NCBI GenBank assembly: GCA_016882305.1
Contig: VGQX01000014.1
Span: forward strand, 1 to 35,637
From: Cyanobacteria bacterium K_Offshore_surface_m2_239
GTDB taxonomy: Bacteria; Cyanobacteriota; Cyanobacteriia; PCC-6307; Cyanobiaceae
Direction of reading: 5' to 3'
DNA length: 35,637 nucleotides
Shown here: positions 1 through 35,637 of the stretch, piece by piece
How the letters are laid out: each line of letters opens with the position of its first letter
Position numbering within the stretch: the stretch's first letter is position 1
Notes under the pieces: generated by a model
What the model saw: the letters and a program-made list of their open reading frames with translations, nothing else
The model's database searches: none
What the model was told of the DNA's origin: nothing
Translations under genes and position numbers: made by a program

Positions 1-894
1 AATCCGCTGGTGAGCCTGCCCTGGCTGGATCGGGTGCGCGCCGCCGTGGCCCGCTGTCCCCTGGTGGTGTTGAGCGAGGCCTATGCCGGCACGGAAACCG
101 CCGCCGTGGCGCATCTGGTGCTTCCGGCGGCCCAATGGAGCGAGAAGGCCGGCACGATGACCAATTCCGAGCGGCGCGTCACGCTCTGTCCGGCCTTTCG
201 GGAGCCGCCGGGTCTGGCGCGCCCCGATTGGGCGGTGTTCGCGGAGGTGGGGCGCCGGCTGGGCTGGGAACGGCAGTTTTCCTGGACCTCCGCCGCTGAG
301 GTGCACGCGGAGTTTGTCGCGCTCACCCGCGGGCGCCCGTGCGACATGGCGGGCCTCAGCCACGGCCTCCTCGCCACGCACGGCCCCCAGCAATGGCCCT
401 TTCCGGAGGGAACCGCCCCGGGGGCAGGGGGCGCCCGCCTCTACCTCGACCAACGCTTTCCCACCCCCAGCGGCCGGGCCCGCCTGATCGCCGAGGCACC
501 GCTCGGTCTGGCGGAGCCGCCGGATGAGGCTTATCCCCTCGTGCTCACAGTGGGCCGCTATCTGGCCCACTGGCACACCCTGACCCGCACTGTGCATGTG
601 GCGCGGGCGCGCCAGAAACATCCGGGCCCTGTGCTGGAGGTCCATCCTCGTGATGCCGAACCGTTGGGTCTGGTGGATGGGGCCTTCGCCAGGGTGTGCT
701 CCCGCCGGGGGTGTGTCCGCGTGGCGGTGCGGCTGAGCGCGACGATTCGGCCGGGGGTGGTGTTTTTGCCCATGCACTGGGGGGCGTCTCAACCTGAGGC
801 GTGTGAGGCCAATCGTTTGATGCACGACCTGGGGTGTCCGTTGTCCAAGCAGCCGGAACTCAAGGCGGCCGCAGTGCGTCTGGAAGCGGGCTGA
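1..894 (+). CDS. narB: Assimilatory nitrate reductase NarB, C-terminal part (5' partial)
   Basis: This is the C-terminal part of a molybdopterin oxidoreductase. It is open from base 1 in frame 1, so the real start lies outside the window. It shows the family block 'EKAGTMTNSERRV' and the C-terminal molybdopterin-dinucleotide-binding domain with 'GRYLAHWHTLTRT' and the closing 'SKQPELKAAAV', typical of ferredoxin-dependent cyanobacterial NarB. NarB reduces nitrate to nitrite in the cytoplasm using Mo-bis-MGD and an Fe-S cluster (the cluster-binding N-terminus is not in view). The assignment to nitrate reductase rather than formate dehydrogenase is supported by moaB, moaD, moaE, moeA and moaC further along the window. 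Confidence 0.9.
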   Translation, partial: NPLVSLPWLDRVRAAVARCPLVVLSEAYAGTETAAVAHLVLPAAQWSEKAGTMTNSERRVTLCPAFREPPGLARPDWAVFAEVGRRLGWERQFSWTSAAEVHAEFVALTRGRPCDMAGLSHGLLATHGPQQWPFPEGTAPGAGGARLYLDQRFPTPSGRARLIAEAPLGLAEPPDEAYPLVLTVGRYLAHWHTLTRTVHVARARQKHPGPVLEVHPRDAEPLGLVDGAFARVCSRRGCVRVAVRLSATIRPGVVFLPMHWGASQPEACEANRLMHDLGCPLSKQPELKAAAVRLEAG

Positions 895-1257
895 TCGCCG
901 CCCGGTCGGGAACTGTTCCCATGGCGAATGTGAGCCTGTTCGTCATGGAAATATCTTCAAATCCAGACCAAGCGGGCCGGCGGTGAGGACCTCGCAGCCG
1001 TCATTCCACGAGTCTCGGCGGCCAGCACGCCAGCGGTCTGATGAAGGTTTTGAGAACGATCGTCGCGAAAGCACGTTGAATTCTTTTTGTCAAGTTCTCT
1101 GTCTCGATCGGAGCCGGGCGAGCCCAGGCGCTTGACGTGGCTCATACACTCCTTTGAGCCAAAATGTTCAAATCTATGGGCGGAAGTCGCGCCTTTCGTC
1201 TACCGCTCCATTGGCCTTGTGAGCATCAAACTTTTTACCTTCCCGCTTTTTCCTGTC
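895..1257. other. Intergenic region after narB, no gene recognised
   Basis: This 363-base gap has no protein I can support; the short open frames on both strands resemble nothing I know. It contains a perfect interrupted palindrome GGGAAC-T-GTTCCC at 908-920, just after the narB stop. That could be a small hairpin or a protein-binding site, but there is no T-run after it to make it a convincing terminator. The right half becomes AT-richer towards the ATG at 1258. Confidence 0.4.
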
Positions 1258-2100
1258 ATGTTCAAGCGAAAACGTTTTGGCTTTTTCACTGCACGCCACT
1301 TGTTAACGCTTGCCCTGATTTGGCCTGTCGTCGGGTGGTCTGTGTCCGCCCGTGCCGCCAGCGTGTTCTCCCTGCTCAGCAGTCCCCAGAGCTGGATTGG
1401 CGGCGGCAGGCCTGTTCTGGTGACGCAAGAGGATGGCCTCTCGTTTTCTGGTTATACGGATTCCGCATCCTCCGCTACCTTTTCGATCAATGATTTTGAT
1501 GGCAGGTCGGGGAGGTCGGTCGCCAGTTTTTGGCTCCTTGAGTTGGCGGCACCGGATGACAGGCCGTTGACGCCAGGGATCTATGAGAATGCAAAAAAAT
1601 ATCCATTTCAGGGTTCATCCTTCCCTGGTATCAATTTTGAGGGGAATGGATTGAGCAATAGCTACGTGACCGGATCTTTTGAGATTTACGAGTTGGTGGC
1701 CAGGCCGGATGGCGCCATTCTCTCTTTCGCGGCCGACTTCCTTCAATACGATGAGGGCATCGCCAGCTGGTGGAACAGAGGGAGTCTGCGCATCAACTCT
1801 GCCCGTCCGCTCACCTCCCTGGAGCCACCTTCGGTGGTGGCGCCACCGCCACCACCGCCCCCTTTGGAGGATCCCATCCTCATGGATCCACCTCCCGGTG
1901 TCGGTCGGGGTCCCGATTCCGGTGGGCCTGGCCGAAACCTACCCCCTGAGGATCCATGGGATCCAGCCCCTGAGCCACCGCCGCTGATCGGGTCCCCTGG
2001 CGCACAGGATCCCGTGCCGGGTCCCATGTCTGTGGCCGCTGCTCTGATGGGCTGGCAGGCCTCCCGTAACCTGCGGCGCCGTTGCCGGAGCAGGCCCTGA
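1258..2100 (+). CDS. Secreted protein with proline-rich region and PEP-CTERM-like C-terminus
   Basis: This is a 280-residue exported protein of unknown function. I chose the ATG at 1258 because it places a basic n-region (MFKRKR) directly before a hydrophobic signal segment ending near 'ARAAS' (residues 1-33). Residues about 35-185 form a compact, probably beta-rich domain. Residues about 190-255 are very rich in proline, glycine and aspartate, including a run of seven to eight prolines. The C-terminus carries 'PVPGPMSVAAALMGW' followed by an arginine cluster. This resembles the cyanobacterial PEP-CTERM variant (VPGP, hydrophobic stretch, basic tail), although the hydrophobic part is weak. 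It is probably a cell-surface protein. An open extension to 1087 exists but would put 57 residues before the signal. Confidence 0.65.
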   Translation: MFKRKRFGFFTARHLLTLALIWPVVGWSVSARAASVFSLLSSPQSWIGGGRPVLVTQEDGLSFSGYTDSASSATFSINDFDGRSGRSVASFWLLELAAPDDRPLTPGIYENAKKYPFQGSSFPGINFEGNGLSNSYVTGSFEIYELVARPDGAILSFAADFLQYDEGIASWWNRGSLRINSARPLTSLEPPSVVAPPPPPPPLEDPILMDPPPGVGRGPDSGGPGRNLPPEDPWDPAPEPPPLIGSPGAQDPVPGPMSVAAALMGWQASRNLRRRCRSRP

Positions 2101-2122
2101 ATTCCGGACCTCCCTGGACGGG

Positions 2123-2815
2123 GTGGCGCGAAACCTGCCTTACCATCCGCCCAATGGCTGGACTCTGTTGAGGAGCGTTTCCGACCCTTCGTCGCCCTAC
2201 GTGCAATACGGCTGCGGCCTGTCGGTCGCTCAGGGATGGCGAAACTTTGACGGTTCACCCCGCCTGCGGCTGGAAAAGCTGCCTGTCCTTGGTCCCTTGC
2301 TCACCCGCAACCGACCCTTGTTTCCGCCGGAGGTCGAATTCGGTGACATCGTATCGGGCCTGCCGGTGGCGGAAGCCTCCTGCAAGGGGGTGTATTGCTC
2401 CCATGTTCTTGAACACCTGTGTTTCAGCGATTGCCGCCAGGCGTTGCGCAACACCTGGCGGCTGCTGGAGCCTGGACGCACGTTTCGCCTGGTGATTCCC
2501 GACCTGCGGGCCCTCGTGGACGAGTATGTCGCCAACCCCTCTCCGCGCGCCGCCTCGGATTTCATGCGCGCCACCTCCCTCGGCCTCGAATCGCGGCCCA
2601 GGGGCTTCAAGGGGATGTTGCGCTCCTGGCTGGGCAATTCCCCCCATCTCTGGATGTGGGACGCCAATTCCATGGTCGACGCCCTGGAGGTGGCGGGATT
2701 CGTCGACATCCGTCCGGCCGCCCATGGCGACGCCAGCGATCCCATGTTCGCCCACGTCGAAGAACGGATCCGCTGGAAGGAGGGCATCGGCTTCGATTGC
2801 CGCCGGCCGGGCTGA
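2123..2815 (+). CDS. Class I SAM-dependent methyltransferase (Methyltransf_11-like)
   Basis: This 230-residue protein has the SAM-binding layout of small class I methyltransferases. An N-terminal 'YGCGLSVAQGWRNFDGSP' segment corresponds to the glycine-rich motif I region of the cyanobacterial type (compare 'GCGxxxxxGWxNxD'). 'VYCSHVLEHL' is motif II/III, and 'WRLLEPGRTFRLVIPDL' is the post-catalytic strand. Methyltransferases of this type often act on sugars, lipids or small molecules; the substrate cannot be read from sequence. The start is a GTG at 2123 with no clear ribosome binding site; a TTG at 2168 is possible. It lies 22 bases after the secreted protein gene and may be co-transcribed with it. 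Confidence 0.75.
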   Translation: MARNLPYHPPNGWTLLRSVSDPSSPYVQYGCGLSVAQGWRNFDGSPRLRLEKLPVLGPLLTRNRPLFPPEVEFGDIVSGLPVAEASCKGVYCSHVLEHLCFSDCRQALRNTWRLLEPGRTFRLVIPDLRALVDEYVANPSPRAASDFMRATSLGLESRPRGFKGMLRSWLGNSPHLWMWDANSMVDALEVAGFVDIRPAAHGDASDPMFAHVEERIRWKEGIGFDCRRPG

Positions 2816-2907
2816 CACCGCCCCTCCTCCATGCACGTCGGCTGGCTCGCTGCTGGCGATCGTCTCCAGTTGACGGCTCCGGGAGGCGCTGGCTGCCGTG
2901 GAGCCCA

Positions 2908-5331
2908 TCAGGCCTGAGGATCCCCGGCAGCCGGACGTTTCGGGCTGAGCCCCCCGCCAACGCCGCTGCCCAGCAGCGCCAGCCAGTGGAGCAACACCGG
3001 CAGCCAGAGGGAGCCACTCGCCACAAAGGCCAGGGCACAGGCTGTCCCCAGCAGTGTGAGGCGCGCCAGCCTCGGGGGCTGGTGGAGCCCCGGGCGGATC
3101 CCGTGCCAGGCGACGAACAGGCCAACGCTCAGGGCGATCCAGGGGGTCAGCGCCAACAGCGACATCCCCTCCGGGGCGCTCGGCAGGAGCAGGACGCGGA
3201 AGACCAGCTCCTCGGTGATCGCCGGCAGGAGGAGCCAGCCTTGGCGCCAGCCCTGGCGGAGGCCGATCCCGATGGCGCCGAGCGTGATCCCGATCGCCAG
3301 CGCGCCTGCGGCGGCGGCGCCTCCGGGGGGGAAGAGGCTGTCGCCGAGGCGTCCGAGGAGGGTGGAGATCCACGGCACTTGCCCGAACAACACCGTCGGG
3401 GCGACGGGCTCCTGGCGGGGATTGGCGCCCGGGAGCTGGTTGGTGCGCACCACCAGCAGGGGCAGGTCGGCCTTGAGGAAGGCGGCAGCGAACTGGTCGT
3501 GGGCGGCGCGGGGAAGGATGGAGCGCCAGCTGAGGAGGGCGTCCTGGAGGCTCTGGCTGGTTTCGAAGCGGTCGGCGTCAGCGTCGCGGGGGTTCGGGGC
3601 GGGAGCGCCCTGGCCGGTGCCGGCCGCCAGGGTGCGGCGGGCGTTGTGGGCCCAGTCGCCGCGCACCTGGCCGAAGGGCTTGAGGAGCCGGTCGAGGGCG
3701 AGGCCCAGCTTGCGCAGGTGGTCGCGATCCTCCGCAGACATCGCCCGCGCTTGCGCCTGACCTTGCTCGCGCCACTGACGGATGGCGATCCAGAGGGCCT
3801 GGCCGGAATCCTGCACGCAGGAGGTGGAGGGGGTGACGAGGGCGACGCCGCCGCCATCGCCGCTGCGGTAGCGGGCTGCCAGGAGCTCGGTTTGCAGGGC
3901 GACGGCCTCCAGCACCGGGCCGCCGAACGGCACGAGCACATCGGAGAAGGGCCGCAGGCCCGCCCAGCCCCGTTGCAGGCTGCCGCCGTAGGCGCTCCAG
4001 TCCTGGCTGCCGGAGACGATGCCATTGGGGTTGCTGGCATAGATCTGGTGGTAGCGGATCGCCAGCCGCGGCTCGCCGGTGAAGGCATCGCGCACCACCG
4101 TTGCCTCCCCGAAGGAGAAGTGGCCGGTGACGGTCCAGATCGACACCGGTTCGCCGTCCGCGCCGCCGATGCCGCCGAAAAGGTGCATCAGCAGCGCCCG
4201 ATCCCCCACCCGCCAGGGCGGGGGCGCTTCGCGGCCGGGAACCAGGGCGGTGTGGTGCTGGCTGCCGCGCCGCAACTGATCGGCGCTCCAGTTCTGGCGA
4301 TGCACGAAGGCCAGGGCGTCCTCGGTGCCCCGCACCAGCCGCTCGGGGGTGAGCCGCAGCACGGCGTAGGGGATGACGGCTTGGGCGGTGAACACGCCAT
4401 CGGCGGCGGGGGCGCCCTGGATCAGCCAGCCGTCGCGGTTGAGGGGGGAGCGGCCCAGGCCGGTGGGGTCGAGCAGGCGGCGCCCATAGCGATCGGGCGG
4501 GAGTGATGGCAGGCGGATCGTCTCCACCGGGCCGACGAAGCCCTTGCTGTTGGCGAAGCCATCGGTGTGATTCTGGCCGACGGCGACGGGCTGGCGCGCA
4601 TCGGCGCGGAAATGGCGCACCCGGAACAAGCCCTCGCCTCCCGCTGGACCCAGCACCGTCACCAGCGCCTGCCAGCGGCCGCTGAGCTGGGTCGGCGGCT
4701 GGGCGATGCGCAGCGCGTCCGCTTCCACCGTCACGCCGTCCAGCCGCACGGTGAGGTCGTCGCCCGGGCGGCTGCCCGCCAGGGATTGCAGCGGCCCGAC
4801 GCGGCGTCCGTTCAGGCGGGTGGGGACGACGTTGCCGTCGGCCGCCGCGCGACGGGCCGTCTCACCCAGCCGGATGGTGGTGGTGACTGCGGCCACCAGC
4901 CCCTGCAGATGGGGCAGCGCCGCCCAGCGCAACCGCCGCCGCTGTCCCACCAGCCCCTGATGGGCCGCCGGGGCCTGCTCCACCACGATCCACACCCAGT
5001 CGTCGCGCGGCGCCTCCGGCGCGGCCACCTCCGCCCGGGTGGGCAACACGAGCCGGCCGAGCCAGTCGGCGCTGGGGCGGTAGAGATTCGCCGGGGGACG
5101 GCGGCTGAGGGGATAGCTGTCCGGCCGGCTCCAAGGCGAGCGGCGGGCCAGGGCCTCACTGCTTTCCGGTCGCGGCTGGGTGGGGGTGCCGGGCGCCTCG
5201 GCGCGGGCGGGGGCGAGCAGCGGCGGCGGACCCTGCCAGGCCGCAAGCGACGCCACAGCCAGGGCCACCAGTCGAGCCCGGGCCCCTCGGCGCCCCTGAC
5301 GCGGGTCCTGGCGCGAGGGGCGGAGCGTCAC
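2908..5331 (-). CDS. CPBP (Abi/CaaX-like) intramembrane protease with large N-terminal domain
   Basis: This is an approximately 807-residue membrane protein. The C-terminal 170 residues form a CPBP intramembrane glutamic protease domain. The conserved EExxxR appears as 'EELVFR' near residues 705-711, followed by 'FVAWHG' (the conserved His after Phe) and a third His in 'LLHWLAL'. Hydrophobic helices flank these motifs. The preceding 600 residues are not a recognisable protease. They begin with a basic then hydrophobic signal-like stretch ending near 'APARAEA' and continue as a beta-rich, probably extracytoplasmic region. Typical CPBP proteins have only 200-300 residues. I chose the GTG at 5331 because it gives a short n-region; a TTG at 5382 would add 17 proline-rich residues. 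CPBP proteases take part in prenyl-protein processing, bacteriocin immunity and membrane signalling; the role here is unknown. Confidence 0.75.
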   Translation of the reverse strand: MTLRPSRQDPRQGRRGARARLVALAVASLAAWQGPPPLLAPARAEAPGTPTQPRPESSEALARRSPWSRPDSYPLSRRPPANLYRPSADWLGRLVLPTRAEVAAPEAPRDDWVWIVVEQAPAAHQGLVGQRRRLRWAALPHLQGLVAAVTTTIRLGETARRAAADGNVVPTRLNGRRVGPLQSLAGSRPGDDLTVRLDGVTVEADALRIAQPPTQLSGRWQALVTVLGPAGGEGLFRVRHFRADARQPVAVGQNHTDGFANSKGFVGPVETIRLPSLPPDRYGRRLLDPTGLGRSPLNRDGWLIQGAPAADGVFTAQAVIPYAVLRLTPERLVRGTEDALAFVHRQNWSADQLRRGSQHHTALVPGREAPPPWRVGDRALLMHLFGGIGGADGEPVSIWTVTGHFSFGEATVVRDAFTGEPRLAIRYHQIYASNPNGIVSGSQDWSAYGGSLQRGWAGLRPFSDVLVPFGGPVLEAVALQTELLAARYRSGDGGGVALVTPSTSCVQDSGQALWIAIRQWREQGQAQARAMSAEDRDHLRKLGLALDRLLKPFGQVRGDWAHNARRTLAAGTGQGAPAPNPRDADADRFETSQSLQDALLSWRSILPRAAHDQFAAAFLKADLPLLVVRTNQLPGANPRQEPVAPTVLFGQVPWISTLLGRLGDSLFPPGGAAAAGALAIGITLGAIGIGLRQGWRQGWLLLPAITEELVFRVLLLPSAPEGMSLLALTPWIALSVGLFVAWHGIRPGLHQPPRLARLTLLGTACALAFVASGSLWLPVLLHWLALLGSGVGGGLSPKRPAAGDPQA

Positions 5332-5433
5332 TGTCGCGGACCGTGGGTGGGGTGAGCGTACTGGAGGTGGGGGGGGAGCCAAGAGCGGCAGAGAAGGCAG
5401 GGGGGCTGGCTGCTGGCGTTACGCAGGGGCATC

Positions 5434-6162
5434 ATGAAGGCCCATCCATGTGCCAACCACCAATGGACGTCTAAAAAATTGATGGCGCCGAAACGATTTG
5501 CCATGCCGAAACCGATCTTGGAGGGCCATTCCATTTACGTTGCCCATCAGATGCTCGGATTCTGGGACAAAGGTCCGGTCGTCCGTGACGAGCGCGATGG
5601 AACCGAGGTCGTCATGTTGAATCCAAACAACTATGCCGATAAAATTCGTATTTATGAAAGGCAGGTTCAAGATTGGTTCTTGAAGCCTGCCAGGCTCTTG
5701 CTTGATCACATGGATTTCCAGGCTAGCTTTGTGATTCTCTCAATTTGTCTCTCCTACCTTGAAGGCGTCGAGCAATACAGGCGCGGAGAGCAAAGCACGG
5801 GAAAAACCAGTCGTAGTTTCTTCTCCTCTTCGTTTCTGCGCGTGTTTGGGGAGAAGACGCTTAACGAAAATCAGATTAAGGACTTCTACAAGCAGGCCAG
5901 ATGCGGCCTTTTTCATGACGGCATGACGCGAAGCGGTGTGATCGCTTACATGAATCTACCGACGCCGATAAATGTCGTTTCTGATGGACGAAATCTCATC
6001 TGCTTTCAACCTGAACTCTTGTTCGGTTGCGTACAAGCTGATTTTGACAAATACATCAAGGATCTCAGGTCGGACCCCGTTTTCTTTGAGCGGGTTCCTG
6101 GGAAATGCCCCCCTTCTATTCTAGGGAAAAACTTTTATAATATATATAAACTACCTGAGTGA
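5434..6162 (+). CDS. Unknown protein with HEPN-like Rx4H motif
   Basis: I do not recognise this 242-residue soluble protein. Its middle contains a helical segment 'FVILSICLSYLEGVEQY' and then 'YKQARCGLFHDG'. R156 and H161 in that second segment form an Rx4H arrangement like the RNase motif of HEPN domains, which would sit in the helical core. No second domain is evident. Base use is clearly AT-richer than the flanking genes, and the end (6125-6160) is strongly AT-rich, which suggests recent acquisition. Starts at 5434, 5482 and 5503 (all ATG) are possible; 5482 would remove a poorly structured leader. HEPN nuclease function is an inference from one motif and should be treated as tentative. 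Confidence 0.6.
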   Translation: MKAHPCANHQWTSKKLMAPKRFAMPKPILEGHSIYVAHQMLGFWDKGPVVRDERDGTEVVMLNPNNYADKIRIYERQVQDWFLKPARLLLDHMDFQASFVILSICLSYLEGVEQYRRGEQSTGKTSRSFFSSSFLRVFGEKTLNENQIKDFYKQARCGLFHDGMTRSGVIAYMNLPTPINVVSDGRNLICFQPELLFGCVQADFDKYIKDLRSDPVFFERVPGKCPPSILGKNFYNIYKLPE

Positions 6163-6163
6163 T

Positions 6164-6448
6164 CTTGGTCTGGTGATCTGCGGGCGGCCTCTGCCGGCGG
6201 CAGGCCTATTGCTCAACCAATGGCCTTTCCCCAGCCACGTCCCTGTTCAAGGTGATCGCTCGCGCTGGCGTGAACTCCTCCTCGCCGGTCGACCGGAGGC
6301 GGCGATGGAGGTGGCGCTGAACCGTCTTCGCCTCGCTGAGTTGGTCGCCTGGCCCTGGCCTCCCCTCGCCGGAAGCGATCCGCATCTCCTGCTGCGAGCC
6401 GTGCAGGTGCCGATGGATGCCCGCAGCCGCTCCGGTTCGTTTGGGTGA
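6164..6448 (+). pseudogene. Possible C-terminal remnant of csx17 (type I-G CRISPR effector)
   Basis: An open stretch of about 90 residues begins immediately after the previous gene. 'AGLLLNQWPFP', then 'LLLAGRPEAAMEVALNRLRLAEL', then 'DPHLLLRAVQVPMD' follows the order I associate with the C-terminus of Csx17/Cas8-type subunits of type I-G systems. Those have a short helix ending in Pro, then LLxAGRxxEAxxLAxRRLRxSGL, then RRLAAALLxP. No start with a credible leader is seen, the rest of the gene is absent, and there is no cas gene or CRISPR array nearby. I therefore call it a fragment. It could instead be a small unrelated gene starting at the GTG at 6173. The assignment rests on remembered family features, not an alignment. 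Confidence 0.3.
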
Positions 6449-6592
6449 CCTCAGGCGCTGACCCATGGGGCGGGGCCATCGAGCCTGGATGCTGACGGCG
6501 GCGGCTTCCGATCCTTGGGGGACTGTGATGATCCGCCGTCCGGGTGGCACTTCCCTCTTGGAGCTCTCGCGCTCCGCAGCCGACCCCGATCC

Positions 6593-7231
6593 GTGTCCCC
6601 ATCCCCCAGCGCCGACAGACCGCCAGCCGGCGGCGAGGAGCCTCTGGCTCCGCCAGAATACCCAGCACCACCCCTTTCCTGGCCGGGCCTTGATCGGCTC
6701 GGTTTCAGCCAGGCCATCGGCGGTCTTGCCCTTGGCCTGATCGCTCTGTTCACCTCCTATGACCACATCACCTTCGCCGGACGCCCCATCCCCATCCCCC
6801 AGCAATGGGGTATCCCCCTCATCGCTGCCTCGGTGGCGACAGTTTTTGTCGACGCTCAACTGGCATCGGGATCCCGGCTACGAGCAGCGCAAGATGCAGC
6901 ACGAATGGCGGATGAAACAGCTCGAGAACGACATCTTGCGCGTGAGGAGCGACAGCGAGCGGATCGCGAGAGAAACCAAGCAGATCGAGAAAGACACCGA
7001 GCTGATCAAGAAAGATACCGAGCTGATCAAGAAAGACACCGAGCGACTGAGGGAAGAGAACGCCAGGCTGAGGTCGCTGAACGCCAAGACGCGGCACTTG
7101 ATCTCCTGCGTCGATCAGCTCTGCTTTCCGCCCGATTCCAGCTCGATACTTCCGACATCAACCGGGGACGCTGGCAATTCTTCCTCTCCTTGATGCAGAG
7201 ACCTGATCCTCCAGGGGAGGATCAGGGGTGA
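6593..7231 (+). CDS. Membrane-anchored coiled-coil protein, unknown function
   Basis: This is a protein of about 212 residues. After a proline-rich leader come two hydrophobic segments ('IGGLALGLIALF' and 'IPLIAASVATVFV'). A long charged coiled coil follows, made of Arg/Ala/Asp/Glu/Gln/His heptads such as 'RADQERY'. The protein ends with 'LLSARFQLDTSDINRGRW', similar to the C-termini of small picocyanobacterial unknowns I recall. I chose the GTG at 6593; an upstream TTG at 6515 is also open. The coil contains three tandem 21-base repeats (6981-7043). In the coil region the codons of this frame are unusual for the genome (many CGA, AGA, CAA, GCA), while the +1 frame is also open and uses common codons (see findings). 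Its 3' end overlaps the convergent downstream gene by 10 bases. Confidence 0.55.
   Translation: MSPSPSADRPPAGGEEPLAPPEYPAPPLSWPGLDRLGFSQAIGGLALGLIALFTSYDHITFAGRPIPIPQQWGIPLIAASVATVFVDAQLASGSRLRAAQDAARMADETARERHLAREERQRADRERNQADRERHRADQERYRADQERHRATEGRERQAEVAERQDAALDLLRRSALLSARFQLDTSDINRGRWQFFLSLMQRPDPPGEDQG
6981..7043 (+). repeat. Three tandem 21-base repeats in coiled-coil coding region
   Basis: Units lie at 6981-7001, 7002-7022 and 7023-7043. Units 2 and 3 differ at one position; unit 1 differs by a few bases at its left end. Twenty-one bases equals seven codons, so each unit adds one heptad and keeps both open frames intact: RADQERH-like in one and ELIKKDT-like in the other. Confidence 0.9.
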
Positions 7232-7740
7232 GCGCTGCTCTGGAACTGGCCATAGTGCTGGCAGACCGTTCGGGCTCGGATCTGGTCCATCGCATTGAAC
7301 TGAGGCAAGGTCTCTCGGCAGACCACGGCTAACCAGGACCAGATCTCAGCAAAATTGAACAGAATCAACATGTTTCCGTTGACTTCTTGCGTGTCCTCCT
7401 CCGCTCCTCGCTTTTGTCCACCACTCTCCAGCGGTAGCGTCATGTTGAGTTGCAGCGTCATCAACGACTCCAGGGGAATGGATCGCAACCGCTGATCCGC
7501 TGCCGCACGGAACACCTTCAAGCCCCGGTTGCTGACGCGCGCTTGACGCAAGTCGCTCATGGGGATCTCCAACAACCCTTCACGCAGGGCATTCTTGATC
7601 TCCTCCGTATCAAGCTGGGTCATCTGTTCCGCCTGGGCCATCGGCATCCCTGAGCTCCCCTGGGCATGAACCGGGTCGACGATCCCGGCAGCCAGTAGCA
7701 AACTCGCGGCCAGGGTGCTGCCAAGGCGCTTGAGCGCCAT
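7222..7740 (-). CDS. Secreted protein of unknown function
   Basis: This 172-residue protein has a classic signal peptide: 'MALKRLGSTLAASLLLAAG' followed by a cleavage-like 'PVHAQG'. The mature part starts with a glutamine/threonine-rich stretch and then 'LREGLLEIPMSDLRQARVSNRGLKVF', and contains several Cys residues near the C-terminus. I do not recognise a domain. I chose the ATG at 7740 because it gives the better signal peptide; another ATG at 7770 would add ten residues. It is the last gene of a co-directional minus-strand run, 119 bases after the flotillin-like gene, so it may be transcribed with it. Confidence 0.6.
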   Translation of the reverse strand: MALKRLGSTLAASLLLAAGIVDPVHAQGSSGMPMAQAEQMTQLDTEEIKNALREGLLEIPMSDLRQARVSNRGLKVFRAAADQRLRSIPLESLMTLQLNMTLPLESGGQKRGAEEDTQEVNGNMLILFNFAEIWSWLAVVCRETLPQFNAMDQIRARTVCQHYGQFQSSAHP

Positions 7741-7859
7741 GGCGGGTGGGAGAGAACACGGAGAAGTCATGATGATTGTGATAAGAAAACATTTGCTCTG
7801 GACGGGACTGGGGCGGGCGATGGGGCCAATCCTGGCCCCACGAAAGCGGTCGGCAGCGG

Positions 7860-9137
7860 TCAGCGCGCCGTTTCGTCCGCCCCACGCGATCGGGGCACCG
7901 TCTCCCCCGCCCCTGCCGTGCCGCGCTCGCCCAGCCAGCGGGCGGCGTCGAAACCCGTGGCTGACTGCACCTGGGCCAGGAGGGTGGGCAGGGACGGCGA
8001 CGGGTTGGCTCCCTCGCCAATCAACCGCAGCTCCTTCACCTTCAGGGCGGGCACGGCGCCCCGCAACAGGGGCAGAAGGGCGGGAAGCCGCTGGGTGAGA
8101 TAAACGGCGCGGGCATCGGGACCCGCTTGCCGCCAGGAGGCCACCAGGGCGTTGAGACCCTCCGACCGGGCGGCGCCCTCCTCCAGGATCGCTGCGGCGC
8201 CCCCTTTGGCGAGGGCGACTGCGCGGGCGCACTCCGCTTCCGCTGGCGCCACCACATCCGCCTGCAACTGGTTGGTCACCATGGCGATGCGCTCCGCCTG
8301 CATCGGCAGCTCCGCTTCCACACGGGCTCGCTCGCCGGCGATCTGCGCTTCCGCCTCCGCCACCAGCGCCGTTTCGCGGCTCACGGCGTCGCGGATGCGG
8401 CGTTCGGCCTCCACCCGGGCGATCGCCTCATCCCGTCGCAGCCGCACCAGCTCGGTCACCTTGCCCTTCTCCGCCTCCTGGATCCGCGCCAGGGCCCGGG
8501 CTTCCGCCTCCGCAATCCGCGATTGGCGCAGCAGCTCCACCTGCTGGGGGCGGCCCAGGGAGTCGAGAAAACGGGCGTCATCGGTGATGGCGGTGATCTG
8601 CAGGCTGTCGAGCTCGAGGCCCAGTTGGCGCAGGTCGTCCTCCGCCTCGGCGAGCATCGCCACGGCGAAAGCCTCGCGATCGGCGTTCACCTGCTCCGGT
8701 GTGAGGGTGGCCAGCACGCCCCGCAGGTTGCTTTCCAGCGTCACCTGCGCCAGCGCCTTGATCTCCTTGGTGGTCTTGCCCAACAACCGTTCCACGGCGG
8801 CATGAATCGCCGGTTCACGGCTGGCCACCTTCACATTGGCCACGGCCTCCACAGAGACGCGGATGCCGCCGCGGGTGAGGGCATTGCGCACCGTCAGCGG
8901 AATGATCAGGTTGCCCACATCCATCGCCGCCACCTCCTCCACCAGCGGAAACACAAAGCTGCTGCCGCCTTTCAACAGCCGGTAGCCGATCAAGCGCTCC
9001 TCGCCGCGTTGACGTCGACTGCGCCAGCCATAGATCACCAACACCTGGTTGGGCTGGCACACCGCATACCAGGACCGCACACCCGTGACGGCCGCCAGAC
9101 CGCCGATGAGCAGAAGCAGAGAAAACAGTGAGGTCAT
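7860..9137 (-). CDS. Flotillin/SPFH (band 7) family protein 1
   Basis: This 425-residue protein has the flotillin layout. An N-terminal membrane segment 'FSLLLLIGGLAAVTG' is followed by an SPFH domain (about residues 28-180, opening with 'PNQVLVIYGW'). A long Glu/Ala-rich coiled coil (about 205-330) follows, then a C-terminal tail rich in Gly/Thr. Flotillins oligomerise through the SPFH and coil regions and organise membrane microdomains. Its ATG overlaps the stop of the upstream flotillin gene by four bases (ATGA at 9134-9137), so translation is probably coupled. It is paired with a second flotillin and an NfeD-like protein, the usual SPFH-NfeD association. Confidence 0.85.
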   Translation of the reverse strand: MTSLFSLLLLIGGLAAVTGVRSWYAVCQPNQVLVIYGWRSRRQRGEERLIGYRLLKGGSSFVFPLVEEVAAMDVGNLIIPLTVRNALTRGGIRVSVEAVANVKVASREPAIHAAVERLLGKTTKEIKALAQVTLESNLRGVLATLTPEQVNADREAFAVAMLAEAEDDLRQLGLELDSLQITAITDDARFLDSLGRPQQVELLRQSRIAEAEARALARIQEAEKGKVTELVRLRRDEAIARVEAERRIRDAVSRETALVAEAEAQIAGERARVEAELPMQAERIAMVTNQLQADVVAPAEAECARAVALAKGGAAAILEEGAARSEGLNALVASWRQAGPDARAVYLTQRLPALLPLLRGAVPALKVKELRLIGEGANPSPSLPTLLAQVQSATGFDAARWLGERGTAGAGETVPRSRGADETAR

Positions 9138-10549
9138 GGCTTGGAGGGAGGAACGGTGAGGGCGGAAAGCACATCAATGCCGAGGATGTCTCGCACGCTG
9201 TCGAGGAAGCCCCGCATCACGGCGGGGTAGAGGGTGACGAGTTCCGCGAGGGAGGTTGGGCTGCCGCTCTCCAGCACGTCGATGTGGCCGAGTTCCAACT
9301 GGCCGGCCAGCTGTGCGGCCTCGGCCACGATCGTCTCCACCTGTTGCAACAGGAAGATCGCTGCGGCCTCCTCGCCAGCGTTGTGCCACACGGCGGAGAG
9401 TTTGTCGTTGACGCTCGCGGCAGCCTTCGTGGTTTCGGCGGTGGCGGCGGCGGCACCGCGGGCGCGCCATTCCTCTGCCTGCTGGCGCGCCTGCGCCGGC
9501 AGAACCGTGTCCGCCTCCAGGCGCCGCCGCTCGAGCTCCGCCCTCAGGCGCTGCAACGCCTGCTCTGCCCGCGTGCGCGCCTCCGCCGCAGCGGCCTCCA
9601 CGCGATCCTCCGCCTGCCTGGCCTGCTGGTCGAGTTGCGCTGTGGTGGTCCGGAGGGCGTTCTGGGCTTGCAGCACAATCGTGCGCGCCTCGGTGCGGGC
9701 CACCTCCGCCCGCTGTTGCGCTTCCGCTTCCCGCTGGTCGGCGTCCGCGAAACCCTCCGCCTCAGCGATCGCCGCGTCGCGCAACACCTCCGCCAGCCGC
9801 GCCCGTCCCAGGGAGTCGTAGTACTCCACCTGATCGCTCACCCGCAGAATTTTGAAGGTGTCGAGCCGCAGTCCAAGTTTGCCCATCTCCGGCTGCACCA
9901 CCTCCCCCACCTCATGGGCGAAGCGCAGGCGGTCTTCATTCACCTGCTCCGGGCTGAGGGCCGCCACCATCGTCCGCAGGTGACCCTCCAGCGTCTGACG
10001 CGACACCTCCACCAGCTCCTTGGGATCCCGCTCCAGAAAGCGCTCGATCGCATTCCCCACCAGGGCTGGATCGGTGTCGATCTTCACGCTGGCGATCGCC
10101 TCCACGTCGATCGGCGTGCCGCCCTTGGCATAGGCCTTCTCCACCTGGAGGGCCACTGGCACAACGCGCACATCCATTCGGCTGCAGCGCTCCAGCAGCG
10201 GCAGAGCAAAGGCGCGGCCGCCATTGATCACCCGGTAGCCCACGGTCTGGCCATCGCCGCGCCGATGGCGGCGGCCAGCGATCACCAGGATCTGGTTGGG
10301 GCGGCAGTTCGGGACGCAAAGCCGCCAGACCACCAGCGCCACCGCGCCCACCACCAGAGGCGTCAGCAGCGGCACGAGGATGGGCGGGCCGCTGCTGGAG
10401 GGTGGCGGGCTGGCTTCGGCCGTGGCCCGTTGAGCGCCCAGAGCCACCGTTGCCAGGGGCCCGATCGAGGCGGTGGCGTGGGCGTTCCCCAGTGTGCGAG
10501 GGGTGGCGACAACCGGCCGCAGGGGCGGCGGGGCTGTGGGGTTTTCCAT
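9134..10549 (-). CDS. Flotillin/SPFH (band 7) family protein 2
   Basis: This 471-residue flotillin-like protein starts at an ATG at 10549. An unusual Ala/Pro/Thr-rich N-terminal extension of about 55 residues precedes the membrane segment 'PLLTPLVVGAVALVVW'. The SPFH domain follows ('RPNQILVIAGRRHRRG'), then a Glu/Ala coiled coil with 'EAEAQQRAEVARTEAR', and a C-terminal region. It is clearly related to its downstream neighbour in order and in motifs ('LSPEQVNEDRLRF' against 'LTPEQVNADREAF'), so the pair probably arose by duplication and may form hetero-oligomers. The gene starts 17 bases after the NfeD-like gene and overlaps the next gene by four bases. Confidence 0.85.
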   Translation of the reverse strand: MENPTAPPPLRPVVATPRTLGNAHATASIGPLATVALGAQRATAEASPPPSSSGPPILVPLLTPLVVGAVALVVWRLCVPNCRPNQILVIAGRRHRRGDGQTVGYRVINGGRAFALPLLERCSRMDVRVVPVALQVEKAYAKGGTPIDVEAIASVKIDTDPALVGNAIERFLERDPKELVEVSRQTLEGHLRTMVAALSPEQVNEDRLRFAHEVGEVVQPEMGKLGLRLDTFKILRVSDQVEYYDSLGRARLAEVLRDAAIAEAEGFADADQREAEAQQRAEVARTEARTIVLQAQNALRTTTAQLDQQARQAEDRVEAAAAEARTRAEQALQRLRAELERRRLEADTVLPAQARQQAEEWRARGAAAATAETTKAAASVNDKLSAVWHNAGEEAAAIFLLQQVETIVAEAAQLAGQLELGHIDVLESGSPTSLAELVTLYPAVMRGFLDSVRDILGIDVLSALTVPPSKP

Positions 10550-10566
10550 GGCGTGTGGATGCAGGG

Positions 10567-10908
10567 TCAGGGTGTCCGGGGGATCGCGTGGGGCGTCACC
10601 CACACATCGCCGCCGCGTTGCTCCAGCACCATCACGGTCTGGCCGCGGCGCAGGGGCCCGGCACTGCTGTAGGCCGGCACCTCGATCACGGAGCCGCGCA
10701 CGCTGAGGCGCACCAGCCCGCGCTCCTTCGGACCGCAGGGCAGCCGCAGCGACCCCACTTGTCCCACCAGATCCGCGCCGGTGACCAGGCTGTTGCCATG
10801 GTGGATCGCCAGCAGGGCGCGCCAGGCCAGCAAGGCCGCCACGAGGGATAGACCGATCAACCAACCCAGCAGAAGCGCGGACACCGTTCCCTCAGCGATG
10901 CGGGGCAT
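10567..10908 (-). CDS. NfeD-like protein, short form (one membrane segment plus OB-fold)
   Basis: This 113-residue protein starts at an ATG at 10908. It has one N-terminal membrane helix ('VSALLLGWLIGLSLVAALLAW'), then a small beta-rich domain with 'GADLVGQVGSLRLPCGPKERG' and 'LRRGQTVMVLEQRGGDVWVTP'. This matches the C-terminal OB-fold of NfeD/YuaF proteins. NfeD proteins sit beside flotillins and are thought to work with them in membrane organisation. Full NfeD1 has a ClpP-like protease domain and NfeD1b has several membrane helices; this version keeps only one helix and the OB-fold. It is the first gene of the three-gene flotillin unit. Confidence 0.7.
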   Translation of the reverse strand: MPRIAEGTVSALLLGWLIGLSLVAALLAWRALLAIHHGNSLVTGADLVGQVGSLRLPCGPKERGLVRLSVRGSVIEVPAYSSAGPLRRGQTVMVLEQRGGDVWVTPHAIPRTP

Positions 10909-10964
10909 TCTTCCCCGGACACCCTTTCTTGGTTCCGGACAGGGCGCCGTGATTCAGGGGGAGG

Positions 10965-11510
10965 TCAGGAGGCGCCGCTGGGCTCTTCCTCCACCCGGCG
11001 CAGCACAAAGAAAAACGGCTGCGCCATCCCCTTCGCATCCATCAACCCCAGCAGCGCGTCCGGCTCCAGGCGCCGGAACACATCCAGGATCGGCAGGGCG
11101 TCGTACACCATCGTCGCCGTCACCTGCCCCCGGTGGAGCGTGGCTCGCAGCCGGGCGGCCGAGCTGCGGGTGGCCACCAGTGGCGCCAGCCAGGGGAACA
11201 GGCCCCCCAGCGGTGCCAACCGGGCCACCCGGGGGGCGCACAGCAGCGCCATCGGCACAAGGCCGGGATTCACCGAGACCAAGCCACCGCCCGCGGTGTG
11301 AAACACCAGGGGATGCACATCTTCCAGGCTTTCGAACCGCTTGCCCTGCCACCGAAACGCCTCCAGCACCCCATCGAGGGGATGGCCCGTGGGAAAGCCC
11401 TCCCCCCGCCAGGCGCCGAGCATCTCCTCCGGTGCCACGGTCGGCAGCCCATCGAAGAGGGCGAGGGCGGCAGCGGTGCTGCGGGCCCCGTTGGGGCTGT
11501 TGTCAACCAC
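10965..11510 (-). CDS. GXWXG / DUF4334 domain protein
   Basis: This 181-residue soluble protein starts at a GTG at 11510. The N-terminal half has the GXWXG signature ('GAWRG', residues 32-36) followed by 'GHPLDGVLEAFRWQGKRF'. The C-terminal half has 'GQVTATMVYDALPILDVFRRL' and 'LLGLMDAKGMAQPFFFVLRR', typical of DUF4334. The family has no established reaction. Its start lies inside the 3' end of the TRAP large-permease gene (8-base overlap), so it belongs to that operon. This suggests a link to the imported organic acid, perhaps binding or modification in the cytoplasm, but that is inference. Confidence 0.8.
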   Translation of the reverse strand: MVDNSPNGARSTAAALALFDGLPTVAPEEMLGAWRGEGFPTGHPLDGVLEAFRWQGKRFESLEDVHPLVFHTAGGGLVSVNPGLVPMALLCAPRVARLAPLGGLFPWLAPLVATRSSAARLRATLHRGQVTATMVYDALPILDVFRRLEPDALLGLMDAKGMAQPFFFVLRRVEEEPSGAS

Positions 11511-12879
11511 CGCTGGCGGCGGCCATGGCTGGAATCGCTGTCACCAGCTGGGGGAAGATCAGGATCAACAGCACCACCGAGAGCTGCAACACGATGAAGG
11601 GAATCGCGCCGCGGTAGATGTCTCCGGTGGTCACCCCGGGTGGCGCCACACCCCGCAGGTAGAAGAGAGCGAAGCCGAAGGGAGGGGTGAGAAAGGAGGT
11701 CTGCAGGTTGGCGCCGATCACCACGCCGAGCCACAGCAACCCCTCGGGACCCAGCAGCTGGCGCGCGGAGGGAAGGAGCAGCGGCACGACGATGAAGGCG
11801 ATCTCGAAGAAGTCGATGAAGAAGCCCAGGGCGAAGATCACGAGCATGCTCACCGCCAGAAAGCCCGCCCGGCCGCCCGGCAGATGCAGCAGCAGATCGC
11901 TGATCAGCACATCGCCGCCCACGCCGCGGAACACCAGGCTGAAGGCGGTGGAGCCGATCAGGATGGCGAGCACCATCGCCGTGGTGCGCAGGGTGGAATC
12001 GCTCACCTCCCGCAACGCCGCCCGGCTGAAGCCCCCCTGCAGCGCCGCCAGCGCCATGGCGCCCACCGCCCCCAACACCCCCGCTTCCGTGGGGGTGGCG
12101 ATGCCGAAGAAGATGCTGCCGAGCACCAGCAGGATCAGGCCAAGGGGCGCCGCCAGCACCCTCCCCAAGCCGCCCGCCGTCAGCGGCGGCAGGCCTGCGG
12201 TGTCCAGGGGTGGTGCCAGCTCAGGCCGCAGGGCGCTGATCACCACCACATACAGCGCGAAGGCACCGCTCATCAGCAGGCCCGGAATCACCGACCCCAG
12301 GAACAGCTCCCCCACCGGCACTCCCAGCTGGTCGCCCAGCACGACGAGCACGATCGAGGGCGGGATGATCTGCCCGAGGGTGCCGGAGGCGGCGATCACC
12401 CCCGTCGCCAGCGACTTGTCGTAGCCGGCCCGCAACATCGCCGGCAGGGAGATCAACCCCATGGTGGTGACCGTGGCGGCGATCACCCCCGTGGTGGCGG
12501 CCAGCACCGTGCCGACAAGCACCACCGCCAGGGCCAGCCCCCCTCGCAGGCGCCCCATCAGCCGCCCCATGGTTTCCAGGAGGCGTTCGGCGATGCCCGA
12601 TTGCTCCAGCATCGCCCCCATGAACACGAAGGCCGGGATCGCCAGCAGGGTGACATTGCCCATGATCCCGAAGATCCGCTGGGGCAACGCCGCCAGGAAG
12701 GAGGCGTCAATCACCCCCAGGGCCATCGCCAGAGCGGCGAACACCACCGCCACGCCGCCGAGGCCGAAGGCCACCGGGTAGCCGCTCAGCAGGGCCACCA
12801 CCAGCCCGAGAAACATGCCGGGGCCCAGGATTTCCCCGGGCTCCACCGTGATCACCCAGCCCAACACTTCTATTTCCAT
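11503..12879 (-). CDS. dctM: TRAP transporter large permease (DctM-like)
   Basis: This 458-residue polytopic membrane protein starts at an ATG at 12879. It has about twelve hydrophobic helices and family motifs including 'LAIPAFVFMGAMLEQSG', 'ATTGVIAATVTTMGLISLP', 'GTLGQIIPPSI' and 'GIATPTEAGVLGAVGA'. It forms the sodium-driven translocation channel of a TRAP carrier. The three-base gap to the upstream small permease and the overlap with the DUF4334 gene indicate one operon. The length is at the upper end for the family. Confidence 0.93.
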   Translation of the reverse strand: MEIEVLGWVITVEPGEILGPGMFLGLVVALLSGYPVAFGLGGVAVVFAALAMALGVIDASFLAALPQRIFGIMGNVTLLAIPAFVFMGAMLEQSGIAERLLETMGRLMGRLRGGLALAVVLVGTVLAATTGVIAATVTTMGLISLPAMLRAGYDKSLATGVIAASGTLGQIIPPSIVLVVLGDQLGVPVGELFLGSVIPGLLMSGAFALYVVVISALRPELAPPLDTAGLPPLTAGGLGRVLAAPLGLILLVLGSIFFGIATPTEAGVLGAVGAMALAALQGGFSRAALREVSDSTLRTTAMVLAILIGSTAFSLVFRGVGGDVLISDLLLHLPGGRAGFLAVSMLVIFALGFFIDFFEIAFIVVPLLLPSARQLLGPEGLLWLGVVIGANLQTSFLTPPFGFALFYLRGVAPPGVTTGDIYRGAIPFIVLQLSVVLLILIFPQLVTAIPAMAAASGG

Positions 12880-12882
12880 CGC

Positions 12883-13428
12883 TCAGCCCTCCCCGTGGTG
12901 GTCGTGGAGGCCCGGGCGCCGGCCGTGCGCCAGCCGGATGGCCTGCGCCACCCCTTGCAACCCCAGCAGCAGAAAACCCAGGGGAATCAGGCTTTTCACC
13001 CAATAGCGCGGCAGGCCGCCCGGATCGGGCGACATCTCCCCTTGGGCCCAGGACCGCAACGTCGGCTCCACCGAGGCGATCAGCACCACCACCACGAAGG
13101 GAAGCAGCAGGCCCAAGGTGGCCGCCAAGTCCACGTTCGCCTTGCGCCGCGGACTCCAGCGGCTTTGGAGCACATCCACGCGCACGTGGTCGTCGCGCTG
13201 GAGGGCATAACCCAGGGCCAACAGGAACAGCAGGGCGAACAGATGCCACTGCCCTTCGATCAGGGCATTGGAGCTGAGGTTGCGGCCGATGGCCAGGCCC
13301 GCGTAACGGCCCACCACGTTCCAGGTGCCAAGGGCCAGCATGAGGAGAAGGGCCCAGCGACCGAGCCGCGCCGCCAGGCGGTTGAGGGCGTCGATCCGGT
13401 CGGCCAGACGCAGCCAGCGCTCGCTCAT
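12883..13428 (-). CDS. dctQ: TRAP transporter small permease (DctQ-like)
   Basis: This 181-residue protein has four membrane helices, including 'WALLLMLALGTWNVVGRY', 'FALLFLLALGYALQRDDHVRVDV' and 'LGLLLPFVVVVLI'. The 'DDHVRVDV' block after helix 2 is the DctQ signature. It pairs with the large permease. Its ATG overlaps the stop of the substrate-binding gene by four bases (13425-13428), giving translational coupling. The C-terminal tail is His-rich ('GLHDHHGEG'). Confidence 0.9.
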   Translation of the reverse strand: MSERWLRLADRIDALNRLAARLGRWALLLMLALGTWNVVGRYAGLAIGRNLSSNALIEGQWHLFALLFLLALGYALQRDDHVRVDVLQSRWSPRRKANVDLAATLGLLLPFVVVVLIASVEPTLRSWAQGEMSPDPGGLPRYWVKSLIPLGFLLLGLQGVAQAIRLAHGRRPGLHDHHGEG

Positions 13429-14552
13429 GACGCCTCCTTGCCGCCGCCGAAGGCGAAGCGGGCGTAGGAAAACTCATTCACCCGATTCCAGGCGAACACC
13501 TCGCGGCGAAACCCTTGCCATTGGTCGTAGACCTTGCGGAAGGTGGCGTCCTTGGCGCTGTCGGCGAGGATCTGGTCGGTGGCCTCGCGGGCGGCTTGAA
13601 GGATGGCGTCGCCGTAGAACTCCAACTGGGTGCCGCCCTTGATCAACCGCTGCAGCACGCCGGCGTTGAGCGCGTCGTAACGGCTGAGCATCAGGGCGTT
13701 GGCCTCCTGGCAGGCCGTTTGGAACATGGCTTGATACTCGGCGGGCAAGCGGCCCCAGGCCTGCAGATTCACCAGGGCGGTGAGGGTGGGCCCCGGTTCC
13801 CACCAGCCGGGGTAGTAGTAGTAGCGGGCGGCCTTGTTCAGGCCCAGCTTCTCGTCGTCGTAGGGGCCGGTCCATTCGGCGGCGTCAATCGCACCCCGAT
13901 CCAAAGCGAGAAAAATCTCTCCCCCCGGCAGCACCTGCACATTCACCCCCAGGGCGGCCATCACCTTGCCGCCCAGGCCGGGGATGCGCATCTTCAAGCC
14001 CTGAAGGGAGGCCAGCCCCTCCAGGGGCCGCTTGAACCAACCGCCCATCTGGGCGCCGGTGTTGCCCGCCGGAAAGCTGCGCACGCCGAAGTCGGCGTAG
14101 AGCTGATTGATCGCCTCCAGCCCTCCCCCCGCGTGCAGCCAGGCGTTCTGCTGCTGGGCCGTGAGGCCGAAGGGCACGGCGGTGCCGAAGGCCAGGGCGG
14201 GGTTTTTGCCGAGGTAGTAGTAGCTGGCGGTGTGTCCGCTTTCCACCGAACCGTTCTGCACCGCTTCCAACACCTCCAGCCCCGGCACCAGCTCCCCGGC
14301 GGCGAACGGCTGAATCAGAAAGCGGCCATCGCTCATCTCCCGCACGCGGCGGCTGATCGTTTCCGCCCCGCCGAAGATCGTGTCGAGGGAGTGGGGCCAA
14401 CTGGTGGCCATGCGCCAGCGCACCAGGGGCAGGGCCGCGCCAGCCTTCACCTCGTCGGCGCGACGGATGCGGCAGGCGGCCAGGGCGCTGGCGGTGGTGA
14501 CCGCGGCGGCGGCTCCGAGCAGGCGCCGTCGTCGCGGGGAAAAGTCAGCCAT
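13425..14552 (-). CDS. dctP: TRAP substrate-binding protein, TakP/2-oxoacid-like subfamily
   Basis: This 375-residue periplasmic binding protein starts at an ATG at 14552. The leader 'SPRRRRLLGAAAAVTTASALAAC' combines a run of arginines (possible Tat signal) with a lipobox-like LAAC, so a lipoprotein anchor is possible. The body has 'ATSWPHSLDTIFGGAETI' and, near residues 224-252, 'EWTGPYDDEKLGL' and 'YYYYPGWWEPG'. I associate these with the TakP-type binding proteins for pyruvate and other 2-oxoacids; cyanobacterial Gtr-type systems import glutamate. The substrate is therefore likely a small organic acid or amino acid, not proven. It is the first gene of the P-Q-M-DUF4334 operon. Confidence 0.88.
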   Translation of the reverse strand: MADFSPRRRRLLGAAAAVTTASALAACRIRRADEVKAGAALPLVRWRMATSWPHSLDTIFGGAETISRRVREMSDGRFLIQPFAAGELVPGLEVLEAVQNGSVESGHTASYYYLGKNPALAFGTAVPFGLTAQQQNAWLHAGGGLEAINQLYADFGVRSFPAGNTGAQMGGWFKRPLEGLASLQGLKMRIPGLGGKVMAALGVNVQVLPGGEIFLALDRGAIDAAEWTGPYDDEKLGLNKAARYYYYPGWWEPGPTLTALVNLQAWGRLPAEYQAMFQTACQEANALMLSRYDALNAGVLQRLIKGGTQLEFYGDAILQAAREATDQILADSAKDATFRKVYDQWQGFRREVFAWNRVNEFSYARFAFGGGKEAS

Positions 14553-14690
14553 GGGCAGGGGCAGCGTGGGCGTGAGTGTAGGGAGGGCTGGTGGATGTTC
14601 CCTTCCGCCACCTCCATGGTTCGGGGCGACTCCTGTTGATGCAAACCCCCAGCCGACTGGGCCGGGTGGTCGGCGGCGGTTTGAGTGGAT

Positions 14691-15500
14691 TTACCCGGGT
14701 TCGGCCATGGGGCTTCGTTTCAAGGCTCCGATCCCTAAAAAGGACCCTTTCACTGAAGGGTATTGATCGATGAACTCTTCGGCGGCAAAAACGCCCCTTT
14801 CCAGTTCCTTCAGGGCCTGCCAGAGCGCTGTCGTTTCCGGACAGGCATCCGAGGAGATGTCGTGATGCACGATGATGCGCGCGCACTGCCGCGCCAGCAT
14901 GTGATCCGCCAGCGCTCCCCTCATGCTGTGGTCGCCATCGATGAACACAAAATCAGGGCACCTGTCCTCAAAGACGGCTTTGACGACAGGGCCAGTCGAA
15001 AAATCTTTGATGAATTGATAATCAATGCCATCACCCACCAGGTGTTCGCCGTAGCGCTTGATCATGGGCGTTTCGCCGATCGGATCGACGGCGATTGCCG
15101 AGGATAAGGGAGCGCCGATGCGACGCAGCCACTCACAAACAACAATGAACGTTCCGCCCCAGCGAGATCCGATTTCGACATAGTGTCTGGTTTCTTTGGC
15201 GTGCTCGGTCAACCAGGCGAGATAGCGGGACAGCTGGTTTGGATATTGAAAGACGTGGAGGCCTGTCCCCATGAATGGGGAGAGTTCTTGGGGTTGCTCA
15301 TGCAAGTTCTCATTATTCAGCCCCAAGGCGGGAATCAGCTCTGTTTCGAGATAGGTGATGTCTGTCAGCTTGTCGTCGGGGATGGCCTTGATCAAGTGGC
15401 TGGCCACAAGCGAAGCGGCATCATTTTCTTGAAAGTAATCCCAGCGATCTTGCAGGGGGTTGGTCTTGTGTATCCATCGTCTAAGGACGCGTTTGAGCAT
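14691..15500 (-). CDS. SAM-dependent methyltransferase (Methyltransf_24/CmcI-like)
   Basis: This 269-residue protein has 'YVEIGSRWGGTFIVV' as the SAM-binding motif I, 'IAVDPIG' for motif II, and 'DFVFIDGDHS' followed by 'HHDISSD'. The last two give the Asp/His pairs typical of metal-dependent O-methyltransferases of the CmcI/Methyltransf_24 type. Residues 1-100 form an N-terminal helical lead. The substrate is unknown; such proteins often modify glycans or secondary metabolites. The start is an ATG at 15500 preceded by a very AT-rich stretch (15510-15545) that probably contains the promoter. The gene is AT-richer than the TRAP and moaB genes on either side, consistent with acquisition. Confidence 0.8.
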   Translation of the reverse strand: MLKRVLRRWIHKTNPLQDRWDYFQENDAASLVASHLIKAIPDDKLTDITYLETELIPALGLNNENLHEQPQELSPFMGTGLHVFQYPNQLSRYLAWLTEHAKETRHYVEIGSRWGGTFIVVCEWLRRIGAPLSSAIAVDPIGETPMIKRYGEHLVGDGIDYQFIKDFSTGPVVKAVFEDRCPDFVFIDGDHSMRGALADHMLARQCARIIVHHDISSDACPETTALWQALKELERGVFAAEEFIDQYPSVKGSFLGIGALKRSPMAEPG

Positions 15501-15631
15501 GGAGGTTGAAACTATTTATTTTTTTATAAAATTACTTGCAAAGATCTCGGTTGTCAAGCCGTCCTCCATGTCTGCTCCCGGCTCCTCTGCCACCGGGCCT
15601 CGGGCCGCGCCTCCCCCGCAGCGAGGTTGCT

Positions 15632-16189
15632 TCAGCCTTCAGCGTTCAGGCCCGGCAGGCGAGCGGATCCTTCCGTCGCCGGCTGATCCGGTGATTCACG
15701 CAACCGGGGGAGGAGTTGCACCAGGTTGCAGGGACGCGTGTCGGCGTCCAGCTGGGCGCGGATCAAGCGATCCCAGGCGGTTTCCACCGCGTCGCGTGAA
15801 CCGGGCAGGACAAACACCAGCGTGCCGTTCGCCACTCCGGCCAGGCAGCGGCTCTGCAGGGTGCTCGTGCCGATCGTTTCGAACGACAGCACACGAAACA
15901 GCTCCCCGAATCCCTCGATCACTTTGTCGAGCAGGGGCGCCACCGCCTCCGGGGTGCCATCCCGGCCTGCCAGCCCCGTGCCGCCGCTGCTGATCACCAC
16001 CTGCACCCCGGGATCCGCGATCCAGCGGCTCATCTCCGCGCGAATGCGGTAGCGATCGTCCGGCACGATCGCCCGCTCTCGCAGCTGGTGTCCCGCCGCC
16101 TCCAGCCGTTGCCGCAAGGCCTCGCCGGAGTGGTCATCCGCCAGGGTGCGCGTATCCGACACCGTGAGCAAGGCAATGGCCAACGACAC
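15632..16189 (-). CDS. moaB: Molybdenum cofactor biosynthesis protein MoaB/Mog
   Basis: This 185-residue protein starts at a GTG at 16189. It shows 'ALLTVSDTRTLADDHSG' near the N-terminus, the molybdopterin-binding 'VISSGGTGLAGRDGTPEAV' and 'LPGSRDAV' near the C-terminus. MoaB/Mog proteins adenylylate molybdopterin before molybdenum insertion by MoeA. The C-terminal tail of about 20 residues is extra. The other Moco genes lie 8-12 kb downstream. Confidence 0.93.
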   Translation of the reverse strand: MSLAIALLTVSDTRTLADDHSGEALRQRLEAAGHQLRERAIVPDDRYRIRAEMSRWIADPGVQVVISSGGTGLAGRDGTPEAVAPLLDKVIEGFGELFRVLSFETIGTSTLQSRCLAGVANGTLVFVLPGSRDAVETAWDRLIRAQLDADTRPCNLVQLLPRLRESPDQPATEGSARLPGLNAEG

Positions 16190-16271
16190 GTGTTCAGGGT
16201 GGAGGAGCGTTCATTCTCCCTTCTTGGCGGCGTCAGGGATGGCAACGGCCGTTACTAGAGGCGGCACCGAG

Positions 16272-16315
16272 GGTTGCCAGGGATGGCGTCGGTGGTTGCC
16301 AGGGAAGGTGTCGGG
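16272..16315. repeat. Two tandem 22-base repeats upstream of the desaturase-like gene
   Basis: Copies at 16272-16293 and 16294-16315 begin GGTTGCCAGGGA and differ at three positions. They lie in the 252-base gap between the divergent moaB and oxidoreductase genes, 126 bases before the ATG at 16442. Closer to that ATG, a short direct repeat of CCCTCTCTCAC occurs within 16408-16432. Both could be binding sites or simple slippage products. Confidence 0.75.
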
Positions 16316-16441
16316 ACTGACGGATGGCTCGGTCCGCGCCTAAACTGTCGCTAATGAACGATGCGGTCTTCACTCTCCTGGTCTCGCCGAGCCTTGCGGG
16401 TGCAATCCCCCTCTCTCACCCCCTCTCTCACCTCTGCTTTC

Positions 16442-18646
16442 ATGACCTCTTCCCCCAAGCCATCCGCCGTTGTGGTTGGGGCTGGCATCGCTGGTTTGTC
16501 TGCCGCCTTTGTGTTGGCCCAACGAGGATTTCAGGTGACGGTCTTTGAGAAGGAGACAACGGCGGGCGGCAATCTCGGCGCCACCCTCTCCCATCCACGC
16601 CGCAGACGTTCAAGCCGTGGAGATGATGTTTTCGAGGTCTATCCTCATATGTTTGGCGACTGGTATGCCAACTTTTGGCAACTGATGGAGGCAATTGGTA
16701 GAGGCAAAGCTGACCGGGAGACATGGAGGACGATGGCAGACTTTAAGTTTCTGCCCAGGCCCGATCAGCCGGAGAAGCGCTTTCGCCCCGCCTACAAGAC
16801 GCTGCGCAACAATGGTGCGCTCTTGAGCTTTTTCTCCAATCTTTTCTCAGGTATCATTCCGCCTCCAGATATGTTTCTAGCGGCCTATGCCGCGCTTGGC
16901 TTGTTGGCCGATGATTTTAATAATAGAGACGATGTCAACGTCGCCACGTTGAATGACTTTTTGAACACGCGCTTTTACAGCTCTAAGCACGTTACCCAGT
17001 TTTATCAGATGGTGATCCTCTATATCTGGTCGCTGGACGCTGATGAATCTTCTGTCTATGCCTGTCAGCGTTTCTTTCAATTTCAATTCAGGCGGCCAAC
17101 GCCGACCGCTTGGGTCTTGAATTCTGGTGACGCTTACACGAGTATCATCCAACCCTTGGTTCAACACCTGCAGAGCAATTTTAATGTCAAGTTCTGCTTT
17201 GATACGCCTGTCGTCGCCGCCTCTTTGAATGCGGAGAAAACTCGCGTCGAGCAACTCCTGGTCATTGAAAACTTGAGCGAAAAGCGAACGTTCAAGACCG
17301 TGCCCCAGAAACGGTTTCTTCTCCCTGCATCCGTGTATGTCTTTGCTGTGCCACCCGAGACGCTCTCGGCCCTTGTGCAAACACCTGTTCCCGCCTCCGT
17401 CAGGAAGCGGGGTTTGACCGCCGAGCCCGACGTGACGCTGGGTTCGAATAAATTTGGCATCCTTACGGACGTCCTGCTTGGGGGATCCCGTGCCGGCTCG
17501 GCGCCAGCGTCTCCCGAGGGCGTCCCCGCCGCTGAAGTGGTGTCCCTTGAAGCCATGGAGGGAGTCACCGTGCTGGAACCGGATGTCCCTGAAGAGGGTT
17601 TGGCCTCGCGGACCGCTGCCAGTTCTTCCGCTGCGCCAACCCCAGTGCGTCCATCCATTGTCGATGCGATTCCGGAATTGGCGACAACGAAAACCTTCAG
17701 CGCGGAACCGATTCCGGTTCTCTATGTCGCCTTTGAGCAGGGAGCTGAAATCAACTCCTTAATTCCCCCAGACTGCTATATCGGGCTTACCGATTCAAAC
17801 TATGCATTGACACTGGTTGAGATCACAAGAGAGTTTAGGATTGCCAATCCAAATCTGTTCTCCTCCGCTGACCCTATCGGTATGGTCATTGCTTTGGCGG
17901 CATCAGATTTTGGCGAATTACCATTTTTTCGCACCCCTCCGGCGAAGTTGGACCCACCAGACAGCAGTCATACGGCAACGCCTGCGGACACACAATTATT
18001 GGAAGACAAAACAATCCAACTGCTGCTTGATGAAGCCCGTAAATATCTGCCTATTCGTGATGAAGACATAGAATGGCGTTTCTTTCGCTCGAACAAAAAC
18101 CACCGACTGTTTCTCAACGATGTTGAAAGTGCTCGCAATCCTGTGAAAACAATCTATTTGAACCCTGCCAGTTCTCGGCCGATCATTGATAATCTCGCTT
18201 TTGCTGGTGATTTCTGCAGTCAAGACGTGGTGATGTCCACTGTCGAAGCTGCGGTGGAAAGCGGAATTCGTGCCGCTCTGCAGTTGGAGCCGGGCCATGG
18301 ACAGCTCCTGTCGGCAAGCGCGAAGGGCAAGCGTTTGACGTTGCAACAGCATCGTTCTTATCCAAAATCCTGGATCACGGCTTCGAAACTCATGTTAATG
18401 CCCTATGCCGTACTCGCAAAAAGTTATTCAGATCTCAATCTTTGCTGGGAAACAGCGAGCCGCAGCCACCGCGATCCCACAGTGCTGAAGCAGGAGCTCC
18501 TGCCACAAGTGCTCAGCTACTGGCCCCGCCAAACCTCAATGTGTCTTGGCGCCTATCAAGATGCCTGGACGACCATGACGTCCCTGGCCACCCAGAGCAT
18601 GATCACGTCAGCGGAGTTGGTTTGGTCATTGTTCACCCGCCGCTGA
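16442..18646 (+). CDS. FAD-dependent oxidoreductase, phytoene desaturase/amine oxidase-like
   Basis: This 734-residue protein starts at an ATG at 16442. The N-terminus has a dinucleotide-binding motif (VVVGAGIAGLSAAF, then 'VTVFEKETTAGGNLG', residues about 10-47). The C-terminal FAD motif is 'NLAFAGDFCSQDVVMSTVEAA' (about 583-604). This is the layout of phytoene/zeta-carotene desaturases and hydroxysqualene dehydroxylases. Two things are unusual: a low-complexity Ala/Pro/Ser/Glu-rich stretch at about 345-418 that splits the core, and about 120 residues after the FAD motif, helical with many aromatic residues. It is much longer than the usual 450-500 residues. It converges with an isoprenyl diphosphate synthase gene (14-base tail overlap), suggesting an isoprenoid substrate. 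It is AT-richer than the Moco genes. Confidence 0.75.
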   Translation: MTSSPKPSAVVVGAGIAGLSAAFVLAQRGFQVTVFEKETTAGGNLGATLSHPRRRRSSRGDDVFEVYPHMFGDWYANFWQLMEAIGRGKADRETWRTMADFKFLPRPDQPEKRFRPAYKTLRNNGALLSFFSNLFSGIIPPPDMFLAAYAALGLLADDFNNRDDVNVATLNDFLNTRFYSSKHVTQFYQMVILYIWSLDADESSVYACQRFFQFQFRRPTPTAWVLNSGDAYTSIIQPLVQHLQSNFNVKFCFDTPVVAASLNAEKTRVEQLLVIENLSEKRTFKTVPQKRFLLPASVYVFAVPPETLSALVQTPVPASVRKRGLTAEPDVTLGSNKFGILTDVLLGGSRAGSAPASPEGVPAAEVVSLEAMEGVTVLEPDVPEEGLASRTAASSSAAPTPVRPSIVDAIPELATTKTFSAEPIPVLYVAFEQGAEINSLIPPDCYIGLTDSNYALTLVEITREFRIANPNLFSSADPIGMVIALAASDFGELPFFRTPPAKLDPPDSSHTATPADTQLLEDKTIQLLLDEARKYLPIRDEDIEWRFFRSNKNHRLFLNDVESARNPVKTIYLNPASSRPIIDNLAFAGDFCSQDVVMSTVEAAVESGIRAALQLEPGHGQLLSASAKGKRLTLQQHRSYPKSWITASKLMLMPYAVLAKSYSDLNLCWETASRSHRDPTVLKQELLPQVLSYWPRQTSMCLGAYQDAWTTMTSLATQSMITSAELVWSLFTRR

Positions 18647-19556
18647 GTTTGCGGGTTTCTGCAATCAAGGCATACAGAGGTTCTGGATCATTGGCAAAGA
18701 GCTCTGCCTCCTTTCTGGCCTGGCTGACGACTTGATCCAAATATCTTTCCGCTTCAGGCAATTGCATTTGGAAGGCCTTGGATAGATGTTGCAGATCTTC
18801 AAGCGATGGACTCTCCTTGCTGAAGAGGCTGCCAATTTCAGGGTCACGAATTGCGAGAGCTGCTGGCAAGGTGAGAATGCCATCCCGTAAATCCTCCACT
18901 CCTCCGCCACCAAGTGCCGCGCTGCCGCGTACATCTCCAACGTCGTCGCAGCCGTGATACAAGAGTCCAAGCAAACCTCCAAATGTGCGCAGGCGGCCGC
19001 TGCGATCCGCTAAACATGCACAGATCTCAAACATGGAACCCGTGTCCTCGGCTGCGATATGCCGCCAATCCTCCACCCCCAAAACCTGCCTGCGCAGCCG
19101 CCACTGCAGGCATTCAGCTACCCCAAGTCTCTTCATTAATTCCGAGAAGAGTTCGATGGCCTGTACATCTGTTCCCAGCATCCTGTAACCTTCAGCCACC
19201 ATGTAACCCGAAGCCATAAGTGCATCTAATTCTCCAAACTTCTGGTGCAATGTTGCCCGCCCTCGTCGTTCTGGGGATTTGTCCAATATGTCGTCAATCA
19301 CCAGGGTCATGTTATGGAAGAGCTCGATGACCACGGCGCAGCGGATCAACCAATCCGGTATCGGCAATTCTGGAATCAGAGACCGATAGGTTGAAAAGAT
19401 GGTTAAAGGTCGGAAATATTTTGAACCAGAAATGAATTGCCAGCGCAGCTCTGGGATCATTTCCTTGTCGCAGCTTTCCACCCACTCCGCGAGCTGGGTT
19501 TCGACTAAAGATACCTCGCGGCGAAAATTTAGGTTGTCAACAAAAGAGAGGTTCAT
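18633..19556 (-). CDS. Isoprenyl diphosphate synthase (polyprenyl synthetase family)
   Basis: This 307-residue all-helical trans-prenyltransferase starts at an ATG at 19556. The first Asp-rich motif is DDILD (residues 88-92), followed by 'ERRGRATLHQKFG'. The second is DDVGD (204-208), followed by 'DLRDGILTLP'. The diphosphate-binding region is altered: 'GSKYFRP' replaces the usual GGKRxRP, keeping Lys and the last Arg. The Lys usually found after the second motif (GK) is replaced by Gly in 'LGGGG'. These changes may affect allylic substrate binding. A bulky Met lies five residues before the first motif, so product length cannot be set confidently. It is not the housekeeping GGPP synthase type and likely serves a special pathway with the neighbouring oxidoreductase. 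Confidence 0.85.
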   Translation of the reverse strand: MNLSFVDNLNFRREVSLVETQLAEWVESCDKEMIPELRWQFISGSKYFRPLTIFSTYRSLIPELPIPDWLIRCAVVIELFHNMTLVIDDILDKSPERRGRATLHQKFGELDALMASGYMVAEGYRMLGTDVQAIELFSELMKRLGVAECLQWRLRRQVLGVEDWRHIAAEDTGSMFEICACLADRSGRLRTFGGLLGLLYHGCDDVGDVRGSAALGGGGVEDLRDGILTLPAALAIRDPEIGSLFSKESPSLEDLQHLSKAFQMQLPEAERYLDQVVSQARKEAELFANDPEPLYALIAETRKLSGG

Positions 19557-19618
19557 TGTCGTTGTGGTTTATTCCGGGATGGGGGACGGCGATGCGTTGA
19601 TGGATGACTTCCGCTTGG

Positions 19619-20053
19619 TTATTTGTGGGCCTCGTCACGCTGTCGGGCTTCAGCCTGGGCTAGCTGTTCAGTGATCAAGGCCAACTGGTGCTGAAAACTT
19701 CTCGCTTCACGGGATGCCGTATCGCCAATTTCCCTGAGAAAGCCGCGGATGTCATCAATGAGCAAAGCTCGTCTGCGCTTGGTGTCCTCGTCGCCAAAAT
19801 TGAGAGCAAGCAAGGAGGCCTGATGCTTGTATAAAATAGACTGAACTGAATAACTATAGCTTAAGGAGCTGGACGCCGCGGCGGCCAGGGCCTGCAGCAA
19901 TGCACGGGAGATGGCGCCAACATCGCTTGCCTCTTCGCTTCCCGGAACATTGGCGCCAGCGGGGCCTGGTGGAAGGAGCGACTGGGAGAGGGTTAACCAC
20001 TGCTGAAACAACAAATTATAATTATTCATAAGCTCTTCGATGGACGATTTCAT
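19619..20053 (-). CDS. Small helical protein, phasin-like, unknown function
   Basis: This 144-residue protein starts at an ATG at 20053. It is mostly helical: 'ELMNNYNLLFQQWLTLSQSLL' at the start, an Ala/Ser-rich helix 'SRALLQALAAAASSSLSYSYS' in the middle, and a charged C-terminal helix 'LITEQLAQAEARQRDEAHK'. A Gly/Pro hinge separates the first two. The pattern resembles phasin and PhaE-type proteins that coat lipid or polymer granules, but I cannot place it in a family. It lies 62 bases upstream of the prenyl synthase gene on the same strand and divergent from the cyclase gene, so it is probably co-transcribed with the synthase. Confidence 0.55.
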   Translation of the reverse strand: MKSSIEELMNNYNLLFQQWLTLSQSLLPPGPAGANVPGSEEASDVGAISRALLQALAAAASSSLSYSYSVQSILYKHQASLLALNFGDEDTKRRRALLIDDIRGFLREIGDTASREARSFQHQLALITEQLAQAEARQRDEAHK

Positions 20054-20142
20054 GTCAGCACTTGATTGACAGCAGGTATCTTATCATCGCTCTTTGTTAA
20101 AATCCCTGCAAGTTGCGTTATGGTGACACTGTAAGCCGCTGA

Positions 20143-20164
20143 CTTGACCTCGGTCCTTGTCAAG
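20143..20164. promoter_or_regulatory. Inverted repeat in divergent promoter region, candidate operator
   Basis: CTTGAC-N10-GTCAAG is a perfect six-base inverted repeat spanning 22 bases in the 126-base divergent region between the 144-residue protein gene and the cyclase gene. A second imperfect dyad (TTGTCA-N5-TCACAA, 20157-20173) overlaps it. Twenty-two bases is the size of a Crp-family operator, and a Crp-family gene lies 3.5 kb downstream. Binding is an inference. Confidence 0.35.
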
Positions 20165-20179
20165 TAATCACAACAGTTG

Positions 20180-23100
20180 ATGATGCTTCCTGTATCACCT
20201 TGTGCCGGTTGTGGAACGGTCAACCCTGTTGATCACAATTTCTGTTACCACTGTGGGACCGCGCTGCGCCTAGCCCCCTGTCCTGATTGCGGTTTCGCGA
20301 ATGCACCCGGGCAGGTTGTCTGTGAGCGTTGCGGGGGCTTTTTGCAGACAAAGGGCGACCAGGCTCTGTTTGACCGACAGGATGAGCGCAAATTCGTCAC
20401 CGCCTTTTTTGCAGATATCAAAGGTTCTGTGGCTCTGCTCAACGAGCGGGATATCGAAGACGGGCGTCAGATCTTAGATACCGTCATTCTTCGAATCAGC
20501 TCTCTGATCAGAAGGCATGAAGGGACCGTGATTGATACGGTGGGTGATGGTGTATTTGCCCTCTTTGGTGCACCGCGCTCCCTGGATGGCCATCCGCGAG
20601 CCGCCGTGAATGCGGCTTTGGAGATCCAAGACAGCATGGGCAGTCCCCAAGGTTCAGAACCTTTGCTGCCGGACATTCAACTTCGTATCGGCATCGATTC
20701 AGGGGACGTCATTTGGAGAGCTTTGCAGGTTGGTCGTGAGATGCGACACCTGCCGATTGGTCAGACCGTGAACCAGGCTTCCCGTTTGCAGGAGGTTGCT
20801 GAGCCTGGCACTGTCCTGATTGGCGCAAGCACGTATGAGTTGGTGAAAGACTATTTCAATCTCACACCCCCGAGGAACCTTGTTCTCAAGGGATTACCTG
20901 ATCCTGTGAATGCGTATGAGGTGCTGAATCCGTCGAATGTCTCTCGTAATTTGCAGATTTCGATGAAGCGTGGATTGAGTTCTTTTGTTGGGAGGGATCG
21001 GGAGCTGCGAACTCTGTCTGAATCCATTCAACGCTTCGAGGGCGGTGCTGGCACGTCGATGATCCTTGTTTCTGAAGCGGGAGGAGGTAAATCACGTCTT
21101 CTGTACGAAGTGACAAAAACCCTGGAACATAAGTTCACTATTCTTGAGGCTTTCTGTATTTCTCATATGCAGTCCTCACCATGGTATTCCGTTGTTCAAC
21201 TAATCAGAAATCTGTTGGGAATCTCGTCGGGTTTGGCGAGCTTGGAAGCGAAGCGACTGATCAAAGAAAAAATCGAATGGCTTCATCCTGCGTTGTTGGA
21301 AGATCTGCCAACCCTTTTTCAATTCCTTGATTTGGATCCTGGTTTGGTTTTGCCAGCGAATACCGATCCCACAGTGCGGAAACGAAAATATATTTCTCTG
21401 ATTCTTCGCTTGCTTGCTTTGCAAGCTAAGCGTAAACCTCTGGTTGTGATCTTTGAGGATCTTCACTGGTTGGATCAACAATCTTCCGCCGTTGTTGATG
21501 CGATTGCTTCCATTGTTCATGAAAATCCAATTTTTCTCTTGTGTACAACTCGTCCGGAGGGACTCAAGCCCGCCTGGCGATCGGACAAGTCGTCTATTTT
21601 GCACCTCGGCAATCTTGACATCACGGCTGCACGTGAGTTGATTCAGAGTTTGGTTCCAGGCTTGGCGATCAGTGACTCTCTGCTCAAGGAAATCCAGCGT
21701 AAAACACAAGGTAATCCTTTCTTTATCGAGGAAATTGTTCGTTCGCCGCAATTTGTTGACTCTTTTTTGTCCAGTACATCTTCTTTTGAGGTGGATTCAC
21801 TCGTTATACCCTCGACGATCAAGATGGCCATAGCGGATCGGATTGATCGATTGACAAAAAAAGAAAAGAGATATCTGCAGATGCTGGCTGTTGCTGGTAT
21901 CCGCTGCCGAGTCCCACTCTTGGTTCGATTGATTGCGGAGGAGGAAGCTGGCGTGTTGAGTGTTCTGGCTGATCTGGAGAATCTAGGCTTTGTTGTAAAG
22001 CCTGATCATGAAGACAAGCTTCATATTCAATTTGGTCATGTCCTGATTCAAGAAGTGGCTTATTCTTCTTTGCTCCGCGACCAACGCGCGGCCCTTCATG
22101 AGCACATTGGCGATACTATCCAATCGGAATCTGCTGAGATAACTAGTGAAATTCTTCCCGAACTCGCCCACCATTATCTCCACTCCGCCAACGACGTCAA
22201 AGCGGTTGAGTATTTGCACTTGGCGGGTGAATCCGCTATTCAGCGCTCGGCCCATCAAGAAGCGCAGAATTATCTCAAGCTTTGTTTGAAGCGCCTGGAA
22301 AAAAGCAAAAATCTTCAATCCAAATCCACCTACCTTGCCCAACTCTGGTTGTCCCTTGGGGTGTCACAACAGGTCACTCTCGGCTATGCCGCTGAAGATG
22401 TCAGGACGGCCTATGAGAATGCTGTCGACCATAGTGAAAAGGCTGGCGAATCGGAAAGCCTGCTCGCTTCGCTGCGCGGTTATGGAATCTTTAATATCGT
22501 TAAGGCAAATTATTCAGAAGCGGCCAAAATCGCCGTCCGCTTGAAGAGCCACGCCAAAGGAGATTCGGCTTTTGCCTTGGAGCATCTCATTCTTAGCGGT
22601 TTGGCTTATTCCTATCGTGGTGAGCTGGCAAGAGGGGCGAAATTCTACCAGAAGGGTCTTGAAATCACTGACAAGCCCGCGTCGGCTACGACGATTCAGT
22701 ACTCGGGCTACTCCCCGGGAATCTGCCACTCTTATTACGCACTCAATGCCCTTTTCTCTGGTCGTCTGAATCTGGCCATTAACCATGCGTGTAGAGGCCT
22801 TGAGGTGGCGCTGGAGAGTGGAATTCCCGTGGCCATTGCCCAGTCGCGTGGCATGTTGGGTCACGTGTTGTTTTGTCTCTCTGAATTTAGTCAGGCAGAT
22901 GAGCAGCATCACATCAATATGGCTTTTGCTGACGACAATGGTTTCGCCTATTGGTCCTTGCTGGCGCGGATCTTGACCAGCTGGACGAATGGCTATCTTC
23001 GCAACGAGCAATCCTCCCTGGATGAACTGCAGGCTTACATTGCCGCTTATCGAGGCAGCGGGGCATTGATCGGCGTGCCCTGGTTCCTGAACCTTTATGC

Positions 23101-23488
23101 CGAGCTGCTCTGGCGTTTTGGTCGCGCCCGGGAGTCCTTGGTGGTTCTTGGCGAGGCAGAGGGCATCGCTTCCCTGACGCAGGAGCGGTTCTTCTTGGTC
23201 GACACCTTAAGGCTGAAGGGGGAATTGCATTCCGCTCTGTCTTCGAAGCCCGTCTCGTTGGTCGCGGCCCAGTGCTACAGAGAAGCTCTTAATCTGGCTC
23301 GCGTTCAGGGAGCCTGGTTGCCGGGGATGCGAGCGGTGTTACCCTTGTCGCGGCTCCTGCGGCGGCAGGGAGATCTGGAGGAGGCGCGCACCTTGATCAC
23401 AGATCACTACAACCGACTCTCCTGGATTCCTTGTCCAGATCACACGGAGGCCCGTTCCTTGATGGAGACGTTGTCCGCGCGGATCTGA
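20180..23488 (+). CDS. Zinc-ribbon / class III nucleotide cyclase / AAA ATPase / TPR signalling protein
   Basis: This 1102-residue cytoplasmic protein has four parts. Residues 8-51 hold two zinc ribbons (C8/C11/C22/C25 and C34/C37/C48/C51). Residues 68-255 are a class III adenylate/guanylate cyclase domain with metal-binding D79 ('FADIKGS') and D123 ('TVGDG') and transition-state N198/R202 ('VNQASR'). From about 270 there is an AAA/STAND ATPase with Walker A (EAGGGKS, 299-305) and Walker B ('VVIFEDLHWLD', from 422). The rest is helical repeats of TPR type. The residue at the adenine-specifying Lys position appears to be D119, so substrate choice is uncertain. I chose ATG 20180; a TTG at 20177 and an ATG at 20183 are adjacent. 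The gene is clearly AT-richer than its flanks. It may act as a sensor or switch for the neighbouring isoprenoid genes. Confidence 0.88.
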   Translation: MMLPVSPCAGCGTVNPVDHNFCYHCGTALRLAPCPDCGFANAPGQVVCERCGGFLQTKGDQALFDRQDERKFVTAFFADIKGSVALLNERDIEDGRQILDTVILRISSLIRRHEGTVIDTVGDGVFALFGAPRSLDGHPRAAVNAALEIQDSMGSPQGSEPLLPDIQLRIGIDSGDVIWRALQVGREMRHLPIGQTVNQASRLQEVAEPGTVLIGASTYELVKDYFNLTPPRNLVLKGLPDPVNAYEVLNPSNVSRNLQISMKRGLSSFVGRDRELRTLSESIQRFEGGAGTSMILVSEAGGGKSRLLYEVTKTLEHKFTILEAFCISHMQSSPWYSVVQLIRNLLGISSGLASLEAKRLIKEKIEWLHPALLEDLPTLFQFLDLDPGLVLPANTDPTVRKRKYISLILRLLALQAKRKPLVVIFEDLHWLDQQSSAVVDAIASIVHENPIFLLCTTRPEGLKPAWRSDKSSILHLGNLDITAARELIQSLVPGLAISDSLLKEIQRKTQGNPFFIEEIVRSPQFVDSFLSSTSSFEVDSLVIPSTIKMAIADRIDRLTKKEKRYLQMLAVAGIRCRVPLLVRLIAEEEAGVLSVLADLENLGFVVKPDHEDKLHIQFGHVLIQEVAYSSLLRDQRAALHEHIGDTIQSESAEITSEILPELAHHYLHSANDVKAVEYLHLAGESAIQRSAHQEAQNYLKLCLKRLEKSKNLQSKSTYLAQLWLSLGVSQQVTLGYAAEDVRTAYENAVDHSEKAGESESLLASLRGYGIFNIVKANYSEAAKIAVRLKSHAKGDSAFALEHLILSGLAYSYRGELARGAKFYQKGLEITDKPASATTIQYSGYSPGICHSYYALNALFSGRLNLAINHACRGLEVALESGIPVAIAQSRGMLGHVLFCLSEFSQADEQHHINMAFADDNGFAYWSLLARILTSWTNGYLRNEQSSLDELQAYIAAYRGSGALIGVPWFLNLYAELLWRFGRARESLVVLGEAEGIASLTQERFFLVDTLRLKGELHSALSSKPVSLVAAQCYREALNLARVQGAWLPGMRAVLPLSRLLRRQGDLEEARTLITDHYNRLSWIPCPDHTEARSLMETLSARI

Positions 23489-23633
23489 ACAAGCCGGAGG
23501 GAGCCAAAGCGAACCCTCGGGCTGTTCGCCGGGTTTAGGACCTCTGGCCCGCTTGACCCTTGGGTGCTGGAACGGGGGTCTCGCTCCCTGCTTCGTGCCT
23601 TTACAATGGTTACCTTGTGCGTCCGGCGCGCCC

Positions 23634-24329
23634 ATGGCCAGTGGGTACAGGATCCTCGAAGCCATCACGGCTGACCTGCGGGAGCGACTCCTGCATGATC
23701 ATCGTGTTGTTTCGGTGCCCGCCAATCACCACTTGATGTTTGCTTCCGATTGGGGAGAGGACGTTTATCTTGTCCATTCTGGTATAGCCAAAGCACGTAG
23801 TCTCAGCGAACAAGGTGAGGAAACTGTCGTTTCTTTGATGGGTCCGGGATCACTGATTGGTGATCTCGCGGTCTTCACTACGCTATCCCTAAGGACGGTG
23901 GATGTGATCTCTCTCACACCCATCACATTCTGGAAACTGCGTCATCGCGCGCTTCAGGAGGCCATGGAGAGCAGCCCGGATTTCATGCGCGTCATCGCCT
24001 GTCTGCAGGCTCACCGCTTGTGTTCCCTCGGGGAGCGCCTGATGCTGATGAACGAAGACGCCACCACCCGGCTGTTGGCGACCTTGTCCTTGCTGGCTCG
24101 GCTCAATGGGCCCAATGATGACCCCTTTCAGCCGGTTCCGGCCATTCCCCAACAGGAGATCGCGGTGATCTCCGGTCTCTCCAGGGGAACCGCTTCCACG
24201 CTGATCAACAAGTTGCGCGCCAATAGAACCCTGGAACCGACGGATGATGGTCTGCGGTTCACCACCCTGGTGCCTCTGCAGCGGCGTGGCCTCTTGCCGC
24301 CGCTGAAGCCCCCTCCCGCGCAGCCCTGA
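23634..24329 (+). CDS. Crp/Fnr-family transcriptional regulator
   Basis: This protein of about 231 residues starts at the ATG at 23634 (an open extension to 23553 lacks family features). The N-terminal half is a cyclic-nucleotide-binding-type beta barrel with 'GEDVYLVHSGIAKA' and 'MGPGSLIGDLAVF'. A dimerisation helix follows, then a C-terminal winged helix with 'IPQQEIAVISGLSRGTASTLINKL'. The glycine and Glu/Asp pattern at the ligand pocket (GDLAVF, with Asp where cAMP-binding proteins have Glu and no following Arg) departs from the cAMP consensus, so the ligand may be something else. It lies 145 bases after the cyclase gene and 16 bases before moaD, so it could serve the cyclase-linked island, the Moco/nitrate genes, or both. 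It is not NtcA: the helix-turn-helix differs and NtcA is usually highly conserved. Confidence 0.85.
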   Translation: MASGYRILEAITADLRERLLHDHRVVSVPANHHLMFASDWGEDVYLVHSGIAKARSLSEQGEETVVSLMGPGSLIGDLAVFTTLSLRTVDVISLTPITFWKLRHRALQEAMESSPDFMRVIACLQAHRLCSLGERLMLMNEDATTRLLATLSLLARLNGPNDDPFQPVPAIPQQEIAVISGLSRGTASTLINKLRANRTLEPTDDGLRFTTLVPLQRRGLLPPLKPPPAQP

Positions 24330-24345
24330 CCCCGCCGAGCCCCTG

Positions 24346-24642
24346 TTGTCCACTTCCCTCCCCGCCCCCGATTCCCTCCCTGCGGTGCGCGTGCGCCTGT
24401 TTGCCTCCCTTCGGGAAACGGCCGGCTGGAGCGAGCGGGAGGTGCCGTTGCCCGAGGGCTGTGCCCTCAATCCCTGCACGCCCCGTCGCCTCTGGGAAGG
24501 CCTGGCCTCCCCCGCCCACGCCCTTCCCTCCAGCTTGCCCCCGGGCTTGCGGGTGGCCATCAATCAACGTTTCGCCACCCCTGACACCCCCCTTCAGCCC
24601 GGGGACGAACTGGCGTTTCTGCCCCCGATCACCGGAGGCTGA
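24346..24642 (+). CDS. moaD: Molybdopterin synthase small subunit MoaD
   Basis: This is an approximately 98-residue ubiquitin-like sulfur carrier. 'VRVRLFASLRETAGW' opens the fold and the chain ends with 'LAFLPPITGG', whose C-terminal Gly-Gly is activated by MoeB and carries the thiocarboxylate. The start is uncertain: a TTG at 24346 gives a 13-residue leader, and GTG codons just before 'RVRLFA' are alternatives. It sits 16 bases after the Crp-family gene and six bases before moaE. Confidence 0.88.
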   Translation: MSTSLPAPDSLPAVRVRLFASLRETAGWSEREVPLPEGCALNPCTPRRLWEGLASPAHALPSSLPPGLRVAINQRFATPDTPLQPGDELAFLPPITGG

Positions 24643-24648
24643 GCCGCC

Positions 24649-25131
24649 ATGGCGCAGCCTGCTCCCGCTCTGATCCTGGTGAGCCTCCATCCGGAGGCGT
24701 TGGCGCCGGGGGAGCTGCTGGAGGCCTGGCACCAGCGGGTGCAGCGCGCGTCTGGCGCCGCCCCGGCGGCCACCAGCGTGTTCATCGGACGAACGCGGGG
24801 CACCACGGACGCGGGCTTGCCCCTCGACGGCCTGGAGCTGGAGCACTACCCGGGGATGACGGAGGCCGAGCTGGAGCGCCTGGCGGCCGAGTCCGCGCGA
24901 CGTCACGGGGTCTGGGCGGTTGGCGTGGGCCACCGGGTGGGGCCTGTTGCTCCAGGGGAGGCGATTGTGGTGGTGGCGGTGCTGGCCGACCGGCGTGGGC
25001 CGGCGCAACGCTGCTGCCAGGAGGTCTTGGAAGCCCTGAAGCACGAGGCGCCGTTCTGGAAGCGGGAGTGGAGCGCCGGCCAAGGCGTCTGGGTGGCTGG
25101 CAACACGCCGTTGGCGGAACCGCTCCCCTGA
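24649..25131 (+). CDS. moaE: Molybdopterin synthase large subunit MoaE
   Basis: This 160-residue protein starts at an ATG at 24649. A GGAGG ribosome binding site lies at 24634-24638, inside the end of moaD, one of the few clear ones in the window. MoaE features are 'TSVFIGRTRG', 'LELEHYPGM', 'HRVGPVAPGEAIVVVAV' and 'LEALKHEAPFWKREW', the last containing the catalytic lysines. It pairs with MoaD to convert cyclic pyranopterin monophosphate to molybdopterin. Confidence 0.93.
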   Translation: MAQPAPALILVSLHPEALAPGELLEAWHQRVQRASGAAPAATSVFIGRTRGTTDAGLPLDGLELEHYPGMTEAELERLAAESARRHGVWAVGVGHRVGPVAPGEAIVVVAVLADRRGPAQRCCQEVLEALKHEAPFWKREWSAGQGVWVAGNTPLAEPLP

Positions 25132-25175
25132 GCCGCGGCCGAGGGGTCCCCTCGTCCGGGGCGTCCTTCAGGGGA

Positions 25176-26411
25176 TCAAAAGATCGGCAGCCGCAGCACC
25201 TGGGCCCAGAGCACCTGGCCGGCCTCCAGGTCGCCGAGCTCCGCCGGGATCTCCAGCAACAGATCCGCTCCCTGCAGGGAGCCGATGCGCGAGGAGGCCT
25301 GGCTGCCCTCCACCAGCGCCAGCGGTTCTCCCTCCGTTCCCACCCGCAGCCGGGCGCGCGCCAGTTCAGGGCGGCCCGCGCCCCGCCGCAGTGGCGTGGC
25401 CAGGCGCACCCGCAGTCGGGGGAGGGGGTCCGGGGTCGCGCCCTCCAGGGCCTGCAAGGCGGGCCAGACCAACTGCAGGGCTGTGATCGCCGCCGCCACG
25501 GGGTTGCCCGGCAACCCGAAGAAGGGGCGACCGCCAAGCCGCCCGAAGGCAAAGGGGCGGCCGGGTTTGAGGAACAGCTTCCAGAACGCCACCTCTCCCC
25601 GCTCCGCCAGCAGGGGACGAATCCAGTCGGCATCGCCCGCGGACACCCCCCCGGTGCTCACGACCACGTCACAGCGCTCGGCCAGGGCCTCCAGGGCCCG
25701 GCCCAGGGCTTCGGGTTGATCCCGCACGAGCAGGCGCTCGGTCACCGGCTGTCCCAGCCGGGCCAGAAGGGCCTTCAGAAGGGTGCCGTTGCTCTCCCAG
25801 ATCGTGCCCGGGGGGCGGGGATGGCCGGCGCTCACCAGCTCATCGCCACTGATGAGCAATCCCAGCCGCGGTTGAGGACGCACTGCCAGGGAGGGCACGC
25901 CGCAGCTGGCCACACGGGCCAGGTCCGCCGGTCCGAGGCGGATCCCGGCCGCCAGCAGCTCCTGGCCGGCGGCGGCCTCTTCCGCCCGGCCGCGAATCCA
26001 GGGGTTGGAGCCCGCGTCCGCAGACAGGAGAAGCGTCTCTCCGTCCCGCACTACCAGCTCCTGCGGCAGCACCCGATTCGCCTGCTCTGGCAGGGGGGCG
26101 CCGGTGAGGATGCGGATGGCCTTGCCGGCGCTCAGCGCGTCGGGGAAGGGCGCCCCCGGCGCGGAGCGGCCCACCACCCGCCAGCGCTCTCCTGGTTGGG
26201 GAGGGGTGACGTCCGTGATGGCATAGCCATCGAGGATGGCGGCGCGAAAGCCCGGCACCGCCTCTGGCGCCTGACAGGGTTCCGCGCTCACCCGGCCCAG
26301 GCAGCGGTCGAGGGGCAGCCGCTCGCTGCCCTTCAGGGGGGTGAGGGCCGCCAGCACCCGCGCCCGCGCCTCGTCCAGGGGCAGCCCCTCGCGGGGAAAG
26401 GGTTCAGGCAT
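25176..26411 (-). CDS. moeA: Molybdopterin molybdenumtransferase MoeA
   Basis: This 411-residue protein starts at an ATG at 26411; an extension to 26534 has no family character. It has 'AILDGYAI' near the N-terminus, 'ILTGAPLP', 'GLLISGDELV', 'VVSTGGVSAGDADW', 'LKPGRPFAFG' and 'GLPGNPVAA', the standard order for MoeA, followed by the C-terminal beta domain. It inserts molybdate into adenylylated molybdopterin from MoaB/Mog. It is convergent with moaE (44-base gap) and divergent from the pyruvyl-transferase-like gene. Confidence 0.95.
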   Translation of the reverse strand: MPEPFPREGLPLDEARARVLAALTPLKGSERLPLDRCLGRVSAEPCQAPEAVPGFRAAILDGYAITDVTPPQPGERWRVVGRSAPGAPFPDALSAGKAIRILTGAPLPEQANRVLPQELVVRDGETLLLSADAGSNPWIRGRAEEAAAGQELLAAGIRLGPADLARVASCGVPSLAVRPQPRLGLLISGDELVSAGHPRPPGTIWESNGTLLKALLARLGQPVTERLLVRDQPEALGRALEALAERCDVVVSTGGVSAGDADWIRPLLAERGEVAFWKLFLKPGRPFAFGRLGGRPFFGLPGNPVAAAITALQLVWPALQALEGATPDPLPRLRVRLATPLRRGAGRPELARARLRVGTEGEPLALVEGSQASSRIGSLQGADLLLEIPAELGDLEAGQVLWAQVLRLPIF

Positions 26412-26570
26412 GGGCGGGGACGGCCGATGAGCGCAGGGTACCGAGGGCGGGCTGGCTCTTGAGGGGGATGCGGCCGCGTGTGGCGCCAGAAAGTGCTGTG
26501 TTTTGATTTCAAAATTGTTGCCGACAGAATCCACGAGGCCAACGGGTCTAGGTTCATCTGATCACGCAAG

Positions 26571-27560
26571 ATGGACCAAGTGAGAAGCATAAATCTTTTT
26601 GCATTTGGCTTCACGCCAACCACCAAGACCGCCTCTAGTAGTCGCTGGCGACGTGCCGGCTGGAAATTGAAAAGAATTAAACAATTATGCTTTCACTGTC
26701 ATAATTTTGGTGATTTCCTGTCTTATCAGCTGGTTTCAGCCCTGTCAGAGAAAGGCGTTCGGATCGCTGGTCAGGACGAGGGGGGGAAATTGCTGGCGGT
26801 TGGCAGCATCCTCTGGAGCCTGCGTGATCTGGATGTGATCTGGGGAAGCGGGGCCCATCGGGAGGGTCAGATCCCGCGCCGTCGAATTGCAAATTGTTTT
26901 GCGGTCAGGGGACCGCTGACGCTGGCTGAATTGCAGCATGCGGACGTTGTCAGCGGCGAATGTGACCCTCTCTTTTTTGACCCCGGCATCCTGGTATCCT
27001 TCTTATATCCTGATCTATGCAAAGCCGATCGAATCAGTGGTAAAACTGTGGTCATCCCTCACTACACGGATGTCGTCAGGGTGAGGCAGTGGCAAAAACG
27101 GGCGGGTATCAGGCTCGAGGTGGTCGACCCACTGGATCACCCATACAAGGTGGCCAAGCAAATCGTTCGGGCCGAGCGCGTGATCTCCTCTTCGCTTCAT
27201 GGCCTGATTTTTGCTGACGCCTTCGGTCGATCTGCTGTTCCCTTGCGGCTGGATGGCAATCGCGAGCCAAGCTTCAAATACGTCGACTACTACCAGGGCT
27301 CCGGTCGCTCAACACCAAGATTTTCCTCTGATCTCTCCGCAGCGCTTGATCGCCATCCCAGCCCTTTTCACTATCGCCGTGAAGATCTGTCTCGCTTCCT
27401 CGCCAGCTTCCCCTACCCGATGAAGTCGGCCTTTACCCGTCAGCTTTCGGATGGTCCCGTGTCGGGGTGGCGCCAAGGTCCATGCCGGCCGCCCTCCTTC
27501 TCCAACAGCCGCACAGGGCCGAGCGTCATCCCAGGGTCCACGGACTTTAGCATGTCGTAG
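26571..27560 (+). CDS. Polysaccharide pyruvyl transferase family protein
   Basis: This 329-residue protein starts at an ATG at 26571. It has the family order '[16 protein letters not shown]', '[12 protein letters not shown]', 'VIWGSG', 'FAVRGPLT', '[11 protein letters not shown]', 'VVIPHYTD' and '[15 protein letters not shown]', as in ExoV/CsaB-type enzymes that add pyruvate ketals to glycans. It is a likely exopolysaccharide or cell-wall modification enzyme, standing alone without other glycan genes. The last 40 or so residues run antisense through the conserved end of moaC (121-base overlap) and have no family character, so the natural stop may have been lost. The first 150 bases are AT-richer than the flanking genes. 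Confidence 0.8.
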
Positions 27561-27952
27561 AGGGTGAGCAGACCCACCTGCACGGCCGTGAGGGCTTCCA
27601 TCTCCACGCCGGTGGCGGCCGTGGTGCGCACCCGTGCCCGCAGGCGCAGGCCTGAGCCCTCCGGGGTCGGCTCGATCTCCACGGCGACTCCGGCCAGGGG
27701 CAACGGGTGGCAGAGGGGAATCAGCTCGGCGGTGCGCTTGGCCCCCTGGATCGCCGCCACCCGGGCCACGGCCAGCACATCCCCCTTGGGCGCCTGGCCG
27801 TCCCGCACCAGGGCCAGGGTGGACGGGGCCATGGACAGAAACCCCTCCGCAGTGGCGGCGCGGGCGCTGGCGGGGCGATCGGCCACATCCACCATGCGGG
27901 CGGCGCCGCAGCTGTCGAGATGGGTGAGGACGCCGGGGGGGGAGGACTCCAT
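27440..27952 (-). CDS. moaC: Cyclic pyranopterin monophosphate synthase MoaC
   Basis: This 170-residue protein starts at an ATG at 27952. It has '[20 protein letters not shown]', '[16 protein letters not shown]' and '[26 protein letters not shown]', all conserved in MoaC, including the catalytic lysine in 'DMLKSVD'. It makes cyclic pyranopterin monophosphate together with MoaA, which is not in this window. Its 3' end overlaps the convergent pyruvyl-transferase-like gene. The first residues are encoded by a G-rich tract. Confidence 0.94.
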
Positions 27953-28048
27953 GGACCTGGGGGGGCAACGCGTGTGGCAAGCGGCACAGCCGGCTCCGTC
28001 AGCGGGCTGGCTCCCCCACAATGCAGGAACATCGAGCCAACGCCCGCC

Positions 28049-28183
28049 ATGAATGACGGTCTCACCCTCGCCTCCGTGCTGCTGTTCGGCAGCGGCTTGT
28101 TCTGCCTGAGCACGCTGTATTTCGGCACCAAGGGTGGCTTTTATGACAGCGATGACTACGACGGCAACGGCACCGCCCACTGA
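28049..28183 (+). CDS. Small conserved single-helix membrane protein (NdhP-like candidate)
   Basis: This 44-residue protein starts at an ATG at 28049. One membrane helix ('[20 protein letters not shown]') is followed by a conserved-looking tail '[19 protein letters not shown]'. Small proteins with a GGFYDSD(N/D)Y-like tail occur widely in cyanobacteria. The size and topology would suit a small thylakoid complex subunit such as NDH-1 subunit P, but I cannot confirm that from memory. It is in a 96-base divergent arrangement with moaC. Confidence 0.7.
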
Positions 28184-28197
28184 AGGCGCCGGGGCGC

Positions 28198-28500
28198 TCA
28201 GGGCAGCCCCAGCCGTTCGGCTTCCGGGCAGTCGCCTGTGGTCGCCAGATCTTCCACGGCGGCCATCCGGCTCACGCTGGCCAGCTTGGTGCTCACAGCG
28301 CCGATGGACTCCAGGCGCACGCACACCTCCCAGCTCATCCGCTCTTCGGCCTCATCATCCTCCTCCTCGTAGCGGAAGGTGACGAGGTCGGCATCCACGT
28401 CCACCACGGTGGCGTCCTCCAGCCAGCATTGCTGATCTTTCAGGAACACCCAGACCGGCCGCTGTTCGACACAGTATTGAGCAAGCTTGCGGTGCAACAT
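28198..28500 (-). CDS. Conserved cyanobacterial protein (DUF6679)
   Basis: This 100-residue soluble protein starts at an ATG at 28500. It has '[30 protein letters not shown]', an acidic stretch, and '[18 protein letters not shown]'. I recognise this pattern from a small cyanobacteria-specific family (DUF6679) of unknown function. It converges with the 44-residue membrane protein gene with a 14-base gap and is divergent from the creatininase-family gene. Confidence 0.8.
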
Positions 28501-28557
28501 GCCGCTGCCGCGACTGCTGGGATCTTAGGCAACTTCACCACCCTGTCCGTGTCCGTG

Positions 28558-29340
28558 ATGACATCCCCTTCCAACGACCGACCGGCGGACGCCGAGGCGA
28601 TCCGCCTTCAGCTGCGCAGCTGGCCAGAGGTGGAGGCCTATCTGAGCACCCGCAAGGGGGTCATCCTCCCCCTGGGCTCCACCGAGCAGCATGGCCCCAC
28701 CGGCGCCATCGGCACCGATGCCCTCACGGCGGAAGCCGTCGCCCTGGAGGTGGGCCGCCGCACCGGGGTGCTCGTGGCTCCCACCCAGTCCTATGGCATG
28801 GCGGAGCATCACCTCGGCTTTCCCGGCACCGTGAGCCTCCAGCCCACCACGCTCCTGGCGGTGCTTCATGACGTGGTGCTCTCCCTGGCCCGCCATGGCT
28901 TTGAGCGGATCTTCGTCATCAATGGCCACGGGGGCAACATCGCCACCGCCCGCGGCGCCTTTGCCCAGGCCCACAGCACGGCCGCGGCCCGGGGGCTGCC
29001 CGTGGCTCCCCGCCTGCGCTGTCAGCTGGCCAACTGGTTCATGGCTGGCCCTGTGATGCGGGAGGCGCAGCGGCTCTATGGCGACCGGGAGGGTCATCAC
29101 GCCACCCCCAGCGAGATCGCCCTCACCCTCCACCTGGAGCCGACCCTGCGGGGCAAGCAGCGTCCCCTCCCGGATCCCGCTCCCGCCGGGCCGATCCACG
29201 GCCCTGCGGATTTCCGTCAGCGCCACCCGGACGGGCGCATGGGCTCGGATCCCTTCCTGGCGCGGGTTGAGCACGGCGAGCGTTTCCTCGACCTGGCGGC
29301 CACCGCCCTGAGCGAGGATCTGCGCACCTTCCTTTCCTGA
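28558..29340 (+). CDS. Creatininase-family amidohydrolase
   Basis: This 260-residue protein starts at an ATG at 28558. Family motifs are 'LPLGSTEQHGPTGAIGTDA', 'YGMAEHHLGFPGTVSL', 'FVINGHGGN' and 'EGHHATPSEIALTL', which supply the Glu, His and Asp ligands of a two-metal site. Members include creatininase, the mycofactocin MftE peptidase and riboflavin-pathway amide hydrolases. The cyanobacterial version has no assigned substrate that I know. gatC follows after nine bases, so the two are probably co-transcribed. Confidence 0.88.
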   Translation: MTSPSNDRPADAEAIRLQLRSWPEVEAYLSTRKGVILPLGSTEQHGPTGAIGTDALTAEAVALEVGRRTGVLVAPTQSYGMAEHHLGFPGTVSLQPTTLLAVLHDVVLSLARHGFERIFVINGHGGNIATARGAFAQAHSTAAARGLPVAPRLRCQLANWFMAGPVMREAQRLYGDREGHHATPSEIALTLHLEPTLRGKQRPLPDPAPAGPIHGPADFRQRHPDGRMGSDPFLARVEHGERFLDLAATALSEDLRTFLS

Positions 29341-29349
29341 GCGCTGGCC

Positions 29350-29649
29350 ATGGGGCGTATCACCGCTGCTGACGTGCGCAAGGTGGCCGAGCTGGCCCGC
29401 CTGGATCTGCCCGAGGACCAGATCGCGCTCTACACCGCCCAACTGGAGCGCATTCTCGACTACGTGGGCCACTTGCAAAAGGTGGACACCACCGGCATCC
29501 CCCCCACCACCCGCGCGGTGGAGGTGGTGAACGTGACCCGACCCGACGTGGTGGAATCAACGGAGATCCGCGAGGAGCTGCTGAACCTGGCTCCCCAACG
29601 GGAGGGAGAGTTCTATCGGGTGCCGCGGATCCTCAACGAGGCGGGCTGA
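29350..29649 (+). CDS. gatC: Asp-tRNA(Asn)/Glu-tRNA(Gln) amidotransferase subunit C
   Basis: This 99-residue protein starts at an ATG at 29350. It has '[20 protein letters not shown]', '[13 protein letters not shown]' and the C-terminal '[12 protein letters not shown]', the standard GatC pattern. It stabilises the GatAB amidotransferase that makes Gln-tRNA and Asn-tRNA. It is convergent with crtR, with only four bases between the stop codons. Confidence 0.95.
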
Positions 29650-29653
29650 GTCT

Positions 29654-30742
29654 TCAGTGCGGTGGGGCCAGATCCGGATGCAACGCCCGGGAGGGTTGAT
29701 CCATGCCGGGCCGCAGGGGCGACACTGCGGTGCGATGGAGCAGGGCGAGGATGCGCCGCCGGGAATGGCGGGTGGGCATCAGGGCCGCCAGGGGGCGGAG
29801 CCGACTGCGGCGGCGCTTGTGGCTGCGCACCCCCAGGAGGATGTCGTAAAGGAAATTGAGTGCATCCGCGCGGCTCTCGAACAAGCCCAGGCGTTGGGGT
29901 GATCCCTTGGCGTCAAGGAGATGGCGGGTGGCCAGATAGGCCGGTCGGTATTCAAACCAGGGGATCGAGGGCCAGAGATGGTGAACGAGGTGATAGTTCT
30001 GCCCCATGATCAACCAATTCATCAGGCGGCTTGGGTAGACGCGGGCGTTGTGCCAGCGGCTGCGTGAATGAAAGGGGCGATGGGGCAAATAGTCGAAGAA
30101 CAGCCCCAGGGTGACGCCCACCATCAGGGCCGGGGCAAACCAGCAGTTGAAGATGAAGGGGAGAAAGTCGAAGCGAATCGCCGCCAGAATGATCAGGACA
30201 AACGTGGCCCGCTCCAGGCCCCAGGCGAACAATTCATTGCCCCGCCAGAGCGCTCGCTGGAAAAAGAACACTTCGTGATAGAAAAACCGCGGCGCGATCA
30301 GCCAGAGCGGGCCGAACGTGCTGACGATGTGATCCGGGTCATGCTCCGGATCATTGACGTGGGCGTGATGTTGCAAGTGCACCCGCGTGAACACCGGAAA
30401 GCTGAAGCCCAGTAACAGCGCGGCGCCATGGCCCATGACCGCGTTCCAAAAGCGATTCGGGTGGGCGGCGTTGTGGCAGGCGTCGTGGATCACTGTGCCC
30501 TCCAGGTGGAGGGCCAGAAACCCGAGAGCGAGCAGCACAGGCAGGGGCCAGCCGGCGCCGAACCAACCCCAGACGGAGAGTCCTGCCAGGGCGTAGCCGC
30601 CCAGGAACAAGCCCACGGTGGGATTGAGGGCGGGCGGTGGATCGAGAAAGTCTTTCGGGACCGTGCGCACGGCTTGAGGCACGGGAGTGGTGTGCGGCCT
30701 GCTTGGGGAGGATGCCAACGCGGGCGTCGGGCAGGGCGGCAT
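29654..30742 (-). CDS. crtR: Beta-carotene hydroxylase CrtR (fatty acid desaturase superfamily)
   Basis: This 362-residue membrane protein starts at an ATG at 30742 (a GTG at 30772 would add ten residues). It carries the His boxes 'HDACHNAAH', 'HLQHHAHVNDPEHDPDH' and 'NYHLVHHLWP', plus 'HRPFHSRSRWHN', all typical of CrtR. It hydroxylates beta-carotene rings to make zeaxanthin in the thylakoid and plasma membranes. The C-terminal 60 residues are Arg-rich and longer than I expect. Strong support for a cyanobacterial host. Confidence 0.93.
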   Translation of the reverse strand: MPPCPTPALASSPSRPHTTPVPQAVRTVPKDFLDPPPALNPTVGLFLGGYALAGLSVWGWFGAGWPLPVLLALGFLALHLEGTVIHDACHNAAHPNRFWNAVMGHGAALLLGFSFPVFTRVHLQHHAHVNDPEHDPDHIVSTFGPLWLIAPRFFYHEVFFFQRALWRGNELFAWGLERATFVLIILAAIRFDFLPFIFNCWFAPALMVGVTLGLFFDYLPHRPFHSRSRWHNARVYPSRLMNWLIMGQNYHLVHHLWPSIPWFEYRPAYLATRHLLDAKGSPQRLGLFESRADALNFLYDILLGVRSHKRRRSRLRPLAALMPTRHSRRRILALLHRTAVSPLRPGMDQPSRALHPDLAPPH

Positions 30743-30918
30743 GGAAGGGGTCACCTGGCGCGGGGAAGACACCGCTGAGCGGCCAACACCTTAAACAAAC
30801 GCATCAAAGACCGAGGGAGGGCCGCCTCCTGCGCCGAACCCGCAGCCTGGTTCGGCTCGTCGTCCCCGGGTGCCTTGCCTGGCTGTGAGCAAAGACCAGC
30901 GGGGGGGCGTCAAGGCGG

Positions 30919-31821
30919 TCAAGCTTGCAGCTGGAGCCGGTCCAGCTCGGGATGATGGCTCTTCAGGTGCTGCAAACGGGCCAGGAGCAGGCAGTGGAGT
31001 TCTTGCAGCCGTGGATGTTCGCCCACATCCGCTCGGCAGACGAGGGCGAGCCGGTTGGTGAACAGAGGCCCGGAATCCAGCCGGGCCAGGGTGGGGAAGG
31101 CCCGGGCGTTCAACGGTGTGGTGAAGGCCAGCGAGACCTGATCCGCCGTCTGGCCCTCCCAGGAGTCGGTGTCGTAGCGCCGCTTGCCGACCTCCACCGT
31201 GCCGAGCCCGATGTCGGCGCAGATGGCATGGGTGCGAGGGAAGCCGGCCGCCGGGATCACCGGAAGGGGAAAACGTTGCAGATCCCCCAAGGAAAGATGG
31301 TTCTCGCCGGCCAGGGGGTGCGCGCTGTGGGCCAGGAGGGTGACCGGCTGGCGGGCGAGTGGCCAGATGATGGCGGGGAAGTCGATGGAGGCGGGAATGT
31401 CATCGGCGGCATCGGTGAGCCAGGCGTCGATGACGCGATCGCGCAGGAGAGCGAGGGGAGCGTCGGTGCCCAAGCTGTCCAGGGGACCCACGCACCAGCC
31501 TGGAGGAGCCGGCTGGATCAGGGCAAGCGCTCCGGTTGGAAAACCCTCCAGCCGCAACGGCGCCTGTCCCAGCAGCCGGGCCACCTGATGAATTTCGCGC
31601 TCCATCATCAGCAGGAGGTCATGCTGACCACTGAGGGTCCATTCCCCCTGACGACGCTTCAGCCGAAGCCCGAACATCTCGGAACATCGCTGGACCCGAC
31701 GGGAGATCGTGCTCTGGTTGCACCCCAACAGGGCCGCGGCTCTGGGTTCGCTGCCATGCCAGAGAAACAAATCCAAGCCAGCGAGATCTTCCAGGGTGAC
31801 CAAGGGAAAAGTTGGTCTCAA
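30919..31821 (-). CDS. LysR-like transcriptional regulator
   Basis: This protein of about 300 residues has an N-terminal helix-turn-helix 'LDLFLWHGSEPRAAALLGCNQSTISRRVQRC', related to LysR domains but with an unusual 'WHGSE' before the helix pair. A substrate-binding-like domain follows, with 'DAWLTDAADDIP' and 'PVTLLAHSAHPLAG'. No ATG is available: I chose the TTG at 31821, which has GGAG just upstream; a TTG at 31803 is the other option. The open frame continues upstream into the tRNA-Leu gene, which sets a limit on the start. It is on the same strand as crtR, 176 bases upstream, and regulation of crtR is possible but not shown. Confidence 0.7.
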   Translation of the reverse strand: MRPTFPLVTLEDLAGLDLFLWHGSEPRAAALLGCNQSTISRRVQRCSEMFGLRLKRRQGEWTLSGQHDLLLMMEREIHQVARLLGQAPLRLEGFPTGALALIQPAPPGWCVGPLDSLGTDAPLALLRDRVIDAWLTDAADDIPASIDFPAIIWPLARQPVTLLAHSAHPLAGENHLSLGDLQRFPLPVIPAAGFPRTHAICADIGLGTVEVGKRRYDTDSWEGQTADQVSLAFTTPLNARAFPTLARLDSGPLFTNRLALVCRADVGEHPRLQELHCLLLARLQHLKSHHPELDRLQLQA

Positions 31822-31866
31822 CGACTCCTGCGGAAAAATTAGCGAACAAACAACACAATTGATGCA

Positions 31867-31948
<82 letters not shown>

Positions 31949-32085
31949 CTGACCACGCCCGGGGGGGGGGCCAAATCGACCTCCCACCAACGTCAAGAAC
32001 TTACTGGACGACTGTCATTTCCGACCCCGGCACGGTCAGTCCGCCTTCCGCCCAGCACAATGAGGTTCTCTCTCCATGGCCGCTG

Positions 32086-32754
32086 ATGGTTGCCACCCTT
32101 GCGGGTCTGGGGGCCCTGCTGTTCGGCTTGGCGCTCCTGTTGCTTCCCCTCCTGGTCAGCGAGCTGAGCCGACCCGGCGATTCCGCTTGGGGGGCCTTGG
32201 TGCTGGTGTTGGCGCTGGTGTTGGTGACCAGCGCGGAGCGCCTCAGCGGGTCACCGATGCTGGCGGTGATCAGCGGGGGCTTGCTCGTCGGCCGGCTGTC
32301 GGTGGAGGTGGGCCGGGGCCGCTGGCGCCAACTCACGCCGGAGGAGAAGGAGCGGTTGGGAACACGGGAGCGCTGGCTCTCCAGCCTGAGCCAGGTCCAG
32401 GTCGCCCTGGCCGGACTGCTGGAGCCCGTCGGTCGGCAAGGGGCGGCCCTGCTGGCCCGCTGGCGGCCAGCGGGCCAGCCCAAGGCCACCGGCAAGCGCT
32501 GGGTGCGACCGGAGGTCCCTGCGGGCGTCCCCTCAGAGGCGGAGGCCAGCGCCGCGTGTGAGGAAACCGCCGGGTCCGAGGTGATCGCGGCGACGGACGT
32601 GAGCACCGTCGTGAGCACCGTGCCGGAGGTGATCGAGGTGAGCGATTTCGACGCGATCGACGCTCTGCTCCAAGCGGCCCCGGCGCCGGCCGCCGCGAGC
32701 GGTGATGGCCGGGAGGGGGACGTTCGGGAGCGGGAGGAAGGCGGGGCGGGATAA
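32086..32754 (+). CDS. Ycf66-like membrane protein
   Basis: This 222-residue protein starts at an ATG at 32086, which places a hydrophobic segment directly at the N-terminus. Two or three membrane segments ('LAGLGALLFGLALLLLPLLVSEL', 'WGALVLVLALVLVTSAERL', 'MLAVISGGLLVGRL') are followed by 'VEVGRGRWRQLTPEEKERLG' and a long charged, Glu/Ala/Val-rich tail. The topology resembles Ycf66-family proteins of cyanobacteria and plastids, whose function is unknown. The tail shows internal similarity ('DVSTVVSTVPEVIEVSDFD'). It ends 24 bases before ileS. Confidence 0.55.
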   Translation: MVATLAGLGALLFGLALLLLPLLVSELSRPGDSAWGALVLVLALVLVTSAERLSGSPMLAVISGGLLVGRLSVEVGRGRWRQLTPEEKERLGTRERWLSSLSQVQVALAGLLEPVGRQGAALLARWRPAGQPKATGKRWVRPEVPAGVPSEAEASAACEETAGSEVIAATDVSTVVSTVPEVIEVSDFDAIDALLQAAPAPAAASGDGREGDVREREEGGAG

Positions 32755-32778
32755 TCCCCACCTGCCATCCGAGGCGTC

Positions 32779-35637
32779 GTGTCCACCCCACCGGCTTCCG
32801 CTGCCTCGTCCTACAAGGACACCCTCAACCTGCTGGACACGCCCTTCGCGATGCGGGCCAACGCCCGCAAGCGGGAGCCCGAGCTGCAGGCCTTCTGGGC
32901 GGAGCAGCGGCTCTACGAGCGCCTGGCCCGCAGCGGCCCGTCAGACGCGGGCCGCCCCGCCTTCACCCTCCATGACGGCCCCCCCTACGCCAACGGCGCC
33001 CTGCACGTGGGCCATGCCCTCAACAAGATCCTCAAGGACATCATCAACAAGCACGCCCTGCTTCAGGGCAAGAGGGCCCGCTTCCGGCCGGGCTGGGACT
33101 GCCATGGCCTGCCGATCGAGTTGAAGGTGCTGCAAACCCTCCGCCCGGAGGAGCGCCAGGCCCTCACGCCGCTCGACCTGCGCCGTCGCGCCCGCGCCTA
33201 CGCCCTGGAGCAGGTGGAGCTCCAGCGGCGCGGCTTCCAGCGCTGGGGGATCTGGGGCGACTGGGAGGAGCCCTACCTCACGTTGGACAAGGCCTACGAA
33301 GCGGCCCAGATCGGTGTTTTCGGCCGCATGGCCCTGGCGGGCCACATCTATCGCGGCCTCAAGCCGGTCCACTGGAGCCCCAGCTCCCGCACGGCCCTGG
33401 CGGAGGCGGAGCTCGAATATCCCGAGGGCCACACCTCCGCCAGCGTCTATGTGGCCTTTCCGGTGGTGGAGGTGCCTCCCAGCCTGCAGACCCCCTTGCG
33501 GTTGGCGGGCATCGAGGGGCCGACGGACCACGACCACCGCGAGCAGCTGTTCGTGGCCATCTGGACCACCACGCCCTGGACCCTGCCGGCCAACCTGGCC
33601 GTGTCGGTGAACGGGAACCTCGACTACGCGATCTGCCGGGACGGCAGCGCCGAGGCGCCCCGCTACCTCGTGGTGGCGGCGGCCCTGGTGGAGCGGCTCA
33701 GCCAGACCCTGGAGCGCCCCCTGGAGGCCCTGGCGACGGTGAAGGGCAGCGAGCTGGTGGGCCTGCTCTACCGCCATCCCCTGCTCGATCGCACCAGCCC
33801 CGTGGTGGTGGGGGGTGACTACATCACCACTGAATCGGGCACGGGCCTGGTGCACACCGCCCCGGGTCACGGGGTGGACGACTTCCTCACGGGCCGCGCC
33901 CATGGCCTGGGGGTGCTCTGCCCGGTGGACGAGGGCGGCACCCTCACCGATGAGGCGGGGCCCTTCGCCGGGCTCAACGTGCTCAAGGATGCCAACCCGG
34001 CGATCATCCAGGCGCTGCGCGACTCCGGCACGCTGCTGGCGGAGCAGGCCTACGCCCACCGCTACCCCTACGACTGGCGCACGAAGAAGCCGGTGATCTT
34101 CCGGGCCACGGAGCAGTGGTTCGCCTCCGTGGAGGGCTTCCGCGAGCAGGCCCTGGCGGCCATCGCCGAGGTGTGCTGGTTGCCGGAGAGCGGCCGCAAT
34201 CGCATCGAGGCGATGGTGCGGGAGCGGGGCGACTGGTGCATCTCCCGCCAGCGCCACTGGGGGGTGCCGATTCCCGTCTTTTATCACCGCAGCAGCGGGG
34301 AGGTGCTCCTCGACAAGGAGAGCCTCGACCACCTCCAGGCCCTGATCGCCGCCCATGGCTCGGATGTGTGGTGGGAGCGGACGGAAGCGGAGCTGCTGCC
34401 ACCCTCCCGGGCGGCGGAGGCCGACCAGTGGCGCAAGGGCACGGACACGATGGATGTGTGGTTCGATTCCGGCTCCTCCTGGGCGGGGGTGCTGGGGGGG
34501 CTGACACCCAGCGCCGACGCCCCCACCGGCCTGAACTATCCCGCTGATCTCTATCTGGAGGGCTCCGATCAACACCGCGGCTGGTTCCAGAGCAGCCTGC
34601 TCACCTCCGTGGCCGTCCATGGCCACGCGCCCTACAACAAGGTGCTCACCCACGGCTTTGTGCTGGATGAGAAGGGGCGCAAGATGAGCAAATCCCTGGG
34701 CAATGTGGTGGATCCGGCGGTGTTGGTGGAGGGGGGCGCCAATGAGAAGCAGGCGCCGGCCTATGGCGCCGATGTGCTGCGGTTGTGGGTGAGCTCCGTC
34801 GACTACTCCGCCGATGTTCCCCTCGGCCCTGGCATTGTGAAGCAGCTGGCGGATGTCTATCGCAAGGTGCGCAACACCGCCCGCTATCTGCTCGGCAACC
34901 TCCATGATTTTGTCCCCGACCGAGATGCGGTGGCCATCGCTGAGCTCCCCCTGCTGGATCGCTGGATGCTGGCGCGCACCGCCACGCTGATCGATGAGGT
35001 GAACCGCTATTTCGAAGCCTTTGAGTTCTATCGCTTTTATCAGGCCCTGCAGAACTTCTGCGTGGTGGATCTTTCCAATGTCTATCTGGATATCGCCAAG
35101 GATCGGCTCTATGTGAGCGGCGCCGACGACTTCCGCCGCCGCAGCTGCCAGACCGTGTTGCATCTGGTGGTGGAACGGCTGGCGGGGTTGATCGCGCCGG
35201 TGTTGTGCCATATGGCGGAGGACATCTGGCAGAACCTGCCCTACAGGGACAAGGCCAAGGAGGTGGAACCTTCGGTGTTTGAGCGGGGTTGGCCCGCGGT
35301 GCCGGAGGAGTGGAAATGGGACAACGCCTACGACTTCGAAACCCATGCCCACATAAAGGATCTGCTCTTGGGGTTGCGGCCTCTGGTCAATCGCGGCCTG
35401 GAGCGCTGTCGCCAGCAGCCGACCGGCGGCGCGGCAACCGGCGGCGCGGCAACCCGTGGGGCGGCCCCCGGGAAGGGGATCGGCGCCTCCCTGGAGGCGC
35501 AGGTTCAGCTCTCCTTCGCCAACGACCACCCCCTGCGGGCGGCGCTCGACACTCTGGAGCGCAGCGCCCATCCGGAGGTCGACAACCTCAAGGATTGGCT
35601 GCAGGTGTCCGCCCTGGCGATCGACGGCCCCCCCCCG
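32779..35637 (+). CDS. ileS: Isoleucyl-tRNA synthetase (3' partial)
   Basis: The first 953 codons start at a GTG at 32779 and stay open to the window edge. Class I features are HVGH (residues 76-79, in 'PPYANGALHVGHA'), 'WDCHGLPIE', the editing domain with 'GTGLVHTAPGHG' and 'WRTKKPVIFRATEQWF', and KMSKS (635-639). The anticodon-binding domain follows. Near residue 885 there is an extra Gly/Ala/Thr-rich stretch encoded by 15-base repeats. It charges tRNA-Ile and is essential. The C-terminal end, including any zinc domain, lies outside the window. Confidence 0.96.
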   Translation, partial: MSTPPASAASSYKDTLNLLDTPFAMRANARKREPELQAFWAEQRLYERLARSGPSDAGRPAFTLHDGPPYANGALHVGHALNKILKDIINKHALLQGKRARFRPGWDCHGLPIELKVLQTLRPEERQALTPLDLRRRARAYALEQVELQRRGFQRWGIWGDWEEPYLTLDKAYEAAQIGVFGRMALAGHIYRGLKPVHWSPSSRTALAEAELEYPEGHTSASVYVAFPVVEVPPSLQTPLRLAGIEGPTDHDHREQLFVAIWTTTPWTLPANLAVSVNGNLDYAICRDGSAEAPRYLVVAAALVERLSQTLERPLEALATVKGSELVGLLYRHPLLDRTSPVVVGGDYITTESGTGLVHTAPGHGVDDFLTGRAHGLGVLCPVDEGGTLTDEAGPFAGLNVLKDANPAIIQALRDSGTLLAEQAYAHRYPYDWRTKKPVIFRATEQWFASVEGFREQALAAIAEVCWLPESGRNRIEAMVRERGDWCISRQRHWGVPIPVFYHRSSGEVLLDKESLDHLQALIAAHGSDVWWERTEAELLPPSRAAEADQWRKGTDTMDVWFDSGSSWAGVLGGLTPSADAPTGLNYPADLYLEGSDQHRGWFQSSLLTSVAVHGHAPYNKVLTHGFVLDEKGRKMSKSLGNVVDPAVLVEGGANEKQAPAYGADVLRLWVSSVDYSADVPLGPGIVKQLADVYRKVRNTARYLLGNLHDFVPDRDAVAIAELPLLDRWMLARTATLIDEVNRYFEAFEFYRFYQALQNFCVVDLSNVYLDIAKDRLYVSGADDFRRRSCQTVLHLVVERLAGLIAPVLCHMAEDIWQNLPYRDKAKEVEPSVFERGWPAVPEEWKWDNAYDFETHAHIKDLLLGLRPLVNRGLERCRQQPTGGAATGGAATRGAAPGKGIGASLEAQVQLSFANDHPLRAALDTLERSAHPEVDNLKDWLQVSALAIDGPPP
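35425..35469 (+). repeat. Two and a half 15-base repeats in ileS
   Basis: GGCGGCGCGGCAACC occurs at 35425-35439 and 35440-35454, followed by a degenerate third copy to 35469. It encodes a GGAAT-type repeat in the C-terminal domain of IleRS and keeps the frame. Confidence 0.85.

Follow-up and report, generated by a model that had tools for sequence, protein, structure and literature searches.

A candidate isoprenoid cassette beside a nucleotide cyclase and a Crp-type regulator, between moaB and moaD of a Cyanobiaceae genome

The moaB–moaD interval

The window analysed here is a 35,637-nucleotide stretch of contig VGQX01000014.1 from Cyanobacteria bacterium K_Offshore_surface_m2_239 (Cyanobiaceae). 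At positions 16442–24329, between moaB and moaD, it carries five genes. Gene calls and profile matches reproduce the placement, order and strands given in the first-pass annotation. The features are as follows:

15632–16189, − strand: moaB, left flank; two genomes of the genus have it at 88% identity
16442–18646, + strand: FAD-dependent oxidoreductase of the amine oxidase/desaturase superfamily (PF01593, 9.2e-13), with the motif VYPHMFxDWYxNFW
18633–19556, − strand: trans-prenyl diphosphate synthase homologue (PF00348, 1.7e-31, 109.8 bits against a cut-off of 27)
19619–20053, − strand: orphan 144-residue protein with no family match, sharing the strand of the prenyl synthase gene and lying 62 bases upstream of it
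20177–23488, + strand: double zinc ribbon/class III nucleotidyl cyclase/AAA_16/TPR protein, from domain profile matches
23553–24329, + strand: Crp/Fnr-type regulator with a cNMP-binding domain, separated from the preceding cyclase gene by 64 bases
24346–24642, + strand: moaD, right flank, directly before moaE
24649–25131, + strand: moaE, right flank; 40 of 42 genomes in the genus, this one among them, gave a match

The moaD product matches TIGR01682 at 8.7e-16 and 58.5 bits, below the cut-off of 66. The longest open reading frame of the FAD gene starts at 16361, and alignment to one homologue favours the start at 16442; the gene overlaps the 3′ end of the prenyl synthase gene by 14 bases. An alternative ATG start for Crp is possible at 23634.

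The island is AT-rich through the cyclase gene, as first described. In 500-base windows from the FAD gene to the cyclase gene, with Crp and three border windows excluded, mean G+C is 52.1% (14 windows) against 67.0% in the flanks (54 windows; Mann–Whitney p 1.8e-7). The GC3 values of the first four island genes are likewise lower (0.54–0.59, with Crp at 0.68) than those of the flanking genes, 14 of 16 of which lie at 0.79–0.91 and the remaining two at 0.61 and 0.66. The island does not hold the only AT-rich patches, as four flank windows also fall below 56% G+C. AT-rich genes also occur elsewhere in the window, at 14691–15500 and 26571–27560. Within 15500–16460 and 16100–24700, three two-copy direct and two inverted repeat families were found, none of which marks both borders. 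A scan located one tRNA, at 31867–31948. Promoter patterns numbered 7 (4.0 expected) and terminator patterns 9 (10.0 expected).

Enzymes and signalling proteins of the island

The best NCBIfam match of the FAD enzyme is the hydroxysqualene dehydroxylase HpnE (TIGR03467; 2.3e-18), at 66.8 bits against a cut-off of 283. The protein shares the FAD amine-oxidase/desaturase superfamily with HpnE and the carotenoid desaturases, from which it is set apart by a score far under the HpnE cut-off and by its pairing with a prenyl synthase. None of nine window proteins run against Pfam matched the squalene/phytoene synthase family; the earlier label 'phytoene-desaturase-like' is therefore reduced to membership of the amine oxidase/desaturase group of FAD enzymes. 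The predicted structure has a mean pLDDT of 39.9. Relatives were sought in 292 cyanobacterial genomes, with three candidates scored per genome. A species-wide pattern scan returned one, in Sphingomonadales, and in Parerythrobacter an FAD homologue is followed immediately by the gene of a prenyl synthase that shares 58% identity with the window's. Searches of viral contigs with the FAD protein and of plasmids (tblastn, 1e-10) gave no match.

The prenyl synthase has features in common with canonical trans-prenyl diphosphate synthases, namely PF00348, both DDxxD motifs, the Lys of GSK..RP and RRG. Its Asp-rich motifs, DDILD and DDVGD, are invariant in all eight subfamily members aligned. Lysines of the KKT, GKE and EGK motifs function in allylic diphosphate binding in prenyl synthases. 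In contrast to the canonical enzymes, all eight members have these three residues replaced (the second Lys of KKT by Asp, that of GKE by Gly and that of EGK by Ile), as the first reading of altered diphosphate-binding residues had proposed. The same lysines are retained in eight of eight synthases (four per type) from the type B and type C gene sets of the genus, which are described below. Among the genomes drawn, the window's subfamily, hereafter type A, occurs otherwise only in Sphingomonadales; one search for it scored up to seven candidates per genome. On plasmids, tblastn with the window synthase at 1e-15 found none, and a sphingomonad query retrieved two records at 24–29% identity.

The 144-residue protein is present in one of 60 genomes, its own, and is modelled as helical with low confidence (mean pLDDT 53.5). 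A phasin identity was rejected, since neither Pfam at 0.01 nor NCBIfam at 0.1 gave a match; the proposal that the protein stores or coats an isoprenoid likewise found no support. Plasmids searched by tblastn at 0.01 contained no relative, and a comparison of the type A with the type C small proteins showed no likeness, so that a supposed kinship between them was rejected.

The cyclase protein matches DZR (4e-8), Guanylate_cyc (PF00211; 1.2e-20, 74.3 bits against a cut-off of 21.9) and AAA_16 (9.2e-17); its TPR match is under the cut-off. A TOMM kinase/cyclase fusion (TIGR03903) was rejected at 294.5 bits against 705.75. Class III cyclases rely on two metal-binding Asp residues, an Asn and an Arg, and the window protein retains the metal Asp residues, Asn and Arg (FADIKGS, VGDGVFALFG and VNQASR). 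In class III adenylyl cyclases, a Lys specifies the base. That position is Asp in the window cyclase, which thus departs from the adenylyl cyclase pattern, and Lys in all seven plasmid proteins compared. Absence of this Lys does not serve as a mark of cassette cyclases, as two of three cassette-free cyclases of the genus also lack it; the third has no match at the motif. The window cyclase groups with Cupriavidus/Burkholderia plasmid proteins. A single clade of 13 cassette cyclases was rejected (lnL 379 lower, p-AU 1.85e-76) in a tree with long branches, by a test made after viewing the tree, on groups defined by gene neighbourhood.

The Crp protein matches cNMP_binding (PF00027) at 1e-14 and 54.7 bits (cut-off 27.5). 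Its winged-helix match, HTH_Crp_2, reaches 20.3 bits against a cut-off of 27, and two further matches are also below cut-off. In cAMP-binding Crp, the phosphate-binding cassette reads GE..RS. The window pocket, IGDLAVF..LRTVDV, has Asp for Glu and keeps the Arg; type C Crp proteins have the canonical GE..RS. In a search confined to the genus, Crp homologues were 54–63% identical.

Recurrence of the gene sets

An operon of geranylgeranyl reductase, FAD enzyme and prenyl synthase was found in seven of 296 Sphingomonadales genomes, with the three genes together at all seven loci and the synthase 55–58% identical to that of the window. Three of these operons adjoin a TIR/degenerate-cyclase/AAA/TPR protein, close orthologues of which (E = 0; two candidates scored per genome) occur in just those three of the 296 genomes. 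In three other loci, the operon is followed by a cNMP-domain/thioredoxin-reductase fusion (in L015, as judged by alignment). The three sphingomonad cyclase regions have lost catalytic residues and therefore should make no nucleotide; the sphingomonad cNMP domains are without the Arg of the phosphate-binding cassette.

In the genus, sets were located through Crp and cyclase matches, and the counts cover sets found in this way. Type B, in three genomes, comprises Crp, cyclase, DUF3237, an encapsulin shell and an FAD/prenyl-synthase fusion. Its shell gene is a family-1 encapsulin; PF04454 was matched in three of 16 genomes, all type B, and no such shell was found in the window's own genome. In type C, found in five more genomes, Crp and cyclase lie beside FAD, small protein and prenyl synthase genes. 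The FAD enzymes of types A and C are only weakly alike. A Ruegeria plasmid bears a row resembling type B, without an adjacent Crp.

The first-pass annotation had named independent scattering of the homologues, or base composition equal to the flanks, as evidence against an island. Instead, composition differs as given above, and in the genus nine of 12 cyclase matches and nine of 25 Crp matches belong to sets that also contain FAD and prenyl synthase genes together with the other signalling gene. The nine sets represent three architectures and are not independent events. The remaining 16 Crp neighbourhoods contained no FAD, prenyl synthase or full-length cyclase gene, and three of the 12 cyclases had no FAD or prenyl synthase nearby, two of them on short contigs; some neighbourhoods were short or ended by contig ends (shortest 5.4 kb). 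Crp also adjoins a gene for a 1208–1228-residue protein in three type C loci listed and in the cassette-free G030. None of 12 moaE control windows contained FAD or prenyl synthase. Plasmid gene tables, which are incomplete, show FAD beside prenyl synthase in Streptomyces, with no adenylate or guanylate cyclase annotated within 6 kb, and an FAD relative in Haloprofundus without prenyl synthase or cyclase.

A possible isoprenoid–cyclic nucleotide circuit

The island probably encodes both the synthesis and the oxidation of an isoprenoid (terpene-like) compound; its substrate and product we infer from sequence. On balance, we lean towards the reading that the five genes form a horizontally assembled mosaic cassette that makes and oxidises a linear isoprenoid, controlled locally by a cyclic nucleotide through the cyclase and Crp. 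Making or modifying the isoprenoid would fall to the FAD enzyme and variant prenyl synthase, joined in the sphingomonad operon by a geranylgeranyl-reductase-type enzyme. The zinc-ribbon/cyclase/AAA/TPR protein may be a STAND-type sensor that, when triggered, would produce a cyclic nucleotide, which the neighbouring Crp may bind, thereby switching the cassette and perhaps further genes; the 144-residue protein may have a part of its own. A single imported block is probably not the origin, because relatives of the enzymes, the cyclase and Crp lie in different bacteria. The original proposal of an acquired isoprenoid-signalling island thus survives in its foreign composition and in enzymes and cyclase/Crp belonging together, with a mosaic in place of a single import. 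In its favour we count the FAD–prenyl synthase pairing at every sphingomonad locus, the signalling-type neighbours of six of these loci, the nine sets of the genus against none among 12 moaE controls, the shell gene of type B, and cassette cyclases that do not make up a single clade. Against this reading we count the solitary Crp genes, the large gene that Crp adjoins with and without a cassette, the cassette-free cyclases, the degenerate sphingomonad cyclases and Arg-less cNMP domains, the missing base-specifying Lys and non-canonical Crp pocket of the window, the weak likeness of type A and C FAD enzymes, the unlike small proteins of these types, and the Streptomyces and Haloprofundus plasmids.

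It is possible, though rather unlikely, that the FAD–prenyl synthase pair is the real unit and that cyclase and Crp are separate signalling genes in a hot spot within the Moco cluster. Cyclase relatives located elsewhere than enzyme relatives, the 16 of 25 Crp genes that stand alone, and the Moco cluster of G341, where a cassette lies between moaA and moaB, are consistent with such a hot spot. However, the pairing recurs with no matched moa gene near the G024 and G034 sets or five type C loci, and it is also found in three sphingomonads and on the Ruegeria plasmid, with cyclases that do not form one clade.

It appears improbable that the cassette is a defence-like or stress module whose prenyl enzymes make an effector or sensed ligand, with the cyclase and its TIR relatives acting as STAND-type immune sensors. 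Pycsar anti-phage systems also place a class III cyclase domain next to a cNMP-domain protein; the window cyclase matches Pycsar cyclase models (best 1.8e-13), the Crp cNMP domain matches Pycsar TIR-effector models (8.6e-9 and 1.4e-7), and the sphingomonad versions carry a TIR domain. These matches are limited to shared domains, and the window differs in that its cyclase is fused to AAA and TPR, its partner is a Crp-type regulator and not a TIR or transmembrane cNMP effector, and metabolic enzymes are attached; membership of Pycsar was rejected. That unrelated acquired genes came together by chance in a single AT-rich island, to which the further AT-rich genes of the window (14691–15500 and 26571–27560) might point, is very improbable given that these kinds of gene are repeatedly grouped, in three architectures and across two phyla, and that 0 of 12 control windows held FAD or prenyl synthase.

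As for known systems close to the mosaic cassette, PMC8346489 describes operons of family 2B encapsulins whose cargo is a polyprenyl transferase or a terpene cyclase and in which, as in the window, prenyl synthase genes are linked to cNMP-type-domain proteins. The type B relatives of the window cassette carry a family-1 shell gene instead of family 2B, and the window adds a nucleotide cyclase gene in a genome without a family-1 shell. The encapsulin 2B domain is reported not to bind cyclic nucleotides (PMC12407261). A literature search found no description of such a cassette.

That pairings of this kind have been built more than once in other bacteria suggests an undescribed control of isoprenoid chemistry. 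More speculatively still, a general bacterial design may exist in which a module of FAD enzyme and prenyl synthase, in some cases accompanied by a family-1 encapsulin shell, is repeatedly placed beside a STAND-type cyclase sensor so that isoprenoid and cyclic nucleotide form one signalling circuit; the type A synthase would then bind or cyclise prenyl substrates and not elongate them. Should the link prove real, it would define as a class isoprenoid cassettes that carry their own cyclic-nucleotide sensor, with a form of control absent from the papers found, together with a variant of family-1 encapsulin that probably has the FAD/prenyl-synthase fusion as cargo. The signal to which prenyl-synthase-linked cNMP-type domains respond, a matter that also concerns family 2B encapsulins, would become testable, and the lysine-free prenyl synthase subfamily offers a defined target for enzymology.

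The island and its place in the genome

Profile searches of the window proteins confirmed the gene order, strands and domains that the first-pass annotation had given for the island (16442-24329), namely a FAD oxidoreductase, a prenyl synthase, a 144-residue protein, a zinc-ribbon/cyclase/AAA/TPR protein and a Crp regulator. Its placement between moaB and moaD was likewise borne out, the moaD match being slightly below its cut-off; no support was obtained for the description of the 144-residue protein as phasin-like. The claim that the island is AT-richer also held: from the FAD gene through the cyclase gene, mean G+C is 52% versus 67% in the flanks, and GC3 is 0.54–0.59; 14 of the 16 flanking genes have 0.79–0.91, and Crp falls in between. 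The flanking moaE has matches in 39 further genomes of the genus (n = 42), the best ones 53–70% identical, and the gene at 29654-30772 is the carotene hydroxylase CrtR (above its profile cut-off); the contig therefore fits its genome. Among 12 moaE neighbourhoods of the genus, moaB was matched in two and absent from the fetched stretch in the other 10; moaB–moaE spacing is ~1 kb in genome G341 and ~2 kb in genome G020, with the island genes absent in between. Methyltransferase-like and pyruvyltransferase-family genes of low G+C (55–56%) stand either side of the island (14691-15500 and 26571-27560) and are perhaps further acquisitions.

Recurrence and architectures in the genus

Crp yielded 25 matches in 20 of the 42 genomes. 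Each of their neighbourhoods was checked against three kinds of protein (FAD enzyme, prenyl synthase, cyclase) from type A (the window and its sphingomonad relatives) and from types B and C, the other architectures in the genus. All three proteins are present in nine. In the remaining 16, no FAD enzyme, prenyl synthase or full-length cyclase was found, and five of them contain cyclase-domain matches of 95–200 residues. The nine sets are as follows.

Type A: the window
Type B: G341, G024, G034
Type C: G002, G006, G008, G018, G023

The cyclase gave 12 matches in 11 of the 42 genomes. Nine are these same sets; no match to FAD, prenyl synthase or Crp accompanies the other three, two of which lie on contigs 5.4 and 10.9 kb in length. 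As a control, FAD or prenyl synthase occurred in 0/12 moaE neighbourhoods, the one with cyclase and Crp being G341's own cassette, ~8 kb away. Tandem type B-like cyclase copies, one broken and one intact, were seen in G027 (L144 7487-12726), where no FAD enzyme or prenyl synthase was found within the 19.9 kb read around them. Two unlike cassettes lie within the Moco gene cluster in two members of the genus, each at its own position (L063 3494-14580 and window 16442-24329); their Crp genes are 61% identical.

Type B comprises a cyclase, DUF3237, a Linocin_M18 (Pfam) shell protein and a FAD/prenyl synthase fusion of 959–998 aa, and type C a FAD enzyme, a small protein and a prenyl synthase, to which the L094 locus adds genes for an NADP-binding protein and for a protein of 440 aa that has no Pfam match. 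Family-1 shells occurred in 3 of the 16 genomes tested, every one type B. On a Ruegeria plasmid, third-party annotation places a cyclase, a family-1 encapsulin shell, DUF3237, a FAD enzyme and a polyprenyl synthetase consecutively; the last two are separate there and fused in the cyanobacterial rows. At four loci a family-1 shell gene is lined up with genes for a cyclase, DUF3237 and FAD/prenyl synthase.

L063 4769-13440
L092 2-7925
L099 11101-19429
L103 4030-12199

A protein of 1208–1228 residues, alike by reading, adjoins Crp in type C and also the cassette-free Crp of G030.

L094 5886-9512
L096 10541-14218
L098 10657-14343
L100 10469-14125

Cyclase relatives occur on 221 plasmid records, of which seven neighbourhoods were read; prenyl synthase is unlisted in the six annotated ones, the seventh being unannotated. 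Of the regions around type B FAD relatives, those of Streptomyces and Haloprofundus are annotated and that of Nocardia is unannotated. On the Streptomyces plasmid (L104 5986-8740), a FAD enzyme 41% identical to type B is convergent with a polyprenyl synthetase, and no adenylate/guanylate cyclase is annotated within 6 kb; the relative on a Haloprofundus plasmid has neither a prenyl synthase nor such a cyclase beside it.

No description of these cassettes was found among the matches listed in the literature searched, bioRxiv and most subscription papers being outside its coverage. Prenyltransferase cargo is described for family 2B encapsulin shells in part of PMC8346489, whose main text never mentions FAD, flavin, desaturase or DUF3237. 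Polyprenyl synthetases are named among encapsulin cargo in a passage of PMC8086157, and a passage of PMC12407261 reports no cyclic nucleotide binding by the family 2B domain.

Sphingomonad relatives

The window FAD protein was found in its own genome alone among 292 cyanobacterial genomes, and likewise among the 42 of the genus; no plasmid record gave a match at 1e-10. A peptide-pattern scan of 84,980 species (one genome each) returned a single relative, 28% identical, in Parerythrobacter lacustris (order Sphingomonadales); the next gene there encodes a prenyl synthase that shares 58% identity with the window's. Seven of 296 Sphingomonadales genomes contain this type A prenyl synthase subfamily, as does one of 292 cyanobacteria (that of the window); a sample of 329 genomes from Parerythrobacter's phylum yielded it in the Parerythrobacter genome only. 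All seven sphingomonad loci carry a geranylgeranyl-reductase-family enzyme (that of L018 exceeding the TIGR02032 cut-off), then the FAD enzyme, then the prenyl synthase; at L015 (8779-10214) the FAD gene is matched as two pieces in two frames, with prenyl synthase and reductase whole. Three lysines of prenyl synthases bind the allylic diphosphate. These are replaced in 8/8 type A enzymes, which all retain both Asp-rich motifs, and are retained in the eight type B/C enzymes aligned.

The operon is adjoined by a TIR/AAA_16/TPR protein in three of the seven loci, by a cNMP-domain/thioredoxin-reductase fusion in three and, by reading, by an acyl-CoA-ligase-like gene in the seventh (domains called with Pfam on two of each three, the third by alignment).

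TIR/AAA/TPR protein: L014 9884-13411
TIR/AAA/TPR protein: L016 5038-8655
TIR/AAA/TPR protein: L018 5293-8901

These proteins align with the window cyclase protein over 950–1060 residues (24%, 3e-50 to 3e-52), and the catalytic residues are gone from their cyclase-like regions. Close orthologues (E = 0) were found in 3/296 Sphingomonadales genomes, all three with the reductase–FAD–prenyl synthase operon; a fourth match is distant, at 29% identity.

Independent assembly and proposed function

A tree was built from 23 cyclase proteins, 13 of them from cassettes. It unites the window cyclase with five Cupriavidus/Burkholderia proteins (100/100) and the type B cyclases of the genus with the cassette-free G027 protein (100/100), and gives the sphingomonad TIR proteins a group of their own. 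The Ruegeria cyclase is placed with rhizobial proteins (86/87). The type C cyclases fall beside a cassette-free protein on a long branch (86/88), and the tree program warns about this placement. Constraining the 13 cassette cyclases as one group was rejected (p-AU 1.85e-76), and the cassette label changes at least five times, a count in which gain and loss are indistinguishable. The FAD enzymes of types A and B share homology across 492 columns (99.5%, 4.5e-23), and prenyl synthases A and B/C are likewise homologous (98.1%, 8.4e-14); between FAD types A and C likeness spans 49 columns only (88.5%), and the small proteins of types A and C compared show none. Judged from these alignments and the cyclase tree, therefore, it is a collection of gene kinds that recurs, rather than a single block passed down by inheritance.

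Most likely, the FAD enzyme and prenyl synthase would produce and oxidise a linear isoprenoid, with a STAND-type cyclase together with Crp as their putative control. In the window cyclase the metal Asp, the Asn and the Arg residues are in place, and Asp stands where the base-specifying Lys would be; by sequence, the cAMP pocket is canonical in type C Crp and a near variant in the window Crp. The sphingomonad TIR version should act otherwise than by nucleotide synthesis, and the common denominator of the cassettes may thus be AAA/TPR sensing rather than the nucleotide itself.
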